A DNA stretch of 64,000 nucleotides from Nonomuraea thailandensis (GTDB lineage Bacteria; Actinomycetota; Actinomycetes; Streptosporangiales; Streptosporangiaceae). The notes under the pieces are model-generated. The model worked only from the letters and a program-made list of their open reading frames with translations. It had not been told where the DNA came from and did not search any database. This document shows, piece by piece, positions 1-64,000 of the stretch. The first letter of the stretch is position 1. The number at the start of each line of letters is the position of its first letter. The position numbers and the translations under genes are program-made. Where the stretch lies: assembly GCF_024172165.1 (NCBI RefSeq), contig NZ_JAMZEB010000002.1:7151501-7215500 (forward strand), given 5' to 3'.

Positions 1-1
1 C

Positions 2-1849
2 TGGCTGACCCCCGTCCTGGACGGCGCCTCGGAACGCGGCATGAAGGCCCTGCTCGGCACCCCCACGTACGCCGTCCCGCCCTGGTTGCAGCGCAAGCAC
101 CCCGAGCTGGCCGTCGTGCGGGCCGACGGCCGCCGGGTCCCCTGGGGCGCGCGCCAGGAGGTGGACTTCACCTCCCCGCTCTTCCGCCGCTACGCCGAAC
201 GCGTCATCCGCCAGGTCGTCGGCCGCCACGGCGGTCACCCGGCCGTGCTCGGCGTCCAGCTCGACAACGAGCCCGGTCTGCACCTCATCCACAACGAGCC
301 GGTGTTCGAGCGGTTCAGGTCCTGGCTGGCCAAGCGGTACGGCGACGTCGAGCGCCTGAACGAGGAGTGGGGCCTGGCGTACTGGTCGCACCGCCTCGGC
401 TCCTGGGACGAGCTGTGGCCGCCCGCCGGCAACACCACCCCGTCCTACGACCTGGCCTGGCGGCGCTTCCAGGCCGAGCTGACCACCGAGTTCATCGCCT
501 GGCAGGCGGCCATCGTGCGCGAGCTGGTCCCGGAGGACCGCGAGCTGACCACGTGCCTGGCCTACCAGCGCCCGGCCCTGCACGACGTGGAGCTGTCCGA
601 GCACCTGACCGTCACCAGCGGGAACGCGTACTACCTGACCCAGGACGCCCTGACCCGCGACTCGCCCCCTGAGATCACCTGGTTCGCCACCGGGGCCGCC
701 GGGCTGTTCCAGGCGGCCGACCGCATGTACGCCGCCAAGCGGCGGCGCTTCTGGGTGACGGAGACCAACGCCGGCTCCATCGCCGGGTCCCAGCTCAACC
801 TGCCGCCCTACGACGGCCAGCTCCGCCAGGCCGCGTGGGCGCTGGTGGCGCGCGGCGCGGAGCTGATCTCGTACTGGCACTGGCACACGCTGCCCTACGG
901 CGCGGAGACGTACTGGGGCGGGATCCTCGGCCACGCCATGGAGCCGGGCCGCGTCTACCACGAGATCGCCGCGCTGGGCGCGGAGCTGGCGCGGGCGGCC
1001 GGGGACGTCACGGGCCTGACCCCGGACGCCGACGTCGGCTTCCTGTACTCCCACGACAGCAAGTGGGCCCTGACCTTCCAGCCGCCGCTCACCCTCGACG
1101 GCCGCAACCCCGACCACGACTCCTACGAGCGCATCCTGGCCACCTTCTACCAGGGCGCGGCCGACGCGGGGCGGCAGGCGGCGTTCGTGACACCCGCACA
1201 GGTCAAACGTTTGCCCACGGTCGTCGCGCCCGCGCTCTACTGCCTGTCCGACGGGACGGCGCGGGAGCTGGAGGCGTACGCGCGGGGCGGCGGGCACCTC
1301 GTCCTGACCTTCCGCACGGGCTACGCCGACGAGGAGGCCAGGGCGCGGGCCGAGATCGCGCCCGGCCCGCTGCGCGCCCTGGCCGGGGTGCGCTACCTGG
1401 AGTACTCGACGCTGCTGGAGCCGGTCCCCCTGCACGGGCTCGGCACGCGGGACGTCGCCCGGCACTGGGCCGACGCCCTGGAGCCGGAAGGAGCCGAGCC
1501 GCTGGCCCGCTACGACCACCACCACTTCGGCCGCTGGCCCGCGATCACCCGCCACCGCGTGGGCACCGGCACGGTGACGTACGTGGGCACCCTGCCGGGC
1601 CGTGAGCTGACGGCCGAGCTGTTCCGCCGTCAGCGGCCCACGGCCCTGGTGACGGCGCAGTCGCCGCAGGTCACCCTGCACTCGGCGGTCAACGCGCGCG
1701 GCGAGCGCCTCTGGTTCGCCCACAACTGGTCCGGCCGCGAGAGCGAGGTGACCCTGACCGCCCAGGCGCGCGAGGTCACCGGCCGCCGCGAACCGTTACG
1801 GCCGGGCCCGCTGCGCCTGGCTCCCTTCGACGTACGAGTGGTGAAATGA
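2..1849 (+). CDS. GH42 beta-galactosidase, 5' end outside the window
   Basis: A glycoside hydrolase family 42 enzyme, expected to remove terminal beta-galactose from oligosaccharides. The frame is open from base 2 (first residues WLTPVLDGASERG), so the true start lies upstream; 615 residues are visible. The TIM barrel shows the acid/base Glu in QLDNEPGLH and the nucleophile Glu in WVTETNAG. A trimerisation domain and a small C-terminal beta domain follow, as in the family. The stop overlaps the next start (ATGA), so it is the first visible gene of a co-translated cluster with GH29, GH78, a propeller glycosidase and GH28. That company suggests side-chain removal from pectin-type plant polysaccharide. 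Family is clear; substrate is inferred. Whether it has a signal peptide cannot be seen. Confidence 0.9.
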   Translation, partial: WLTPVLDGASERGMKALLGTPTYAVPPWLQRKHPELAVVRADGRRVPWGARQEVDFTSPLFRRYAERVIRQVVGRHGGHPAVLGVQLDNEPGLHLIHNEPVFERFRSWLAKRYGDVERLNEEWGLAYWSHRLGSWDELWPPAGNTTPSYDLAWRRFQAELTTEFIAWQAAIVRELVPEDRELTTCLAYQRPALHDVELSEHLTVTSGNAYYLTQDALTRDSPPEITWFATGAAGLFQAADRMYAAKRRRFWVTETNAGSIAGSQLNLPPYDGQLRQAAWALVARGAELISYWHWHTLPYGAETYWGGILGHAMEPGRVYHEIAALGAELARAAGDVTGLTPDADVGFLYSHDSKWALTFQPPLTLDGRNPDHDSYERILATFYQGAADAGRQAAFVTPAQVKRLPTVVAPALYCLSDGTARELEAYARGGGHLVLTFRTGYADEEARARAEIAPGPLRALAGVRYLEYSTLLEPVPLHGLGTRDVARHWADALEPEGAEPLARYDHHHFGRWPAITRHRVGTGTVTYVGTLPGRELTAELFRRQRPTALVTAQSPQVTLHSAVNARGERLWFAHNWSGRESEVTLTAQAREVTGRREPLRPGPLRLAPFDVRVVK

Positions 1850-3351
1850 CCCCGTTCCAACCCACCTGGGAATCCCTGCGCACCCACCGCATCCCGCAGT
1901 GGTTCGGCGAGGCCAAGTTCGGCATCTGGTCGCACTGGGGCCCGCAGTCCGTGGCCCGCTCGGGCGACTGGTACGCCCGCCACCTCTACGGCATGCAACC
2001 CTGGTCGGAGCCCTGGGAACGCAAGCGCGCCGGCCGCCAGCACGCCCACCACCGCGCCCACTTCCAGGGCGGCGCCAAGGACCTGTTCCGGCACTGGCGG
2101 GCCGAGCGCTTCGACCCGGACGAGCTCGTCGACCTGTACGTGTCCAGCGGCGCCCGCTACTTCGTCGCCCTGGCCACCCACTGCGACAACTTCGACCTGT
2201 GGAACTCCGGGCAGCACGGCTGGAACGCCGCCAGGGTCGGCCCCGGGCGCGACATCGTGGCGGCGTGGGAGCGGGCGGCCCGCGCGGCCGGGCTGCCGTT
2301 CGGGCTCAGCTTCCACCAGAACTGGACCTGGCGCTGGCTGGACGTGGCCCACGGCCGCGACCCGGAGACCGGCGAGCCGTACGACGGCGCCCTGACCAAG
2401 GGCGACGGCGCCGGCACCTGGTGGGAGGGCCTCGACCCGGCCGAGCTCTACCCGGAACGCCACGAGCCCGGCGCCAGGCCGCCGGTCCGCGAGGCGGAGC
2501 GGTTCTACGCCCGCGTCCGCGAGGCGCTCGACCGTTACCGGCCCGACCTGGTCTACCTCGACGACGGCCGCCTGCCCTTCGACGAGGGCAGCGTCGTGGA
2601 GTCGCAGCCGGTCAGCACGGCGGGCCTCGACCTGCTCGCCCACTACTACAACACGTGCGACACCGGCGGCCTGGTCACCATCAAGGACGTGCCGGACCTG
2701 GACCGCACGGCCGTGCTCCTGGACTGCGAGCGCCGCCAGCTCGACGAGGCCCAGCCCCATCCCTGGCAGTTCGACACCAGCGACGGCGAGTGGTTCGACT
2801 GCTCCGACGACGACCCGATGTTCCACCCCCGCAAGACCGCGCAGCAGATCATCCACACGCTCATCGACGTGGTCAGCAAGAACGGCTGCCTGCTGCTCAA
2901 CATCCCGCAGCACGCCGACGGCACGGTGGACGCCCGCGCCCGCGAGCTGCTGGCCGAGGTGGGCGCCTGGCTGCGCACCTGCGGCGAGGGCGTGTACGGC
3001 ACCACCCCGTGGCTGCGCGCGGCGGAGGGCACGACCGGGCTCGGCGGCGTCAAGGGGTACGAGGGCTACAACGAGGCCGACCGCGCCTACCGGCCCACCG
3101 ACGTGCGCTTCACCCGGCGCGGCGACACCCTCTACGCCACCCTCCTGGCCTGGCCGGAGGACCGGACGGCCACGATCACCAGCCTGGGCGCCACCGCCGG
3201 GCTGCTCACACGCCCGCCCGCCGCCGTCGAGCTGCTGGGGCACGGCCCCGTCCCCTGGCGGCAGTCCGGCCGGGCGCTCCACGCCGACCTGCCGCCCCGG
3301 CCGCCGACCAGGGCGGCCCACATGCTCAAGATCACAGGAGCCTCATGGTGA
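1846..3351 (+). CDS. GH29 alpha-L-fucosidase
   Basis: A 501-residue GH29-type alpha-L-fucosidase. The N-terminus (WFGEAKFGIWSHWGPQSV) is the typical GH29 opening strand and loop. The likely nucleophile Asp is in LVYLDDGRLPF, and the C-terminal part (SKNGCLLLNIPQHADG) matches the family's end-of-barrel motif. There is no signal peptide, so it should act in the cytoplasm on imported oligosaccharides. It overlaps the GH42 gene by 4 bases and the GH78 gene by 7, indicating one operon. Fucose occurs in xyloglucan and in rhamnogalacturonan side chains, which fits the neighbours. Some GH29 relatives act on other alpha-L-glycosides, so the sugar is less certain than the family. Confidence 0.88.
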   Translation: MTPFQPTWESLRTHRIPQWFGEAKFGIWSHWGPQSVARSGDWYARHLYGMQPWSEPWERKRAGRQHAHHRAHFQGGAKDLFRHWRAERFDPDELVDLYVSSGARYFVALATHCDNFDLWNSGQHGWNAARVGPGRDIVAAWERAARAAGLPFGLSFHQNWTWRWLDVAHGRDPETGEPYDGALTKGDGAGTWWEGLDPAELYPERHEPGARPPVREAERFYARVREALDRYRPDLVYLDDGRLPFDEGSVVESQPVSTAGLDLLAHYYNTCDTGGLVTIKDVPDLDRTAVLLDCERRQLDEAQPHPWQFDTSDGEWFDCSDDDPMFHPRKTAQQIIHTLIDVVSKNGCLLLNIPQHADGTVDARARELLAEVGAWLRTCGEGVYGTTPWLRAAEGTTGLGGVKGYEGYNEADRAYRPTDVRFTRRGDTLYATLLAWPEDRTATITSLGATAGLLTRPPAAVELLGHGPVPWRQSGRALHADLPPRPPTRAAHMLKITGASW

Positions 3352-5888
3352 AGAACCTGCGTACCTGCGACCTGACCGACCCCCTCGGCCTGGAGGCCAC
3401 CCGTCCCGTCCTGAGCTGGCAGCTCGCGGGCGCCACCGCGCAGACCGCCTACCACGTTCGCGTGGCCGGGCTGTGGGACAGCGGCGAGGTCGAGTCGGCC
3501 GACCAGCGCGTGCTCTACGGCGGCGAGCCCCTGACCAGCCGGACCGCCGCCCGCTGGCGCGTGCGGGTCCGCGACGCGGACGGGAACTGGTCGGGCTGGA
3601 GCGAGGAGGCGCGCTTCGAGCTGGGGCTGCTCGACGCCGCCGACTGGAGCGCCGGCTGGATCACCCACCCGGACTGGTACGACGAGGACGACGACCCCCG
3701 GGTCGGCGAGGGCCGCCCGCTGCCGCTGCTGGCCGGCGAGTTCACCCTGCCCGCCCCCGCGCTGAGCGCCCGGCTGCACGTCTCCGGCCTGGGCGTCTAC
3801 GTGGCGTCGGTGAACGGCTCCCCGGTGACGGACGCCGTGCTGGAGCCGCCGTACTCGGACTTCGCCCAGCGGGTGGTGTACGCCACGCACGACGTGACGA
3901 CGCTGCTGCGCGAGGGCCGCAACGCGATCGGCGTCGCGCTCGGCCCCGGTATCGCGCACGTGTTCCCGCACCAGGACCGCTACATGAAGTTCTTCGGCTC
4001 CAAGGCGGCCCCCCGGGCGATCGCGCAACTGGAGGTGGCCTACGCCGACGGGACGACCGGCCGGTTCGGCACGGGCGCGGACTGGCTGGCCACGCAGGGC
4101 CCGACGACGCGCTCGCACTGGTACGGCGGCGAGGACCACGACGCCCGCCTGGAGGTCCCCGGCTGGGACGTCCCGGGCACGGACCGCTCCGGCTGGCGCC
4201 CGGTGACCGTCCGGCCGGAGGGGGCCGCGAGGTTGCGGTCGAGGGCCTGCCCGCCGATCAGGGTCACCGAGGAGCTGCCGGCGGTGCGCAAGCTGGTCGC
4301 CACCGACGGCACGGCGGTCTTCGACGTCGGCGCGGTCACGGCGGGCTGGGCCGAGCTGCGGCTCGACCTCCCCGCGGGCCACTACCTGCGGCTGCTGCCG
4401 GGCGACCAGCTCGACGCGTTCGGCCGCGTGGTGCAGTCGAAGCCCACGACCGGCGCGCCGATCTTCAACACGTACGTCACCAAGGACGGCCCGCAGACCT
4501 GGCACCCCGCCTTCCGCTACGACGGCTTCCGCTACGTCGAGGTGCAGGGCCTGCCCGGGCACGTCGGCGCGGAGGCCCTGGCGGCGCTGGTGCTGCGCGC
4601 CGGCAACGAGCACATCGGCCGGTTCGAGACCTCCGACCCGCTGCTGAACGACATCCACCGGATCATCGACCGCGCGGTGCGCGGCAACATGTACAGCGTC
4701 CTGACCGACTGCCCGCACCGGGAGAAGCTGGGCTGGCTGGAGCAGGCCCAGCTGCTGTTCGACGTCGTCGCCTACAACTACGACGTGGCCGCCTACTGCC
4801 GCGAGCTGCTGGTCGGCATCGCGGAGGCGCAGACCGAGGACGGGCTGGTCCCCGACACCGCGCCCGAGTACGTGGTCTTCGACGGCGCGTTCAGGGACGA
4901 CCCGAACTGGGGCGGCGCGCTGATCCGCATGCCGTGGCAGATCTACCGCTGGTACGGCGACACCACGGCCATGGAGCGGCACTACGACGCGATGGTCCGC
5001 TACCTGGACTACCTGACGGGCAAGGCCGAGGACGGCATCCTCGGGCACGGTCTCGGCGACTGGTTCGGCCTGGACGACTCGACGCCGGTGCCGCTGGTGT
5101 CCACGTGGGGTTACTGGCGGGCGGCGGCCACGATGGCCAGGGTCGCGGGCGTGCTCGGCCGCGACGACGACGCCAAGCGCCACCGGGCGCTGACCGACGC
5201 GATCTCGGCCGCGTTCACCGGCGCGTTCCGCCGGGAGGACGGCGGCTTCGGCGGCCAGGCGTCGCAGGTGTTCGCGCTGGACATGGGCGTCGTCCCGGAC
5301 GAGCTGGCGCCCGCCGCGCTGGACCGGCTGAGCCGGGACGTGCGCGATGGCGCCATCACGGTCGGGGAGATCGCGCTGCCCGCCCTCTACCAGGTGCTGA
5401 CCCGGGCGGGCCGGCACGAGGCGCTGTGGGGGTTCGCCACCTCGACCAGCCATCCGAGCTACGGCTACCAGGTGCGGCACGGCGCCACCGCGCTCACCGA
5501 GGCGTGGGACGGGCCGACGCGCGGCCTGTCGCAGAACCACTACATGCTGGGCGCCATCGACGCCTGGTTCTACCGGGGTCTCGGCGGCATCGGCCAGGCC
5601 CCGGGCTCGAACGGCTTCCGCGGGCTGCTCATCGCGCCCGCCGCGCCGGGCGACCTGGAGTCGGTGCGGGCGGCCACGCGGACGCCCTACGGACCGGTCG
5701 GCGTGTCGTGGCAGCGGTCGGACGGCGGGTTCGCGCTGGAGGTGGAGGTGCCGCCGGGCTCGTCGGCCGAGGTGCGGCTGCCGGACCTGGGCCTGCCCCG
5801 CCACACGGCGCCCGGAGGGGCGGTCGCGGTCGGGGAGCGTTCCTGGCGGGTGGGTGCCGGGCACTGGACGTTCGGAGCTACGAGGTGA
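3345..5888 (+). CDS. GH78 alpha-L-rhamnosidase
   Basis: An 847-residue GH78 alpha-L-rhamnosidase, expected to release terminal rhamnose. An N-terminal Ig-like/FN3-type domain is followed by beta-sandwich domains carrying GGEDHDARLEVPGWD. The alpha/alpha barrel contains the hallmark TDCPHREKLGWLEQAQ and, further on, LTEAWDGPTRGLSQNHYMLG. The chosen ATG has an AGGAG ribosome site 4 bases upstream and sits 7 bases inside the end of the fucosidase gene. No signal peptide is visible, so it is probably cytoplasmic. The reading frame continues open far upstream and on the opposite strand because of the high GC; those are not genes. Rhamnose is the diagnostic sugar that points the cluster toward rhamnogalacturonan or plant glycosides. 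Confidence 0.92.
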   Translation: MVKNLRTCDLTDPLGLEATRPVLSWQLAGATAQTAYHVRVAGLWDSGEVESADQRVLYGGEPLTSRTAARWRVRVRDADGNWSGWSEEARFELGLLDAADWSAGWITHPDWYDEDDDPRVGEGRPLPLLAGEFTLPAPALSARLHVSGLGVYVASVNGSPVTDAVLEPPYSDFAQRVVYATHDVTTLLREGRNAIGVALGPGIAHVFPHQDRYMKFFGSKAAPRAIAQLEVAYADGTTGRFGTGADWLATQGPTTRSHWYGGEDHDARLEVPGWDVPGTDRSGWRPVTVRPEGAARLRSRACPPIRVTEELPAVRKLVATDGTAVFDVGAVTAGWAELRLDLPAGHYLRLLPGDQLDAFGRVVQSKPTTGAPIFNTYVTKDGPQTWHPAFRYDGFRYVEVQGLPGHVGAEALAALVLRAGNEHIGRFETSDPLLNDIHRIIDRAVRGNMYSVLTDCPHREKLGWLEQAQLLFDVVAYNYDVAAYCRELLVGIAEAQTEDGLVPDTAPEYVVFDGAFRDDPNWGGALIRMPWQIYRWYGDTTAMERHYDAMVRYLDYLTGKAEDGILGHGLGDWFGLDDSTPVPLVSTWGYWRAAATMARVAGVLGRDDDAKRHRALTDAISAAFTGAFRREDGGFGGQASQVFALDMGVVPDELAPAALDRLSRDVRDGAITVGEIALPALYQVLTRAGRHEALWGFATSTSHPSYGYQVRHGATALTEAWDGPTRGLSQNHYMLGAIDAWFYRGLGGIGQAPGSNGFRGLLIAPAAPGDLESVRAATRTPYGPVGVSWQRSDGGFALEVEVPPGSSAEVRLPDLGLPRHTAPGGAVAVGERSWRVGAGHWTFGATR

Positions 5889-6877
5889 GCGGCTACGACC
5901 CGGCGCGGATCAGGACCCCGCACAAGGCGGACCGCCTGCTGATCGGCCCGTCCGACGAGCCAGGCCGCTTCGACGGCCTCTTCGTGGACTGCCCGTTCGT
6001 GTGCTCCGACGCCGGCGAGTACCTGATGACCTACGTCGGCTTCGACGGCACCGGCTACCAGACCGCGCTCAGCCGATCGGCCGACCTGGAGACCTGGAGC
6101 CCCGGCGAGCTGATCTTCCCGCGCGACCCCGGTCACCCGTACCGCCGCTACAACGCCGCGCTCACCTCGATCGTGCGCGACAACCGGCTCCACTCCGACG
6201 GCCAGGTGACCTGGCTGGACGGCCGGGCGGTGGGCACGTACCACGCCTACCCGGAGCCCGGCATGGAGGCGGGCGCGGCGATCATCGGGTTCTGCGTCAG
6301 CGACGACCTGCGGAGCTGGACGGACACCGGCTCGGCGCTGCGCCCGCAGGACGGCGGCGAGTGGGAGCGCGGCGGCCTGTACAAGTCGTGGCTGCTGCGC
6401 CACGACGGCCTCTACTACTGCTTCTACAACGCCAAGAACCGCACCTACGACGGCTGGCGCGAGCAGGTCGGCTACGCCGTCTCCCCCGACCTCGAACGGT
6501 GGGAGCGCCCGCGCGCCACCCCGGTCGTGCCGAACGGCGGGCCGGGCGCGTTCGACGAGCGCTTCGCCTCCGACCCGTGCGTGCTGCGTGACGGCGACTG
6601 GTGGGTGATGTTCTACTTCGGGCTCTCCTTCGACGGGCACGCCCGCGAGGGGTACGCGGTCTCACGCGACCTGCGGACCTGGGAGAAGAGCGAGGAGATC
6701 CTCGTCGACGTGGGGCCGCCCGGCTCCGCCGACGACACGTACGCGCACAAGCCGGCCGTCGTCTCCCGTGACGGCCGGCTGCACCACTTCTACACGGCGG
6801 TGCGGCGGGCCGAGCCGTACCGGGTCGGCCAGCACCCCATGGCCGAGCGGCGCGGAATCTCCGTCGCCCGGTCGTGA
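5885..6877 (+). CDS. Five-bladed beta-propeller glycosidase (GH43/GH32/GH130-like)
   Basis: A 330-residue protein whose repeated short blades (for example SRSADLETWSPG, SDDLRSWTDTG, SPDLERWERP, SRDLRTWEKSE) are typical of the five-bladed propeller glycosidase superfamily. Candidate acidic residues include Asp in GLFVDCPFV and Asp in FASDPCVLRDGDWW. The GTG start gives a GTGA overlap with the GH78 stop, so it is translationally coupled. No secretion signal is seen. I cannot assign a CAZy family: GH43 (arabinan or xylan debranching), GH32 and GH130 are all possible. The operon context favours removal of arabinose or a similar side chain from pectin fragments. Confidence 0.7.
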   Translation: MSGYDPARIRTPHKADRLLIGPSDEPGRFDGLFVDCPFVCSDAGEYLMTYVGFDGTGYQTALSRSADLETWSPGELIFPRDPGHPYRRYNAALTSIVRDNRLHSDGQVTWLDGRAVGTYHAYPEPGMEAGAAIIGFCVSDDLRSWTDTGSALRPQDGGEWERGGLYKSWLLRHDGLYYCFYNAKNRTYDGWREQVGYAVSPDLERWERPRATPVVPNGGPGAFDERFASDPCVLRDGDWWVMFYFGLSFDGHAREGYAVSRDLRTWEKSEEILVDVGPPGSADDTYAHKPAVVSRDGRLHHFYTAVRRAEPYRVGQHPMAERRGISVARS

Positions 6878-6906
6878 CCCCCCAACCCACGCAACGGAGG
6901 ACATCC

Positions 6907-8319
6907 ATGCAGCCATCACCCCCGCACACGCGCAGGAGCTTCCTGGCCCTGGCGGCGGCGGGCGCCGCCCTGGCGAGCGCGCCGGCGGCGGCGCACGCGC
7001 AGGCCACCGGGGCATCGGCGCAGGCCGCGGCGGCGTGGGCGCGCGTGCCCGCCATCCGGCGGCGCATCAGGCCGCCCCGCTTCCCCGACCGCACCTTCCC
7101 GATCACCGAGCACGGGGCCGTCGGCGACGGGGCGGCGAAGTGCACCGAGGCGTTCGGGCGGGCCGTCGCGGCGTGCGCGGCGGCCGGCGGCGGGCGCGTG
7201 CTGGTGCCCGCCGGCACCTGGCTGACCGGCGCGATCCACCTGGCCGACAACGTCGAGCTGCACCTGGAGGCGGGCGCGACGATCCGGTTCAGCCGCGACC
7301 CGGCCGACTACCTGCCGGTGGTGTTCACCCGGTACGAGGGCATCGAGCTGATGAACTACTCCCCGTTCATCTACGCCCACGGCCGCACCAACGTGGCGAT
7401 CACCGGCGCGGGCGTGATCGACGGCCAGGCCGACGCCGCCCACTGGTGGGACTGGTCGAGCGACCCCGCGCCGTCGGAGGGCCCCGACAAGAGGCTGCTG
7501 GCGCAGCAGGCCGAGGCCGGCGTGCCGGTGGCGGAGCGGGTCTTCGGGGAGGGCCACTACCTGCGGCCCAACCTCATCCAGCTCTACCGCTGCCGCAACG
7601 TGCTCATCGAGGGCGTGACGGTCAGGGACTCCCCGATGTGGAACATCCACCCGGTCCTGTGCACGAACGTCACGATCCGCGAGGTCACCGTGGACAGCCC
7701 GCGCGGCCCCAACAACGACGGCTGCGACCCGGAGTCGTGCGTGGACGTGCTGATCGAGCGGTGCGAGTTCAACACCGGCGACGACTGCGTGGCGATCAAG
7801 GCGGGCAAGAACGCCGACGGCCGCCGGGTGAACGAGCCGTCCATGAACGTGCTGGTCGACTCGTGCGTGATGCGCGACGGCAACGGCGGCGTGACGGTCG
7901 GCAGCGAGACGACCGGCGGGGTGAGCTGGGTGTTCGCGTGGAACTGCACGATGAGCAGCGCCCGGCTGGAGCGGGCGATCCGGATCAAGACGAACCCGGA
8001 GCGCGGCGGCTACGTCAGGGACCTGTACTTCAAGGACATCACCGTGGGGCAGGCCGCCGACTCGGTGGTGGAGGTGGCGCTCAACTACGAGAACAAGCAC
8101 ACAGGCCCGCACTTCCCCGACGTCGGCACGATCGACATCCAGGGCCTGCGGGCGGGCAAGGCGCCCAGGGCGTTCTACCTGATCGGCAACCCGGGCAACC
8201 CGATCAGGGGCGTCAGGGTGCGCAACAGCGTGTTCGAGGAGATGGCCGAGGCCGACGTGGTGTCCGAGGTGAGCGGCTTCGAGCTGCGCAACGTGTGGGT
8301 GAACGGGCGGCGCGTGTAG
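6907..8319 (+). CDS. Tat-exported GH28 polygalacturonase/rhamnogalacturonase-like enzyme
   Basis: A 470-residue GH28 parallel beta-helix enzyme. The start at 6907 follows a GGAGG ribosome site and gives a twin-arginine signal peptide (HTRRSFLAL, then an Ala-rich core ending near AHAQA). A GTG at 6874 would add 11 residues before it. Family motifs in order are NNDGCDPESC, TGDDCVAIKAG, DGNGGVTVGSE and RIKTNPERGG. The usual active-site His of the GHG motif is Asn326 here, which may mark a substrate other than plain polygalacturonate. It is the only clearly exported enzyme of the five-gene cluster, so the model is outside cleavage followed by intracellular trimming. Exo- versus endo-action and galacturonan versus rhamnogalacturonan specificity are not determined. 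Confidence 0.85.
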   Translation: MQPSPPHTRRSFLALAAAGAALASAPAAAHAQATGASAQAAAAWARVPAIRRRIRPPRFPDRTFPITEHGAVGDGAAKCTEAFGRAVAACAAAGGGRVLVPAGTWLTGAIHLADNVELHLEAGATIRFSRDPADYLPVVFTRYEGIELMNYSPFIYAHGRTNVAITGAGVIDGQADAAHWWDWSSDPAPSEGPDKRLLAQQAEAGVPVAERVFGEGHYLRPNLIQLYRCRNVLIEGVTVRDSPMWNIHPVLCTNVTIREVTVDSPRGPNNDGCDPESCVDVLIERCEFNTGDDCVAIKAGKNADGRRVNEPSMNVLVDSCVMRDGNGGVTVGSETTGGVSWVFAWNCTMSSARLERAIRIKTNPERGGYVRDLYFKDITVGQAADSVVEVALNYENKHTGPHFPDVGTIDIQGLRAGKAPRAFYLIGNPGNPIRGVRVRNSVFEEMAEADVVSEVSGFELRNVWVNGRRV

Positions 8320-8359
8320 ATCCCCCAACCAGTTGGCCGCCGCGGTCATCCAACCTGTC

Positions 8360-11300
8360 ATGGGGAACGCGCTCATCGACGGGGATCCGCAGCGGCTCGG
8401 CGGCTACTGGCTGGCCGGCCGGCTCGGAGCGGGCGGCCAGGGGGTCGTGTACGAGGCCTACGACCCGGCCGGGACACGGGTGGCGATCAAGGTGCTGAGC
8501 GGCGACCCGGCCGGGCACCCCGGGCTGCGGGACCGGATGGTGAAGGAGGCGGTCGCGGCGCAGCGGGTGGCCTCGTTCTGCACGGCCAGGGTGCTGGACG
8601 CCGATCTGGAGGGGCCCCGGCCGTACATCGTCAGCGAGTACGTCGAGGGCTCCAGCCTGCGGGCCGCGGGGCGGGTCTTCTGCGGGGACGAGCTGCACCG
8701 GCTGGCCACCGCGATCGCGACGGCACTGACCGCCATCCACGACGCGGGCGTCGTGCACCGCGACCTCAAGCCGGACAACGTGCTGCTCGGCCCGGACGGT
8801 CCCCGGGTGATCGACTTCGGGATCGCGCGGACGCTGGAGATGTCGCTGACCTCGACCGGCGTGGTGACCGGCACGCCGGGATACATGGCTCCGGAGGTGT
8901 TCTCCGGGGAGCGGGCGGGGCCGGCCGCCGACGTGTTCGCCTGGGGTGCGGTCGTCTGGTTCGCCGCCACGGGGCGGGACCCGTTCGCCGGGGAGGCGCT
9001 CGGGGCGGTCATGCACCGGGTGTTGTCGCACGAGCCCGATCTGTCGGTGCTGCCGGAGTCGTTGCGCGGCCCGGTGCGGGCGGCGCTGGCCAAGGAGCCC
9101 GGGCAGCGGCCGTCGGCGCGTGAGCTGCTGCTCGGCCTGATCAGCGGCGACGGCAGCCTGGACCAGCCGCGCCCGGCGGGCGGCACCGGCACCCTGGACA
9201 CACCGCGGCTGAACGGCGGTGGGGCCTGTCCGGACACGCCGCGGCTGCTCGCGCTGGGGGCCGACGGGGGCCGGCGGGTCGGCGCGCCGGCCGATGATCC
9301 CGCGCTCGGGGTGCTGGCCGAGGACGCGTACGCGCTGCTCGCGCCCGAGGACAAGGAGCTGGTGCCGGAGCTGTTCCTGCGGCTGGTCACGGTGAGCGAC
9401 GAGGGCGAGCTGGCGTTGCGCCGGCCGCGCAGGGCCGAGCTGCCCGACGGGGTGGAGCGGGTCCTGGCCGCGTTCGCGTACCTGGTGTCCGACGGCGATC
9501 CGGTACGGCTGCTGCGCCCCGCCCTGCCCCTGGCCTGGCCCCGGCTGCGCACCTGGATCGAGGCCGACCGCGACGGGCTGGCCGTGCACCGCCGGATCAG
9601 CACGGCCGCCGGCCGCTGGACGCAGCACGGCCGCAGGGACACCGACCTGTTCTCCGGCAGCACCCTGGACGACGCGCTGAGCTGGGCCGCCGCCGGTCGG
9701 CGCAACATCACGCTGACCCCGGCCGAGCGGGACTTCCTGGCGGCCGGAGCCGCGCTGACCCGGCGCCGCTCCCGCCGTACCCGGCTGGCCGCCGTGGGGC
9801 TGGCCGTGCTGCTGGTGCTGGCCCTGGCGGCGGGCGGGCTCGCCGTCCGGCAGAACGACACTCTGGCCGAGCAGAGCGCCACCCTGTCGCAGCAGCGCGA
9901 CGCCGCCGAGTCGGCCCGGCTGGCGACGGCGGCCGACGCCGTGCGTGGCCAGGACCCCGTGCTCGGCATGCTGCTCAGCGCCGCGGCAGGCCGGCTGTGG
10001 CCCACCGACGAGGCCAGGTCCAGCCTGGTCGCCTCGGCGGCGGACCCGGCGACCGCGGTCTTCCACGACCCGGCCACCGGCCCCGACGTGGTGCGCACGC
10101 TGACCTCCGACGGCCGCTCGCTGATCAGCGCCGGCCAGGGCGGGGTCAGGGTGTGGGACGTGGCCACGGGGCGGCGCACCGGCGGCTTCACCGGCCTACC
10201 CGTCAGGCAGCTCCGCCAGGTCGCGGCCAGCGAGGACGGGCGGCTGGTGGCCGTCGCCGACGACCAGGGCGTCGGCGTCTGGGACGTGGCCACGGGGCGT
10301 GCCGTCGGCAAGCGGCTGGACGCCCCCGAGGAGGTGGATCTGACGGTCCGCTTCAGCGGGGGGCGGCTGCTGGTGACGATCGGGCAGGGCGTGTACGTCT
10401 ACGACTGGCGCAGCGGGCGGTCGGCCACGCTGCCCACGATGTTCGGGGTCGCCGTGCATCCGGGCGGCGGTTACGCCGTGGCCGGGCGCACGGCCTGGAC
10501 GCTGCCGTCGGGCGAGGAACGGGCGGGCTTCCGCGGCGTCTGCTCCGACTGCCGGAGCGTCCCCGCCTTCAGCCGGGACGGCAGGCGCCTGGCCGTCAGC
10601 GACGACGGCGGGCTGACCGTGTACGACACGCGGACCCGCGAGGAGATCGACCGGATCGCCGGCTGGGAGATCGGCGCGGTGCCCGTCTTCAGCCCGGACG
10701 GCGGCCTGATCGCGGGCGTCGGGGAGCGGATCACCGTCTGGCGGCCGGGCGCCCACGAGCCGCTGCTGCTCAGCCGCGATCCGGACGACCGGCCGAGCGC
10801 CGCCGCGTTCGGCCCTGACGGCCTGCGCTACCTGAGCGAGGACGCCGTCGTCACGCTGAAGCAGGCCCCGCCCGCCGGGCAGGAGCTGGACGCGGTCCGG
10901 CTGGGGAACGGCGGCCGCTCCGTGATCACGCATGTGGTGGGCTCCACCGAGGTCGTGCTGAACGGCCGGAGCAGGGAGGCCGGCGACTTCGAGGCGTACG
11001 ACGCGGAGTTCACCTTCAGCCACGACGGCCGCATGCTGGCCGTCAGGAAGGCCGAGAGCGTCTCGGTCCGCGACACCGCCACCTGGCGTGAGCTGGCCGA
11101 GCTCCGGCCCGGCTTCGCCGGCGGCGAGCCCGGCGAGGCCCTGCCGACGCCCAAGGGCCTCTGGACGGCCGGCGCGAAGACGTTCACGTTCTGGGCGCTG
11201 CCCGGCGGCCGGCGGCTCAAGCAGGTGCCCAGGCCGCGCCTGCTCGGCTGGGCCGCCGACGCCGAGGGGCGGCTCGCCGGGCTGGACGCGGACCGGCTGC

Positions 11301-11797
11301 GCGTGGTGGACCTGGAGACCGGCGAGCCGATCGGAGCGCCGATGGCCCTGCCCGCGCAGCCGCAGAACGTCTGGTTCAGCGCCGACCTGAGGCGGGTCGC
11401 GGTGAACTTCTCCGGCAGGGCCGGTGTCTGGGACACCGCCACCGGCGCGCAGATCGGCGGCTGGCTGCGGGTGGAGGGCGCGGCGTGGGACGGGGCGTTC
11501 TCCCCCGACGGGCGGCTGTTCGCGTACGCCTCGCAGGACAACACGCTCAGCCTCTGGGACGTGCGGCAGGGGCGGCGCATCGGGCCGGTGGTCGGGCTCT
11601 TCGACAGCGCCAGGTCGCTCGCCTTCACCGCCGACTCCGCCGAGCTGCTGGCCATCGGCAGGGGCGGGCTGCCGACCAGGCTGCCGACGGCCGTCGAGCG
11701 GCTGGCCGCGGCGGCGTGCGCGCGGGCGGGCCGCGGCCTCACGCAGGAGGAGTGGCGCCGTTACCTGCCCGATCGGCCCTTCGAGCAGAGCTGTTAG
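8360..11797 (+). CDS. Membrane Ser/Thr protein kinase fused to STAND-like linker and WD40 repeats
   Basis: A 1145-residue protein. Residues about 14-270 form a complete kinase domain: Gly loop near GRLGAGGQGVVY, Lys44, HRDLKPDN at 133-140, DFG at 152-154 and GYMAPEVF at about 174. Residues about 310-470 resemble the helical segment that follows the NTPase core in actinobacterial STAND-WD40 proteins (WPRLRTWIEADRDGLAVHRR, LTPAERDFLAAG). No P-loop lies between. A transmembrane helix spans about 474-497, and WD40-like repeats (VWDVATGR, LWDVRQGR) fill the rest, so the propeller should face outside. The ATG at 8360 is chosen because no better ribosome site is seen; a TTG at 8333 is possible. It overlaps the converging downstream gene by 4 bases. 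Confidence 0.85.
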   Translation: MGNALIDGDPQRLGGYWLAGRLGAGGQGVVYEAYDPAGTRVAIKVLSGDPAGHPGLRDRMVKEAVAAQRVASFCTARVLDADLEGPRPYIVSEYVEGSSLRAAGRVFCGDELHRLATAIATALTAIHDAGVVHRDLKPDNVLLGPDGPRVIDFGIARTLEMSLTSTGVVTGTPGYMAPEVFSGERAGPAADVFAWGAVVWFAATGRDPFAGEALGAVMHRVLSHEPDLSVLPESLRGPVRAALAKEPGQRPSARELLLGLISGDGSLDQPRPAGGTGTLDTPRLNGGGACPDTPRLLALGADGGRRVGAPADDPALGVLAEDAYALLAPEDKELVPELFLRLVTVSDEGELALRRPRRAELPDGVERVLAAFAYLVSDGDPVRLLRPALPLAWPRLRTWIEADRDGLAVHRRISTAAGRWTQHGRRDTDLFSGSTLDDALSWAAAGRRNITLTPAERDFLAAGAALTRRRSRRTRLAAVGLAVLLVLALAAGGLAVRQNDTLAEQSATLSQQRDAAESARLATAADAVRGQDPVLGMLLSAAAGRLWPTDEARSSLVASAADPATAVFHDPATGPDVVRTLTSDGRSLISAGQGGVRVWDVATGRRTGGFTGLPVRQLRQVAASEDGRLVAVADDQGVGVWDVATGRAVGKRLDAPEEVDLTVRFSGGRLLVTIGQGVYVYDWRSGRSATLPTMFGVAVHPGGGYAVAGRTAWTLPSGEERAGFRGVCSDCRSVPAFSRDGRRLAVSDDGGLTVYDTRTREEIDRIAGWEIGAVPVFSPDGGLIAGVGERITVWRPGAHEPLLLSRDPDDRPSAAAFGPDGLRYLSEDAVVTLKQAPPAGQELDAVRLGNGGRSVITHVVGSTEVVLNGRSREAGDFEAYDAEFTFSHDGRMLAVRKAESVSVRDTATWRELAELRPGFAGGEPGEALPTPKGLWTAGAKTFTFWALPGGRRLKQVPRPRLLGWAADAEGRLAGLDADRLRVVDLETGEPIGAPMALPAQPQNVWFSADLRRVAVNFSGRAGVWDTATGAQIGGWLRVEGAAWDGAFSPDGRLFAYASQDNTLSLWDVRQGRRIGPVVGLFDSARSLAFTADSAELLAIGRGGLPTRLPTAVERLAAAACARAGRGLTQEEWRRYLPDRPFEQSC

Positions 11798-12456
11798 GCG
11801 TGGTCGAGGTGGGCCTCCTGCCCGCCCCGCACGCCGCGCCGCCGCTCGTCGAGACCGCCGGGCCTGCCCCGGCCCAGCAGCAGCGTGCCCAGCCAGATCA
11901 CGGCCATGCCCAGCGCGACCAGGGCCGAGCCCCTGCCCTCCGCGAACGTGGCCACCGCCAGGAGCACCACTCCCCCTGCGGTGACGGCGGCGCTGACGGG
12001 CGTGACGCGGCCCAGCACGGCCAGGACGATCGCCTGCGCGAGCACCGCGGCGTAGAAGAGCTGCGCCCCCGCGCCGTACACGACGGGCTCGACCCCGGGG
12101 TATCCCTTGACGTCGTCCAGCAGGCCGCGCAGAGCCTCGCCGTCCGCCGCGGCGAACCCGGTGTACAGGTCGATGACGAGCTGGAAGAGGTTGGCCCCCA
12201 CGCCGAACAGCGCCAGGCCCGTCACCGCCTCCACCGCGACCCGCCGGCCGCCTGTCACCGGCCCCGCCAGGCCGCGCATGGCCAGCGTCATCAGGCCGAA
12301 CATCGCGAAAGCCACCAGCCAGACCAGGTGCGCGGCCGTCCACCAGGGCCCCGGTTCGAGGCCGCCGTGGATGGGACGCATCAGGAACCAGCCGGCCAGC
12401 AGGGCGGCCGGTCCGGCGGTGAAGGAGATCTGGGCCAGGCGGTTCGCGGGGTTCAT
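11794..12456 (-). CDS. Multi-pass membrane protein of unknown function
   Basis: A 220-residue protein with about six hydrophobic helices, for example LVWLVAFAMFGLMTLAM and AVTAGGVVLLAVATF. The charged, Arg-rich C-terminus is probably cytoplasmic. It resembles DUF-type small actinobacterial membrane proteins such as the DUF4386 type, but I cannot name a function. ATG 12456 is taken as start; a GTG three codons earlier is possible. Its stop overlaps the converging kinase gene. A strong hairpin separates it from the permease gene upstream on the same strand, so it is probably a separate transcript. Confidence 0.65.
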   Translation of the reverse strand: MNPANRLAQISFTAGPAALLAGWFLMRPIHGGLEPGPWWTAAHLVWLVAFAMFGLMTLAMRGLAGPVTGGRRVAVEAVTGLALFGVGANLFQLVIDLYTGFAAADGEALRGLLDDVKGYPGVEPVVYGAGAQLFYAAVLAQAIVLAVLGRVTPVSAAVTAGGVVLLAVATFAEGRGSALVALGMAVIWLGTLLLGRGRPGGLDERRRGVRGGQEAHLDHA

Positions 12457-12493
12457 GCCTGCCACGATGCCTTCCGGCGGCCGGCCGGCTCAT

Positions 12494-12544
12494 CCGTGAT
12501 CGTCCCTGATTTCCCCCTGGATCGGGGATCAGGGACGATCACGG
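12494..12544 (-). terminator. Hairpin terminator after the anion permease gene
   Basis: A perfect 17-base inverted repeat: arm CCGTGATCGTCCCTGAT at 12494-12510 and its exact complement at 12528-12544. Extra TCCCC/GGGGA pairing (12512-12516 with 12524-12528) is possible inside the 17-base loop. It starts 4 bases after the permease stop codon. There is no clear T-run, as is common in actinobacteria. Confidence 0.75.
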
Positions 12545-12547
12545 GTC

Positions 12548-13834
12548 TCAGAGGAAATACCGCATCCAGACGTACAGCCAGGCCAGCACCGTGCTGAAGG
12601 CGGTGACGACGATCCCGTACCGGGTGAACTGCCAGAAGCTGATCTTGTGCCCGTTGCGGGCGGCGATGCCGAGGGCCACCACGTTGGCGCTGGCCGCGAC
12701 CGCGGTGCCGTTCCCGCCGAAGTCGGCGCCCAGGGCGAAGGCCCACCACAGCGCCTGGCCGATCTGCGGGTCGGGGGCCGCGGCGACCACGCCCTCGACG
12801 ATGGGGGCGGTCGTGGCGACGTACGGGATGTTGTCGAAGAAGGCGCCCAGCACGCCCGAGCCGAACAGCAGCGCCGTCGCGGCCAGGAAGTAGTCGTTGC
12901 CCAGCGTGTCCAGCGCCCACGTGCCGATCGCCGCGATCACGCCGGTGTGCACCAGGCCCGCGACCATGACGAACAGCCCCATGAAGAAGACGAGCGTCGG
13001 CCACTCGACCTCGTGCAGCACCTCGGAGACGTTCGCGCGGGAGACCAGCAGCATCACGCCCGCGCCCACCAGCGCCACGATCGACGGCTCGATGTGCACC
13101 ACCGCGTGCAGCCCGAACCCGGCCACGACCGCGGCCAGCACCACCAGGCAGCGCACGAGCAGCCGCGGGTCGGTGATCGCCCGCCGCTCCTGCAGCGCCA
13201 TCACCTCGGCCACGCGGTCGGCGTTGTACTGGAACGAGCTCGCGAACAACCACCGCGCCGCCAGCACGAAGACGGCGAAGATGACCACCACGATCGGCGC
13301 CATGTGCATCAGGAAGTCGTTGAAGGTCAGGCCCGCGCGGCTGCCGATGATGATGTTGGGCGGGTCGCCGATGAGGGTGGCCGCGCCGCCGATGTTCGAG
13401 GCGAGGACCTCCGCGATCAGGTACGGCTGCGCGGCGATCCGCAGCCGGTTGCACACCACGATGGTGACCGGCGCGACCAGCATGATCGTGGTGACGTTGT
13501 CGAGGAACGGCGAGGCGATGGCGGTGATGGCCATCAGCATCACCATCAGCCGGTACGGGCGGCCCTTGGACTTCTTGGCGGCCCAGATGGCGAGATAGTC
13601 GAAGACGCCCGTCTGCTTGATGACGCCGACGATGATCATCATGCCGAGCAGCAGGAAGATGACGTTCCAGTCGATGCCCTCGTGCTCCGAGAAGAACACC
13701 TCGGCGCCGGGGATGAGGCCGAGCACGGCCATCAGCCCGGCGGCGATCAGCACCACCTTGACCTTGTTGGCCTTCTCCGTCGCGATGAAGTAGAAGGCCA
13801 CCAGGAAGATCGCCAGTGCGGCGAAGGCGCTCAT
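12548..13834 (-). CDS. SLC13/ArsB/NhaD-type anion or ion permease
   Basis: A 428-residue ion-transporter-superfamily permease with about 11-12 membrane helices in two inverted halves. The signature loops are SPFLDNVTTIMLVAP, followed by GGAATLIGDPPNIIIG, and in the second half GAFFDNIPYVATTAP and FALGADFGGNGTAVAASANV. These match the ArsB/NhaD/SLC13 group (arsenite, sodium/proton, sulfate or dicarboxylate transport); sequence alone does not pick the ion. ATG 13834 begins at the first helix (MSAFAALAIFLVAF). It has a poor ribosome site and its ATGA overlaps the stop of a 24-codon leader ORF, so translation is probably coupled. It lies downstream of a CBS-domain gene and near the formate dehydrogenase island. 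Confidence 0.85.
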   Translation of the reverse strand: MSAFAALAIFLVAFYFIATEKANKVKVVLIAAGLMAVLGLIPGAEVFFSEHEGIDWNVIFLLLGMMIIVGVIKQTGVFDYLAIWAAKKSKGRPYRLMVMLMAITAIASPFLDNVTTIMLVAPVTIVVCNRLRIAAQPYLIAEVLASNIGGAATLIGDPPNIIIGSRAGLTFNDFLMHMAPIVVVIFAVFVLAARWLFASSFQYNADRVAEVMALQERRAITDPRLLVRCLVVLAAVVAGFGLHAVVHIEPSIVALVGAGVMLLVSRANVSEVLHEVEWPTLVFFMGLFVMVAGLVHTGVIAAIGTWALDTLGNDYFLAATALLFGSGVLGAFFDNIPYVATTAPIVEGVVAAAPDPQIGQALWWAFALGADFGGNGTAVAASANVVALGIAARNGHKISFWQFTRYGIVVTAFSTVLAWLYVWMRYFL

Positions 13835-13905
13835 CCCGCCTGCCCCGGCGGCCCGGACCGGTCCACCGCGCGGGATGAGTGCAGGGCGGGACAACAGCGG
13901 ATCAT
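13831..13905 (-). CDS. 24-residue leader ORF with adjacent Cys codons
   Basis: A short ORF starting MIRCCPALHSSRAVD. It has a GGAGGT ribosome site (13910-13915) 4 bases before its ATG, and its TGA overlaps the permease ATG. Residues 4 and 5 are both Cys, each encoded by TGT, an uncommon choice in this GC-rich sequence. Small upstream ORFs with runs of Cys codons act in cysteine-responsive control in mycobacteria. By analogy this may be a leader that tunes permease translation. Expression is not proven, and it could be chance. Confidence 0.45.
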   Translation of the reverse strand: MIRCCPALHSSRAVDRSGPPGQAG

Positions 13906-13979
13906 GGTGACCTCCGTCAGTCGGGCATGCTTCGGCCCGGGCAGGCATGGGGAGCCCGCCCGGTTGATCGGGAAAGGGG

Positions 13980-14438
13980 TCAGTCGTCCTGGCCGGAGAG
14001 CGCCAGGCAGGTCAGCAGCCGCTCCAGGGTGATCGCCCCGGCGAGCACGCCGTCACGGCCGACGACCGCGACGATCGGGCTGCGCAGCCTGGCCATCAGG
14101 GCGGCCACTTCGAGCAGGGTCGCGTCGAGCGGCACGGTCGCCGGCGTGGCGGGCCTGCCCGGCAGGCAGTCGCCCACCGTCAGGTCGCCCAGCTCGCCCC
14201 AGAACAGGTCGGCGTGCGCCTCGTCGATCGTCCGGCAGAGCGCCGGGTCCTCCTGGTACGCCCCCGGCACCGCCAGCCGCAGCACCTGCGTCCCCGGCAG
14301 CACGGCCGACGGCCGGCCCTTGCCGTCCACGACGATCAGGCCGGGCATCCGGCCCAGCGCCATGATCCGCACGGCCTTGGTGACGGGGTCGTGCGTCGTC
14401 ACGGTCGGCAGGTTCACGGCGATGTTGCTGGCTTCCAC
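13980..14438 (-). CDS. CBS-domain protein
   Basis: A 152-residue protein made of a pair of CBS-type modules: an N-terminal half with [21 protein letters not shown] and a C-terminal half with [24 protein letters not shown] pairs bind adenine nucleotides and gate transporters or enzymes. The GTG at 14438 has a GGAGGGA ribosome site 7 bases upstream; a longer reading frame exists but lacks such a site and adds low-complexity sequence. The next gene on the strand encodes an anion permease, so control of that permease is plausible but inferred. The upstream region is shared with the divergent sensor kinase gene. Confidence 0.75.
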
Positions 14439-14603
14439 GTCGCTGTCTCCCTCCGGCTCCCGTCCATCCTGGAGGTGGAGGCGGGCCGGGGGCCATCGGG
14501 TCCGGCACCCATCTGGGCATGGATAGAACATGTAGGGACGTACTTCTTGATGGGGGTCAGACCGCATGGACAATCGCACACCCGGACGACGAGGCTAGAG
14601 GCG
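14439..14603 (+). promoter_or_regulatory. Divergent promoter region between CBS gene and sensor kinase gene
   Basis: 165 bases separate two divergent genes, so both promoters must lie here. A weak inverted repeat, GGGGCCATCGGGTCC near 14488-14503, loosely resembles DevR/DosR-type boxes but has mismatches. No clear -35/-10 pair stands out. Confidence 0.3.
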
Positions 14604-15650
14604 ATGAACGATCGCGCGAAGGGCGGCACGGGGGACGCGCCGCCGGCCGGGACGCGTCGCGCGGGCGCGCCGCGCGGCGCGTCCCGGCCGGCGGCTCAAG
14701 GCCTGTTCCGGCGGCTGTTCGTCATCAACGGCCTGGTGTTCGCGACCGGCACGCTCGTGCTCGCGCTCTCCCCCGCCACCGTCTCCGCCCCGGTCGTGTG
14801 GGCCGAGGTGCCGGTCCTGCTGGTCGGGCTGGCGGTGATGCTGGGCGCCAACGCGCTGCTGCTGCGCCGCAGCCTGGCCCCGCTGGACGCGCTGACGACG
14901 CTGATGCAGCGGGTGGACCTGCTGCGCACCGGCGACCGCCTGTCCGACAGCGGCAACAGCGACCTCACCCACCTGATCGCCACGTTCAACGCCATGCTGG
15001 ACCGGCTGGAGGCCGAGCGCAGCGCCAGCAGCGCCCACGCGCTGGCCGCGCAGGAGGGCGAGCGGCAGCGCATCGCCCGCGAGCTGCACGACGAGATCGG
15101 CCAGAGCCTGACCGTGGTGCTGCTGGGCCTGAAGCGGGTGGTGGACCGCGCGCCGGCCGACCTGAAGGAGGACCTGCACGGCGTGCAGGAGACCGTGCGG
15201 GCCAGCCTCGACGAGGTGCGCCAGGTCGCCCGCCGCCTGCGCCCCGGCGTGCTGGAGGACCTCGGCCTGCACAGCGCCCTCAGCGCCCTGACCACGGACG
15301 TCTCCAGGATGAGCGGCGTCCCGGTGACCCGCCACCTGCAGCCCGACCACCCGGCCCTGGGCCCGGACGTCGAGCTCGTCCTGTACCGGATCGCGCAGGA
15401 GAGCCTGACCAACATCGCCAGGCACGCCCGGGCCACCCGCGCCGAGCTGTCACTCGCGGTCGAGGACGGCCGTCTGGTGCTGCGCATCACCGACGACGGC
15501 CGGGGCGGCGTCGTCCAGGAGGGCGCCGGCATCCGCGGCATGCGCGAGCGCGCCCTGCTCATCGGCGCCCGCCTGACCGTCGACTCCCCGCCGGGCCAGG
15601 GCACCCGCGTCAGCCTCGTCATTCCTCCGGACCGAAGGACGGCCCCGTGA
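14604..15650 (+). CDS. NarL-type sensor histidine kinase
   Basis: A 348-residue two-component sensor. After a basic N-terminus come two membrane helices (LFVINGLVFATGTLVLAL and VPVLLVGLAVMLGANALLL), then a HAMP-like linker. A HisKA_3 dimerisation helix carries the phospho-acceptor His in RIARELHDEIGQSL. The HATPase_c domain shows the N box (ESLTNIARHA) and G boxes (DDGRGG, GIRGMRERA). There is little extracytoplasmic sequence, so it probably senses within the membrane or cytoplasm. The downstream response regulator gene overlaps by GTGA. The pair converges head-to-head on the formate dehydrogenase genes and may regulate redox or respiratory genes; the signal is unknown. Confidence 0.9.
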   Translation: MNDRAKGGTGDAPPAGTRRAGAPRGASRPAAQGLFRRLFVINGLVFATGTLVLALSPATVSAPVVWAEVPVLLVGLAVMLGANALLLRRSLAPLDALTTLMQRVDLLRTGDRLSDSGNSDLTHLIATFNAMLDRLEAERSASSAHALAAQEGERQRIARELHDEIGQSLTVVLLGLKRVVDRAPADLKEDLHGVQETVRASLDEVRQVARRLRPGVLEDLGLHSALSALTTDVSRMSGVPVTRHLQPDHPALGPDVELVLYRIAQESLTNIARHARATRAELSLAVEDGRLVLRITDDGRGGVVQEGAGIRGMRERALLIGARLTVDSPPGQGTRVSLVIPPDRRTAP

Positions 15651-16297
15651 ACAAGACCCGGATCCTGCTGGCCGACGACCACGCGCTGGTCCGCCGGGGC
15701 CTGCGGCTGATCCTCGACGCCGAGCCCGACCTGGAGGTGGTCGCCGAGGCCGCCGACGGCGCGCAGGCCGTGGCCGCGGCCTCGGAGGAGAACGTCGACC
15801 TGGCCATCCTCGACATCGCGATGCCCCGCATGACCGGCCTCCAGGCGGCCAGGGAGATCTCCAGGCGGGCACCCGGCATCCGCATCCTGATCCTGTCGAT
15901 GTACGACAACGAGCAGTACTTCTTCGAGTCGCTCAAGGTCGGCGCGTCCGGCTACGTGCTCAAGTCGGTCGCCGACCAGGACCTGCTGGAGGCGTGCCGG
16001 GCCACCATGCGCGGCGAGCCGTTCCTCTACCCGGGCGCGGTCACCGCGCTCATCCGCGACTACCTGCAGCGGGACCGGGAGGGCGAGCGCATGCCCGAGA
16101 GCATCCTGACGCCGCGGGAGGAGGAGATCGTCAAGCTGATCGCGGAGGGCAACTCGGCGAAGGAGATCGCCGAGACGCTGGTCATCAGCGTCAAGACGGT
16201 CGATCGGCACCGGGCGAACATCCTGCAGAAGCTCGGCATGCGCGACCGCCTGGAGCTGACCCGGTACGCCATCCGCGCCGGCCTGGTCGAGCCCTGA
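15647..16297 (+). CDS. NarL/LuxR-family response regulator
   Basis: A 216-residue regulator. The N-terminal receiver domain has the acidic pair in LLADDHALVRRG, the phospho-acceptor Asp in LAILDIAMPRMTG and the conserved Lys in GYVLKSV. The C-terminal LuxR helix-turn-helix is LTPREEEIVKLIAEGNSAKE through VISVKTVDRHRANI. The GTG start overlaps the kinase stop, and GAAGGAC upstream can serve as ribosome site. It is the cognate partner of the preceding kinase. The gene ends directly against the converging NrfD-type gene, with no room for a separate terminator. Confidence 0.92.
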   Translation: MNKTRILLADDHALVRRGLRLILDAEPDLEVVAEAADGAQAVAAASEENVDLAILDIAMPRMTGLQAAREISRRAPGIRILILSMYDNEQYFFESLKVGASGYVLKSVADQDLLEACRATMRGEPFLYPGAVTALIRDYLQRDREGERMPESILTPREEEIVKLIAEGNSAKEIAETLVISVKTVDRHRANILQKLGMRDRLELTRYAIRAGLVEP

Positions 16298-17200
16298 TCA
16301 CACCTGGACGCTGAAGATGATCGCCGCCCGCAGGGCCAGCACCCCGGCCAGCACCAGCAGCGGCAGCACCACCGAGTACCGCATCGCCACCGCCGGGCCG
16401 GCCGACAGGCGCTCGGTGGCCAGCCCGTACAGGCCGGGGAGCAGCCCGGCCAGGACCACCGCCCACAGCAGCAGCCAGGGCGGGCCGAACACGATCTCCT
16501 GCGTGCCCGCGGCGATCAGCGTCACCGCGAACACCACGATCAGCGCCAGCTCCAGCAGCGAGTACAGCCGCTCCGATACCGACAGCATGGGCACGCTCGG
16601 CCGCGCCTCCGGCCGGTAGCGGGCCAGGAGCAGCATCAGGGCCGCCGACCCCGCCAGCCCGGAGGCCAGGAAGAGCCCGCCCAGCGCGAACGTGTCGCTC
16701 CACACCGGCTGGTTCGACACCGACAGCAGCACGCCCGTGTACCCGGCGATGAACAGCCCGACCAGCGATCCGGCCACGTTGAACACCCGGCCGTCCAGCC
16801 GCGTGACGAGCGGCAGCCGGAGCTTGCCGTCCCGCACGAGCGCCGCGGCGAACGACACCGTGGTCACCGCTCCGAACACGACCAGCGCCCACGACCCGAT
16901 CGACATCGGCGACCAGTACTTGAAGTTCAGCCCCGGGTGGCCGGGCGTGGTGTTGACCAGCATGTGCCAGAACCGCAGCGGCTGCCCGAGATCCAGCGCC
17001 AGCAGCAGCGGCGCGACGAGCATCGGCGGGAAGGCGATGTAGTAGCCGATCCTGGCCATCGGCTCGTCGCCGGGCGCGTCGCGCAGCCTGAGCAGGGTGG
17101 CCAGCACGTACGAGCCGCCGGACAGGCCCGCCAGGACGAAGTAGAACAGGATGTACCACAGCCAGTCCGGCGGCCCGGCGAAGTGCTGCACCTCATCCAT
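16298..17200 (-). CDS. NrfD/PsrC-type membrane subunit of formate dehydrogenase
   Basis: A 300-residue integral membrane protein with about eight or nine helices and no haem-binding cytochrome b pattern. Features such as WLWYILFYFVLAGLSGGSYV and RFWHMLVNTTPGHPGLNFKYWSPM mark the NrfD/PsrC quinone-reactive family rather than the cytochrome b556 gamma subunit of the E. coli enzyme. It should pass electrons from the iron-sulfur beta subunit to the menaquinone pool. It overlaps the beta-subunit gene by 8 bases and is the last gene of the formate dehydrogenase operon. Confidence 0.87.
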   Translation of the reverse strand: MDEVQHFAGPPDWLWYILFYFVLAGLSGGSYVLATLLRLRDAPGDEPMARIGYYIAFPPMLVAPLLLALDLGQPLRFWHMLVNTTPGHPGLNFKYWSPMSIGSWALVVFGAVTTVSFAAALVRDGKLRLPLVTRLDGRVFNVAGSLVGLFIAGYTGVLLSVSNQPVWSDTFALGGLFLASGLAGSAALMLLLARYRPEARPSVPMLSVSERLYSLLELALIVVFAVTLIAAGTQEIVFGPPWLLLWAVVLAGLLPGLYGLATERLSAGPAVAMRYSVVLPLLVLAGVLALRAAIIFSVQV

Positions 17201-18011
17201 CGGCCGACTCCTCGACCTTCTCCTTGCGGCGGCGCAGCGCGATCAGGCCGCCGAGCACGCCCAGCACGGCCGTGACGGCGGCGGTCAGATAGCCGCCGGC
17301 GTTGTTGCGGCTCGGCAGCACGGCGTCGCGCTCGTCGGGCAGCCCGTACCGCCCCGGCTCGTCCATGAGCAGGAAGAACGCGTTCAGCCCGCCGTACACC
17401 TTCTCGTCGTGCCCGTAGAGCCTGGCCTGCGTGACGCCCTGCCCGCGCAGCGTCTCCAGCCGCTCGGCCGCCGTCCGCCGCAGCTCGGAGACCGGCCCGA
17501 ACCTGATCGACTCGGTGGGGCAGGCCTTGGCGCAGGCCGGGGTCATGTCGTTCTGGAGGCGGTCGTAGCAGAGCGTGCACTTCTGCGCGATGCCGGTCGT
17601 CTCGCTCGCGCCGATCACGTCGTACGGGCAGGCCGCGATGCAGTTGCGGCAGCCGTTGCAGACGTCGGGCTGGATGAAGACGCTGTCGAACTCGGTCCTG
17701 ATGATCGCGTTCGTCGGGCAGACCTCCATGCAGCTCGCCTGCTTGCAGTGCTTGCAGACGTCCGACATCATCAGCCACACCGTGCCGTTGCCGGGGGTGA
17801 CGGCCTCGTCGGGGACGTTGTCGTGGAACTGCACGTGCCGCCAGGTCTCGGCGTCCAGCCTGCCGGTGTTGTCGAAGCCGTCCAGGAACGACGGCGCGTG
17901 TCCCTCCAGCCGGTTCCACTGCTTGCAGGCCACCTCGCAGGCCTTGCAGCCGATGCACACGCTGGTGTCGGTGAAGAACCCGTACGCCTGTCCCGGTGTG
18001 ATGTGCGGCAT
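17193..18011 (-). CDS. Formate dehydrogenase iron-sulfur (beta) subunit
   Basis: A 272-residue ferredoxin-like subunit with four cysteine clusters: CIGCKACEVACKQWN, CKHCKQASCMEVCP, CNGCRNCIAACP, and CTLCYDRL with CAKACPTESI. It should carry four [4Fe-4S] centres from the catalytic subunit to the membrane. A C-terminal helix (TAAVTAVLGVLGGLIALRRR) anchors it in the membrane, as in FdnH-type subunits. ATG 18011 lies 1 base after the fdhE stop. It has no signal of its own and is probably exported in complex with the Tat-bearing alpha subunit. Confidence 0.92.
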   Translation of the reverse strand: MPHITPGQAYGFFTDTSVCIGCKACEVACKQWNRLEGHAPSFLDGFDNTGRLDAETWRHVQFHDNVPDEAVTPGNGTVWLMMSDVCKHCKQASCMEVCPTNAIIRTEFDSVFIQPDVCNGCRNCIAACPYDVIGASETTGIAQKCTLCYDRLQNDMTPACAKACPTESIRFGPVSELRRTAAERLETLRGQGVTQARLYGHDEKVYGGLNAFFLLMDEPGRYGLPDERDAVLPSRNNAGGYLTAAVTAVLGVLGGLIALRRRKEKVEESADG

Positions 18012-18012
18012 C

Positions 18013-18807
18013 TCAGAACCCCATCAGGTTGGGCGTGATCTTGGTGTGGCCCTGCTCGGCCATGTGCAGGTCGATGGGCACCGCGGCCAGCTCGTCCACC
18101 CGGGGCACCGCCCGGGGTTCGCGGCCCAGGTCGACGTCGATGAGGTACCGGTGGCAGCTCTCGCAGGTCTCGGCCCGCAACTGCGGGAACAGCGCCTCCG
18201 CTTCCGCCTCGCGACGCCCCACGGACGGCGCCGCACGATCGCCGGGCGCGCCCCCGGCGCCTTCGGCGTGGACCGTGCGTCGGCCGCTCTCACCGCAGTT
18301 CGGGCAGGTGGTGGCGGAGAAGCTCCACTCGTGCGGGCACTTGGCGCAGGCCAGCACGCGCCGCCCGCTGACGAGCGGATCCTCGCTCGCGACCCGGTAG
18401 CTGAGCTGCGGCGGCCCACCGCAGGCGGGACAACGTCCCGGCGCGCCCTCCGGACGCCCCTCGAACGGGACGACGCGCATCGTGGCACGGGCCAGGTAAC
18501 GTTCGACCGGCGTGAGCTCCTCGTCCGCGACCCAGGCGGCCAGCAGCGCCGCACCGTCGCCGCCCCCGGCCCCGCTCCCGGCCCCGCCGACGGCCCCGCC
18601 GACGGCCTTCGCCAGCGCGGGAGGCCCGTGGGCCACCGTGGCCGCCACCACCCGCGGCAGCACCTCGGCTGCGGCCTGCTTCAGCCGCGCACAGCCGCAG
18701 GCCGACTCCCAGACGCCCACCAGCGCCAGGTACAACCCCAGCACCTCACCGGCATGCGGATACCGCTCCCGCAGCTCCAGGGCCCGTGCCCGCTCCTGCC
18801 CGTACAT
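18013..18807 (-). CDS. fdhE: Formate dehydrogenase accessory protein FdhE
   Basis: A 264-residue FdhE-family protein, needed for maturation of Tat-exported formate dehydrogenases. The C-terminal half carries CxxC pairs typical of its rubredoxin-like iron sites: CPACGGPP, CAKCPHEW, CPNCGESG and CESCHRYLIDVD. The N-terminal half is Ala-rich and helical. Its ATG overlaps the alpha-subunit stop (TGATG). Placement between the alpha and beta genes, rather than at the end of the operon, is unlike E. coli but keeps it co-expressed with its client. Confidence 0.88.
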   Translation of the reverse strand: MYGQERARALELRERYPHAGEVLGLYLALVGVWESACGCARLKQAAAEVLPRVVAATVAHGPPALAKAVGGAVGGAGSGAGGGDGAALLAAWVADEELTPVERYLARATMRVVPFEGRPEGAPGRCPACGGPPQLSYRVASEDPLVSGRRVLACAKCPHEWSFSATTCPNCGESGRRTVHAEGAGGAPGDRAAPSVGRREAEAEALFPQLRAETCESCHRYLIDVDLGREPRAVPRVDELAAVPIDLHMAEQGHTKITPNLMGF

Positions 18808-21800
18808 CAGATCTTCTCGATGTCGACCAGGAACGCCTTGTACTCGGGCGTCCGCGCGCTCGCGTCACCCACGAACGGCGTCAGGGCGTTGGCCAGCCAG
18901 TGCTGCCCGGTGTTGATCCCGACGAACCCCCAGTGGATCGGGATCCCGATCTGGTACACCTGCCGCCCGTCCACCTGCAGCGGCCCGAGCCGCTTGGTCA
19001 CCACGGCCCGCACCTCGAGCCGCCCGCGCCGCGACGACACCCGCACCATGTCCCCGGTCTCGATGCCCTTCTCCCGCGCCAGCCCCGCCGGCACCTCGAC
19101 GAACGCCTCCGGCTGGAGCTGGACCAGGTGCTCGACGTTCTGCGTGACGTAGTGCTCGTGCTCGGTGAGCCGGTACGAGGTGGCCACGTACGGGTAGTCG
19201 GCGACGGTGCCGAACCGGGACGCGCGCCCGGCTCGCTCGTCGTACAGGTACGCCACCGGCGTGGCCGACTGCTGCGGGTGCAGCGGGTTGGCGATCGGCG
19301 ACTCGATCGGCTCGTAGTGCTCGGGGAACGGCCCGTCGGCGACGGCGTTGCTGAACAGGCGGGCCACGCCCTCACCCGTCATGATGAACGGCAGCGGCGC
19401 GTCCGGCCCCGGACCGGTCGTCGGCGGGTAGTCGGGCACGTCGCCCACCCACTTGCCGCCGACCCAGGCGATGCCGGGGCGTTCGGGGTCCCAGGGGCGG
19501 CCGTTCTCGTCGGCGGAGGCGCGGTTGTAGAGGATGCGGCGGTTCGCGGGCCAGCTCCAGGCCCAGCCCGGGTAGAGGCCCATGCCGCTGGGGTCGTTCC
19601 TGCCCGGGTCCTGGACGCCGTCGCGCCGCCTGGTCAGGTTGCCCTCCTCGGGGTAGTGGCCGGTGTAGATCCAGTCGCCCGCGGCGGTGGTGCCGTCGTC
19701 GTTGAGGTCGACGAAGGTCGACAGCCGCTTGCCGGTCCGCAGGTCCCGGCCGTTGATCTCCTGCGCGATCTCGTCCAGCTCGGGCTTGCGCGGGTTCCGG
19801 TACGGCATCGTCAGCTTCAGGACCGGATCGGGGAACCTGCCGCCCTGCGTCTGGTACAGCTCGCGGACCCGGAGGAACAGCTCGGCGAGGATCCAGTGGT
19901 CGTGCCTGGCCTCGCCCTCCGGCGGCAGCACCTGCTCCTTCCACTGCGCCCACCGGCCGCTGTTGGTGAACGAGCCGTCCTTCTCGATCCAGTGGGTGGC
20001 CGGGAGCATGAACACCTCGGTCTGGACCTGCTCCGGGTCCGTGCCGGGCGCCCGCCAGAACTCCGAGCTGGTGGTGTTGAACGGGTCCATGACGCACAGC
20101 CACTTGAGGTTCGCCAGCGCCTGGAGGACCTGGTTGGAGTCGGGGCCGATGCTGGTCGCCGTCATCCCGGACAGCATGACTCCCTGCATCCTGCCCCGCA
20201 GCGCCTGGTCGAAGATGGAGATCCAGGAGGAGTTGGCGGCCGGCTTGGGCAGGTAGTCGAAGGCGAACTCGTCGTCCTCGGTGGCGGCGTCGCCGTACCA
20301 GGCCTTGAGCAGGCTGACCAGGTAGCGGCGGTAGTTCTCGCCGAAGAAGTTCACCGCGCGCGGGTGGTGCTTGACGCTGGCGCTCTCGTCCAGGTACGCC
20401 TTGATGTCCTTCTGGCCCGGGGCGGGGATGCGCAGGTAACCGGGCAGGATGTCCCAGGAGATGGCGTGGTCGGTGTTGCCCTGGATGTTGGCGTGGCCGC
20501 GTTCGGCGTTCATGCCGCCGCCGGGGCGGCCCATGTTGCCGAGCAGCAGTTGCAGGATGGCGCCCGAGCGGATGAGCTGCACGCCGGTGGTGTGGTGGGT
20601 CAGGCCGACGGCGTACACGATGGTCATGACCTTGTCCGGCCGTCCCATCTCGCCGACCAGCTCGGCCACCTGGACGAACTGCTCGCGCGGGATGCCGGTG
20701 ATCCGGGAGACCGTGTCGGGGTCGTAGCGGCGATAGTGGGCGGCCAGCAGGTTGAGCACCGAGCGCGGGTGGTCGAGGTCGATCCTGGCGTGGCCGTCCT
20801 GGTCCGTCTCGTACGCCCACAGCTTGGTGTTGTAGACGCCCTGCTCGCGGTCGAAGCCGTTGAACATGCCGTCCTGGAAGGCGTACCCCTCCTTGACCAC
20901 GAAGCCGGCGTTGGTGGCCCAGCGGACGTACTCGTCGTGGTAGAGCCTGTTGCTCAGCACGTGGTTGATGAGCCCGCCGAAGTAGGCGACGTCCGTCCCG
21001 GTGCGGATGCGCACGTACGTGTCGGCCACCGCCGACGTCCTGGTGAACCGCGGATCCGCGTGGATGATCTTCGCGCCCCTGTCGAGCTTGGCGCGCATCA
21101 GCCATCTGAAGCCCACCGGGTGGGCCTCGGCCGGGTTGGCGCCGTTGACCAGGATGAGATCGGCGTGCCTGATGTCACGCCAGTGGTTGGTCATGGCCCC
21201 TCGGCCGAACGTGGCAGCCAAACTGACCACCGTGGGACCGTGTCAAACACGGGCCTGTTGTTCGAGGTGAACCAGGCCCAACCCCCTCATCAGCTTCGTC
21301 GCGAGATATCCCTCTTCGGAGCTGAACGCCGCCCCGCCGGCGAAGGCGATGCCCTCGCAGCGGTTGACGACGTTCCCGTCGGCGTCCTGCGTGACGAACG
21401 TGGCGTCGCGCGAGGTCTTGATGTTCCTGGCCAGGCGATCGAGCGTGAACTCCCAGGAGACCTTCGTCCACTCGGCCGCGCCCGGGGCGCGGTAGAGCGG
21501 CTGCGGCACCCGCCTGCGCGAGACGGCCAGTTGCAGCGACGTCGCGCCCTTGGGGCACAGGGTGCCCTCGTTGACGGGACTGTCCGGGTCGCCCTCGATC
21601 TGCAGCAGCTCCGTCCTGCCGTTCGGGGCCTTCCTGGTGTAGGCGATGATCGAGCAGCCGACCGCGCAGTACGGGCAGAGCGAGTGGGCCAGCGTGGCCC
21701 CTTCGATGCGCAGGCGCTGCTTGACGTCGATCGACTCGGTCAGGTCGAACCCCAGGGCCGATCCGCCGAGCACGCCCACCGGGCCGATGCTCAGGAACCG

Positions 21801-21818
21801 CCGTCGGCTGACCTCCAT
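18807..21818 (-). CDS. fdnG: Formate dehydrogenase catalytic subunit, selenocysteine-containing
   Basis: A 1003-residue molybdopterin or tungstopterin formate dehydrogenase of the FdnG/FdoG type. The ATG at 21818 follows GGGAGG and gives a twin-arginine signal (VSRRRFLSIGP). One [4Fe-4S] site is formed by Cys48, 51, 55 and 88. Codon 192 (21243-21245) is an in-frame TGA. The flanks, ARV before and HGPTVVSLAATFGRGAMTNHW after, match the position where FdnG has selenocysteine, so it is read as Sec, the metal ligand. The remaining frame is open with full family motifs, including DPRFTRTSAVADTYVRIRTG and AEAHPVGFRW. Read naively, it would be miscalled as two genes or a pseudogene. It acts outside the membrane with the beta and gamma subunits, oxidising formate to CO2. 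Confidence 0.95.
21211..21245 (-). promoter_or_regulatory. UGA-Sec codon with bacterial SECIS-like hairpin
   Basis: The TGA occupies 21245-21243. Starting 13 bases after it, the transcript can fold as GUGG, a bulged U, CAG, loop UUUGG, CUG, CCAC (21230 down to 21211). That is a four-pair lower stem, a single bulged U and a three-pair upper stem with a 5-base loop. The E. coli fdhF SECIS bound by SelB has the same layout: lower stem, bulged U, three pairs, short loop. The codons forming the upper stem and loop (AGT TTG GCT) are unusually AT-rich for this genome, as expected if RNA structure constrains them. Confidence 0.75.
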
Positions 21819-21889
21819 GGTGCGGCCTCCCCTCAGCTGCGGGCCGCTGGGTACCGTTTTTTCACCGTATGAGCGGATCCTTGGCGCGT

Positions 21890-22609
21890 CTACCCCTGAG
21901 CGAGTTGCAGGTCGTGACGGCCTTCCGGATCTTCGGGGTTGCGCAGCAGGTCGAGCAGCCGGGGGTCGGCGGGGACGAGCACGCCGCGGTCGCCGCGTGC
22001 GGCCGCCGCCAGCAGCACCTCCCGCCACGCCGCCCTCCCGGCCGGCACCCCCACCGGCGCCCACCGCCCCACCCACCCGCCTTCACCGCTCGCATCCTCG
22101 GGCGCGCCTTCGTCGCCGCTCCCCTCCGCCGAACGCTCCTGGTAGCCGCCGTCCTCCAGTCGCATGACGGTCCGCCCCACCACGCCCTCGTCGGCGTCCC
22201 TCTCGTCGGCAGCCCCGATGAGGACGAGCCGGCCGCGACTCAGCCGCTCCACCGTGGCGAGCGCATGCGACCGGCCCGGGTCCGGCACGACGGCCACGAC
22301 CAGCAGCGTCCGGTACGTGACCGCGGCCAGGGCGGCGGCCAGCGTGAGGGGGTCGAGCTCGGGCGCGGCACCGTGCTCCACCCACAGCGCGTCGGCCCCT
22401 GCCGCCTCGAACGCCACCGCGTCGGTCAGCCACGCGCCCGGATCGCCCTGCGGCCTGGGCAGCACGACCCCCACCCTGACCCGCTCCCCCGCCCGTGCGG
22501 GCCCGTGCCCGCCCCCCGACCGCTCAGGCGTGCCCTCCCGGCCTGCGCCCTCCCCCGGCCGCCCGGTCACGTCCTGACCGCCTGTGCCACCCTCGGTCGC
22601 GTCGGTCAT
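21890..22609 (-). CDS. Short luciferase-like (LLM flavin oxidoreductase-type) protein coupled to selB
   Basis: A 239-residue protein. Its first ~45 residues are low complexity (Gly/Arg/Glu). The rest resembles the N-terminal barrel of LLM-class flavin monooxygenases: RVRVGVVLPRPQGDPGAWL, FEAAGADALWVEH, DPLTLAAALAAVTYRTLLVV and ATVERLSRGRLVLIGAADE. Usual members are 300-350 residues, so this one is short and may lack substrate-binding elements. Its ATG overlaps the selB stop (ATGA), so it is translated with selB. It ends 71 bases before the formate dehydrogenase start. A role in selenium or formate metabolism is suggested only by position. Confidence 0.6.
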   Translation of the reverse strand: MTDATEGGTGGQDVTGRPGEGAGREGTPERSGGGHGPARAGERVRVGVVLPRPQGDPGAWLTDAVAFEAAGADALWVEHGAAPELDPLTLAAALAAVTYRTLLVVAVVPDPGRSHALATVERLSRGRLVLIGAADERDADEGVVGRTVMRLEDGGYQERSAEGSGDEGAPEDASGEGGWVGRWAPVGVPAGRAAWREVLLAAAARGDRGVLVPADPRLLDLLRNPEDPEGRHDLQLAQG

Positions 22610-24477
22610 GGTCGTCTCTCCTCCCCGCCCGTCCCTCCGGGCTCGTGGCTCCGGCCGGTGACCACCCTCAGCCTGTCGTCGAGGCGGCGAGTCAGGTGCA
22701 GCCGGTCGAGGTGCTCCAGCAGCGGGATCACGACCCGCCGGTTGGTGCCGAGCGCGGCCCGCGCGTCCCCCGCCGTGAACGGCTGCGGCAACCGGCCCAG
22801 GATGCGGGCCGCCTCCACCTCGGCCCCCGGCAGCAGCACGACCCCGTCGGCCAGCCGCAGCAGCAATCCCGCCCGCGCGGCCAGCGCCACCGCCTGACGG
22901 GTGAGGCCCAGCTCGGGCAGCCGCGCCGCCTCCGGTGCCAGGTACGGGGCCCGTACCAGCTCCTCCCGCAACCGCCCCACCGCCTCGGCCACCGCTTCCG
23001 GCACCCCGTCCCCGTCGATCCGCCCGCCGGAGACCCGCAGCGGCGGACATGCCCTGACCAACGCCTCGACCAGCTCACGCGCGGGCAGCCCGAGCGCGGT
23101 GCGGGCGGCGTCCACAGGGATGCCGGGCTGCTCCGCCACGATCGCCCCGAGCCGCTCGCCCAGTTCCTTCCACCGCCCGGCCTCCACCAGCCAGTCCCCC
23201 GCGCCGGGCACGTCCAGCGCACGCGGATCGAGGCCCATCGCGACCAGCTCCGACCGCCGCACCACCCCCCGCCAGCCCAGCACGGTCGCCGCATCCGGCA
23301 TGCGAGCCGTCGCACCATCCGGCGTGGTGAACGGCGCTGTGAACGGCGCTGTGAACGGCGCTGTGAACGGCGCCAGCTCCGCGGCCCGCCTGGCGCCCGC
23401 GCCGCGGCCGCGCAGTGGCGGTGGCAGCACGTCCAGCACCAGCACCCCGGCGATGGGCCGCCCGGAACAGCGCAACAACGCCCGATCACCGACCCGCAAC
23501 GGCAGCGCCCGAGCCAGCGCCAGCCGGACCGCACCCGTTCCGGCCGCCTCCGCCGAGGACGCCAGGGCAGCAGCCCCCGCCGTATCACCGCCGGACGGCC
23601 CCAAGGGGCGTACCCGGACGGGGACCGAGGCCGACCCGAGGTGCAGCACCGCCTCGCGCGGCGGTTCCCCCACGCCGGCCCCCGTCTCCAGCCGGACGTC
23701 GACCACGGACGTCTCCACCCAGGCCCCGGGCGTGAGCAGCGCCTTCCCCCGCGACACCCGCTCCAGCTCCACCCCGCGCAGGTTGACCGCCACCCGAGCC
23801 GCCGCCCGGACCGCCTCCACGGCCTCCTCGGTCACCTGGAGCCCCTTCACCCGTACCGGCTCCCCGTCCAGCACCAGCACGTCCCCCACCCGCAGCCGCC
23901 CCGCCGACAGCGTGCCCGTGACGACGGTCCCGGCGCCCCTGATGGTGAACGCCCGGTCGATCCACAACCGCACCGGAGCCCGGACGTCGGCCGCGGGCAG
24001 CCCCGCCACCAGCCGGTCGAGCGCGAGCCGCAGCTCGTCGAGCCCCTCCCCCGTGCTCCCGCTCACCTGGACGACCGGCCACGGCACCCGTTCCCCGGCC
24101 TCCTCCACCGCCAGCGCGGGATCCATCAGGTCGCACCGCGTCACCACCAGCAACCCGCGCTCGACCCCGAGCGCCTCGATCGCCTCCCAGTGCTCCTGCG
24201 ACTGCGCCTGCCAGCCCTGATCCGCCGCCAGCACGAACATCACCGCCGGCACCGGCCCCAGCCCGGCCAGCATGTTGGTGACGAACCGCTCGTGCCCCGG
24301 CACGTCCACGAACGCCAGCCGCCGCCCCGAGGGCAGCGTGGTCCAGGCGAACCCGAGGTCGATGGTCATGCCGCGGCGGCGCTCCTCGGCCCACCGGTCG
24401 GGCTCGATCCCGGTCAGGGCGCGTACCAGGGTGGACTTGCCGTGGTCCACGTGCCCGGCCGTGGCGATCACGTACAT
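22606..24477 (-). CDS. selB: Selenocysteine-specific elongation factor SelB
   Basis: A 623-residue SelB, which delivers Sec-tRNA to UGA codons marked by a SECIS. The N-terminal GTPase has AGHVDHGKST at residues 7-16, the switch segment RRGMTIDLGFAW, DVPGHERF and TRCDLMD. EF-Tu-like domains II and III follow (RAFTIRGAGTVVTGTL). The C-terminal winged-helix repeats that bind the SECIS are present (YLAPEAARLPELGLTRQ, FTAGDARAALGTNRRVVIPL). The ATG at 24477 matches the family N-terminus. A 12-base unit repeated four times inserts APFT repeats between domain III and the winged helices. The tRNA-Sec gene lies immediately upstream. Confidence 0.95.
   Translation of the reverse strand: MYVIATAGHVDHGKSTLVRALTGIEPDRWAEERRRGMTIDLGFAWTTLPSGRRLAFVDVPGHERFVTNMLAGLGPVPAVMFVLAADQGWQAQSQEHWEAIEALGVERGLLVVTRCDLMDPALAVEEAGERVPWPVVQVSGSTGEGLDELRLALDRLVAGLPAADVRAPVRLWIDRAFTIRGAGTVVTGTLSAGRLRVGDVLVLDGEPVRVKGLQVTEEAVEAVRAAARVAVNLRGVELERVSRGKALLTPGAWVETSVVDVRLETGAGVGEPPREAVLHLGSASVPVRVRPLGPSGGDTAGAAALASSAEAAGTGAVRLALARALPLRVGDRALLRCSGRPIAGVLVLDVLPPPLRGRGAGARRAAELAPFTAPFTAPFTAPFTTPDGATARMPDAATVLGWRGVVRRSELVAMGLDPRALDVPGAGDWLVEAGRWKELGERLGAIVAEQPGIPVDAARTALGLPARELVEALVRACPPLRVSGGRIDGDGVPEAVAEAVGRLREELVRAPYLAPEAARLPELGLTRQAVALAARAGLLLRLADGVVLLPGAEVEAARILGRLPQPFTAGDARAALGTNRRVVIPLLEHLDRLHLTRRLDDRLRVVTGRSHEPGGTGGEERRP
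23327..23374 (-). repeat. In-frame 12-bp tandem repeat inside selB
   Basis: Four consecutive copies of GTGAACGGCGCT on the + strand (last copy ends in C) encode APFT repeats in SelB around residues 369-384. They lie in a linker between the EF-Tu-like and winged-helix parts, where length changes are likely tolerated. Confidence 0.9.
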
Positions 24478-24534
24478 GCCCGCACCAGCTCCTCGTCCGC
24501 GGTCCGCCTGCTCATGGCAGGCCTCCTGGAGGTG

Positions 24535-24626
24535 CGGAGGCGCACGGGGATCGAACCCGCCGGCGACGCCGCGCGCCGCCCACCGATTTTGAAGACCGGG
24601 GTGCCCACCAGAACACAAGCGCCTCC
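24535..24626 (-). tRNA. selC: Selenocysteine tRNA (anticodon UCA)
   Basis: A 92-base tRNA on the minus strand. The acceptor stem is 8 base pairs (GGAGGCGC at 24619-24626 with GCGCCTCC from 24536-24543), as in bacterial tRNA-Sec. The anticodon loop is CTTCAAA with anticodon TCA (24590-24592), flanked by CCGGT and ATCGG. A long extra arm and a T loop in GGTTCGATCCC are present. CCA is not encoded. A possible -10 (TATCGT, near 24640-24645) precedes it. It lies 57 bases upstream of selB on the same strand. Confidence 0.95.
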
Positions 24627-24795
24627 AGGCTCGAAACTCACGATATGACGGCCCCGGCCGCCGGGCATCCCGGATCGTGGGCTTACGTGTCGATGACGAC
24701 GCTCGGCCCGCGACGCCTCCTGCGGGCAGACACAGGCCGCTCGCGACGCGGCCTTGATCGTCCGGTGGACCTCGGTGTTACGTTGGGAGTGAGGC

Positions 24796-25368
24796 GTGCC
24801 CGACACCTGCGCGAAGGACGTGGTCACCGTGCTCTACCTCTTCGGCTTCGATCGGATCGGCGTGGCCGTGAGCGACATCTACTTCGTCGACCCCGACCCG
24901 CTCGAAGGTCAGGAGGGCGCCGAGCGCGGCGTCCGGCTGGAGCTGCGCCGGCTGGAGAGCGGTGAGCTCAAGGGCTCGATCTACTCCTCCCGCCCCATCA
25001 CCGTCGACCGGCCGATCTGGCGGGTCGATCTGCTGGAGTCCGTCACCGGCACGCCGGGCAGCTTCGACCGCACCCACCACCACCCCGGGGTCAAGGGGTG
25101 GGAGCCGGGGCGGCGGGTGTTCGACGAGCGGCTGTCGGAGGAGCCGTTGAAGTGGCTGGGTGAGCGGCTGGCCGATCTGGAGGGGGTTCTGGACGAGTCC
25201 GGGGTGGGGCGCGACGAGGTCAGCGCGGCCGACGTGACCGGCCTGCGCGACCGGGCTCCGGAGATCGTGGAAGCGGTCGCCCGCCTGCTCGACACCGTAC
25301 GCGCCGCCGACCCGAACGCCCCGGCCGGCGCCGGGTCGGCCACGAGCGTGCGGGCGAGCTGGTTGTAG
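24796..25368 (+). CDS. Conserved-looking protein of unknown function
   Basis: A 190-residue soluble protein starting at GTG 24796 (GGGAG upstream). It begins with a strand-rich segment (TVLYLFGFDRIGVAVSDIYFVDPDP), continues with WRVDLLESVTGTPGSFDRTHHHP, and ends in a helical, acidic half (WLGERLADLEGVLDESG). I do not recognise a family. No signal peptide, membrane helix or cofactor motif is seen. It is divergent from the tRNA-Sec/selB unit with about 170 bases between them, so it may have its own promoter there. It reads as genuine coding sequence with regular GC-rich third positions. Confidence 0.6.
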   Translation: MPDTCAKDVVTVLYLFGFDRIGVAVSDIYFVDPDPLEGQEGAERGVRLELRRLESGELKGSIYSSRPITVDRPIWRVDLLESVTGTPGSFDRTHHHPGVKGWEPGRRVFDERLSEEPLKWLGERLADLEGVLDESGVGRDEVSAADVTGLRDRAPEIVEAVARLLDTVRAADPNAPAGAGSATSVRASWL

Positions 25369-25394
25369 AGCGGCTCGCCCGCGGGACCCGACCC

Positions 25395-25490
25395 GCCCGG
25401 CGGCCGACCCTGGCCTGACCTGCCCGGCGGCCGACCCTGGCCCGGCCAGGCGGCTGACCGTGGCCTGACCTGCCCGGCGGCTGACCGAAC
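25395..25490. repeat. About four degenerate 27-bp tandem repeats
   Basis: The core CGGC(C/T)GACC recurs at 25401, 25428, 25451 and 25478 (spacing 27, 23, 27), with shared flanks such as GGCCTGACCTGCC. The array fills most of the gap between the unknown protein gene and the alpha/beta hydrolase gene. There are no unique spacers, so it is not CRISPR. Confidence 0.8.
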
Positions 25491-25523
25491 GTGTCCAGCA
25501 CCGGGCGCACCCGGTCGCCGGCG

Positions 25524-25565
25524 GCGTCATTCCGCCCTGCTGACGCGTCATTCCGCCTTGCTGAC
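25524..25565. repeat. 21-bp tandem duplication over a stop codon
   Basis: 25524-25544 and 25545-25565 are the same 21-base unit with one mismatch (CCCTG versus CCTTG). The second copy encodes the last residues and stop of the alpha/beta hydrolase gene (stop at 25548-25550), so the duplication extends just past the gene end. Confidence 0.85.
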
Positions 25566-26363
25566 GCGTTCGGCCAGCTCGACCACCGCGCCGACGAGCT
25601 CCCGGCCGTTCAGCAGGACGAGGTCGTTGTGCCCCGCCCCGGCCACCTCCACGGTCGTGGCCCGTGCCGCGCCGGCGACCGCGCGGCTCAGGTGAGGGGG
25701 GACGATCGTGTCGCCGGTGCCGTACACGACCACGACCGGGGCGCGGACCGCGCCGATGCCGTCGGCGACGGGGAAGCGGTCGCGCAGCAGCGCGCGTACC
25801 GGCAGGAACGGGTAGTTGACCTGGCCGGCGGCGGCCAGGTCGGTGAACGGCGAGCGCAGCACCAGCCCGTCGGGCGGGTGTTCGAGGGCGAGCCTGGTCG
25901 CCACCGCCGCGCCGAGGCTCTCGCCGAAGTAGATCACCCGCGAGCTCCGGACGGCGTCGCGGGCGGCCAGGGCGTCGAGGTGCAGGCCCTCCTCGGTGGG
26001 GCTGCCGGGGTTGCCGCCGTAGCCGCGGTAGTCCATGAGCAGCACCGGCAGCCCGTACGCGGCCAGCGCCCTGGCCAGCGGCGCGCGGTGCAGGCGGTTG
26101 CCCGCGTTGCCGCCGGTGACGAGCACGGTCACGTCGTGGTGGCCGGGCACGTACCAGGCGGCGAGCCGCAGCCCGTCGCGGGTCGTGAGCGTGATGTCCC
26201 GCGCCCCCGGAAGCACCGAGGCGGCCGGGGGCACGGGGGCGCTGTCGGGCAGGTAGATGAGCCGCCGCTGGAACACCCACAGCAGCCCGAGCAGCAGGAT
26301 GAGCACCGCGGCGACGACCAGGGCGGTGCGCGCGAGCGTCGTCACGACGACCACGGTACGCAC
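25548..26363 (-). CDS. Membrane-anchored alpha/beta hydrolase
   Basis: A 271-residue serine hydrolase of the ABHD12/13 or BEM46 type. One N-terminal helix (TALVVAAVLILLLGLLWVF) anchors it. The nucleophile Ser is in YFGESLGAAVA. Acid Asp is probably in VVYGTGDTIVPP and the His in VAGAGHNDLVL. The oxyanion strand is TVLVTGGNAGNR, followed by LLMDYRGYGGNPGSPTEEG. The GTG start at 26363 lies inside a tandem repeat and later Val codons are possible starts, so the N-terminus is uncertain. The substrate is unknown; relatives act on lipids or small esters. Confidence 0.8.
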   Translation of the reverse strand: MRTVVVVTTLARTALVVAAVLILLLGLLWVFQRRLIYLPDSAPVPPAASVLPGARDITLTTRDGLRLAAWYVPGHHDVTVLVTGGNAGNRLHRAPLARALAAYGLPVLLMDYRGYGGNPGSPTEEGLHLDALAARDAVRSSRVIYFGESLGAAVATRLALEHPPDGLVLRSPFTDLAAAGQVNYPFLPVRALLRDRFPVADGIGAVRAPVVVVYGTGDTIVPPHLSRAVAGAARATTVEVAGAGHNDLVLLNGRELVGAVVELAERVSKAE

Positions 26364-26450
26364 CCGACGCGAGCGCCGTCACGGGTACGCACCCGACGCG
26401 AGCGCCGTCACGACCGTCCACGGTACGTACCCGGCGTGCGCGCCGTCACG
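26355..26450. repeat. 29-bp tandem repeats upstream of the hydrolase gene
   Basis: 26355-26383 and 26384-26412 are identical 29-base units. A third copy at 26422-26450 differs at four positions after a 9-base spacer. The array spans the hydrolase start region and most of the gap to the amidohydrolase gene. Confidence 0.9.
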
Positions 26451-26462
26451 ACCGCCCAAGGG

Positions 26463-27668
26463 TCAGACGAGCGCGCCCGCCTGGACGACGTGCCGCACGT
26501 GCCCGGGGTCGGCCAGCACGCCGATGTCCTCCAGCGGATCCCCGTCGAGCACGAGCAGGTCGGCGTGCGCCCCCACGGCCAGCGTGCCGATCTCGCCCGC
26601 CATCCCGACCAGCTCCGCCGCCCCCACGGTGGCGGCCCGCAGCACGTCGATCGGCCGCTGCACCTCGGCCCTGAGCCGGAACTCGTGGTTCTGGTGCCGG
26701 TGCATGCCGCCGAGCAGGTCGGTCCCGTACGCGATCCGCACCCCGCCCCTGGCGGCCCGCTCCAGCGCGACGAGCCCCGCGCCGAGCACCTCGTCCACCT
26801 TGCGCCAGCTCCGCTCGGGCAGGCCGAACTCGCGGCCCTCCTCCTTGAGCGCCCAATAGGTCACGAGCGTCGGCACCAGGTACGCCTCGTGCCGCAGGAA
26901 CAGCTCCACGCTCGTGTCGTCGATCAGGTTGCCGTGCTCGATGGAGCGCACCCCCGCTTCCAGGGCCCGGTTGACGGCGCGGGCGGTGTAGGCGTGGGCG
27001 GCGACGTACCGGTTGGCGGCCCCGGCCTCCTCGACGACGGCGCGCAACTCCTCCATGGAGTACTGGGTCGAGTCGATGCGGTCGGTCGGCGAGGCCACGC
27101 CGCCGGAGCCCATGACCTTGATGTGGTGAGCGCCCTTGCGCAGCTCGTCGCGGGCGGCGGTGCGGACCGCGTCCACGCCGTCGGCCACCCGGCCGACGCC
27201 CGCGCAGCACGGGTGGTCGTCCTTGACGTGCTGGCCCCGGCCGCGGAAGTCGGCGTGGCCGCCGGTCTGGCTCAGGCCCTTGCCGCAGAACAGCAGGCGC
27301 GGGCCGCGTACGAGGCCCTCGGCCTGCGCGTCGGCCAGCCCGAAGTCGGCGCCGGAGGCGTCGCGGACCGTGGTGAAGCCGCGGCTCAGCATGTCGCCCA
27401 TGATGCGGGCGCTGTGGGCGGCCACGTAGGAGGGCGACATGGAGCCGAGCGAGCCGAGGTCGGCCGTGGAGGCGGTGACGTGGACGTGCGCGTCGATCAG
27501 GCCGGGCACGACGCGGGCGCCCTCCAGGTCGATCACCCGCGTGTCGTCAGGGGCCCGCAGGCCACGGCCCGTCTCGGCGACGCGGCCGTCGGCGCACCGC
27601 AGGTCGGCCTCGGCGTACTCGCCGGTCTCCACGTCGAGCAGCAGCGCGTTCTTGAGCAGCAGGCTCAT
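26463..27668 (-). CDS. Amidohydrolase-superfamily enzyme (imidazolonepropionase/prolidase-like)
   Basis: A 401-residue metal-dependent hydrolase. Metal-site motifs in order are VVPGLIDAHVHVTAS near residue 56, the likely carboxylated Lys in HHIKVMGSGGV, AHAYTARAVNRALEAG, SIEHGNLID, and the late Asp in RIAYGTDLLGGMH. The layout fits the imidazolonepropionase-like/Xaa-Pro dipeptidase branch. No signal peptide is seen. Its ATG overlaps the GAF gene stop, and it is the last gene of the MFS-GAF-amidohydrolase operon. A catabolic role on an imported amide or cyclic compound is likely; the substrate is not determined. Confidence 0.82.
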   Translation of the reverse strand: MSLLLKNALLLDVETGEYAEADLRCADGRVAETGRGLRAPDDTRVIDLEGARVVPGLIDAHVHVTASTADLGSLGSMSPSYVAAHSARIMGDMLSRGFTTVRDASGADFGLADAQAEGLVRGPRLLFCGKGLSQTGGHADFRGRGQHVKDDHPCCAGVGRVADGVDAVRTAARDELRKGAHHIKVMGSGGVASPTDRIDSTQYSMEELRAVVEEAGAANRYVAAHAYTARAVNRALEAGVRSIEHGNLIDDTSVELFLRHEAYLVPTLVTYWALKEEGREFGLPERSWRKVDEVLGAGLVALERAARGGVRIAYGTDLLGGMHRHQNHEFRLRAEVQRPIDVLRAATVGAAELVGMAGEIGTLAVGAHADLLVLDGDPLEDIGVLADPGHVRHVVQAGALV

Positions 27669-28084
27669 GCGGCAGCCTTCCGGAAGCAGGGGGCGGCGTC
27701 CTTCGCGATGTCCTGCGCGGCGGCCACGGACGCGTCGTCGTAGGCGCCTTCGGCGTCGAGGATGTTGAGCACGCCGAGCACCTCGCCGTCGTCCCCGATG
27801 ACGGGCACGTTGATGATGGAGGAGCAGCCCAGGCTCTCGATCAGCTCGTGGTCGGCGAAGATCCGCCGCACCGCGGCCCTGTCGCCGAAGAACGGCCGCC
27901 GCTCCTCGATGCAGACGGCCAGCCAGTCCTGGGCCACCTCGACGGTCTTCTCGCCGCCCACCGGGTACTGCTCGGGGTGGCTGCTGTGCACGCGGCGCAG
28001 CGCCCGCCGTTCCGGCACCCAGGCCAGCACGGTGAACAACCGCACGCCCACCTCCCGGCGCACCCTCTCCTCCAGCTCGTTCAT
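27665..28084 (-). CDS. Stand-alone GAF-domain protein
   Basis: A 139-residue protein consisting of one GAF domain. It has RLFTVLAWVPERRALRRVHSSH at the start, SLGCSSIINVPVIGDDGEVLGVLNIL as the core strand pair and a C-terminal helix. Three Cys (in LAVCIEE, GCSS and APCFRK) recall redox-active GAF proteins such as free methionine sulfoxide reductase, but the spacing is not clearly the same. It overlaps both neighbours by 4 bases, so it is tightly co-translated with a transporter and an amidohydrolase. It could sense or modify their substrate; function unknown. Confidence 0.75.
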   Translation of the reverse strand: MNELEERVRREVGVRLFTVLAWVPERRALRRVHSSHPEQYPVGGEKTVEVAQDWLAVCIEERRPFFGDRAAVRRIFADHELIESLGCSSIINVPVIGDDGEVLGVLNILDAEGAYDDASVAAAQDIAKDAAPCFRKAAA

Positions 28085-29457
28085 CTGGTTGCCTCCTCAG
28101 TCGTCTCCGTCAGCTCTTCCAGTGATCGCCCTGCCGTGGCCAGACCGAACACGACCACGCACACCACCCCGGCCACCAGCACCGCGGTCGTCAGCCCGAA
28201 CACGCCGGCGAAGCCCAGGCTCGCGGCGGACAGTCCGATGATCGTCGGGGCGAGGATGCTGCCGACCCGGCCGAACGCGCTCGACAGCCCGGTGCCGGTG
28301 GCGCGGATCCAGGTGGGGAACACCTCGGGGGTGTAGGAGTAGACGCCGGCGTAGGTGCCGTTCAGGAAGAACGACAGCACCGCGCCCGCCAGCGTGATGG
28401 TGACGGGCGAGTCCATCTGCGACAGCCAGAACGCGCTGACCGCCGAGCCCGCGAGGTAGAGCGCGATCGTGTTCTTGCGGTCCATCCGCTCCGACAGCCA
28501 GGCCGCGGAGAAGTATCCGGGGATCTGCGCCAGGTAGATGATGATCGAGAACTCGAAGCTCTTGGTGACCGTGATGCCGCGCTGCACGAGCAGCGTGGGG
28601 ATCCAGGAGAAGAACCCGTAGTACGAGAACGTGATCACGAACCACACCAGCCAGATCACCGCCGTGCGCCTGGCCATGGCCGGGCTCCACAGGAAGCGCA
28701 GCGCGCTGAACAGGTTCACCTTCGGCGCGCCGCCGGAGGCGGGGGCGACGGCGGTCTCGGGCACCGGCGGCAGCGGCTGCCCCGTGGCCCGCTCGACGCG
28801 CCGCTCCAGGTCGGCGACCACCGCCTCGGCCTCGGCCGCCCGGCCCTGCTGGAGCAGGAAGCGCGGCGACTCCGGCAGCGAGCGGCGCCACCACAGCAGC
28901 ATCACGATCGGCAGCGCGGTGATCACCTGAGCGATCCGCCAGCCGTCGTCGAACGTCGGCACGACGAACCGCCCGATCAGCGCCGCCATCACGAAGCCGA
29001 ACGAGAAGAACCCGGCCAGCGCCCCGATGAACCAGCCACGCCGCTTGGCGGGCACGAACTCCGACAGGAACGGCGCGATGATCGCGCTCTCCGCCCCCGC
29101 GCCGGCTCCGGCGAGCACGCGGGCGCCGAGGAACACCTCGTAGTTCGGCGCGAACGCGGCCACCACGGAGAAGACGGCGTAGAAGGCGAGGGCGTACATC
29201 ATCACCTTCTTGCGGCCGATGCGGTCGCCTAGCAGGCCCGCCACGGTCGCGCCGAACAGGAACCCGAACGGCGTCGCGGACCCGATGAAGCCCAGCTGGC
29301 CGTTGGACAGGCCCCAGGCCTCCTGCGCGCTCGGCAGCAGGAAGGCGACGACGGCCGAGTCCATGCCGTCGAAGGTGTAGCCGAGGCCGCCGATCAGGAG
29401 CAGGACGTAGTGCGGACGGCTCAGCGGGAGCCGGTCCAGACGGGCCAACAAGGTCAT
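28081..29457 (-). CDS. MFS transporter, aromatic acid/sugar-type symporter
   Basis: A 458-residue major facilitator with 12 predicted helices. The family signatures are GDRIGRKKVMMYAL after helix 2, PESPRFLLQQGRAAEAE after helix 6, SERMDRKNTIALYL after helix 8 and YTPEVFPTWIRATGTG near helix 11. These match the AAHS/sugar-porter branch used for small organic acids. It is first in the operon with GAF and amidohydrolase genes and divergent from an RpiR-type regulator. It probably imports the compound those enzymes process. Confidence 0.87.
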   Translation of the reverse strand: MTLLARLDRLPLSRPHYVLLLIGGLGYTFDGMDSAVVAFLLPSAQEAWGLSNGQLGFIGSATPFGFLFGATVAGLLGDRIGRKKVMMYALAFYAVFSVVAAFAPNYEVFLGARVLAGAGAGAESAIIAPFLSEFVPAKRRGWFIGALAGFFSFGFVMAALIGRFVVPTFDDGWRIAQVITALPIVMLLWWRRSLPESPRFLLQQGRAAEAEAVVADLERRVERATGQPLPPVPETAVAPASGGAPKVNLFSALRFLWSPAMARRTAVIWLVWFVITFSYYGFFSWIPTLLVQRGITVTKSFEFSIIIYLAQIPGYFSAAWLSERMDRKNTIALYLAGSAVSAFWLSQMDSPVTITLAGAVLSFFLNGTYAGVYSYTPEVFPTWIRATGTGLSSAFGRVGSILAPTIIGLSAASLGFAGVFGLTTAVLVAGVVCVVVFGLATAGRSLEELTETTEEATR

Positions 29458-29485
29458 CGAAGCACACCTTTCCCCAGGTCATGGC

Positions 29486-29560
29486 CCTGCAAGTCAATTG
29501 CGCAGCAACATATAGTGCAAATTGGTAAAATTGCAATGGTCTTTGCAAGTTTGGTTCGTC
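29486..29560. promoter_or_regulatory. AT-rich divergent promoter/operator with TTGCAA sites
   Basis: Between the divergent MFS and RpiR-type genes lies an unusually AT-rich stretch with repeated palindromic cores: GTGCAA at 29515-29520, TTGCAA at 29531-29536 (inside ATTGCAAT) and TTGCAA at 29543-29548, plus CAATTGCG upstream. The 12-base step between the last two suggests binding sites for the RpiR-type regulator. Which promoter each overlaps is not resolved. Confidence 0.5.
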
Positions 29561-29604
29561 GCGAACGCGTACGATGGCGGCCACCGGCCTCGGGAAGGGA
29601 TGAC

Positions 29605-30477
29605 GTGACGGAGCTCGCCACCGACAGCTTCCAGGAGTGGTTGCGCGAGCGGCTGCCGGAGCGCGGGCTGCGTGGCAAGGCGGCCGCGGTGCTGGAGCTC
29701 CTGCTCTCGCAGCCCCGCCGGGCCGCGTTCGGGTCCGCCGGGGAGCTGGCCCAGCTCGCGGGCGTCAACGTCGCCACCGTCACCCGTACGGCACAGTCGC
29801 TCGGCTTCGCCGGCTGGCCCGCCCTGCAACAGGAGTTGCGCGCCCGCTACCTGTCCTCGCTCAGCGCCGGCCAGGTCGCGGCCGAGCACCGGGGCACCGG
29901 CTCGCCCTCCTCACGCTCGCTGCGCCGCGACCTCGACAGCCTGGCCCTGCTCAACCGGCGCCTGGACGAGGGCGTGCTGCTCACGATCGCCCGGGCCATC
30001 GCGGAGGCCGGTCGCACGGTGATCGTCGCCGACGGCAGTTACGCGGCCGTCGGCATCGCGCTCGCCCACAACGCCCGGCTGGCCGGCTACCCGGTGCAGG
30101 CCATCACGGGCGGGGACGCCGAGCTGGCGAACGTGATGGCCGCGATCCGCGAGCGGGACGTGCTGATCGCGATCAGCTTCTGGCGGCTGTACGAGAGCAC
30201 CGTCCTGGCCGCCAACGAGGCGCGCTCGCGCGGGGTCCGCGTGTTCGCCGTCACGGACGCCGCCAGCCCGGCGCTGGCCGCCGCGGCGGAGGAGGTCGTG
30301 ATGGTGCCAGCGGAGGGCGAGGCGTTCTTCCCCTCGCTGACGGCCGGCATCGCCGTGGCCCAGGCACTGGTCACCCAGCTCGCCGCCCTGGACCCGGCAC
30401 GCACGGGCGCCTCGATCGAGGCGGCCGAGGCGATGTGGGCCAAGTTCGGCCTGCTGCACCGCCGCCCCGTCTCCTAG
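29605..30477 (+). CDS. RpiR/MurR-family transcriptional regulator
   Basis: A 290-residue regulator. The N-terminal HTH_6 domain includes LLSQPRRAAFGSAGELAQLA followed by GVNVATVTRTAQSLGF. The C-terminal half is a SIS sugar-phosphate-isomerase-like domain (TVIVADGSYAAVGIALAHN, VLIAISFWRLYESTV, VRVFAVTDAASPALAA). The GTG start at 29605 has GGAAGGGA upstream. It is divergent from the MFS-GAF-amidohydrolase operon, which it probably controls through the TTGCAA sites. SIS domains usually bind phosphosugars, but many actinobacterial members regulate amino acid or amide catabolism. It ends 4 bases into the converging thioesterase gene. Confidence 0.85.
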   Translation: MTELATDSFQEWLRERLPERGLRGKAAAVLELLLSQPRRAAFGSAGELAQLAGVNVATVTRTAQSLGFAGWPALQQELRARYLSSLSAGQVAAEHRGTGSPSSRSLRRDLDSLALLNRRLDEGVLLTIARAIAEAGRTVIVADGSYAAVGIALAHNARLAGYPVQAITGGDAELANVMAAIRERDVLIAISFWRLYESTVLAANEARSRGVRVFAVTDAASPALAAAAEEVVMVPAEGEAFFPSLTAGIAVAQALVTQLAALDPARTGASIEAAEAMWAKFGLLHRRPVS

Positions 30478-31178
30478 AGCGCGCCGAGGATCAGGCCGAT
30501 CACCTCGCTGCGGCGCTCGGCCAGGTAGAAGTGGCCGCCGGGCAGCACGTGCAGCTTGAAGCCGGCGCGGGTCAGCCCGCCCCAGCCGCGGGCGTTCGAA
30601 CTGTCCACCTCGGGGTCGCTGTCGCCGATGATGGCCGTGATGGGGCAGTCCAGCGGCTCGGCGGGGCGGCTGCGGTAGGTCTCGGCCAGGCGGTAGTCGG
30701 CGCGCACGATCGGCAGGACGTACGCCCGGATGTCGGCGTCGTCCAGCAGCTCGGGCTGGGTGCCCCCGAGCCGCCGCAGCTCGGCGGTCAGATCCTCCTC
30801 GGTGCCCAGGTGCACGGTTCCGGGGCGGGGGAGGTTCGCGGCCCGGCGGCCGGAGACGATCAGGTGGGCGGGCCGGACGCGCAGCGCCGTCTCGTACGCG
30901 ATCAGCGATCCCATGCTGTGCCCGAACAGCACGGCAGGGCGGTCGAGCAGCGGCCGCATGGCCTCGGCGACCAGGTCGGCCATGGTGTGCGCGTCCTCGA
31001 CGGGCGCCTCGCGCACGCGGTCGGCGCGGCCCGGGTACTGCACGGCCCGCACCTCAACGCTCGGGGGGACCGCCCGGTGCCAGTCCCGGTAGGCCGCGGC
31101 GGCGCCGCCGGCGTGCGGGAAGCAGAACAGCCGCGTGGCGGCGTGCGGGCGGGGGTCGAGCGTGTGGAACCAGGTCAT
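30474..31178 (-). CDS. Type II thioesterase (RifR/SrfAD family), orphan
   Basis: A 234-residue alpha/beta hydrolase of the editing thioesterase family. Motifs are LFCFPHAGGAAAAYRDW near the start, the nucleophile Ser88 in LFGHSMGSLIAYE, the acid Asp in IIGDSDPEV and the His in LPGGHFYLAE. The ATG at 31178 follows GGAGAT. Such enzymes clear stalled acyl groups from carrier proteins of polyketide or nonribosomal peptide synthases. No carrier protein, PKS or NRPS gene is present in the window, so it must act on a distant assembly line or be a relic. Confidence 0.85.
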   Translation of the reverse strand: MTWFHTLDPRPHAATRLFCFPHAGGAAAAYRDWHRAVPPSVEVRAVQYPGRADRVREAPVEDAHTMADLVAEAMRPLLDRPAVLFGHSMGSLIAYETALRVRPAHLIVSGRRAANLPRPGTVHLGTEEDLTAELRRLGGTQPELLDDADIRAYVLPIVRADYRLAETYRSRPAEPLDCPITAIIGDSDPEVDSSNARGWGGLTRAGFKLHVLPGGHFYLAERRSEVIGLILGAL

Positions 31179-31468
31179 ACGATCTCCTGAACGGCCGGCG
31201 ACTTCCGCCATAGTGAACCAATCCGGTCATCACGCGCATCACGCGGGCGGGCAACCGTGAGCTGAAGCCTGTCCTCCACGGCATCGCGGCGAGACCCCCG
31301 CACACGTAGGATCCGTTCGTGATCGCCTTACGGGTCGTCATCACCGCTGTCGTGACGGCGGGACGGCCCTGGAGGGCGCCCGGGGAGCGTCCTTCATCCC
31401 GACCGACACCACCCGGTCCGGCGGGTGCAGCGAGGCCTGCGCCGACTGACCGCGAGCCAGGAGGTCCG
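31179..31468. other. 290-bp intergenic region
   Basis: The region lies between the divergent thioesterase and hypothetical genes and must hold both promoters. A weak frame open from GTG 31319 would extend the following protein by 50 residues, but its composition is poor and a strong ribosome site lies just before ATG 31469. I see no RNA gene or clear operator. Confidence 0.4.
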
Positions 31469-32047
31469 ATGAGACCTGTGGATCGTGCCGAGTACCTGGG
31501 ATACACACCCCTCACCGAGAGCCTGCGGCTCATCGCGCACGGCCTGCCGAAGGAGCTGCCGGAGACGCTCGGCGGCCGGCACCGCTTCACCCCGCTCTCC
31601 CTGTACGTCGGCGACCGCCTGGCGGCGACCGCCTTCGCCCGGCTCGACGGGGTGGGGCTGTTCTGGCTGGACGTGTGGCTGCTGTCGCCGAAGCGGGGCG
31701 GCCGGTGGAACCTGCGTGCGGGCGGCACCGTGGCGGCCGATCCGGCCGACGAGAACGTCCTGCGGCCCCGCCCGGGATGCACCGCGCTCGACGGGCACGC
31801 CCACACCGGGCAGAGCGCCCGGTTCAACACCAGCCCGGTGCCGTTGCTGCGCCGGCCGTACCGGTGGGTCGGCTACGGCCTTGTGCGGTTGTCGGCCGAG
31901 GTGGGGGTGGTGCGGCTCGGGGAGCAGGACATCATGGTCCCGGAGCACGGCCTGCAGGCGCTGGCGTGGCAGGCCGGCCGCACGGGGGCCGAGGTCGACC
32001 TGCTGGGTCACCGGGGCGAGCACCTCTCGGCCCTGACCCTGCGCTAG
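31469..32047 (+). CDS. Uncharacterised protein
   Basis: A 192-residue soluble protein with an excellent ribosome site (AGGAGG, 6 bases before the ATG). It contains RLAATAFARLDGVGLFWLDVWLLSPKRGG split by turns and a Gly-rich central part. I do not recognise a domain. Its last ~13 residues are encoded by the first unit of a 32-bp tandem repeat that continues past the stop, so the C-terminus may vary between strains. No partner gene is evident: the upstream gene is divergent and the downstream TetR gene converges. Confidence 0.55.
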   Translation: MRPVDRAEYLGYTPLTESLRLIAHGLPKELPETLGGRHRFTPLSLYVGDRLAATAFARLDGVGLFWLDVWLLSPKRGGRWNLRAGGTVAADPADENVLRPRPGCTALDGHAHTGQSARFNTSPVPLLRRPYRWVGYGLVRLSAEVGVVRLGEQDIMVPEHGLQALAWQAGRTGAEVDLLGHRGEHLSALTLR

Positions 32048-32155
32048 TCACCGGGGAAGCGGCTCCCGACCCCCGCCGGTCACCGGGATGGCGCCTCTCG
32101 ACCCCCACCGGTCACCGGGGAAGCGCCTCTCGGCCCCGCGCTGGTCACCGGGGCG
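32007..32155. repeat. 32-bp tandem repeat spanning two converging gene ends
   Basis: Units starting GTCACCGG occur at 32007, 32047, 32079, 32111 and 32144 (steps 40, 32, 32, 33), with shared CACCTCTCG/GCGCCTCTCG cores. The first unit codes for the end of the hypothetical protein and the last for the end of the TetR protein, so the array has grown across both stop codons. Confidence 0.9.
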
Positions 32156-32729
32156 CGAGGCGGGCGAGGTGCCGGTCCACGAGCGCCACCACGGCCTGGG
32201 GCGAGTAGAGGCCGATCAGCGCGGGCTGCCCCAGCCCCTGCGCGAGGGCGAGCAGCGCGCTCGCCTCCTGGCCCGCGTCGAGGCCGGCGGCCAGTTGCCC
32301 GCCGGCCTGCGCGGCCCGGATCTGGCCGGCGTAGAACTCCAGGACCAGCGGCAGCCCCGCCCGCATCACCTCGGCCAGCTCCTCGGAGACCACCGACCTG
32401 GCCAGGTACGCCAGCCCGATGCGAGCCTCGAAGCGGCGGGTCTCGTCCAGCGGCAGGACCTCCAGGATCCCCGCCCGCAGCAGGCGCAGCGGGTCGCTCT
32501 GGTCGGCGGCGGCCACCCGGAGCCTGACGCGCGCGTTCAGATGTTCCAGCGCCACCAGGAGCATCTCGTCCTTGGTGGCGAAGTAGTACTGCACCGCCCC
32601 CATGGACATCCCGGCCTCGGCCGCGACCTCGCGCAGGCTGACGCTGTCCATGCCCTTGGCGTCGATGATCCGGTGCACGGCGTCGGCGATCAGCAGCCGC
32701 CGCGCCTGGTGATCGACGATCTTAGGCAT
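32145..32729 (-). CDS. TetR-family regulator
   Basis: A 194-residue TetR-type repressor. The N-terminal helix-turn-helix is VSLREVAAEAGMSMGAVQYY followed by FATKDEMLLVALEHL. The C-terminal ligand domain (residues 80-190) resembles the BetI-like type. It overlaps the GntR gene by 8 bases and is the last gene of the aldehyde dehydrogenase, CoA-transferase, GntR, TetR set. Its last codons fall in a tandem repeat. The target and ligand are unknown; having two regulators in one operon suggests control by two signals. Confidence 0.87.
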   Translation of the reverse strand: MPKIVDHQARRLLIADAVHRIIDAKGMDSVSLREVAAEAGMSMGAVQYYFATKDEMLLVALEHLNARVRLRVAAADQSDPLRLLRAGILEVLPLDETRRFEARIGLAYLARSVVSEELAEVMRAGLPLVLEFYAGQIRAAQAGGQLAAGLDAGQEASALLALAQGLGQPALIGLYSPQAVVALVDRHLARLAPR

Positions 32730-33384
32730 CCAGGAGCGGCTCCAGCTCGGCGACGGCGTGGTCGCGGTGGACGTTCAGCGTGCTCACGGCCTCGTCGGCG
32801 GAGCGGCGGCGCAGCGCGCCGAGGGCGGCGCGGTGCTCCTTGACGACCCGCTCCCTGTTGCCCGCGTCGCCGTAGTACATGGACCGGTAGGCGTCGGTCG
32901 TGTCCCACAAGGTCCGGATCAGCCGGGCCAGGCGCGGCATGCCGGCGCAGTCGAACAGCGTCATGTGGAAGGTGCGGTTGGCCGTCGCCATGGCGGCCAC
33001 GTCGCCCGCCGCGGCGGCCCGCTCGACCTCCTCCTGCGCCGCCTCGATCCGGCGGAGGTCGTCGTCGGTGAGCCTGGCCACCGCCGCGCGCACGGCCTCC
33101 TCCTCCAGCAGCTCGCGGATGCGGTAGACCTCGCGGAGGTCGTCGAGGGAGAGCATGGCGACGCAGTAGCCCTTGTGCGGCTTGTACGTGACCAGCCCCT
33201 CGCCTTCGAGCGTCTTCAGCGCCTCCCGCAGCGGGACCCGGCTGACCTGCAGCTCCTCGGCCAGCGCGTCCTGCCTGATGGGGGCGCCGGGGCGCAGCCG
33301 GCCGGTGGTGATGGCACGGCGCAGCTCACCCAGCACGAACTGCTGGGCCGTGGGCGGCCTGCGTCGTGCCTCGTCCGGACTCAC
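32722..33384 (-). CDS. GntR-family regulator with FCD domain
   Basis: A 220-residue FadR-subfamily regulator. The winged helix is FVLGELRRAITTGRLRPG, then QDALAEELQVSRVPLREALK and LVTYKPHKGYCVA. The all-helical FCD domain carries metal-binding residues (RTFHMTLFDCAG, HRAALGALRRR). The GTG start overlaps the CoA-transferase stop (GTGA). FCD regulators commonly bind small organic acids. It probably controls the operon it sits in and the divergent glutaryl-CoA dehydrogenase gene through ATATTGGAT sites at 35959-35985. Confidence 0.88.
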   Translation of the reverse strand: MSPDEARRRPPTAQQFVLGELRRAITTGRLRPGAPIRQDALAEELQVSRVPLREALKTLEGEGLVTYKPHKGYCVAMLSLDDLREVYRIRELLEEEAVRAAVARLTDDDLRRIEAAQEEVERAAAAGDVAAMATANRTFHMTLFDCAGMPRLARLIRTLWDTTDAYRSMYYGDAGNRERVVKEHRAALGALRRRSADEAVSTLNVHRDHAVAELEPLLDA

Positions 33385-34505
33385 CGGTCCAATATCTCAC
33401 GGAGCCATGTGTCGTCCTGCCCGAGCGCGGGCGGCGGGCGGTGGTAGGAGGGCGGGGTGGCGCTGAGGCGGATGGGGTTGGCGACCTGGCCGACGCCGTC
33501 GAGCTCGACGGCCGGCTCCAGGCCGAGGTCCTGGGCGAGGGCGAAGGCGGCGGCCAGGTCGTTGATCGGCCCGCACGGCACCCCGGCGGCGGTGAGCCGC
33601 TCGAACCACTCGTCCGCGGTGCCCTCGGCGAGGGCCGCGTCCAGGGCGGGGACCAGGCTCTCGCGGGCGGCCACCCGTTCGGCGTTGGTGGCGTAGCGGG
33701 GGTCGCGGGCGAGGTCCGGCCGGTCCAGGGCCGCGCACAGGGCCTGGAACTGGCGGTCGTTCCCGGCCGCGATCACGATCGGGCGGTCGGCGGCCTGGAA
33801 CACCTCGTACGGGACGATGCTCGGGTGCCGGTTGCCCATGGCCCGGGGCACGACGCCCGCGGCGGCGTAGGCGGAGGAGTGGTTGCTGAGCGCGGAGAGC
33901 AGGGACGACAGCAGCGAGACCTCCACGCGCTGCCCCTCACCTGTCTCGTCACGGTGGCGGAGTGCGGCCATGACGCCCAGGGCGGCGTGCAGGCCGGTGA
34001 TCACGTCCACCAGCGCCACGCCCGCCTTCGTGCCGGGTCCGTCCGGCTCGCCGGTGACGCTCATGAGCCCGCCGACCGCCTGCGCGATCAGGTCGTAGCC
34101 GGGCAGCCCGGCCCCGGCGCCCGATCCGAACCCGGTGATCGAGCAGTAGACCAGCCCCGGGTTGAGCTCCCGCAACGCCTCGTGGCCCAGGCCGAGCCGG
34201 TCCATCGTCCCCGGCTTGAAGTTCTCCACGAGCACGTCGGCGCGCGCCGCGAGCGCCCGCGCCACCTCGGCGTCGGCCCGCAGGTCGAGGGCGATCGAGC
34301 GCTTGTTGCGGTTCACGCCGAGGAAGTAGGTGGCCTCCCCGGAAGAGGCGTACGGCGGCCCCCACGCGCGGGTGTCGTCCCCGGCGCCGGGCCGCTCGAC
34401 CTTGACCACCTCGGCCCCGAGGTCGGCGAGCAACATCGTGCAGTAGGGCCCGGCCAGCACCCGGCTGAAGTCGGCCACCAGCAGCCCGGAGAGCGCTCCG
34501 CTCAC
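33381..34505 (-). CDS. Class III (CaiB/BaiF) CoA-transferase
   Basis: A 374-residue family III CoA-transferase. Signatures are LLVADFSRVLAGPYCTMLLA, EVVKVERPGAGD, FLGVNRNKRSIALDL, NFKPGTMDRLGLG, and the catalytic Asp167 in VALVDVITGLHAALG. It transfers CoA between carboxylic acids. The GTG start overlaps the aldehyde dehydrogenase stop. Next to an aldehyde dehydrogenase and a glutaryl-CoA dehydrogenase, the attractive role is activation of glutarate or a similar dicarboxylate, as done by the family III enzyme SUGCT. The substrate remains inferred. Confidence 0.88.
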   Translation of the reverse strand: MSGALSGLLVADFSRVLAGPYCTMLLADLGAEVVKVERPGAGDDTRAWGPPYASSGEATYFLGVNRNKRSIALDLRADAEVARALAARADVLVENFKPGTMDRLGLGHEALRELNPGLVYCSITGFGSGAGAGLPGYDLIAQAVGGLMSVTGEPDGPGTKAGVALVDVITGLHAALGVMAALRHRDETGEGQRVEVSLLSSLLSALSNHSSAYAAAGVVPRAMGNRHPSIVPYEVFQAADRPIVIAAGNDRQFQALCAALDRPDLARDPRYATNAERVAARESLVPALDAALAEGTADEWFERLTAAGVPCGPINDLAAAFALAQDLGLEPAVELDGVGQVANPIRLSATPPSYHRPPPALGQDDTWLREILDR

Positions 34506-35935
34506 GCCGGCGCCCCCAGGTAGACGGTGACCGTGCGGGTGTAGAACTCCCTGGCCGCCCGTCCCTGCTCCTTGGGCCCGAACCCGCTCTGCTTGGCCCC
34601 GCCGAACGGCACGTACGGGAACGTCCCCGCCGACTCGGAGTTGACGTGCAGCACCCCGACCTCCAGCTTCTCGACCGCCGACAGCGCCACCCCGAGGTCC
34701 CGGGTGAAGACCGCCGCCGACAGGCCGTGCTCGCTGAGGTTGGCCAGCCCGAGCGCCTCCTCCGCGCTCGACGCCCGCACGGCGCCGACCACGGGCCCGA
34801 ACAGCTCGGTTCGCCAGAAGTCCACCCCGGTCCCCGGCAGGTCCAGCACGGTCGGCGGCACGAACCAGCCCTCGCGGTCCAGCGGCGAGGCGCCGGCCAG
34901 CGGCTTGGCCCCCTCGCCGAGGGCCTGCCGGACCCCGGCCGACACGCGATCGCGGGCGGCCGAGCTCACCAGCGGGCCCATCTCCACCTCCGGCGCCAGC
35001 GGATCGCCCACGACGAGCCGCGCGGCCCGCTCGGCCACCCGCTCCAGCAGGTCGTCCGCCACCTGCGAGGCCACGATGAGCCGCGAGGTCGCGGTGCACT
35101 TCTGCCCGGTCGACCGGAACGCCCCCAGGCAGACCTGCTCGGCGGCGTGGTCGAGGTCGGCGTCGGCGAGCACGACGGAGGCGTTCTTGCCGCCCATCTC
35201 GGTCTGCACCGGCTTGCCCAGCTCGCCGCAGCGGGCGATGACGGCCCGCCCGACGGCCGTGGACCCGGTGAACGACACGGCGTCCACGCCGGGGTGATCG
35301 ACGATGGCCGAGCCCGCCTCGCCCTCGCCGTACACGAGGTTGAGCACCCCGTCCGGCAGCCCGGCCTGGACCAGCGCCCGCGCCAGGCGGTAGGCCAGCA
35401 GCGGCACCAGCGAGGACGGCTTCCACACCACGGTGTTGCCGTAGGTCAGCGCCGGGCCGATCTTCCAGGCGGGGATGGCGACCGGGAAGTTGAACGGCGT
35501 GATCAGCCCGGCGACGCCGATCGGCTTGCGGACGACCAGCACGCTCTCGCCGGGGCGCGGGGAGGCGAAGACCTCGCCGCTGTCCCGGTCGGCCTCGCTC
35601 GCGTAGTAGCGCAGGATCCGGGCCGCCCCGCTGACCTCGGCGACCGCCTCGGCCAGCGTCTTGCCCTCCTCGCGGGCCAGCTCGGCGCCCCACTCATCGG
35701 CGCTCGCGTCCACGAGGTCGGCGGCGCCGGTGAGCACGGCGGCGCGGGCGTGGTGCGGGGTCGCGGCCCAGCCGGGCGCGGCCTCGCGGGCCGCGGCGAT
35801 CGCCTGCTCCACCTCGCGCGCGGAGGCGAACCGCCCGCGCGCCACGACCTCGGCGGGCCGCGCCGGGTTGGTGTCGGCGAACTCCTCGCCCTCGCCCTCG
35901 GCCCATCGGCCACCGATGAGATTCAGAACGTCCAT
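34502..35935 (-). CDS. NAD(P)-dependent aldehyde dehydrogenase
   Basis: A 477-residue ALDH-superfamily enzyme. Motifs include TPFNFPVAIPAWKIGPAL, the cofactor loop SFTGSTAVGR, the general base Glu in QTEMGGKNASVV and the catalytic Cys in STGQKCTATSRL. The end has PFGGAKQSGFGPKEQG. It belongs to the semialdehyde-oxidising branch and could turn a dicarboxylate semialdehyde into the diacid. ATG 35935 is chosen; a TTG two codons upstream is also open. It is the first gene of the operon running into CoA-transferase, GntR and TetR genes, and it is divergent from glutaryl-CoA dehydrogenase. Confidence 0.9.
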   Translation of the reverse strand: MDVLNLIGGRWAEGEGEEFADTNPARPAEVVARGRFASAREVEQAIAAAREAAPGWAATPHHARAAVLTGAADLVDASADEWGAELAREEGKTLAEAVAEVSGAARILRYYASEADRDSGEVFASPRPGESVLVVRKPIGVAGLITPFNFPVAIPAWKIGPALTYGNTVVWKPSSLVPLLAYRLARALVQAGLPDGVLNLVYGEGEAGSAIVDHPGVDAVSFTGSTAVGRAVIARCGELGKPVQTEMGGKNASVVLADADLDHAAEQVCLGAFRSTGQKCTATSRLIVASQVADDLLERVAERAARLVVGDPLAPEVEMGPLVSSAARDRVSAGVRQALGEGAKPLAGASPLDREGWFVPPTVLDLPGTGVDFWRTELFGPVVGAVRASSAEEALGLANLSEHGLSAAVFTRDLGVALSAVEKLEVGVLHVNSESAGTFPYVPFGGAKQSGFGPKEQGRAAREFYTRTVTVYLGAPA

Positions 35936-35958
35936 GGTCAACGCACCCTAACTGTGCC

Positions 35959-35985
35959 ATATTGGATTTTCAATATTGGATCCAA
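35959..35985. promoter_or_regulatory. Candidate operator: ATATTGGAT direct repeat and palindrome
   Basis: ATATTGGAT occurs at 35959-35967 and 35973-35981. The second copy runs into TTGGATCCAA (35976-35985), a perfect palindrome. This AT-rich patch sits in the 65 bases between the divergent aldehyde dehydrogenase and acyl-CoA dehydrogenase genes. The complement of ATATTGGA recurs at 33388-33395, just upstream of the GntR start. The GntR protein is the likely binder. Confidence 0.5.
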
Positions 35986-36000
35986 AATACGGAGAGGCCG

Positions 36001-37164
36001 ATGATCGCACCCACCGCCCTGTTCGCCCTGGACACGCTGCTGACCGAGGAGGAACGCGAGATCAGGAGCACGGTCAGGCGCGTGTGCGACCGGGAGATCC
36101 GGCCGCACGTAGCCGGCTGGTTCGAGGCCGGCGAGCTGCCCGCCCGCGAGCTGGCCCGCACGCTGGGCTCGGTCGGCGTGCTCGGCATGCACCTCGACGG
36201 CTACGGCTGCGCCGGCATGGGCGCCGTCTCGTACGGGCTGGCCTGCCTGGAGCTGGAGGCCGCCGACTCCGGCCTGCGCAGCCTCGTCTCGGTGCAGGGC
36301 TCCCTGGCCATGTACGCGATCTGGAAGTACGGCAGCGAGGAGCAGAAGCAGGAGTGGCTGCCCGCGATGGCGGCCGGCGAGCGCATCGGCTGCTTCGGCC
36401 TGACCGAGCCCGACTTCGGCTCCGACCCCGGCGGCATGCGCACCACGGCCAAGCGCGAAGGCGGCGACTGGGTGCTGAACGGCACCAAGCTGTGGATCAC
36501 CAACGGCTCCGTGTCGGACGTCGCGGTGGTCTGGGCTCGCACCGACGAGGGCATCAGGGGCTTCCTGGTCCCGGCCGGCGCCAAGGGCCTCACCGTCAAC
36601 GACGTCAAGCACAAGATCTCCCTGCGCGCGAGCGTGACCAGCGAGCTGGTGCTCGACGGCGTGCGCCTGCCGGCCGAGGCCGTGCTGCCCGGCGCCAGGG
36701 GCCTGTCCGGGCCGCTCGGCTGCCTGAACGAGGCCAGGTTCGGGATCGTGTTCGGGGCGATGGGGGCCGCGCTCGACTGCCTGGAGACGGCCATCGCGTA
36801 CGCCGCCGACCGCGAGGTGTTCGCCAAGCCGCTGTCGTCGTACCAGCTCACCCAGGAGAAGCTCGCGGACATGGCTCTGGAGCTGGGCAAGGGCCTGCTG
36901 CTGGCCGTGCACCTGGGCCGGCTGAAGGAGGCCGGCACGCTCACCCCGGAGCAGGTGAGCGCGGGCAAGCTGAACAACGTGCGCGAGGCGCTGGAGATCG
37001 CCAGGAAGTGCCGAACGCTGCTCGGCGCGAGCGGCATCACCCTCGAGTACCCGGTGATCAGGCACTCCGTGAACCTGGAGTCGGTGCTGACCTACGAGGG
37101 GACCTCCGAGATCCACTCACTGGTCATCGGCAAGGCGCTGACCGGGATCGCCGCCTTCACATAG
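36001..37164 (+). CDS. gcdH: Glutaryl-CoA dehydrogenase-like acyl-CoA dehydrogenase
   Basis: A 387-residue flavin acyl-CoA dehydrogenase closest in pattern to glutaryl-CoA dehydrogenase. Supporting motifs are GYGCAGMGAVSYGLACLELE, RSLVSVQGSLAMYAIWKYGS, CFGLTEPDFGSDPGGM, and the catalytic Glu366 in VLTYEGTSEIHSLVIGKAL. It should oxidise and decarboxylate glutaryl-CoA to crotonyl-CoA, with electrons passed to ETF. ATG 36001 has GGAGAGG upstream. It is divergent from the aldehyde dehydrogenase/CoA-transferase operon. The three activities together form the end of lysine, cadaverine or 5-aminovalerate breakdown. Confidence 0.87.
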   Translation: MIAPTALFALDTLLTEEEREIRSTVRRVCDREIRPHVAGWFEAGELPARELARTLGSVGVLGMHLDGYGCAGMGAVSYGLACLELEAADSGLRSLVSVQGSLAMYAIWKYGSEEQKQEWLPAMAAGERIGCFGLTEPDFGSDPGGMRTTAKREGGDWVLNGTKLWITNGSVSDVAVVWARTDEGIRGFLVPAGAKGLTVNDVKHKISLRASVTSELVLDGVRLPAEAVLPGARGLSGPLGCLNEARFGIVFGAMGAALDCLETAIAYAADREVFAKPLSSYQLTQEKLADMALELGKGLLLAVHLGRLKEAGTLTPEQVSAGKLNNVREALEIARKCRTLLGASGITLEYPVIRHSVNLESVLTYEGTSEIHSLVIGKALTGIAAFT

Positions 37165-37169
37165 GGCAC

Positions 37170-38234
37170 TCAGAAGGTCTGCCAGGTCGCCTCGGTGACC
37201 TGGCAGGGCCCGCCCCGGTGCGCCCGCAGCCGCCCGGCGGGCAGGTCGAGCCCGATCGTCGCCACCGTCTCCCAGCGCTGGTTGATGGGCTGGGAGAGGT
37301 CGGGGTGGGCGCAGACGGGCGCGCCCTCGGGGGCGTGACTGAGCATGGTCAGCGCGCGGCCGTTCAGCTCGGCGCCGCTCAGCCCCTCGACGTTGTCCTC
37401 CAGGTGCCGCATGCGGTCGTAGGTGCCGGGCCGCTCGGTGGCGTGCCGCTCCCCCGCCGCCAGGCCCGCGTCGAGGAAGTGGTTGCAGTGCAGCAGGACG
37501 CCGTCGGGGCCCGGCGGGACGGCGGCCACCCCCGCAGGGGAGATCTCGATCGAGGCGGCTCCCGACTCGGTCACCACCGTGATGACCGTGGAGGCCGAAA
37601 CCCGGGCCGATCGGGCGAGGTCCACCGCCTCCTCCACGGTGGACGCCTCATCGAGGATGCGGCGGGCGATCAGGTGCACGGGCACGCCCAGGCCGGCGTG
37701 GTCGGAGTCGTGGCGCAGGATGTTGAAGTGCACGCCGAGGCCCGCCGTGGTGACGCCGATCTTGGCCAGCGTCCCCGCCTCGGTGAACGTGCGCACGACC
37801 CGGCCGGAGGTCTGCTCGTACTCCCAGAGCACCGGTGCGTCGCGCAGGTGGTCGTGCCAGTCCCACGTCTGCACCGTGCGTGGCGGGCCGTCCTCCGGCA
37901 GCACCACGGAGGTCGAGCACTCGCCGTGCCCGACCATGTCGATGGCGGCCAGGATCTCGGTGCGGGCGTTGATCACGGCTACCTGCCACGGCTCCACCCC
38001 CGCGCCCGCCGCGATGCCGGCGATCTCCTCGGCCAGCGACGGCGCCCAGGCGGCGGAGGCCTCCAGCGCCCGCTCTCCCCACGCGCGCACCTGCGCGTCA
38101 CCGGCCCCGGCGACTCTGAAGAGGTCGGTGTAGCCGGCGAGGTTGGCCGCTACCTGCTTGCGCAGGTGCGTGCCGAACTCCTTGCCGCGGGCGCGGGGGT
38201 CGGTCTGGCTGGAGGTGAACGTGGGGAATGTCAT
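37170..38234 (-). CDS. C45-family Ntn hydrolase (isopenicillin acyltransferase-like)
   Basis: A 354-residue member of the acyl-CoA:6-aminopenicillanic acid acyltransferase family (peptidase family C45). The nucleophile Cys106 is in DMVGHGECSTSVV, where self-cleavage between Gly/Glu and Cys would be expected. Other family parts are TVQTWDWHDHLRD, GVTTAGLGVHFNIL and LLHCNHFLDAGL. Most bacterial members are amidases of unknown substrate rather than antibiotic enzymes. It overlaps the PaiB-like gene by ATGA and is the last gene of the operon begun by the amine oxidase. A role in amide hydrolysis fits. Confidence 0.82.
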   Translation of the reverse strand: MTFPTFTSSQTDPRARGKEFGTHLRKQVAANLAGYTDLFRVAGAGDAQVRAWGERALEASAAWAPSLAEEIAGIAAGAGVEPWQVAVINARTEILAAIDMVGHGECSTSVVLPEDGPPRTVQTWDWHDHLRDAPVLWEYEQTSGRVVRTFTEAGTLAKIGVTTAGLGVHFNILRHDSDHAGLGVPVHLIARRILDEASTVEEAVDLARSARVSASTVITVVTESGAASIEISPAGVAAVPPGPDGVLLHCNHFLDAGLAAGERHATERPGTYDRMRHLEDNVEGLSGAELNGRALTMLSHAPEGAPVCAHPDLSQPINQRWETVATIGLDLPAGRLRAHRGGPCQVTEATWQTF

Positions 38235-38815
38235 GACCTGTCCATCAACTCGGCGAGCCTCGGGTTCTCAGCGCCGGCGGCGGCGCGCACGCGAGCGTAC
38301 CGCTCGGCGTCGATGTCCTGGCTCAGCTTGAACACGCTCTGCCGCGTACGAACACGTACGCGAAAGGCCACTACCCCGGGCAGCAGCGCGCGGAACCTCT
38401 CCCTGGAGGCGGGCGTCGGCTCCCAGGACGGCGAGCGCGGCGACTCCGCCGCCGCCACCGTGCGCTCCACCACCTCCAGCGCGTCGTCGATCAGCTCCAC
38501 CCGGCCGGTCACGTGCACGGCCGCGTAGTCCCAGGTCGGCACGGCCGGATCCGTGCCGTAGACGGTGGGCGAGACGTAACCGTGCGGCCCGGAGAACACC
38601 ACCAGCACCTCGGGCGACGACTCGAACGAGCGCCACTGCGGGTTGGCCCTGGCCAGGTGCCCGACCAGCGTGCCGGGCTCGCCCAGCAGGACGGGCGTGT
38701 GCGTGGCCACGGGCACCCCGTCCACCGTGCTGACGACCAGGGCGAACGGGTTCTCCCTGATCAGCGCCTCCTCGTGGGCGGGGTCCGTGGCCGCGTAACG
38801 CGGGGACGTCCACAT
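38231..38815 (-). CDS. PaiB-like FMN-binding protein
   Basis: A 194-residue split-barrel protein of the PaiB family. Motifs are ENPFALVVSTVDGVPVATHTP, GTLVGHLARANPQW, VVFSGPHGYVSPTVYG and a late VFKLSQDID. Family members bind flavin and were first named for a negative effect on sporulation and protease genes in Bacillus; they are commonly annotated as FMN-binding negative regulators. It starts a few bases before the end of the P1 hydrolase stop region (4-base gap) and overlaps the C45 gene. It may serve a redox or regulatory role in the operon; function not settled. Confidence 0.8.
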   Translation of the reverse strand: MWTSPRYAATDPAHEEALIRENPFALVVSTVDGVPVATHTPVLLGEPGTLVGHLARANPQWRSFESSPEVLVVFSGPHGYVSPTVYGTDPAVPTWDYAAVHVTGRVELIDDALEVVERTVAAAESPRSPSWEPTPASRERFRALLPGVVAFRVRVRTRQSVFKLSQDIDAERYARVRAAAGAENPRLAELMDRS

Positions 38816-38819
38816 GCCG

Positions 38820-39800
38820 CTACTCCGCCGCGCTCAGGACGGCGTCCCACGCGACCTCGGAGGCCAGCGTGCCCAGCCCCGTGGGCTTGACGCCGGACAG
38901 CTCGACCTCGTCCGTCGTCATGGCGAACATCGTGTCGCCGTCGGTCAGCGTGTGGAACGGCTGGATGCCGCGGTGCATCGAGCTGTGCACCTGGCGGCCC
39001 ACCTGCAGCAGCTCGACGTCCGTCAGCCGCACGTTGGTGATCATGACGGTCAGCGTCGTGTTGCCCATGACGGCCGGGGCCTCGATCAGCTCGGCGTAGT
39101 CGGCGCTCGGGTGGCGGCGCTCGCCCAGCTCGCGGTGGTAGTTGCCGCGCACCACCCGGCCCTGCCGGTCGACCACCGCGCCCACGGAGTTGACCACGGT
39201 CGCGACCAGCACCTTGATCTCGCCGAACGTGCCGAACGCGGCCCCCTGGCCGGCGAACTCGGCCCGGCCGAAGTCCACCTTGCCCGCGCTCGCCGTCCGC
39301 CCCGCGCCGCACCGGCCCACGGGGAACTCGCCCTCCCGCGCCCACCGGACCGCGGCCCTGCCCAGCTCGGCGTCCGGGTAGACGGCGTTGTCGCGGCAGG
39401 AGAAGTCGTAGATCACCGCTCCTGACACCAGTTGCAGCTCGTCCCACTTGGTGAGGTTGCTCCTGCGCGACAGCAGCTCGTCGCTCACGCCCGCCGCCGC
39501 GGCCAGCCCGTACACCGAGCCGCCCGCCAGGCAGATGGCGTGGTTGTAGTCGTAGCCGCCGCTCATGCCGACCGCGCCGCCGCGCGCGTCCACCGCCGTG
39601 CGGGCGCCCCTGGGGAGGTGGATCACGGTGCAGCCGGTGGGGCCCTCGCCGTACTCGGCGGTGCCGACGTGCACGCCGGGCAGGTCGAACGTGACCGCGC
39701 CGCGCCCCGGGCTGGGCTGCGGGGTCAGCGGCAGGTCCGCGTTGCGCGGGACGCCGGGCGCGAACGCCGACGGCGTCGCGAGCCTGGGCTCGTGGGTCAC
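38820..39800 (-). CDS. P1-family Ntn hydrolase (DmpA/NylC-like)
   Basis: A 326-residue autoproteolytic amidase of the DmpA/BapA/NylC fold. The cleavage site is Asn247-Thr248 in APAVMGNTTLTVMITN, giving Thr248 as nucleophile, as in 6-aminohexanoate-oligomer hydrolase. Other features are GGSVYGLAAAAGV and GRCGAGRTASAGKVDFG. Family substrates include beta-amino and D-amino peptides, amides and nylon oligomers. The GTG start overlaps the ATPase stop. Being in the same operon as an oligopeptide importer and an amine oxidase suggests it frees amines from imported amides. Confidence 0.85.
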   Translation of the reverse strand: MTHEPRLATPSAFAPGVPRNADLPLTPQPSPGRGAVTFDLPGVHVGTAEYGEGPTGCTVIHLPRGARTAVDARGGAVGMSGGYDYNHAICLAGGSVYGLAAAAGVSDELLSRRSNLTKWDELQLVSGAVIYDFSCRDNAVYPDAELGRAAVRWAREGEFPVGRCGAGRTASAGKVDFGRAEFAGQGAAFGTFGEIKVLVATVVNSVGAVVDRQGRVVRGNYHRELGERRHPSADYAELIEAPAVMGNTTLTVMITNVRLTDVELLQVGRQVHSSMHRGIQPFHTLTDGDTMFAMTTDEVELSGVKPTGLGTLASEVAWDAVLSAAE

Positions 39801-40534
39801 AGGGCCTCCAGAAGCTGCTTCGAGTACTCGTGTGCGGGTGCGGTGTAGAAGGTGAGGGTGTCGGCCGTCTCGACGACCTCGCCCTTGCGCATGACGGCGA
39901 TCCGGTCGGCGACGTAGCGGACCGCACCCAGGTCGTGGGAGATGAACAGGGCGCTGAAGCCGTACTCCGCCTGCAGGTCCTTGATCAGGTTGAGGATCTG
40001 CACCTGCACGGAGACGTCCAGCGCGCTGACGGCCTCGTCGAAGACGATGAAGCCCGGCCTGGTGACCAGGGCGCGGGCGATGGAGACGCGCTGGCGCTGG
40101 CCGCCGGACAGCTCGTGCGGGTACCGGTCGGCGAAGTCGGCGCCCAGGCCGACGTGCTCCAGCATCTCCGTGACGGCGTCGCCCGCCGGGCGGCCCAGGA
40201 TGCCGAGCGGCTCGGCGACGCTCTGGCCGACGCGCATGCGCGGGTTCAGCGACCAGTGCGGGTGCTGGAGCACCGCCTGCATGCGGCCGGCCAGCTCGCG
40301 CCGCCGCCTGGGGAACGGGCGGCCGTCGAACCTGACCGTGCCGGACGTGGGGCGTTGCAGGCCGAGCGCGACCCGGCTGGTCGTCGTCTTGCCCGAGCCG
40401 GACTCGCCGACCAGGCCGAGCGTCTCGCCCTCGGCGACCTGGAGCGAGACCTTCCGCATGGCGTCGAGGTGGATGCGGCGCAACGGCGGGCCGGCGGCGA
40501 AGGTGACGGTGACGTCGTCGAGTTCGAGGATCAC
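39797..40534 (-). CDS. Oligopeptide ABC transporter ATPase (OppF-like)
   Basis: A 245-residue ABC ATPase: Walker A LVGESGSGKTTTSR, Q-loop in MQAVLQHPHWSLNPRMRVGQ, signature HELSGGQRQRVSIARAL, Walker B GFIVFDEAVSALD and the H-loop SHDLGAVRYVADR. It forms the second nucleotide-binding half of the importer. It is shorter than OppF proteins with the C-terminal oligopeptide-transport extension (usually about 320 residues), which is missing here. The GTG start overlaps the upstream ATPase stop (GTGA). Confidence 0.9.
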   Translation of the reverse strand: MILELDDVTVTFAAGPPLRRIHLDAMRKVSLQVAEGETLGLVGESGSGKTTTSRVALGLQRPTSGTVRFDGRPFPRRRRELAGRMQAVLQHPHWSLNPRMRVGQSVAEPLGILGRPAGDAVTEMLEHVGLGADFADRYPHELSGGQRQRVSIARALVTRPGFIVFDEAVSALDVSVQVQILNLIKDLQAEYGFSALFISHDLGAVRYVADRIAVMRKGEVVETADTLTFYTAPAHEYSKQLLEAL

Positions 40535-41487
40535 GCCTTCACCTCCTGGTCCTGGAGGAGCCGGTCCTGCAGCTCGGCCGCTCGGTGGCACAGGACGTCC
40601 CGCTCGCGGACGCGCACCGGCACCGGGCGCTCGTGCCCGCACCGGTCCTCGGCGAACGCGCAGCGCGGCGCGAAGGCGCAGCCCGGGGACGGGCCGGTGA
40701 GCACGGGCGGGCGGCCCGGCACCGGCTCCAGCCGGACGCCGTGGGCCGCGGCGGCCGGCGCCGACCCGGCCAGCGCCGCCGTGTAGGGGTGGGCGGGGTC
40801 GCCCAGCACCTCGCGGGCGGGGCCGCTCTCGACGACGCGGCCACCGTACATGACCGCCACCCGGTCGCAGCGGCGGGCCACGGCGGGCAGGTCGTGGCTG
40901 AGCCACAGGATGCTCGTGCCGGCCTCGGCGGCCAGCGAGAAGATCATGTTCGACACCTCCTCGCGTACCTGGCTGTCCAGGGCGGCGGTCGGCTCGTCGG
41001 CGACGAGCAGGTCGGGCGAGGTGGCCATGGCCATCGCGATCGCCACCCGCTGCGCCATGCCGCCGGAGAGCTGGTGCGGGTAGGCGCGCAGCACCCGCGG
41101 GTCGTCGAGCCTGACCCGCCCCAGGTGGAAGCGCACGTCACCGCCCCGCCCGAGCACCAGGCGGAGCTGCCGGCCGACGCGCATGGTCGGGTCGAGCGAG
41201 CCGATCGGGTCCTGGAAGACGAACCCGAGATGCCGCCGGCGCAGGTGCCGCAGCCTGCCGTGCGGCAGATCGAACACGGGCTCCCCCGCCACCAGCACCT
41301 CGCCCTCGGTGCGCCGCGCGGCCCGCGGCAGCAGGCGGCCGACGGCGGAGCCGAGCGTGGACTTGCCGGATCCGCTCTCGCCCACCAGCCCGACCGTCTC
41401 GCCCTGCGCCACCTCCAGGCCGGCGCCGTCGAGCGCGCGGGTGCGGGCGTAGTCGATCACCAGGTTCCGTACGGAGAGCAGGCTCAT
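40531..41487 (-). CDS. Oligopeptide ABC transporter ATPase (OppD-like)
   Basis: A 318-residue ABC ATPase with Walker A LVGESGSGKSTLGS, Q-loop FVFQDPIGSLDPTMRVG, signature HQLSGGMAQRVAIAMAM, Walker B LLVADEPTAALD and H-loop LSHDLPAVARR. The C-terminal extension contains three Cys (GCAFAPRCAFAEDRCGHERP), matching the oligopeptide-transporter cluster-binding tail. ATG 41487 overlaps the DppC-like stop (ATGA). It pairs with the next ATPase. Confidence 0.92.
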   Translation of the reverse strand: MSLLSVRNLVIDYARTRALDGAGLEVAQGETVGLVGESGSGKSTLGSAVGRLLPRAARRTEGEVLVAGEPVFDLPHGRLRHLRRRHLGFVFQDPIGSLDPTMRVGRQLRLVLGRGGDVRFHLGRVRLDDPRVLRAYPHQLSGGMAQRVAIAMAMATSPDLLVADEPTAALDSQVREEVSNMIFSLAAEAGTSILWLSHDLPAVARRCDRVAVMYGGRVVESGPAREVLGDPAHPYTAALAGSAPAAAAHGVRLEPVPGRPPVLTGPSPGCAFAPRCAFAEDRCGHERPVPVRVRERDVLCHRAAELQDRLLQDQEVKA

Positions 41488-42302
41488 GTCAGTGACCTCG
41501 TCTCTCGGGGTTCGAGCCGGTCGCGCAGCCCGTCGCCGACCACGTTGATCGCCAGGATGGCGGCCACCAGCACCACGCCGGGACCGAGGATCAGCCAGGG
41601 CGCGGCGATCATGTACGTCCCTCCCTGCTGGATGAGCACTCCGAGCGAGGCCTGCGGCGGCTGCACCCCGAAGCCGAGGAAGCTCAGCCCGCCCTCGACC
41701 GCGATGCCGACCGACAGCGCGTACGTGCCCTGTACGGCGATCGTGCCGGCCACGTTCGGCAGCACGTGGCGGACGAGCACGCGCGGCAGCCGGGCTCCGC
41801 TGATCACGGCGGAGGTGACGTAGTCGCGCTGCGAGACGGCCACGGCGGCGGCCCGCACCAGGCGGGTCATCAGCGGGATCGTCACCAGCACGATGCTGGC
41901 CAGCGCCGCCGTCTGCCCGGGGCCGAGCACGGCCGCGACCAGGATGGCCAGCACGATGGCCGGGAAGGAGTAGAGCACTTCCACCAGGCGCATCACCAGC
42001 TCGTTCAGGTAACCGCCACGGTATCCGGCGAGGATGCCGAACGCCGCGCTCGACACCGCCGTGACCAGCACGGCGATCGACGAGAGCAGCAGCGTGGTGC
42101 CGACGCCCTCCATGACGCGGGGCAGCACCGAGCGCCCCAGGTTGTCGGTGCCCAGCCACCAGCCGGGCCCCGGCGGCTGCAGGCGCGGGCCGACGATGGC
42201 GTCCGGGTCTCCCCCGGCGCCGACGAGCGACCCCAGCGCGAACAGCACCAGGACGGCCAGGCAGGCGAGCCCGCCGATGGACAGCCGGTCCAGTCTCCTC
42301 AC
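41484..42302 (-). CDS. Oligopeptide ABC transporter permease (DppC-like)
   Basis: A 272-residue permease with about six helices. The loop with GTDNLGRSVLPRVMEGVGTT is typical of DppC/OppC, and the EAA motif is in SAVISGARLPRVLVRHVLP. The late FVxPPxAxLG-type segment (FLGFGVQPPQASLG) is also present. The GTG start overlaps the DppB-like stop (GTGA). It forms the channel with the preceding gene product. Confidence 0.9.
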   Translation of the reverse strand: MRRLDRLSIGGLACLAVLVLFALGSLVGAGGDPDAIVGPRLQPPGPGWWLGTDNLGRSVLPRVMEGVGTTLLLSSIAVLVTAVSSAAFGILAGYRGGYLNELVMRLVEVLYSFPAIVLAILVAAVLGPGQTAALASIVLVTIPLMTRLVRAAAVAVSQRDYVTSAVISGARLPRVLVRHVLPNVAGTIAVQGTYALSVGIAVEGGLSFLGFGVQPPQASLGVLIQQGGTYMIAAPWLILGPGVVLVAAILAINVVGDGLRDRLEPRETRSLT

Positions 42303-43267
42303 GAGCGCCTCCCCGCCATGACGCCCAGCCGGGGGTCGACGGCCCCGACGAGCAGGTCGATCAGCACGTTCATGACGATGAACACCCCTGCCGCCAGCAG
42401 CACCCCGGCCTGCACAGCCGCGTAGTCGCGGCGGCCGACGGCCTGCACGATGTAGGAGCCGACGCCCGGCAGGTTGAACACGTGCTCCACGATCAGCGCG
42501 CCGCCCAGCAGGTACGCGGTGGTCGTGCCGATCAGCGTGACCACGGGGGTGGCGGCGTTGCGCAGGATGTGGTGCCTGACGATGAACCACGGCGACTCGC
42601 CGCGCCCGACGGCGGCCGTGACGTACGGCTCGACCAGCACGCCCATGACGGCGTCACGGGTGGTCCTGGCGGTCACCGAGACGGAGAAGACCGACAGGAC
42701 GGCGGCGGGCAGGATCATCGTGGCCAGGTTCGCGGCGGGGTCCTGGGTGAGCGGCGTCCAGGAGCCGACCTCCAGGCCGAGGGCGTACCGGGAGAAGACG
42801 AACACGACCAGGCTGCCCAGCACGAACTCCGGCACGCTGACGCCCAGCCCGCTGACCAGCCGGCCGACGGCCCCGCCGCCCGTGGGGCGGGCGCGGACGG
42901 CGGTCAGCACGCCCAGCGGGACCCCCAGCAGCACGCTCGCGAGCACCGCCAGCACGGTCAGCTCGGCCGTCACCGGCAGCCGGGCCAGCAGCTCCGCGCC
43001 GACCGGCTGGCGGCTGATCATGGAGACGCCGAAGTCGCCGCCGGCGACGGCGCCCAGCCAGTGCCCGTACTGCATGAAGACCGGCTGGTCGAGCCCGTAG
43101 CGGGCGGCCAGCTCCGCCTTCTGCCCGGCGGTGGCGAACGGCCCGAGCACGGTCTCCGCGAAGCCGCCGGGCATCAGGCGTACGGCGGCGAAGATCAGCA
43201 CGGAGACGCCCAGGAGCGTGGCGGCCGAGCTGAGCGCCCGGCCGGACCACCACATCAGCAGCCGCAT
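42299..43267 (-). CDS. Oligopeptide ABC transporter permease (DppB-like)
   Basis: A 322-residue permease with six helices. The N-terminus (LLGVSVLIFAAVRLMPGG) and the periplasmic segment RYGLDQPVFMQYGHWLGA are typical of DppB/OppB. The EAA loop is in TAAVGRGESPWFIVRHHIL. It begins 2 bases after the stop of the binding-protein gene. Confidence 0.9.
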   Translation of the reverse strand: MRLLMWWSGRALSSAATLLGVSVLIFAAVRLMPGGFAETVLGPFATAGQKAELAARYGLDQPVFMQYGHWLGAVAGGDFGVSMISRQPVGAELLARLPVTAELTVLAVLASVLLGVPLGVLTAVRARPTGGGAVGRLVSGLGVSVPEFVLGSLVVFVFSRYALGLEVGSWTPLTQDPAANLATMILPAAVLSVFSVSVTARTTRDAVMGVLVEPYVTAAVGRGESPWFIVRHHILRNAATPVVTLIGTTTAYLLGGALIVEHVFNLPGVGSYIVQAVGRRDYAAVQAGVLLAAGVFIVMNVLIDLLVGAVDPRLGVMAGRRS

Positions 43268-43269
43268 GG

Positions 43270-44886
43270 CTACCGGGTCTTCTTCACGCGGGCGTCGGCG
43301 ACCAGGCGCAGCACGTTGCCGTAGCCCTCGGTGACGTACAGGCTCGGGCTGAGCTGGTCACCTCTGTAGGCGACCGTGGCCGGACGGGTGACCAGCGGGA
43401 TCATCTGCGCGTCCGCGTCGGCCTTGGCGCAGACGTCGGCCAGCGCCTTCTCCCTGTTCCCCGTCTCCTTGTTGGCCGTGTCGATCAGCTTGCTGAGCTC
43501 GGGGTCCGGCTTCATGAAGCCGGCGTTGAAGCCGGCCGTCTCCGGGTTCCACCACTTGGTGACCATGCCGGGGTCGGCGTAGCCGGCGAACCAGGACAGG
43601 GCGGCGTCGAACTCGGCGGGCGCCTTGCCGTACACCTTGCCGGACCAGCTCGCCTCGTCCATCTGCTCGATCTTGACGGTGATGCCGGCCTGCTGGAGGT
43701 TCTGCTGGATCACCTGGGCGACGGCGGGGGCGGGCTCGGTGTTGAAGACGGTGAGCGTGAACGACAGGTTCTGCGCCCCGGCCTCCGCCAGGAGCCGCTT
43801 GGCCTCGTCCAGGCTCTTGGACGCCGACGGGAGCGCGGCCGGGTCGCAGGAGCCCGGCAGGCCGGCCGGGGTGATCGCGGTCGGCCTGCCCTTGCCGCCG
43901 AGTGCCACGTCGGCGATCTGCCTGGGGTCGAGCGCGATGTTGATCGCCTGCCGGACCTTGGGGTCGGCGAGCTTCGAGCCCGGCTTCAGGCTGTTGAGCA
44001 TCAGGTAGTAGAAGTCCGTGGTGGCCTGGGTGACGACCTTGACGTCCTTCGCGCCGGCCAGCATCGTCCCGGAGTCCACGTTGCCCAGGGTGGCCAGGGC
44101 GGCGCCGCCGTTCTGCAGGGCCGCGATGCGGGCGGCCTCCTCGGGGGCGATCGTGATGTTGAGGGTGTCGGCGGCGGGCTTGCCCTGGTTCCAGTACGTG
44201 TCGTTGCGCTTGAACGTCCACGAGACGTCCTGGCGGTGGTTCTCGACCACGTACGGGCCGGTGCCGAGCAACGTGGTGGCCGGATCGACCGACCTGTCGT
44301 CGATCTCCTTCATCGGCAGGATCGCCGCCGGCACGTTGGCCAGGGAGGCGAGGAACGGCGTGTACGGCTCCTTCAGCGTGACCTTGACCTGGTCGTCGCC
44401 GTCCTTGGTGATCTCCTCGACCGGGCCGAGCTGGCCGGCCCACACCCCCTTCGAGGCCAGCAGCCGCTTCAGGCTGCCCACGACGTCGTCGGCCGTCAGC
44501 CGCCTGCCGTTGGAGAACGTGACGCCCTGGCGCAGGTGGAAGACGTAGGTCTGGTCGTCGGGGGTGTCCCACTTCTCGGCGAGCAGCGGCTGGATGCTGA
44601 AGTCTGGGCCCACCGTGACCAGCGTCTCGTACGACAGCGAGAGGAGCTGCCAGGTGGTAGCCACGTCGGCGAGCTGCGGGTCGTAGCCGGTGGCGGCGCC
44701 GCTGTCGATGTGCACCTGAAGGTTGAGCGCGCCGCCCGCGGCGAGGGCCTGGTCGGCGACGGCGAGATAGCCGGGGGCGGCGGTCTCCTGGGGGGCGGCC
44801 GTCGGGGTGGTGGTCGTTCCGGTGGCGGCGCAGGCCGATGCCAGCAGGGCTGCCGCGACACCGCAGGCCAGGCGTATGGGACGCAT
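43270..44886 (-). CDS. Family 5 extracellular solute-binding lipoprotein
   Basis: A 538-residue SBP_bac_5 protein. A lipoprotein signal ends at ALLASACAATG with Cys19 as the lipidation site. Family segments are PLLAEKWDTPDDQTYVFHLR, GVTFSNGRRLTADDVVGSLK, LLGTGPYVVEN and DPKVRQAINIALDPRQIA. It binds oligopeptides or similar extended amides outside the cell and feeds the DppBC-OppDF importer that follows. GAGGAG precedes the ATG. The gene lies 14 bases after the amine oxidase gene. Confidence 0.92.
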   Translation of the reverse strand: MRPIRLACGVAAALLASACAATGTTTTPTAAPQETAAPGYLAVADQALAAGGALNLQVHIDSGAATGYDPQLADVATTWQLLSLSYETLVTVGPDFSIQPLLAEKWDTPDDQTYVFHLRQGVTFSNGRRLTADDVVGSLKRLLASKGVWAGQLGPVEEITKDGDDQVKVTLKEPYTPFLASLANVPAAILPMKEIDDRSVDPATTLLGTGPYVVENHRQDVSWTFKRNDTYWNQGKPAADTLNITIAPEEAARIAALQNGGAALATLGNVDSGTMLAGAKDVKVVTQATTDFYYLMLNSLKPGSKLADPKVRQAINIALDPRQIADVALGGKGRPTAITPAGLPGSCDPAALPSASKSLDEAKRLLAEAGAQNLSFTLTVFNTEPAPAVAQVIQQNLQQAGITVKIEQMDEASWSGKVYGKAPAEFDAALSWFAGYADPGMVTKWWNPETAGFNAGFMKPDPELSKLIDTANKETGNREKALADVCAKADADAQMIPLVTRPATVAYRGDQLSPSLYVTEGYGNVLRLVADARVKKTR

Positions 44887-44900
44887 GGGCCTCTTCTCCT

Positions 44901-46805
44901 CTAGTGGCAGGATGAGCGTTGGGAGGCGCTCGGCGGGACGTCGAGCGTGGGGTTCCGGTCGAAGAAGCCGACCGGCTTGAGTACGAACCCGCAGGTGTCG
45001 ACCGGCATGATCGGCCAGTCCTCGGTGCGGGGGAAGTGCGTCAGGCCGAACGTGTGCCACAGCACGATGTCCTGCCCGTCGAGGTCGCGGTCGGCCCTGG
45101 TGTACTCGGGCAGGCCCGCGCCGCCGGGATGCTGGTTGACCAGGTCTCCGGCGGGATAGCGCTCCGCCGGGTGGTAGCGCGTGACCCACAGGTGGCTGGT
45201 GGCGAACTCGGCCCTGCGGTGGATGCTGGAGCCCTCGGCGGCCATCAGGGTCGGCTTGCCCTCGGCGTGCAGCGCGTAGCCGACAGGGCGGCCGAGGCGG
45301 TTGCGCACCTCGGGGTTGACGACGTGCCAGGTGCGCTCCGCCTTCAGGTCGGCGTCGCGCCTGGCCCGCTGTTCGGTGCGCAGCCGGGTGACGGTGCGGC
45401 CGAACGCGTTGCCGTGCTCGCCGGCGAGGGGCCGGGCCTCGACCTCGTCCACGGCGTTGGCCACGCCGTCCACCGTCATGTCGAGCCGGGCGCTGAACAG
45501 GTGCTGGTGGTACGGCGCCGCCAGCCCCGGCGCGACCTCCGACGCGTACGGGGCGGCCCGGTCGTCGTAGGCGCCGGTGAAGACGATGCCGGTGGCCTTG
45601 ACCTCCAGCTCGATGGTGCCGTCGAGGTAGAGGTACCAGTAGAAGCCGTAGTCGTAGTTGCCGACGGTCACGAAGAAGGAGATCACCAGGCGCCGCTGCC
45701 TGCGGGTCTCCCTGGAGCCGTTGGCCGGGTCGGTGTGCTTCCACAGCACGCCGTAGTCCTCCTCGTGCATGCAGATCGCGTTCTTGATCACCTTGGGCAG
45801 TCCGGCGCCGTCGGTGACGACGACGTCGAAGTAGGTGATCTCGCCGAGGCAGTCGCAGCCGAGTTCGAGGGAGTTGGCGAGCTTGCCGAGCTGGTACTCG
45901 CCGGTGTCGAAGTAGTTCTGCCAGAAGCGGATCGGGCTCGGGTCGCCGTACGGGACGACCATCTCGGCCACCGACGCCCGGTAGACGATCGGCCTGGTGC
46001 GGCCGTCGTCCTCGAAGCCGATCCGGTGCAGGGTGAGGCCCTCGCGCATGTCGTAGCCGAGCCGCAGGCTCCACTTCTCCCAGGTGACGAGCGGGCCGTC
46101 CACGGTGAAGCTCGGGCCGTCCGGCTGGGTGATGTGGATGGGCTTCTGCGTGGTGCGGTGCTCGACCTGGGTGTAGTCGCCGCTCTCCCGCGGGATGGGC
46201 TGGGGGCCGGTGTCCACGATCTCCAGCACCTCGCCCTTGACCAGGTCGACGTAGGCGACCAGGCCGTCCACGGGGTGGGCCCACGGGAGGCTCTCGGGGG
46301 TGGGCATCAGGTGCGCCAGCACCCTGGCGACCCGCCTGCCCTCCTCCTCGCGCAGCCCGAAGTGGCCGGCGCTGAGCGCGGCGAGATAGACGCCCGCGGG
46401 GTCCTCGATGCCGCGCTCCGCCAGCGCCCGCGCCCAGTCCGGGTCCTCGCGGAGCACCCTGCGGACCAGGGCGTGCTCCTCGTCCAGCATCGGCACCTGG
46501 CCGTCGGTCAGGGGGTCGATCGGGGTGGCGGTCTCGACCTTGCCGTCGCCGATGGAGACGATCACGTCGTGGGCGGCCTCGGTGGCCAGATCCAGCAGGA
46601 GCGCGCGGGCCCTGCGGGCCGGGCGGGCGGCGCCGCTCTCGTACGCCAGCACCTCGCCCTTCGGCGGCTCCTCCAGCCCGAGATAGGCCACCCGGACCGT
46701 CTCGGTCAGCCGGCCCTCCGTCATGAGAACCCGTCTGACCTCGTCGATCTCCTGTGCGGCGAGCGGGTCGAGAGGGTGGGGGTGCTTCCCGGTCGACAGG
46801 TGCAA
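44901..46805 (-). CDS. Copper-containing primary-amine oxidase
   Basis: A 634-residue copper/topaquinone amine oxidase, oxidising R-CH2-NH2 to the aldehyde with H2O2 and ammonia. The cofactor Tyr384 lies in TVGNYDYGFYW and the catalytic base Asp300 in QNYFDTGEY. Copper ligands are His433 and His435 (APYHQHLFSAR) and His590 (HTFGLTHFPRTEDWPIMP). Numbering and motifs run almost in register with the Arthrobacter globiformis phenylethylamine oxidase (Asp298, Tyr382), so aromatic monoamines are plausible substrates. The likely start is TTG 46805, with AAAGGGG upstream. No signal peptide is seen, so it is cytoplasmic. It is the first gene of the importer/Ntn-hydrolase operon. Confidence 0.93.
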   Translation of the reverse strand: MHLSTGKHPHPLDPLAAQEIDEVRRVLMTEGRLTETVRVAYLGLEEPPKGEVLAYESGAARPARRARALLLDLATEAAHDVIVSIGDGKVETATPIDPLTDGQVPMLDEEHALVRRVLREDPDWARALAERGIEDPAGVYLAALSAGHFGLREEEGRRVARVLAHLMPTPESLPWAHPVDGLVAYVDLVKGEVLEIVDTGPQPIPRESGDYTQVEHRTTQKPIHITQPDGPSFTVDGPLVTWEKWSLRLGYDMREGLTLHRIGFEDDGRTRPIVYRASVAEMVVPYGDPSPIRFWQNYFDTGEYQLGKLANSLELGCDCLGEITYFDVVVTDGAGLPKVIKNAICMHEEDYGVLWKHTDPANGSRETRRQRRLVISFFVTVGNYDYGFYWYLYLDGTIELEVKATGIVFTGAYDDRAAPYASEVAPGLAAPYHQHLFSARLDMTVDGVANAVDEVEARPLAGEHGNAFGRTVTRLRTEQRARRDADLKAERTWHVVNPEVRNRLGRPVGYALHAEGKPTLMAAEGSSIHRRAEFATSHLWVTRYHPAERYPAGDLVNQHPGGAGLPEYTRADRDLDGQDIVLWHTFGLTHFPRTEDWPIMPVDTCGFVLKPVGFFDRNPTLDVPPSASQRSSCH

Positions 46806-46824
46806 CGTTCGGCCCCTTTCTGAT

Positions 46825-46840
46825 GCCGGAACGTTCCGGC
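46825..46840. promoter_or_regulatory. Perfect 16-bp palindrome, likely LacI operator
   Basis: GCCGGAACGTTCCGGC is self-complementary over all 16 bases. It lies 20 bases upstream of the amine oxidase start and 100 bases upstream of the divergent LacI-type gene. Even-length palindromes with a central CG are typical LacI/GalR operators. Confidence 0.7.
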
Positions 46841-46940
46841 AAGTTTCGCGCTAACTTAATTGCGATGGCCGGAGGGCACAAGACCTGGAGCCCAGGCGAA
46901 ACACATCGTTTACGGGGCGAGCGCTCGAAGAGGGGTGCGA

Positions 46941-48041
46941 ATGGGCCGCTACGATCAGGGCGTGCAAGCAGACGAGCCGGTCACGATCCTCACCGTCGCC
47001 CGCGAGGCGGGGGTGTCCAAGACGACGGCCTCCGATGCGTTGCGCGGCTCGGGGCGGGTGTCGGAGCGCACCCGCGAGACGGTGGTGGCGGTGGCCGAGC
47101 GGCTCGGTTACGTGCCCAACGGCTCGGCCCGCCACCTGCGCAGGGCCAGCACCGGCACGATCGGGCTGCACGTGCCCGAGGTGCTGACCCGGTCCTCCTA
47201 CTACATGTCGTTCGTGTTCGGCGTGGTGGAGCAGGCGGCACGGCACGACTACGACGTCACGCTGATCACCTCAGGGCAGCGCCGCTCCCGGCCGCCGCGC
47301 GTGGACGGGCTGGTGCTCGGCGACCCGCTCGGCGGGGACCCCGTGGTGGAGAGCCTGATGGCGACCGGGCTGCCGGCCGTCTCGTGCGAGCGGTTCCCCG
47401 GGGCGCGGCAGGCGGACGGGGTGGTGTGGTCGGAGCACGCGCTCATGCTCGCGCGGCTGCTCGACCATCTGCGCTCGGCGGGGTCGGCGCGGCCGGGGCT
47501 CGTCGTGGCGGGCGACGAGAGCGACTGGGCGGCCAGCGTGCACCGGGGCTACCAGGAGTGGTGCGCCGCGCGCGGGGTCGTGCCGCTGGTGCGCAGGGTG
47601 TCGTTCGACGCGACCGGTGACGAGGTGCGCGCCGCCGCCCGCGCCCTGCTCGGGGCGGGCGGCTCGGCCGGGGCGGGCGGCGCGATCGGGACGGCCGATG
47701 GCACGTCCGCGACGAGCGGCGGCGCGGGCGGCGACTCGGCCGGGGCCGGTGGCGGAGGGCCGATGGACGCGCTGGTGTGCGCTCCCGCGGGGGCCGCTAC
47801 CGAGGTGGCGCCGCTGTTGCGGGAGGCCGGGGCGAACGTGCTGCTCGCCTCGTGCGTGGACAGCGCCGCCACCCGGATGGCCGACCCGCCCATCACGGCG
47901 ATCGACCTGCGCCCGCGCGAGGCGGGGGCGAGTTGCGCGGAGTTGCTGTTCGAGCTGCTGTCGGGCGCGGCGCAGCCGGGCACGGAGCGGGTGCATCCGA
48001 TCGAGCTGGAGATCCGCGCCTCGACCGCACCGCGCCCGTAG
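46941..48041 (+). CDS. LacI-family transcriptional regulator
   Basis: A 366-residue LacI-type regulator. The HTH and hinge are TVAREAGVSKTTASDALRGS, RVSERTRETVVAVAERLGY and PNGSARHLRRASTGTIGLHV. The ligand domain follows (VDGLVLGDP, LVVAGDESDWAASVHRGYQEW, TAIDLRPREAGASCAELLFE). A Gly/Ala/Ser-rich stretch of about 40 residues interrupts the second lobe before MDALVCAPAG; it looks like an insertion in a surface loop. ATG 46941 has GAGGGG upstream. It is divergent from the amine oxidase operon and probably represses it via the palindrome at 46825-46840. Confidence 0.88.
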   Translation: MGRYDQGVQADEPVTILTVAREAGVSKTTASDALRGSGRVSERTRETVVAVAERLGYVPNGSARHLRRASTGTIGLHVPEVLTRSSYYMSFVFGVVEQAARHDYDVTLITSGQRRSRPPRVDGLVLGDPLGGDPVVESLMATGLPAVSCERFPGARQADGVVWSEHALMLARLLDHLRSAGSARPGLVVAGDESDWAASVHRGYQEWCAARGVVPLVRRVSFDATGDEVRAAARALLGAGGSAGAGGAIGTADGTSATSGGAGGDSAGAGGGGPMDALVCAPAGAATEVAPLLREAGANVLLASCVDSAATRMADPPITAIDLRPREAGASCAELLFELLSGAAQPGTERVHPIELEIRASTAPRP

Positions 48042-48070
48042 AGAGCGGGGCTCCGGTGCCGCCCGGCGGG

Positions 48071-49228
48071 TCAGACGAAGGCCGGCTCCACCGAGCGGGG
48101 GCCGCCCTTCACGTAGACGTAGGAGCCCGGCTTGCGGGCCTCGCGGCGGATCCTGCCCACCGCGAGCTTGCAGGTCGCCTCCTTGATCGCCGCGCCCGCG
48201 CGCCCGCTGATGTAGACGTTCACGGCGGTGTCGTCCTTGCGGGCGAACTGCCGGATGCCCGCGTGCCGGCCGATGCTGACGCACGCCCCGGTGAAGCGCA
48301 CGTTGATCGGCTCCGGCTCGGTGCCCGCGATGCGGCTCAGCACGGTGTCGGCCGCCTGGGCTCCGAGGGGTCCGGCGGCGTAGCAGCTCATCCTCAGCGG
48401 CCGGCCCGACGGCGCGGCGGCGTCCCCCGCCGCGACGATCCGGTCGTCGTCGATGCTGGTCAGCGTCTCGTCGGTGAGCAGCCGGCCGAGCTCGTCGGTG
48501 CGCAGCCCGCTCGCGACGGCCAGTTGCGGCACGCCGAAGCCGGCCGCCCAGACGGTCAGCGCGCTCGGCCGTTCGGCGCCGTCCGCGAAGACGACCGCGT
48601 CCGGCGTGACCTCGCTCACCTGCGCGCCCTCGATCACGGTGACACCGTGCCGGGACAGCCAGCCGGCGGTGTACCGGCGGCTGCCTGAGCTGAAGTACGG
48701 CGCCAGGCTCCGCCCGCACACCAGCGTGACCCTGCGGCCCCGCTCGGCCAGCTCGGCCGCCGTCTCGATGCCGGTCAGCCCGCCGCCGACCACGGTGACC
48801 TGGGCGTCGAGGGGCACGTCCGCCAGCCTGGCGCGCAGCCGCCGCGCGGGCTCGTACTCGGAGATGTCGAACGCGAACTCGACCGCGCCCGGCACCGCCG
48901 ACGGCCTCGCGCCCACGCTGCCGACCGCGTAGATGACGTAGTCGTAGTCCAGCGCGCGGCCGGACTCCAGCCGCACCTCGCGGGCGACGGCGTCGATGCG
49001 CGCGGCGCTGTCCACGACCAGGTCCACGCCCTCGCCGAGCAGCGTGCCGTAGTCGACGGCGGCCTCGCCGGTGCCGGCCACGTACTGGTGCAGCCTGATG
49101 CGATCGACGAACTCTGGGCGGGAGTTGACCAGCGTGATGTGCACGTCGGAGCTCATCCGCAGGTGGTTGGCCGCGAGGGTGCCCGCGTAACCTCCGCCGA
49201 TGACGACGATCTTGTGAGAGGTGGACAT
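48071..49228 (-). CDS. FAD-dependent pyridine nucleotide oxidoreductase (NDH-2-like)
   Basis: A 385-residue Pyr_redox_2 protein. The FAD-binding GxGxxG is in KIVVIGGGYAGTLAANHL, the second Rossmann motif in VTVVGGGLTGIETAAEL and the FAD-ribityl Asp in RIVAAGDAAAPSG. It is similar to type II NADH dehydrogenases and AIF-like proteins. No C-terminal membrane helix is seen. The gene sits with a small membrane protein gene and is divergent from an ECF41 sigma factor. ECF41 factors are often found next to oxidoreductase genes they control, so this is the likely target. Confidence 0.85.
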   Translation of the reverse strand: MSTSHKIVVIGGGYAGTLAANHLRMSSDVHITLVNSRPEFVDRIRLHQYVAGTGEAAVDYGTLLGEGVDLVVDSAARIDAVAREVRLESGRALDYDYVIYAVGSVGARPSAVPGAVEFAFDISEYEPARRLRARLADVPLDAQVTVVGGGLTGIETAAELAERGRRVTLVCGRSLAPYFSSGSRRYTAGWLSRHGVTVIEGAQVSEVTPDAVVFADGAERPSALTVWAAGFGVPQLAVASGLRTDELGRLLTDETLTSIDDDRIVAAGDAAAPSGRPLRMSCYAAGPLGAQAADTVLSRIAGTEPEPINVRFTGACVSIGRHAGIRQFARKDDTAVNVYISGRAGAAIKEATCKLAVGRIRREARKPGSYVYVKGGPRSVEPAFV

Positions 49229-49257
49229 GGTGAGGGTTCCCTTCTCGATATCGGTGA

Positions 49258-49635
49258 TCACGAGGTCTTGAGTACTCGGCTGAGCTGGAGGAGGCTCAGG
49301 CCGAACATCAGCACGCCCAGCGGGATGTGCAGGGTCGTCACGTGCGCGATGCCCAGCGCGACCTGCGCCAGCGTGACCGCGAGGAACCCGGCCGCGTTCA
49401 GGATCGGCCTGGGCGAGCCGCCGCCCGGCCGCCACGCCAGGATCGCCGCCGCCACGTGCACCAGGGCCACGGCGAACACGGTGTACGCCGCGGCGCTGTG
49501 CAGCACGTGCCCGCTGGGCGTGGTCAGCAGCAACCCGGCGGTGACCGGGGCGGCGAAGACGGCCAGGGTCTGCAGGGCGATCGCGACCCGCAGGAACGCG
49601 AGGTTGCCCCGCTTGATCGTCGTAGGTGTGGACAT
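49258..49635 (-). CDS. Small four-helix membrane protein
   Basis: A 125-residue protein with four membrane segments (VAIALQTLAVFAAPVTAGLL, AAAYTVFAVALVHVAAAILA, ILNAAGFLAVTLAQVALGIA, IPLGVLMFGLSLLQL). His residues lie near the helix ends (SGHVLHS, AHVTTLHIP). I do not recognise a named family; the pattern recalls small haem or quinone-associated membrane proteins. It lies 29 bases upstream of the flavoprotein gene on the same strand, so they are probably co-transcribed. It may be a membrane partner for that oxidoreductase. Confidence 0.6.
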   Translation of the reverse strand: MSTPTTIKRGNLAFLRVAIALQTLAVFAAPVTAGLLLTTPSGHVLHSAAAYTVFAVALVHVAAAILAWRPGGGSPRPILNAAGFLAVTLAQVALGIAHVTTLHIPLGVLMFGLSLLQLSRVLKTS

Positions 49636-49707
49636 CACGTCTTCTCTTCTCCGGCTCGTGCCTTGTGCCTGGTGGCTCGGTACGTCCGACAGCGCTGCGG
49701 CCGGGAA

Positions 49708-49733
49708 TGTGAGGTGGCCGCCCCGGCCTCACA
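49708..49733. promoter_or_regulatory. Inverted repeat in the ECF41 divergent promoter region
   Basis: TGTGAGG at 49708-49714 and CCTCACA at 49727-49733 form a 7-base inverted repeat with a 12-base spacer, between the membrane protein gene and the ECF41 sigma gene. It could be an operator or overlap the promoters. No exact ECF41-type TGTCACA/CGTC promoter is evident. Confidence 0.35.
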
Positions 49734-49795
49734 CTCGGCGGGGCCGTCTTGTCGAATGGGTGGAGCCGGACACGACCAAGGGAGTCAGCGACACG

Positions 49796-50707
49796 ATGGC
49801 CACTCAACCCGACGCCGGACTGAGCGTGATCATGAGCGAGCGGCGGCACCTGATCAACCTCGCCTACCGGCTGCTCGGCTCGCTGGCCGACGCCGAGGAC
49901 GTCGTCCAGGAGACCTACGCCCGCTGGTACGCCATGTCCCGCGAGGAGCAGGAGGCCATCGTGTCGCCCGGCGCCTGGCTGACGAAGGTGGCCGGCCGCC
50001 TCTGCCTCAACGTGCTCACCTCGGCCCGGGTGCGGCGCGAGACCTACGTGGGCGAATGGATCCCGGAGCCGCTGCCGGACCGTACGGAGTGGATGGACTC
50101 CAGGCCGGGCGACCCGGCCGACCGGGTGACGCTCGACGAGTCGGTCAACATGGCCTTCCTCGTCGTGCTCGAGTCGATGACCCCGGCGGAACGCGTGGCG
50201 TTCATCCTGCACGACGTGTTCCGCTACCCGTTCGCCGAGGTGGCCGAGATCGTCGGCCGCAGCCCGGCGGCCTGCCGCCAGCTCGCCACCTCGGCCCGCC
50301 GCCGCATCCGCGACGCGCAGGCCCCCACGGCCCGCACGGCCCGCGCGACCCGGCAGGCCCGGATCGTCAGGGAGTTCAAGCAGGCGTGGGAGGACAAGGA
50401 CATCGACGCCCTCGTCGCGCTCCTCGACCCCGACGCCACGGTGATCGCCGACGGCGGTGGCAACGTCAGCACCCTGCTCCACCCGGTCGAGGGCGCCGAG
50501 CTCATCGGGCGCGGGCTGACCAAGTTCACCACGCTGCTGCGCGACGTGACGATCCTGGAGCGCACGGTCAACGGCTCCCCCGGCCTGATCGTCCAGCGCG
50601 ACGGCGTCACCGTGACGGTGTGCGCGTTCGACATCGCGGGCGACCGGATCAAGCACATCTGGGCCGTACGCAACCCCGACAAGCTCCGGCAGTGGACGGC
50701 ATCGTGA
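49796..50707 (+). CDS. ECF41-family sigma factor (SigJ-like)
   Basis: A 303-residue extracytoplasmic-function sigma factor with a C-terminal SnoaL-like domain. Sigma region 2 is HLINLAYRLLGSLADAEDVV and region 4 is TPAERVAFILHDVFRYPFAE followed by GRSPAACRQLATSARRRI. Between them is GEWIPEPLPDRTEW, the linker motif typical of ECF41. The C-terminal extension has DGGGN where ECF41 proteins usually have DGGGK/R. Such extensions modulate activity in place of an anti-sigma factor. ATG 49796 follows AGGGAG. The divergent oxidoreductase operon is the expected target. Confidence 0.92.
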   Translation: MATQPDAGLSVIMSERRHLINLAYRLLGSLADAEDVVQETYARWYAMSREEQEAIVSPGAWLTKVAGRLCLNVLTSARVRRETYVGEWIPEPLPDRTEWMDSRPGDPADRVTLDESVNMAFLVVLESMTPAERVAFILHDVFRYPFAEVAEIVGRSPAACRQLATSARRRIRDAQAPTARTARATRQARIVREFKQAWEDKDIDALVALLDPDATVIADGGGNVSTLLHPVEGAELIGRGLTKFTTLLRDVTILERTVNGSPGLIVQRDGVTVTVCAFDIAGDRIKHIWAVRNPDKLRQWTAS

Positions 50708-50816
50708 ATCGGCCGGAAGGACGGGCGATGACACGAACGGCGCAAGCGCCGCCGCGACCGGGACGGCGCCTTCGTCGACGCCCCCGAGACCCTGGACATC
50801 ACCCGGGGAGCCGCCG

Positions 50817-50856
50817 GAGCGGCCCCGCCGTGGCGCGTCGCCGGGCGGGGCCGCTC
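50817..50856. terminator. Bidirectional hairpin between sigma factor and LPMO genes
   Basis: A perfect 13-base inverted repeat, GAGCGGCCCCGCC at 50817-50829 and its complement at 50844-50856, with a 14-base loop. It lies between two converging genes and can terminate both. Confidence 0.75.
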
Positions 50857-50873
50857 GCGGGCGGGGCGGCTAG

Positions 50874-51539
50874 CTAGCTGAAGTTCACGTCGCTGCAGAA
50901 GTAGTACGTCTGGTCCATGTGCGAGGCCTTCCACACCGTGAAGACGATGTGGCGGCCGGTGCGCGAGCCCTTGTTCAGGCCCGTGATCGGGTACGTGTTG
51001 GCGGGCGCGTACCTGGGCGTGGTGCGGACCAGCTCCAGGTGGTTCCAGCCGAGCCGCGTGGTCGTGGCGTCGTAACCCTGCCGGGTGATGTACACCAGGA
51101 TGTAGTCGGCCCCGTGGTAGGCCTGGTCGGTGAGGCGGATGTCGAACGTGCCGCCGAGGTTCGTCGTCTTCCAGGCGCCGGGGGTGTCCATGGAGCGGTA
51201 GCGGCCGTCCTGCGTCTGGCCGGCGCTGCAGAGCTGGCCGTTGGGGATGACGCCCTGGTGGTTGCCGCCGACGCCGTCACGGTAGAGGCCGTTCCAGTTC
51301 CACATGGCGTTGGTGTTGTCCTGCCACGCCTGCCAGCACATGGGGTCCGACTGCTGCATGGTGGGGTTCTGGAAGTCGCTGCCCCAGCGCAGCCAGCAGC
51401 CGTAGTTGCGGGAGGCCGGGTCGACGACCGAGCCGTGCGCCGAGGCGGTGCCGGTCAGCGGGACGGTGAAGATCATCGCCAGGGACATCAGCAGGATCAG
51501 GGCGCGCTTCGCCCGGCGGGGTGGTGCTACTTGGGGCAT
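50874..51539 (-). CDS. AA10 lytic polysaccharide monooxygenase
   Basis: A 221-residue secreted AA10 enzyme. The Sec signal (RRAKRALILLMSLAMIFTV) ends at TASA, leaving His35 as the first mature residue (HGSVVDPASRNYGC). That His and a second His, likely in GVGGNHQGVIPNGQLCS, form the copper histidine brace. The core ends in IVFTVWKASHMDQTYYFCSD, as in chitin- or cellulose-active AA10 proteins. There is no carbohydrate-binding module. It acts outside the cell, oxidatively cutting crystalline chitin or cellulose. It is monocistronic, with its own promoter region at 51540-51700. Confidence 0.93.
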   Translation of the reverse strand: MPQVAPPRRAKRALILLMSLAMIFTVPLTGTASAHGSVVDPASRNYGCWLRWGSDFQNPTMQQSDPMCWQAWQDNTNAMWNWNGLYRDGVGGNHQGVIPNGQLCSAGQTQDGRYRSMDTPGAWKTTNLGGTFDIRLTDQAYHGADYILVYITRQGYDATTTRLGWNHLELVRTTPRYAPANTYPITGLNKGSRTGRHIVFTVWKASHMDQTYYFCSDVNFS

Positions 51540-51668
51540 GTGCGGTCTCCGTGTTCCGGTCGGGGTTCCGGTGGTGAGGAGCGCTCCCGGTGGGGGACGG
51601 TATCTGACCGGCGGGGCGGGGCCAAGTGAGGATGGTTGTCAGCGGCGGGCCGGGTGGGGTGGAGGTCC

Positions 51669-51725
51669 CCGCTGAACAGCGGAAAGGGCTTTCCGTGGAT
51701 GGGTCACAGAGTTGAAAGTTTCAAC
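51669..51725. promoter_or_regulatory. Three close palindromes upstream of the Uma2 gene
   Basis: CCGCTGAACAGCGG (51669-51682), GGAAAGGGCTTTCC (51681-51694) and GTTGAAAGTTTCAAC (51711-51725) are each perfect inverted repeats within 57 bases. A possible promoter (TTGTGT at 51746, TAGAGT at 51767) follows. They lie in the 298-base gap between the divergent LPMO and Uma2 genes, so they may control either. Confidence 0.5.
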
Positions 51726-51837
51726 CCGCCAGCAGTGCCAGTCCGTTGTGTAACGGTATCGAAACTTAGAGTGACGGGATGCGGGGAAGTAGCATGTGGG
51801 CGAGGGCGCGACTCCCGATACTGAGTGGGTGACCGCA

Positions 51838-52413
51838 ATGGCAACGATCGAACCGAGCAGGACGCGCACTTTTCTTCCGAGTGGGCGGCCCTTCACGATC
51901 GACGACCTGCTCGCGATTCCTGACGACGGGAATCGCTACGAGCTCTTCAACGGGAGCCTACTGGTGAGCCCAGCCCCCTCTCGCGTGCACCAGCGCGTCG
52001 TCTACCGGCTGCAGCGTCTTCTGGATGACGCGCTACCGCCCGACCTCGAGCCGGTGGCGACCATCAACATGCGGGTGAGCGAGAAGGACTACTACATTCC
52101 GGACCTGGTCGTCCTGCCCATGGATCTGCCGGACAGCGACGGGCTCATGCACTCTCCGAAGGACATGCTTCTCGCGGTAGAGGTGGGCAGCCCGAGTACG
52201 AAGATGCGGGACGAGGACATCAAGGTCAAGGCGTACGCGCAGGCCGGTGTCCCCTTTTACTCGCGAGTGGAGCCAGACGAAGGGCCGACCCTCTACGTCT
52301 ACGAACTCAACGGCGACCGATACAAGCCGCCGACCATGTACAAGGCCGGCACCATGACCGAGTTGTCAGAGCCGTTTCCCATGAGCTTCGACCTCACCCA
52401 GCTCGTCGAATAG
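51838..52413 (+). CDS. Uma2-family (DUF820) nuclease-fold protein
   Basis: A 191-residue Uma2 protein with the PD-(D/E)XK nuclease fold. The N-terminal part has TIDDLLAIPDDGNRYELFNG and SLLVSPAPSRVHQRVV. The active-site Asp is in YIPDLVVLP, the Glu in LLAVEVGSPSTKMRDEDIK and the Lys in the same stretch. ATG 51838 is chosen; a GTG 9 bases earlier is possible. Codon use is less GC-biased than in neighbouring genes, which hints at more recent transfer. Uma2 proteins occur in many copies in actinobacteria and cyanobacteria, and their cellular role is unclear. Confidence 0.85.
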   Translation: MATIEPSRTRTFLPSGRPFTIDDLLAIPDDGNRYELFNGSLLVSPAPSRVHQRVVYRLQRLLDDALPPDLEPVATINMRVSEKDYYIPDLVVLPMDLPDSDGLMHSPKDMLLAVEVGSPSTKMRDEDIKVKAYAQAGVPFYSRVEPDEGPTLYVYELNGDRYKPPTMYKAGTMTELSEPFPMSFDLTQLVE

Positions 52414-52414
52414 A

Positions 52415-52466
52415 CCTGGACCCCGGCTCTGCCGGCCCCCTCCTGCCGGGAGCACCGAGGTCCAGG
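52415..52466 (+). terminator. Hairpin after the Uma2 gene
   Basis: CCTGGACC (52415-52422) pairs with GGTCCAGG (52459-52466), with further GCCGG/CCGG pairing possible inside. It starts 2 bases after the Uma2 stop and lies before the converging response regulator end. Confidence 0.55.
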
Positions 52467-52470
52467 AGCA

Positions 52471-53172
52471 TCATTCCCGCTGGTCGGCGGGCGCCTGTGC
52501 GGCCAGTGAAGTGTAGACGGTCACCTCGTCAGGGCGGACCAGGCCGTCCTGGATGGCGCAGATGAGCAGCTTCTCCTTGGTGGGCGCGGGCCTTCCGGCC
52601 GCCGCGTATTTGACCCGCGCCCGGTCGATGTACTGCCGCACAGTCCGTTCCTTGATCCCCATGCGCGCCGCCACCGACGCCTTGGACATGGACTGGAACC
52701 AGTACAGCAGCGCCGCCCGCTCCTTGTCGGACAGCTGGGGCCGGTGGGGGCCCTCGTCGGTGGCGATGGCCTGGGCCATCGGGGGCGTGACGGTGGGCCG
52801 GTCGGCGGCCACCTCCAGGATCGTCTCCAGGCAGGACTCGCGGGTCGCGCGGCCCTTGCCGATGAAGGCCGAGGCGCCGGCGTCCAGCACCTTGCGGACG
52901 ATCTCGGGCTCCTCGTGCTCGGAGAAGACGATCACGCGCTGCCCGCCCGCGCACAGCTCGGCGACCCGGTCCACCACCATGGTGCCGTTGAGGTTGAGGT
53001 CGAGCAGCAGCACGTCGGCGGCCGTGCCGCGGACCGACTCGATGGTGGGGCCCTGCACGACGAGCTCGACGGGGCTCGGCGGCCCGAACCACGACCGTAC
53101 GCCGTCCACCACCACCTGGTGGTCCTCCACCAGGGCGACCGTCACCGGCCCTGCCAGATGCTGTTGACCCAT
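52471..53172 (-). CDS. LuxR-type response regulator
   Basis: A 233-residue regulator. The receiver has VALVEDHQVVVDGVRSWF, the phospho-acceptor Asp in VLLLDLNLNGT and Lys in AFIGKGRATRE. The C-terminal HTH is LSDKERAALLYWFQSMSK then ASVAARMGIKERTVRQYI. ATG 53172 has an ideal GGGAGG site; a GTG at 53145 would give a GTGA overlap with the upstream gene and is the alternative start. It is the last gene of a three-gene signalling set with a sensor kinase and a degenerate kinase-like protein. Confidence 0.88.
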   Translation of the reverse strand: MGQQHLAGPVTVALVEDHQVVVDGVRSWFGPPSPVELVVQGPTIESVRGTAADVLLLDLNLNGTMVVDRVAELCAGGQRVIVFSEHEEPEIVRKVLDAGASAFIGKGRATRESCLETILEVAADRPTVTPPMAQAIATDEGPHRPQLSDKERAALLYWFQSMSKASVAARMGIKERTVRQYIDRARVKYAAAGRPAPTKEKLLICAIQDGLVRPDEVTVYTSLAAQAPADQRE

Positions 53173-54260
53173 ACCTCACCTCCCAGCCGCTGGTAGCTGA
53201 CGACGACCCCGCTGGCCTCCCGTACGGGGGTGGGGCTGATGGGCAGGTCGTCGTTGTCGGCCACGACCGCCACGCTCACCATGGTCGACATGGCGGACAC
53301 GGTGACCCTGGCTCGGCTCCTGGCGCCGTCCAGTGCCCTGACGGGCGCCCTGAGCAGGTCCTCGCGCACGCCGTCCGGCAGCGCGGGCAGCCGTTCGCCG
53401 AACGGCGGGGCCGTCACGAGGACCTGCCGCCGCTCGGCGGCGTCGATGCGCTCGCGCAGCACCGAGACGAGCTCGTCCGGCACGTCCTCGCGCTCGGTGA
53501 TGAGCCGCCGCAGGCGCATCGCGCCGGCCGTGCAGTCCTCGCGCACGCGCGGATCGCCGGGGTCGGCGCCGTTGGCGAGCTGGGTGAGCAGCGACTCGGC
53601 GACGTCGCGGATGGCCTCGTAGCGGCGCAGCCGGTCGGCGTGGATGCGCTGGGCGGACTCGCGCCAGGCGTCGTCGGCGGCGAGCTTGCGGGCCAGCAGC
53701 ACGGTCTCCTCGGCGCGGGTGCGCAGCAGGTGGCAGCCCGCCATGTAGCCGAGCTGCATGGTGACGCCGCCGGCGATGACGACCAGGTACTTGGCGATGG
53801 AGACGCGGTCGAGCGAGCCCAGGACGGCCATGGCGGCCAGCATGATCCCGGCGTTCGCGGCGAGAAAAGCGATGATCTCGGTACGCCAGCGCGGCCGTCC
53901 CCAGGTCAGCATGACGCCGATCCAGCCGATGGAGCCCCAGCCCCAGTCGCTGATCCCGAGCAGCTCGCCGGGGCCGGAGGCCACGATCACCGCGACGTCC
54001 ACGGCGAGGGCGGCCAGGGCGAGCCCCAGGATGCGGTCCGGGCCGCGGGAGGTGTTCGACAGGGTGAGCGCGCCGACCACGAAGATCGCGGAGTAGAGCA
54101 CCCAGGCGGCGAGGGCGACCCACGGCCAGCGGAAGGAGCTCCAGCCGGTGAGGGTGACGGTGAGGTCGTAACCGAGGTGCCAGACGCCGGCGATGACGAC
54201 CGCGCCGAGCGCGGTGTAGCGGGCGTAGCGGCGGGCGACCTGCTCGATCTCCTCGGTCAT
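53142..54260 (-). CDS. Membrane sensor with degenerate kinase region
   Basis: A 372-residue membrane protein with about six helices in its first 190 residues (for example VALAAWVLYSAIFVVGALTL and LGLALAALAVDVAVIVASG). A helical, Arg-rich cytoplasmic part follows (RYEAIRDVAESLLTQLANGA). The C-terminal region aligns in position with a HATPase_c domain, but the N-box Asn and the glycine boxes are missing (VREDLLRAPVRALDGARSR, VAVVADNDDLP). It therefore looks catalytically dead. It overlaps the true kinase gene by ATGA and the regulator gene by about 31 bases, so it probably works as a co-sensor or scaffold in the same pathway. Confidence 0.75.
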   Translation of the reverse strand: MTEEIEQVARRYARYTALGAVVIAGVWHLGYDLTVTLTGWSSFRWPWVALAAWVLYSAIFVVGALTLSNTSRGPDRILGLALAALAVDVAVIVASGPGELLGISDWGWGSIGWIGVMLTWGRPRWRTEIIAFLAANAGIMLAAMAVLGSLDRVSIAKYLVVIAGGVTMQLGYMAGCHLLRTRAEETVLLARKLAADDAWRESAQRIHADRLRRYEAIRDVAESLLTQLANGADPGDPRVREDCTAGAMRLRRLITEREDVPDELVSVLRERIDAAERRQVLVTAPPFGERLPALPDGVREDLLRAPVRALDGARSRARVTVSAMSTMVSVAVVADNDDLPISPTPVREASGVVVSYQRLGGEVWVNSIWQGR

Positions 54261-55423
54261 GGCCGCCACCACAGGCTCACGCGGGTGCCCCGGTCGCCGG
54301 AGGAGATCTCGGCGCCGCCGTTCGGCAGGGAGCGCATCGTGTCGAGGATCGAGCCGCGCACGCCGAACCGGTCGGGCGGTAAGCGGTGCTGGTCGAAGCC
54401 GCGGCCGGCGTCGGCGACCTCCACCACGATCTCGCCGTCGCGCCTGCTCGACGAGAGCTCGGCCACGTGGACGCCGGCGTGCAGGGCGACGTTCGCCAGG
54501 GCCTCGGTGACGGCCCGGGCGAACCGCTCGGCGACGTCTCCCGGGACGGTCTCGGGGACCAGGCTGCGGCGCACGTCCAGGCCGGCGGCCCGCCCTGCCA
54601 CCTCGTCGAGCAGCGCGTCCAGGGCGATGGGGACGGAGCCGGCGTGCGGCTGGTCGCGCAGCTTCTCCAGCGCCGCCAGGTCGGTGGCGACCTGGTCGCG
54701 CAGGGTGGGCGACGGCTCGTCGTAGGTGCCGGCGCCGACCATGGTGAGCGTGTGCAGCGAGGTCTCGTGGATGCTGCCGACCTGGCGCAGCTCGTCCTCG
54801 CGGCGCAGCCGTTCCACCATGAGGGAGATCTCGGCGCGCGCGCTCTCGCGCAGGAAGGCGTCGGCCGAGGCGGCCGAGCGGCGCAGCAGCGTCATGAGCA
54901 GCACGATCGCGGTGAGCTGGACGAGGTGGATCCCGAGGGAGCCGTACACGTCGTGGGTGGGCGAGGCCAGCCGGACGCCGGCCGCGAACGCCGCGGCCAC
55001 GGCGAGGCCGACGGGGATCGCCACGCTGGGCCGCCAGGTCACCCCGGCCATGACGACGGTCATCGTGACCAGCCCGTGCACCCAGCTCGACCCCGTGACG
55101 AGCGCCTCCATCGGCACGAGACGGACCTGCGCCAGGCAGAGCGCGACAGTGATGGCCACATCACCGGCCACCAGCCAGTGGGGCAGCAGTTCCTTGCGCC
55201 AGAACACGCGCATGTACAGGAGCGTCGAGACGAGGTGGACCAGCAGCATGGGCGCCAGCCACGCCGCGGAGACCGGCGCGACCGCCCCGAACAGGGCCGC
55301 GACGACCGCCACCGAGCCCACGGCGCTGCGCGCGCCCGCCCCCGTCCGCGCGACGGCCTTGGTCAGCTGCCTGGTGGCCGAGTCGTACCTCGTGTCGTGT
55401 CTCGTGGAGCCGGTGAGAGCCAT
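54257..55423 (-). CDS. Sensor histidine kinase
   Basis: A 388-residue sensor. About six membrane helices occupy residues 30-170, including GSVAVVAALFGAVAPVSAAW and HWLVAGDVAITVALCLAQV. A linker helix leads to a candidate phospho-acceptor His in VGSIHETSLHTLTM. The HATPase_c domain is intact: N box VTEALANVALHAG and G boxes VADAGRGFD and GVRGSILDTM. It is the first gene of the three-gene set and the only one with complete ATP-binding motifs, so it likely phosphorylates the LuxR-type regulator two genes down. The signal is unknown. Confidence 0.87.
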   Translation of the reverse strand: MALTGSTRHDTRYDSATRQLTKAVARTGAGARSAVGSVAVVAALFGAVAPVSAAWLAPMLLVHLVSTLLYMRVFWRKELLPHWLVAGDVAITVALCLAQVRLVPMEALVTGSSWVHGLVTMTVVMAGVTWRPSVAIPVGLAVAAAFAAGVRLASPTHDVYGSLGIHLVQLTAIVLLMTLLRRSAASADAFLRESARAEISLMVERLRREDELRQVGSIHETSLHTLTMVGAGTYDEPSPTLRDQVATDLAALEKLRDQPHAGSVPIALDALLDEVAGRAAGLDVRRSLVPETVPGDVAERFARAVTEALANVALHAGVHVAELSSSRRDGEIVVEVADAGRGFDQHRLPPDRFGVRGSILDTMRSLPNGGAEISSGDRGTRVSLWWRP

Positions 55424-55737
55424 GAGCCGTCCGCACGCGATCTGGGCACAGAATGGATCTCACGATAATGGCTAGAAGAGCATGCGAAAGGGTTTCTTCC
55501 GCGCATGTCGTGCTTTTTACGATGACGCGTGGCGTCGTGGGCCTCATTGTCGTCTTCCTCGGCTCTGCTGCGGTGGTCCCGCCCCCTCCGAACCCTGACC
55601 CGCGCCCCGCCCCGCGGCATGACGGCTGATCGGCCGTCAGGGTGCTACGACGGCCGAACGGCCGTCAGCCGCGTCCCTTCACGAGAGCGTGTACTAGGAC
55701 GCGATGTGCCGCGGGGATCGCGGTGGGAGGGGACCTC
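55424..55737. promoter_or_regulatory. 314-bp divergent intergenic region with two tandem inverted repeats
   Basis: The region separates the kinase gene from the PP2C-like gene. Its first half is AT-richer than average and probably holds the kinase promoter. Two palindromes share the core GACGGC: TGACGGC...GCCGTCA at 55620-55639 and GACGGCC-GAAC-GGCCGTC at 55649-55666. They could be paired operator sites for the downstream gene or a small terminator-like structure. Confidence 0.45.
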
Positions 55738-56493
55738 ATGACAGTGTTCGTGATCACGTTCCTGCTGGGCTGCCTGTCCGTGATGACGGTCAGGGGCCGG
55801 CAGGGGAACTGGCCGGCCGGGATGCCGGTGGCACGGCCGCGGCTGGTGGCGGTGGGGGGCACGTACGAGGGCGGGCAGGGGCGGCCGTCGGACGCGTACG
55901 TCGTCCAGGAGCGGTTGATCGCGGCGGCCCGGGGCGTGGGCGGCGGGGACGCCGCCCACGCGGCCGCCGCGCTGGCACTCGGCGCGGTCGTCGCGGCACG
56001 CCCGCAGCACGGCGACGAAGGGCTGGACGATTGCGCGCAGGCGGCGCACCGCGCCGTGCGGAACGCGGCCCTGCGCGACCCCGCCATGCCCGAGCTGGTC
56101 AGCACCCTGGACCTGGTCGTGCTGGAGCGGGCGGAGAACCCGCGGCTGCGCTTCGCGCACGTGGGCGACGGCGAGATCTGGCACTGCCCGAAGGGCGGGG
56201 AGCCGCACCGGCTGACGACGCCGCACGTGTTCGGCGAGGGCCCGCCGCTGCGCGGGGTCGGCCTGCCGCCGGCGCTGAACCCGGAGACCGGCTCCGTGGC
56301 GCTGCGCCCCGGAGACCGCGTGGCGATCGTCACCGAGGGGGCGGTCAAGGCGCTGGGCACGGCGCGGATGAGGGAGCTGTTCACCGGAGGCGCCTCGCCG
56401 GCGGCCTGCCTGGACCGGATGTACGACGAGATGGCCGCCGTGGAGCCGAAGGGCGACGCGACGGTGATCATCGCCGAATTCGTGACGGCGTGA
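55738..56493 (+). CDS. PP2C-like phosphatase-family protein with N-terminal membrane helix
   Basis: A 251-residue protein. One N-terminal helix (VFVITFLLGCLSVMTV) is followed by a PP2C-type domain. The domain has RPSDAYVVQERLIAAARGVG, LRFAHVGDGEIWHCPKGGEP (in place of the usual GDSR strand), LRPGDRVAIVTEGAVKALG and a final GDATVIIAEF. Metal-binding Asp residues appear to be partly kept, so activity is uncertain. ATG 55738 follows GGGAGGGG. A role in reversing Ser/Thr phosphorylation is plausible given the kinase-rich genome; no direct partner gene adjoins it. Confidence 0.7.
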   Translation: MTVFVITFLLGCLSVMTVRGRQGNWPAGMPVARPRLVAVGGTYEGGQGRPSDAYVVQERLIAAARGVGGGDAAHAAAALALGAVVAARPQHGDEGLDDCAQAAHRAVRNAALRDPAMPELVSTLDLVVLERAENPRLRFAHVGDGEIWHCPKGGEPHRLTTPHVFGEGPPLRGVGLPPALNPETGSVALRPGDRVAIVTEGAVKALGTARMRELFTGGASPAACLDRMYDEMAAVEPKGDATVIIAEFVTA

Positions 56494-56518
56494 CAGTCGC
56501 CTGACTTAAGATCGCCGT

Positions 56519-57310
56519 GTGACCGCACCACACGGCATCAACCCGAACATTCCTCACTCCGCCCGGGTCTACGACTACTGGCTCGGCGGCAAGGACAACT
56601 TCGAGGCCGATCGCCGGGTGGCCGAGCAGACCATGGCCGCGGTGCCGGGGATCCGCGAGAGCGCCAGGAACAACCGGGCCTTCCTCGGCCGGGCGGTGCG
56701 CCACCTGGCCGACCTCGGCGTGCGGCAGTTCCTCGACCTGGGCACCGGCATCCCCAGCCAGGGCAACACCCACGAGGTCGCGCAGGAGCGCGCGCCGGAG
56801 TCGCGGGTGGTCTACGTCGACAACGACCCGATCGTGATGGCACACGCCAGGGCCCTGCTGACCAGCACGCCCGAGGGCCGGACGGCCTACATCGAGGCCG
56901 ACGTCCGCGAGCCGCGCTCGATCCTGGAGCACCCCGACGCGCTGGCCACCCTCGACTTCACCCAGCCGATCGCGCTGGTCATGGTCGCGATCCTGATGCA
57001 CATCCCCGACGCCGACGACCCCGGGCGGCTGGTCAAGACGTACGCGCAGGCCCTGCCGCCGGGCAGCTACCTGGTGCTCAGCCACCTGACGCTCGACCTC
57101 ATCCCGCGGCAGGTGGCCGACGACTACCTGAAGGCCACCGGGTCGCAGGCGATGCACCGCACGCCGCGGACCGGCGAGCAGATCGCCCGCTACTTCGAGG
57201 GGTTCGACCTGGTCGAGCCCGGCCTGGTGGCGGTCTCCAAGTGGCGCGACGAGCCGCTCTTCCCCGACGAGGCGGCCTGGATGTACGCCGGCGTGGGCCG
57301 CAAGCGCTAG
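56519..57310 (+). CDS. SAM-dependent methyltransferase, DUF574 family
   Basis: A 263-residue member of the actinobacterial DUF574 methyltransferase family. The start has NIPHSARVYDYWLGGKDNF, the family hallmark, and the SAM-binding motif is FLDLGTGIPSQGNTHEVAQ. VVYVDNDPIVMAHARALL is motif II. It begins at GTG 56519 with no clear ribosome site, so it may be leaderless or coupled to the gene 25 bases upstream. These genes occur in many copies in Streptomyces and relatives, often with DUF397 and helix-turn-helix genes; the substrate is unknown. Confidence 0.88.
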   Translation: MTAPHGINPNIPHSARVYDYWLGGKDNFEADRRVAEQTMAAVPGIRESARNNRAFLGRAVRHLADLGVRQFLDLGTGIPSQGNTHEVAQERAPESRVVYVDNDPIVMAHARALLTSTPEGRTAYIEADVREPRSILEHPDALATLDFTQPIALVMVAILMHIPDADDPGRLVKTYAQALPPGSYLVLSHLTLDLIPRQVADDYLKATGSQAMHRTPRTGEQIARYFEGFDLVEPGLVAVSKWRDEPLFPDEAAWMYAGVGRKR

Positions 57311-57410
57311 CCGCGAACCTGAGCGCCTTCACAGGTAGCGTCGCGCTCTCCTTCCCCGAGCCGTTTAAGGTGCAAGCTGTGTATCGGATCGGGGACGACA
57401 GGACCGCGGC

Positions 57411-58397
57411 GTGAGCACGGCGGTCGGCATCGAGCAGGCCTCGGCCGGCGACCGGCCGCGGCCGAGGCGGCGCAGGCGGTGGTTCTCCTGGACGGTCGCC
57501 GTTCTGCTGGCCCTGTGGGCCGTCGTCAGGGCCGGCGGCTGGGAGCAGGGCACGCTCCTCGCGCAGCTCGTGACCGTGACGCCGTACGGCGCGGCGCTGG
57601 CGGCGCTGACCGCGCTCGTGGCGCTGCTGCGACGCAACCGCTGGGCGGCGCTCGTCGCCGCGCTCGCGTGCGTGGCGATGGTCGCGGTCGTGGCGCCGCG
57701 GACGTTCGCCGCGGAGCAGCCCGCGGCCGGCGGGCCGGTGCTGCGGGTGCTGACGATCAACCTCTTCACCAAGGGTGACGCGCAGGCCGTGGTGGACCTC
57801 GTGCGCCGCCACGACGTCGACGTGCTCAGCGCCCTGGAGCTGACCTACGACGGGGCCGAGCTGCTGGACGCGGCCGGGTTGAAGCAGCTCATGCCGCACC
57901 GGGTGCTGCAGCCGGCGGCCGACGCGATCGGCAGCGGCATCTACTCCAGGCACCCGGCGACGGAGCTGACCGGCCTGTTCGAGGCGATCGGGCACAACAT
58001 GCCGGCCGCCGCCGTGACGCTGCCCGGGGGCGGCAAGGTGGAGTTCGTCGCCGTGCACCCGAGACCGCCTCTGGGGCCCAAGGAGGCGGAGTGGAGCGCC
58101 GCACTGCGCGCCCTTCCCCCGGCCTCGCCGTCGGTGGTGCGGGTGCTGGCCGGCGACTTCAACGCCACCCTCGACCACCGGCCCTTCCGCGACCTGCTGG
58201 CCCGCGGGTACGTGGACGCGGCCGAGCAGGTGGGCAAGGGGCTGACGCCGACGTGGCCGAGCTCCCGGGCCATCCCGCCGATCATCGCCATCGACCACGT
58301 GGTGGCGGACCGGCGGGCGGCGGTGAACCGGGTGGAGATCCTGAACGTGCCCAGCACCGACCACCGCGCCGTCTTCGCCGAGCTGCGCCTGCCCTGA
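57411..58397 (+). CDS. Membrane-anchored endonuclease/exonuclease/phosphatase-family protein
   Basis: A 328-residue protein. An Arg-rich start is followed by three hydrophobic helices (TVAVLLALWAVVRAG, LAALTALVALLRR, LVAALACVAMVAVVAP). The C-terminal EEP domain should lie outside. Catalytic motifs are LTINLFTKGDA (Asn), LSALELTYDG (Glu), VLAGDFNATLDHRPF (Asp, Asn), AIDHVV and PSTDHRAVFAEL (Asp-His). Members hydrolyse phosphodiesters in nucleic acids or lipids; the substrate here is unknown. It starts at GTG 57411. A hairpin follows the stop. Confidence 0.82.
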   Translation: MSTAVGIEQASAGDRPRPRRRRRWFSWTVAVLLALWAVVRAGGWEQGTLLAQLVTVTPYGAALAALTALVALLRRNRWAALVAALACVAMVAVVAPRTFAAEQPAAGGPVLRVLTINLFTKGDAQAVVDLVRRHDVDVLSALELTYDGAELLDAAGLKQLMPHRVLQPAADAIGSGIYSRHPATELTGLFEAIGHNMPAAAVTLPGGGKVEFVAVHPRPPLGPKEAEWSAALRALPPASPSVVRVLAGDFNATLDHRPFRDLLARGYVDAAEQVGKGLTPTWPSSRAIPPIIAIDHVVADRRAAVNRVEILNVPSTDHRAVFAELRLP

Positions 58398-58402
58398 CCC
58401 GC

Positions 58403-58425
58403 GCCGGGCGGACCCGCCGCCCGGC
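58403..58425. terminator. Hairpin between converging EEP and GH43 genes
   Basis: GCCGGGCGG (58403-58411) and CCGCCCGGC (58417-58425) form a perfect 9-base stem with a 5-base loop. It sits 6 bases after the EEP-gene stop and can act in both directions. Confidence 0.65.
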
Positions 58426-58445
58426 CGTGCCCGCGCGGTGCCCCG

Positions 58446-59945
58446 CTAGGCGGCGGGCTCGTGGTCGAACCAGTCGAAGGCGACGCTGCCGGCCGTGACG
58501 TACATGCCGGCGACCCGCCCGGTGAAGCCGCCGGCGACCTGTGTGGCGACGTACCGGCCGTCGAGCTCGGCGAGCACCTGCCCGTCCACGGAGAAGGCGA
58601 TCGTGTCGGGACCGCCCGCGCCGACGCCGAGCGGCTCGGCCGCCGGGGCGGTCACGGAGGGCGGGAGCAGGTCCGTCGTACGGAAGGCCAGGGTGAGCGT
58701 GACGGGCCCGGCAGGCACCGGCCGCTCGGCCACGCACTGCCGCACCGGCCCGATGCGGGCGATCACCCGGGCCGTTCCGTCGCCCACCTCCAGGTCGTAG
58801 TGGTGGGCCTCGTCCATGCGGACCGACAGCCCGCCCGTGCCGGACCCCGGGTCGAGGCGGGCGCTGACGCGGCAGTCAGGATGTTGCTGACGGCGGCCGA
58901 CGAACGTGCACCCGGGCCGGTCGAGCGTCGGGCCGGTGGCGTGCAGGGTGAGCGAGCCGGGGCGTTCCGTCAGCGACCAGGAGCCCTCGGGGCGGGTGCG
59001 GGGCGAGATCCAGTGCGGGGCCAGCGCGCCGGCGTCGAAGTCGTCCCGCGACGGCGCCGGCGGGAACGGGTGCCAGGCGGCGGGCGCCGGATGCCGTTCG
59101 AGCACCGGGCCCGCGACGGGCCAGCCGTCCCGCCACTCGACCGGCACCAGGAACGTCTCCCGCCCCAGCACGTGGAAGCCCGGGGTGTGACCGCGCGGCC
59201 GGGTGCCGAGCAGCACCATCCACCACGTCCCGTCGGCGGCCTCCACCAGGTCGGCGTGGCCGGTGCTCTGGATCGGCAGGTCGGTGCTGCGGTGGGACAG
59301 GATCGGGTTCGCCGGCGCGGGCTCGAACGGGCCGCGCGGCGAGCGGGCGCGCGCGATCGAGACGGCGTGCCCCCGGTCGGTGCCGCCCTCGGCGATCATC
59401 AGGTACCACCACTCGCCGACGTGGTAGAGGTGCGGCGCCTCGGGCCACTGCAGCCCGGTGCCCGACCAGGTCGGGAACGGCCCCTCCACCACCTTGCCCG
59501 TCTCCGGGTCGATGCGGGCCAGGTTCACCCCGGAGGTGGCGCACCAGCACGAGCCGTCCTCGTCCCACGCCAGGTCGGGATCGACGCCCGGCAGGTCGAT
59601 CCAGACCGGGTCGGACCACGGGCCCTCGGGGCGATCGGCGCTGACGATGAAGTTGCCGCGGTCGCTCACGTTCGTGCCGACCAGGTGGAACCGGCCGTCG
59701 TGGTGGCGCAGCGTGGGCGCGAAGACGCCGCCCGACGCCGCGGTCGCGGGCGGGAGCCTGAGCTGCTCCGGCCGGTCCAGCACGTTGCCGATCTGCCGCC
59801 AGTGCACCAGGTCGCGGCTGTGGAAGATCGGGATGCCGGGGAAGTACTCGAAGCTGGAGCAGGCGAGGTAGTAGTCCTCGCCGACCCGGCACACGCTCGG
59901 GTCCGGGTGGAAGCCGCCGAGCACCGGGTTGTCGTAGGTCCGCAC
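58446..59945 (-). CDS. GH43 beta-xylosidase/arabinofuranosidase
   Basis: A 499-residue GH43 enzyme. The five-bladed propeller begins NPVLGGFHPDPSVCRVGEDY with the base Asp15; the pKa-tuning Asp is in GVDPDLAWDEDGS and the acid Glu in LQWPEAPHLYHVG. A C-terminal beta-sandwich (residues about 320-499, DUF1349/GH43 C2 type) matches bacterial beta-xylosidases of subfamilies 11/12. GTG 59945 follows GGAGG and lies 2 bases after the GH3 stop, so both are co-translated. No signal peptide is seen, so it is cytoplasmic. It removes xylose or arabinose from imported xylo-oligosaccharides. Confidence 0.88.
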   Translation of the reverse strand: MRTYDNPVLGGFHPDPSVCRVGEDYYLACSSFEYFPGIPIFHSRDLVHWRQIGNVLDRPEQLRLPPATAASGGVFAPTLRHHDGRFHLVGTNVSDRGNFIVSADRPEGPWSDPVWIDLPGVDPDLAWDEDGSCWCATSGVNLARIDPETGKVVEGPFPTWSGTGLQWPEAPHLYHVGEWWYLMIAEGGTDRGHAVSIARARSPRGPFEPAPANPILSHRSTDLPIQSTGHADLVEAADGTWWMVLLGTRPRGHTPGFHVLGRETFLVPVEWRDGWPVAGPVLERHPAPAAWHPFPPAPSRDDFDAGALAPHWISPRTRPEGSWSLTERPGSLTLHATGPTLDRPGCTFVGRRQQHPDCRVSARLDPGSGTGGLSVRMDEAHHYDLEVGDGTARVIARIGPVRQCVAERPVPAGPVTLTLAFRTTDLLPPSVTAPAAEPLGVGAGGPDTIAFSVDGQVLAELDGRYVATQVAGGFTGRVAGMYVTAGSVAFDWFDHEPAA

Positions 59946-59947
59946 GT

Positions 59948-62326
59948 TCAGCCCTCCAGGAGGCGGGTTCGGGTGGTGAGGCGCCGCGGGCCGCGCAGCT
60001 CGCGGGTGTCGCCGGTGAGCCGGATGACCTGGCGCAGCGGCGGCTCGTCCGCGGACGGGCCGGCGGAGAGCGTGACGAGCCCCGGCTCGACGATGCGGCG
60101 CAGCTCGGCGCCGGTGTAGGAGAACGCGTCCGCGGGCACGCCGAACGCCACCGCGCGGCTCTCCCCCGGCGCCAGCGCCACCCGCGCGAAGCCGATGAGC
60201 TGGAGGGCGGGCCTGGCGACCTGCGCGACCGGGTCGGTGGCGTAGAGCTGCACGACCTCCTCGGCGGGCCTGTCGCCGGCGTTGCGCACGGTCACCGACA
60301 CCTCGATCTCGCCGTCCACGGGGTATTCGGCGAGGTCGGTGGTCATGGCGACGTACTCGATGGGCGCGTACGACAGCCCGTGCCCGAACGCGTACGCCGG
60401 GGTCGGGTCGAGCGCCGTGATGCCCTCGGCCTTCCTGCCCAGGGGCGGCTGCAGGTAGGTGGAGGGGTTGATGGCGGGCGAGGCGGGGATCTGGACGGGC
60501 AGCCGGCCCGACGGGTTCACCCGGCCGCTGAGCACGCCGGCCAGCGCCGCGCCGCCCTCCACGCCGGGGAAGAACGCCTGGATCGCCGCCGCGACCCGGT
60601 CCTTGTACGCCCCCAGCGCGTACGGCCGCCCCGACACCACCACCAGCACCGTCGGCGTGCCGGTGGCCAGCACCGCCTCGACCAGGTCCGGCTGGAGGCC
60701 GGGCAGCCGCAGGTCCGCCGCGTCGCAGCCCTCGCCGGAGGTGCCGCCGCCGAACAGCCCGGCCCTGTCGCCGACGAACAGCAGCGCCAGGTCGCACCCG
60801 GCGGCCAGCTCCGCCGCCGGCCCGATGCCCGACCGGTCGTCTCCCGTCACGTCGGCCCCGATCGCGTGGCGCAGCTCGGCGTGCGGGAACTCGGCCGCCA
60901 GCCGTTCCCTGACGGAGGGGATCGGCAGGCCCATGCCGTGCTCGGGGTAGCGGTCGAGCACGTGGTTGGGGAAGGCGTAGCAGCCCAGCAGCGTGCGCGG
61001 GTCGTCGGCGCACGGCCCGATGACCGCGACGCGGGAGGTGGTGGCCGGGTCGAGGGGCAGGACGCGGGCGGGGTTGCCGAGCAGGACGATGGAACGTTCC
61101 GCGACGGTGGCGGCGAGGCGGCGGTTGCGCGGGCTGTCCAGGTCCAGCTCGTCGGCGGTGCCGGGGACCGGAGAGGGGGCCTGGCGGGCACCGTTGCCGT
61201 CGGTCCGCGGGAGTGCGGCCGGGTCGCCGTCGAGGAGGCCGAGCTCGATCTTCTGCCGCAGCACCCGCCGCACCGAGTCGTCCACCAGCGCCTCGGCCAG
61301 CCGCCCCGCGCGGACGTGGTCCACCAGGTGCTCGCCGTAGGCGTGGGTCTCGGGCAGCTCCACGTCGATGCCCGCGAGCATGGCCAGCGCACCCGCCGCC
61401 GGCAGGTCCTCGGCCACCCCGTGCATGGACGCCAGGAACGGGATCGCCCAGTAGTCGGCGACCACCGTCCCCTCGAAGCCCCACTCCTCGCGCAGCAGGC
61501 GGCGCAGCAGGTGCGGGTTCGCGCCGACCGGCAGGCCGTCGAGGTCGGCGTAGGAGTTCATCACCGAGCGCGCCCCGCCCTCGCGCAGCGCCGTCTCGAA
61601 CGGCGGCAGGATCACGTCGGCCAGCTCCCGCGGCCCGATGCTGACCGGCGCCTGGTTGCGGCCCGCGCGGGAGGCGGCGTATCCGGCGAAGTGCTTGAGC
61701 GTGGCGATGACCCCGGCGCCCTCCAGGCCGCGCACGTACGCCGCGCCGAGCTGCCCCACCAGGTACGGGTCCTCCCCCAGCGTCTCCTCGACCCGCCCCC
61801 ACCGGTAGTCGCGCACCACGTCCAGGACGGGTGAGAGCCCCTGGTGCACCCCGGCCGCGCGCAGGTCGGCGCCGATCGCCGCGGCCAGGCGCTCGATCAG
61901 GCCGGGGTCGAAGGTGGCCGCCCAGGCCAGCGGCGTCGGGTACGCGGTGGCCCCGTACGTGGCGAACCCGGTCAGGCACTCCTCGTGGGCGATCGCCGGG
62001 ATGCCGTGCCGGTTGGCGGCCATCACCTGCTCCTGCAGGGAGCGCAGGCGGGCCGCGCCCTCGGCGGGGCTCAGCGGCGCGGTGCCGTAGACGCGGGTGA
62101 GGTGGCCGAGCCCGTAGCGCAGCCGCTCCTGCATGCCGCCGTCCACCGCGAAGCGGTCCTGAAGGGGCGCGACGTTGCCGGGCTCGCCGCTCTGCACCCA
62201 GACGGCGCCGAGCTGGGCCGCCTTCTCCTCCAGGGTGAGCTCGGCCAGCAGGCTCTCCACCCGCTCCCCGGTCGTACGGGCGGCGTCCCGCCAGGGCGCG
62301 AGGCCCGGCACGTTGACAGATGTCAT
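59948..62326 (-). CDS. GH3 beta-xylosidase/beta-glucosidase
   Basis: A 792-residue GH3 enzyme. The N-terminal barrel contains KHFAGY at 211-216 and the nucleophile Asp291 in GTVVADYWAIPF. The second alpha/beta sandwich includes LFVGDRAGLFGGGTSGEGCD, carrying the probable acid/base Glu. A fibronectin-III-like domain ends the protein (VSVTVRNAGDRPAEEVVQLY). ATG 62326 has GAAGG upstream. No secretion signal is visible. Co-translation with GH43 suggests xylan oligosaccharide use. The partial LacI gene at the window end and the palindrome at 62416 may control it. Confidence 0.9.
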   Translation of the reverse strand: MTSVNVPGLAPWRDAARTTGERVESLLAELTLEEKAAQLGAVWVQSGEPGNVAPLQDRFAVDGGMQERLRYGLGHLTRVYGTAPLSPAEGAARLRSLQEQVMAANRHGIPAIAHEECLTGFATYGATAYPTPLAWAATFDPGLIERLAAAIGADLRAAGVHQGLSPVLDVVRDYRWGRVEETLGEDPYLVGQLGAAYVRGLEGAGVIATLKHFAGYAASRAGRNQAPVSIGPRELADVILPPFETALREGGARSVMNSYADLDGLPVGANPHLLRRLLREEWGFEGTVVADYWAIPFLASMHGVAEDLPAAGALAMLAGIDVELPETHAYGEHLVDHVRAGRLAEALVDDSVRRVLRQKIELGLLDGDPAALPRTDGNGARQAPSPVPGTADELDLDSPRNRRLAATVAERSIVLLGNPARVLPLDPATTSRVAVIGPCADDPRTLLGCYAFPNHVLDRYPEHGMGLPIPSVRERLAAEFPHAELRHAIGADVTGDDRSGIGPAAELAAGCDLALLFVGDRAGLFGGGTSGEGCDAADLRLPGLQPDLVEAVLATGTPTVLVVVSGRPYALGAYKDRVAAAIQAFFPGVEGGAALAGVLSGRVNPSGRLPVQIPASPAINPSTYLQPPLGRKAEGITALDPTPAYAFGHGLSYAPIEYVAMTTDLAEYPVDGEIEVSVTVRNAGDRPAEEVVQLYATDPVAQVARPALQLIGFARVALAPGESRAVAFGVPADAFSYTGAELRRIVEPGLVTLSAGPSADEPPLRQVIRLTGDTRELRGPRRLTTRTRLLEG

Positions 62327-62415
62327 GGTTGCGACCTTCGAGAGATTCATCCCGATCATTAAGCCGGGACTTTAGGTGTCACCCGCAGGCTCGTCAAGAA
62401 TATTTCGAAGACGTA

Positions 62416-62428
62416 CCGAAAATTTCGG
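62416..62428. promoter_or_regulatory. Palindrome CCGAAAATTTCGG upstream of GH3-GH43 operon
   Basis: A 13-base palindrome (arms CCGAAA and TTTCGG around one A) in an AT-rich stretch 90 bases upstream of the GH3 start. CGAAA/TTTCG half-sites are usual for sugar-responsive LacI regulators in actinobacteria, and a LacI gene lies nearby at 63916. Confidence 0.5.
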
Positions 62429-62523
62429 GATCGCCTTTCTGGAAGACGGAAAACGACCTTCGGCGTGCCCGTTGATCAGGCAACTCACTCAGTCGCCTTC
62501 GGTGAAACTTTCAGGAAACGGAA

Positions 62524-62552
62524 GCGCCCGCCCCCTTACGGGGAGCGGGCGC
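62524..62552 (-). terminator. Strong hairpin after the DUF397 gene
   Basis: GCGCCCGC (62524-62531) pairs with GCGGGCGC (62545-62552), and inner CCCC pairs with GGGG around a 4-base TTAC loop. On the minus strand it begins 17 bases after the DUF397 stop and is followed by a T/C-rich run. Confidence 0.75.
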
Positions 62553-62569
62553 CGTCGTGCTGCGGAAGG

Positions 62570-62761
62570 TCAGGCCACGTTGCTCTCCTCGGCCTGGCGG
62601 TTGAGCGTTTCGAGGTCGAACGCGCCGGACTTGACGGCCGCGGTGAACGCCTCCCAGTCACGGCGAGGAACTTCCAGCACCGTGTCCGGGTTGTCCGCGT
62701 GGATGACCTCCACGTGGTCGTTGATCCGCTTCGCCGCGACGCGGCTGGCGTCGTGTGACAT
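62570..62761 (-). CDS. DUF397-like small protein
   Basis: A 63-residue protein of the DUF397 type, seen in VLEVPRRDWEAFTAAVKSGAFD. ATG 62761 has GAGGAG 9 bases upstream. DUF397 proteins usually sit next to helix-turn-helix regulators and may act as their partners or antitoxin-like controls; no such regulator is adjacent here, so this copy is solitary. A strong terminator follows. Confidence 0.75.
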   Translation of the reverse strand: MSHDASRVAAKRINDHVEVIHADNPDTVLEVPRRDWEAFTAAVKSGAFDLETLNRQAEESNVA

Positions 62762-63017
62762 CTGCAGCACTCCTCTCGGTGTACTTGCGGGCTCCGCCCC
62801 GGTCACCCGTTCGCAGGAGGACCGGGGCGGTTGCGGGCAGCCTCGCATCCCGGTGAGCGATCGGCCAGGGGTATGACGGCCGAACCGGGTGAGGAAATCC
62901 CATCCGGAGATGACGATCTTTAGACCTCAGTGGTAGAAACGCCGCCCGCCGGGGCGTGCACACCGGTCATAAGGGGGCGAGTGGCACACCCGTCACGGAC
63001 GTCCGCGGCCTCCCGGG
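62762..63017. other. 256-bp intergenic region
   Basis: It lies upstream of the DUF397 gene and downstream of the methyltransferase gene, both on the minus strand. It must hold the DUF397 promoter, probably in the AT-richer stretch around 62890-62945. I see no gene, RNA or clear palindrome. Confidence 0.4.
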
Positions 63018-63746
63018 TCAGCGGGCGACGGCCAGGAGGGCGAAGCGGCGGGCGGTGGCCTTCAGGGGGCGGCCCCGGGCCATGTCGTCGTGGACGGCGC
63101 GCAGCCGGTCCTCGTACGCGGCCACGTCGAAGCCGGGCACCTGCCACGAGACGACGCGCAGGAACAGCACGAGCGCGCCGATGTCGTGGAACGTGGTGGT
63201 GAAGGACGCCTCCTCACCCCAGGTGATCTCCAGGTCGTCCAGGGCGGCCGTCGCCGAGGCGAGGTCCCAGGCGTGGTGCGGATGCGGGGGGCCGCCGAGC
63301 GCGACGTTGAGCTCCTCCAGGTCGCGCCCGGACACCTGCTGGGTGAGGTACCTGCCGCCGGGGGCGAGCAGGCGGCGGAGCTCGGCCGGGTCGCAGGACT
63401 CGTGGCGGTTGAGCACGAGGTCGAAGGAGGCGTCGGGGAACCGGCGGGTGTCCTCGGCGACCTCGACGCCCAGCGGCTCCAGGCGGGCCCTGGCGATCGG
63501 CAGGTTGGGGGCGTACCCCTCGGTGGCCGCCGCGCGCGGGGGCAGCGGGGCCAGGGAGACCAGCAGCTCGCCGCCGCCCGTGCCCAGGTCGAGGAGGGAG
63601 GCGGCGTGCCTCAGGTGCTCGCGGGCCAGTCGCTCGTAGTCCCAGGGCAGCTCGCCTTCGTAGGTGACGCGGTCGCGGAGGAGGGTGAAGTCCCAGCCTT
63701 CGAAGGGGGTCGCCTGCGCCTGGCGGATCAGCTCCTCGAAGTCCAT
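63018..63746 (-). CDS. Class I SAM-dependent methyltransferase
   Basis: A 242-residue class I methyltransferase. Motif I is SLLDLGTGGGELLVSLAP, motif II the acidic EGYAPNLPIARARL, and the post-motif region FDLVLNRHESCDPAELRRL. The NRHESCD segment is typical of small actinobacterial methyltransferases of unknown target. ATG 63746 is chosen; an ATG four codons upstream is also open. The gene stands alone on the minus strand, and a tandem repeat lies just upstream of it. Confidence 0.82.
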   Translation of the reverse strand: MDFEELIRQAQATPFEGWDFTLLRDRVTYEGELPWDYERLAREHLRHAASLLDLGTGGGELLVSLAPLPPRAAATEGYAPNLPIARARLEPLGVEVAEDTRRFPDASFDLVLNRHESCDPAELRRLLAPGGRYLTQQVSGRDLEELNVALGGPPHPHHAWDLASATAALDDLEITWGEEASFTTTFHDIGALVLFLRVVSWQVPGFDVAAYEDRLRAVHDDMARGRPLKATARRFALLAVAR

Positions 63747-63807
63747 GCTCGCGATCATGCCGCATCTCCGCGACGGCTCGCACCGCGATTCATCCGCGAT
63801 GCCGGCC

Positions 63808-63902
63808 GACGCGCGCCCGAGAGGCGGCCCGATGCCGCCCGACGCGCCCGAGAAGTGGCCCGATGCCGCCCGACGCGCCCGAGAAGTGGCCCGATGCCGC
63901 GG
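63808..63902. repeat. 31-bp tandem repeats
   Basis: Three units: 63808-63840 (33 bases, diverged), 63841-63871 and 63872-63902 (the last two differ only at the end). Each starts GACGCGCCCGAGA-like and contains CCCGATGCCGC. The array fills the gap between the methyltransferase gene and the LacI gene end. Confidence 0.9.
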
Positions 63903-63915
63903 CGAACGCGTGCGC

Positions 63916-64000
63916 TCACGCCCGCGGCGGGGTGCTCTCGCGCAGGACGACGGTGGCCGGGAGGCGGATCTCCTCCGGGGCGTCGTCCGACAGCGCCAGC
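63916..64000 (-). CDS. C-terminal end of a LacI-family regulator, truncated by window edge
   Basis: The last 28 codons of a minus-strand gene (stop at 63916-63918). The visible end, EEIRLPATVVLRESTPPRA, is the typical final strand and tail of LacI/GalR regulators (xxLPTxLVVRxSTxPP). The start lies beyond the window. It is a candidate regulator of the nearby GH3-GH43 operon. Confidence 0.75.
   Translation of the reverse strand, partial: LALSDDAPEEIRLPATVVLRESTPPRA

Follow-up and report, generated by a model that had tools for sequence, protein, structure and literature searches.

The stretch analysed here (the window, 64,000 nucleotides of Nonomuraea thailandensis DNA) raises the question whether a single TGA codon ends a formate dehydrogenase gene or is translated within it. 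Two open reading frames on the minus strand, 21818–21243 and 21242–18807, had been taken in a sequence-only reading to lie in one frame, separated by this TGA alone, and the codon had been proposed to encode selenocysteine (Sec). We followed up this proposal by comparison with related genes, by analysis of the downstream mRNA region and by a search for the decoding components in the genus and family.

Reading frame, conservation and operon of fdhA

The reading of a common frame was correct: 21818–18807(-) is a frame of 1003 codons, and its sole interruption is the TGA at codon 192 (21245–21243). The gene and its neighbours are as follows.

18807..21818, minus strand: fdhA, FdnG-type formate dehydrogenase alpha subunit with predicted Sec192 (TIGR01553, 1275.8 bits; 1kqf alignment over 1–1002)
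21243..21245, minus strand: predicted Sec codon UGA, codon 192 (TGA in 91/91 distinct covering relatives)
18013..18807, minus strand: FdhE-like accessory protein (FdhE_C PF24860, 4.1e-11; TIGR01562, 48 bits, below the cut-off of 188)
17193..18011, minus strand: fdhB-like iron–sulfur beta subunit (Fer4_11, 7.6e-25; TIGR01582, 152.9 bits versus a cut-off of 334.7)
16298..17200, minus strand: NrfD-type membrane (gamma) subunit (PF03916, 2.4e-19)
21890..22609, minus strand: small luciferase-like (LLM) protein, cut down (PF00296, 1.1e-6)

The match of the read-through protein to TIGR01553 (formate dehydrogenase-N alpha) spans residues 3–1002 and exceeds the cut-off of 814.2. The TGA is flanked by EQQARV-TGA-HGPTVVSLAATFGRGAMTN. 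These flanks had been said to match the Sec site of FdnG, and they do: in a phmmer comparison with PDB, codon 192 lies opposite the X of E. coli FdnG (1kqf), which we take to be its Sec. The resemblance to FdnG extends over the full length and includes U192-H193, the cysteines C48, C51, C55 and C88, and the Arg of ERGHANIQG opposite RGHSNIQG; His193 and the Arg are presumably catalytic and the four cysteines presumably bind the Fe4S4 cluster. The Tat-type amino terminus MEVSRRRFL resembles MDVSRRQFF of FdnG. FdhA is nevertheless only about 46% identical to FdnG-annotated copies in the plasmid collection. A 1028-residue ORF on the opposite strand (18786–21872(+)) is taken as a shadow of the GC-rich gene.

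Conservation of the codon was analysed in 106 related loci, of which ten duplicate contigs already counted, leaving 96 distinct loci. Five of these (L100, L105, L106, L112 and L116) stop short of codon 192. All 91 that cover the site have TGA and none has Cys, and thus the TGA is not there by chance. The TGA-bearing relatives are about 40 to 97% identical to FdhA; their hosts are Nonomuraea, Streptomyces, Amycolatopsis, Rhodococcus and Pseudonocardia, and metagenome bins with such loci carry the names Chloroflexi, Dormiibacterota, Rokuibacteriota and Eremiobacterota. A plain stop followed by an independent start, named beforehand as the observation that would speak against Sec, was not seen in close relatives, where the match extends to either side of the TGA.

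A second formate dehydrogenase of the same genome (G000:C2:1416502-1419543) has Cys at the aligned site (ARVCHSSTVV). The alignment with FdnG and a Cys homologue that had been suggested as a check thus places codon 192 on the FdnG Sec position and on the Cys of this paralogue, which is the sole Cys case established among the formate dehydrogenases studied here. Six other Nonomuraea loci with this second type were fetched; L208 stops short of the site, and the five that cover it all have TGA. These five are 40–41% identical to FdhA and 62–64% identical to the Cys paralogue. Because five Nonomuraea relatives have TGA at the site, the Cys copy may have arisen by a Sec-to-Cys change. Other second-type enzymes had been considered as Cys forms; this was rejected, as the listed pieces begin 3′ of the site.

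The ATG of the fdhE-like gene overlaps the fdhA stop codon (TGATG), and throughout the operon starts and stops overlap or nearly do so. The order after fdhA is FdhE-like protein, beta-subunit-like ferredoxin and NrfD-type membrane protein. This differs from the FdnGHI complex: a cytochrome b gamma subunit was not found, the third subunit being of the NrfD type, and fdhE lies inside the operon. From this gene content we suggest that the enzyme probably works like formate dehydrogenase-N, but with a different type of membrane subunit. The operon is adjoined by genes for an ArsB/MamN-like transporter (12548–13948(-), scores below cut-offs) and a LuxR-type response regulator (14519–16297(+)).

The small luciferase-like gene sits between selB and fdhA, its start overlapping the selB stop codon. 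Of 84 distinct clade-1 loci, 57 contain a homologue; in 43 it lies on the fdhA strand no more than 300 nt upstream of that gene, and in 14 elsewhere in the locus. None was found in 16 clade-1 loci despite at least 800 nt of upstream sequence, in 11 more with less room, or in 12 clade-2 loci. PF00296 matches 24 of 38 members. The protein has a conserved end (PRLLDLLRNPxxxxDRxDLxLAxG) and occurs also in bins named for other phyla. It is possibly a dedicated helper of this formate dehydrogenase clade. A longer ORF (21890–23050) was rejected as the gene; it enters the selB region in another frame, and the gene was taken as 21890–22609.

A hairpin downstream of the UGA

21213..21231, minus strand: putative bSECIS hairpin, positions 15–33 counted from the U of UGA, loop 22–26 (pairing and synonymous constraint)

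In the stem of this hairpin, positions 15–21 pair with 33–27, enclosing the loop 22–26 (U of UGA = 1). Paired cells number 372 of 385 in 55 distinct 45-mers, a score biased toward itself by the choice of the structure on the very sequences used for scoring. Sliding the 3′ side by one to three positions reduces the paired cells to 20–62%. By clade, 318 of 322 cells are paired in clade 1 and 54 of 63 in clade 2; the outermost pair, 15–33, fails in all nine distinct clade-2 sequences, which counts against the model. Compensatory changes occur within the stem: pair 18–30 is GC in 39 sequences, CG in 12, GU in two, UA in one and UG in one, and pair 19–29 is GC in 42, CG in nine and AC in four. In the loop, G23 and U24 are invariant (55/55). 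These are presumably also the loop positions of the E. coli bSECIS, and the G23-U24 loop would be a further likeness to E. coli FdnG. An initial model with a bulged U and the loop UUUGG was dropped, as the changes in relatives fit the stem 15–21/27–33.

Synonymous variation was analysed in 66 sequences (the 96 distinct loci minus 18 below 64% identity, minus 13 partial ones, plus the window). Among 766 windows of eight codons, the minimum of synonymous diversity begins at codon 195, where it reaches 0.23 of the expected value against a median of 0.85. AGT encodes Ser199 in 65/65 and TTG encodes Leu200 in 62/65 sequences, although AGT makes up 4.1% of Ser codons and TTG 4.8% of Leu codons. The Cys paralogue provides a control within the genome: the AGT and TTG of the hairpin are missing from the codons that follow its Cys. 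Against this, low synonymous variation is likewise seen around codon 491, and widening the windows to 16 codons brings the two stretches close to each other (0.459 and 0.467). In folding energy the window sequence does not stand out (z = –0.82 for 45 nt and –1.65 for 25 nt), its lowest-energy fold being a hairpin that departs slightly from the covariation model. The comparative data support a bSECIS with compensatory changes directly 3′ of the fdhA UGA.

Two sets of selenocysteine decoding genes

22606..24477, minus strand: selB (set 2), Sec-specific elongation factor, 623 residues, ATG at 24477 (TIGR00475, 261 bits, cut-off 242; SelB-wing_3)
24536..24626, minus strand: tRNA-Sec (set 2), anticodon UCA, G73 (Rfam RF01852, 71.1 bits, gathering cut-off 47; ARAGORN 24534–24626)

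The presence of SelB and tRNA-Sec genes upstream of fdhA, also part of the sequence-only reading, was confirmed by the RF01852 and TIGR00475 scores. The extent of the set-2 selB was taken from G000:C2:7174109-7175977. The set-2 tRNA-Sec folds into a clean 8/5 cloverleaf with a 6-bp D stem and an 8-bp variable arm. Genes for selA (433.7 bits) and selD (384.1 bits) are absent from the window; one copy of each over cut-off is located 0.37 Mb away (G000:C2:6795027-6797245). Together with a further tRNA-Sec (78.3 bits) and a further SelB (256.4 bits) they form set 1 (G000:C2:6795027-6799249). Both tRNA-Sec carry G73, and the two SelBs are 53% identical. The set-1 selB is followed by a gene for a protein taken for a rhodanese by eye.

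The set-2 SelBs form a single clade (support 100/100) in a tree of 36 sequences and are separate from set-1-type and other SelBs of the genus; L170 was left out of this tree, and L169 (from genome G186) is labelled there as located beside this formate dehydrogenase, though no such enzyme was found in G186. In several species selA lies between tRNA-Sec and selB (L045, PF03841), with selD also next to them in some. Gene order thus likely reflects an older cassette of selD, tRNA-Sec, selA, selB, the small gene and fdhA, from which the lineage of the window would have lost selA.

The distribution of the enzyme was determined in 341 genomes: 54 of Nonomuraea, including that of the window, and 287 others of the family. 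The close form with TGA (at least 78% identity) was found in 14 of the 54 genus genomes and two of the 287 others, which bears out the earlier statement that Sec-containing formate dehydrogenases are patchily distributed in actinobacteria. The set-2-type SelB (at least 69% identity) occurs in 14 genus genomes, that is in 13 of the 14 carriers (not G149) and in G186. The set-2-type tRNA-Sec (at least 92%) occurs in 13, namely 12 of the 14 carriers (not G149 and G187) and again G186; G187 has a different tRNA-Sec elsewhere in its genome. Three carriers with gaps in the decoding genes have split assemblies: in G149 (590 contigs) the tRNA-Sec match is weak (7.6e-7) and neither selA nor selB was found, in G139 (580 contigs) no selD is over cut-off, and in G164 (130 contigs) selA consists of two contig-end pieces, each under cut-off.

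The two sets leave room for a division of labour in which the SelB and tRNA-Sec beside fdhA are idle and set 1 decodes its UGA. Set 1 is complete, with selA, selD, tRNA-Sec and selB, and the set-2 SelB varies faster than FdhA (87–90% versus 96–97% identity in G154, G164 and G173). We nevertheless consider this unlikely. In G173 no SelB other than that of set 2 matches at E ≤ 1e-60, and the tRNA query matches the set-2 tRNA alone (three RF01852 matches were counted), yet fdhA is 97% identical and keeps its TGA, selA and selD being encoded elsewhere in the genome. Set 2 can therefore probably decode alone. The canonical fold of its tRNA and the single clade of its SelBs also argue against an idle set.

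Insertion of another residue, for example Cys carried by an unusual tRNA, is highly improbable: UGA-to-Cys recoding by a non-canonical tRNA-Cys has been published (an entry in the reference list of PMC8124441), but both tRNAs found here are tRNA-Sec with G73, and SelA and SelD are encoded. A true stop at the TGA, which would leave either a pseudogene or a further gene with its own start 3′ of the codon, can be dismissed almost entirely. The codon is formally a stop, and translation of the second part could begin at a GTG at 21230. However, the TGA recurs in each of the 91 distinct relatives that cover the site, many of them in bins named for other phyla, and the protein matches to either side of it; the second part alone would be without the Fe4S4 domain (residues 44–97); and the hairpin and the synonymous constraint disfavour a stop.

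It is very nearly certain, as far as sequence comparison can tell, that 18807–21818(-) is one unbroken fdhA gene with selenocysteine at codon 192, and FdhA would be an intact selenoenzyme rather than the remnant of a broken gene. The translation of the UGA as Sec, as originally proposed, is supported by several observations: the open frame and its homology, the TGA in 91/91 relatives, the Cys paralogue, the covariation of the SECIS, and the presence of genes for tRNA-Sec, SelA, SelB and SelD. SelA and SelD, encoded 0.37 Mb away, would make the Sec, and SelB, bound to the hairpin 3′ of the UGA, would bring Sec-tRNA-Sec to the codon; the adjacent SelB and tRNA-Sec are the presumed ones to serve fdhA. 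TGA 21245–21243 would thereby lie inside a single gene encoding the catalytic formate dehydrogenase subunit, in which Sec192 is the expected metal ligand. The enzyme would be attached to the membrane as a complex of alpha, Fe–S beta and NrfD-type gamma subunits, with export by the Tat system and quinone reduction through the NrfD subunit. Formate oxidation in large soil actinomycetes should then depend on selenium.

FdhA is an additional example of a known enzyme class, as actinobacterial Sec-containing formate dehydrogenases have already been published. Actinomycetospora chiangmaiensis DSM 45062 is described with Sec-containing FDH1-3, with selA and selB in the FDH1 cluster and with formate removal that depends on selenium (passages of PMC7176365). 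These enzymes resemble FdhA in being actinobacterial and, in the case of FDH1, in having sel genes in the cluster; they differ in that the passages concerned mention no luciferase-like gene. Horizontal transfer of fdhA with sel genes, in fdhA-selABC operons, and transfer of the Sec trait among actinobacteria are reported in parts of PMC1794560 and PMC5029168, respectively. As in the operons treated there, fdhA adjoins sel genes in the window and is scattered in distribution, actinobacteria included; unlike in those operons, selA and selD lie outside the cassette and a second SelB/tRNA-Sec set is present. The adjoining tRNA-Sec and SelB also distinguish this fdhA from E. coli fdnG. Eight bacteria with two tRNA-Sec genes, clostridia and one Shigella, are listed in PMC5330540 (in the section concerned). 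There, as here, two tRNA-Sec genes of differing sequence share a genome, but here each is paired with a separate SelB and adjoins a different candidate client. A full-text search with six phrases on duplicated SelB found no paper.

A candidate selenoprotein beside set 1

Shared in-frame TGAs were sought in eight loci around set-1-type sel genes. Many of the conserved-TGA groups listed were off-frame stops in conserved DNA and were rejected. One group was kept owing to a preceding hydrophobic stretch and to divergent members. It represents a membrane protein of about 237 residues with an in-frame TGA in the motif SGSV-U-SxNSA, encoded about 1.5 kb beyond the set-1 selB (own copy G000:C2:6800743-6801453(-), equal to L218:1501-2211 and L151:12744-13454).

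Matches at E ≤ 1e-5 were found in 107 of the 341 family genomes, in 21 of 68 genera. Every listed match over the site has one TGA, its position being verified in 31 of 31 distinct loci, and two matches without TGA (G179:C26 and one piece of G290) begin 3′ of the site. A Cys form was not seen among the 341 family genomes. A search of the plasmid collection gave one record, from Nonomuraea. Each of the 107 genomes also matches tRNA-Sec at E ≤ 7e-13, as judged by eye from the table, while tRNA-Sec is over cut-off in 230 of 341 family genomes; such co-occurrence has a chance probability of 8e-24 if kinship is ignored. Six of the seven genomes of one genus (G038-G040, G042-G044) encode the membrane protein and show no formate dehydrogenase match at E ≤ 1e-100, and the seventh, G041, has neither the membrane protein nor a strong tRNA-Sec match (1.8e-8).

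Around the site A-9, G-8, S-4, G-3, S-2, N+3 and S+4 are invariant in 31 loci, S-2 being written with five different codons. Two observations count against a selenoprotein. The stretch 5′ of the TGA has no excess of third-position changes between the own copy and a near copy in G143, and a hairpin 13–17/24–28 holds only partly in 15 distinct sequences: pair 13–28 is formed in 15 (UA 12, AU 3), 14–27 in 10, 15–26 in 12, 16–25 in 14 and 17–24 in 13. The consensus fold is weak (–2.6 kcal/mol).

Three neighbours adjoin the gene in 20 of 32 loci: a MauE-like protein (PF07291, 1.5e-10), a protein called thioredoxin-like solely from a CPNC motif, and a protein rich in Cys with a Tat signal below cut-off (0.03). 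Against Pfam and NCBIfam (E ≤ 0.1), 27 members of the membrane protein gave weak matches to ThiW (one member, 0.01) and CxpE efflux (seven members, 0.01); a PDB match at E ≤ 1 was not found. Neither its name nor its motif occurs in the 119-family selenoprotein inventory of PMC13188914, with which it was compared by name and motif. The protein thus probably represents an undescribed selenoprotein family. Divergent versions (L211:4137-4865 and L204:12835-13593) are 38–42% identical to the query, and some genomes, such as G154, hold two copies of different type.

We hold it to be fairly probable that some Nonomuraea genomes encode two Sec-decoding modules, in each of which a separate tRNA-Sec and SelB adjoin the gene of the client they serve. 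One client would be the formate dehydrogenase and the other the undescribed multi-pass membrane selenoprotein (motif SGSV-U-SxNSA, no Cys form in the genomes searched), often accompanied by the MauE-like, thioredoxin-like and Cys-rich Tat-type proteins. The main value of the fdhA analysis is that it led to the two coexisting sets and to the probable new family. If confirmed, the membrane protein adds a selenoprotein family present in about one-third of the family genomes searched and seen in no Cys form; the deep-Sep authors state, in the part of PMC12013277 concerned, that their filter may discard families without a Cys form. Likewise, if confirmed, the two modules are a natural case of one cell with two SelB/tRNA-Sec pairs, in which SelB–SECIS specificity is directly testable.

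The base preceding the UGA (window position 21246(-)) is mostly T in the fdhA sequences, where the preceding codon is GTT in 63 of 75 (duplicates included), and T precedes the UGA also in 30 of 31 loci of the set-1 membrane protein. A context effect of this base on decoding is possible.
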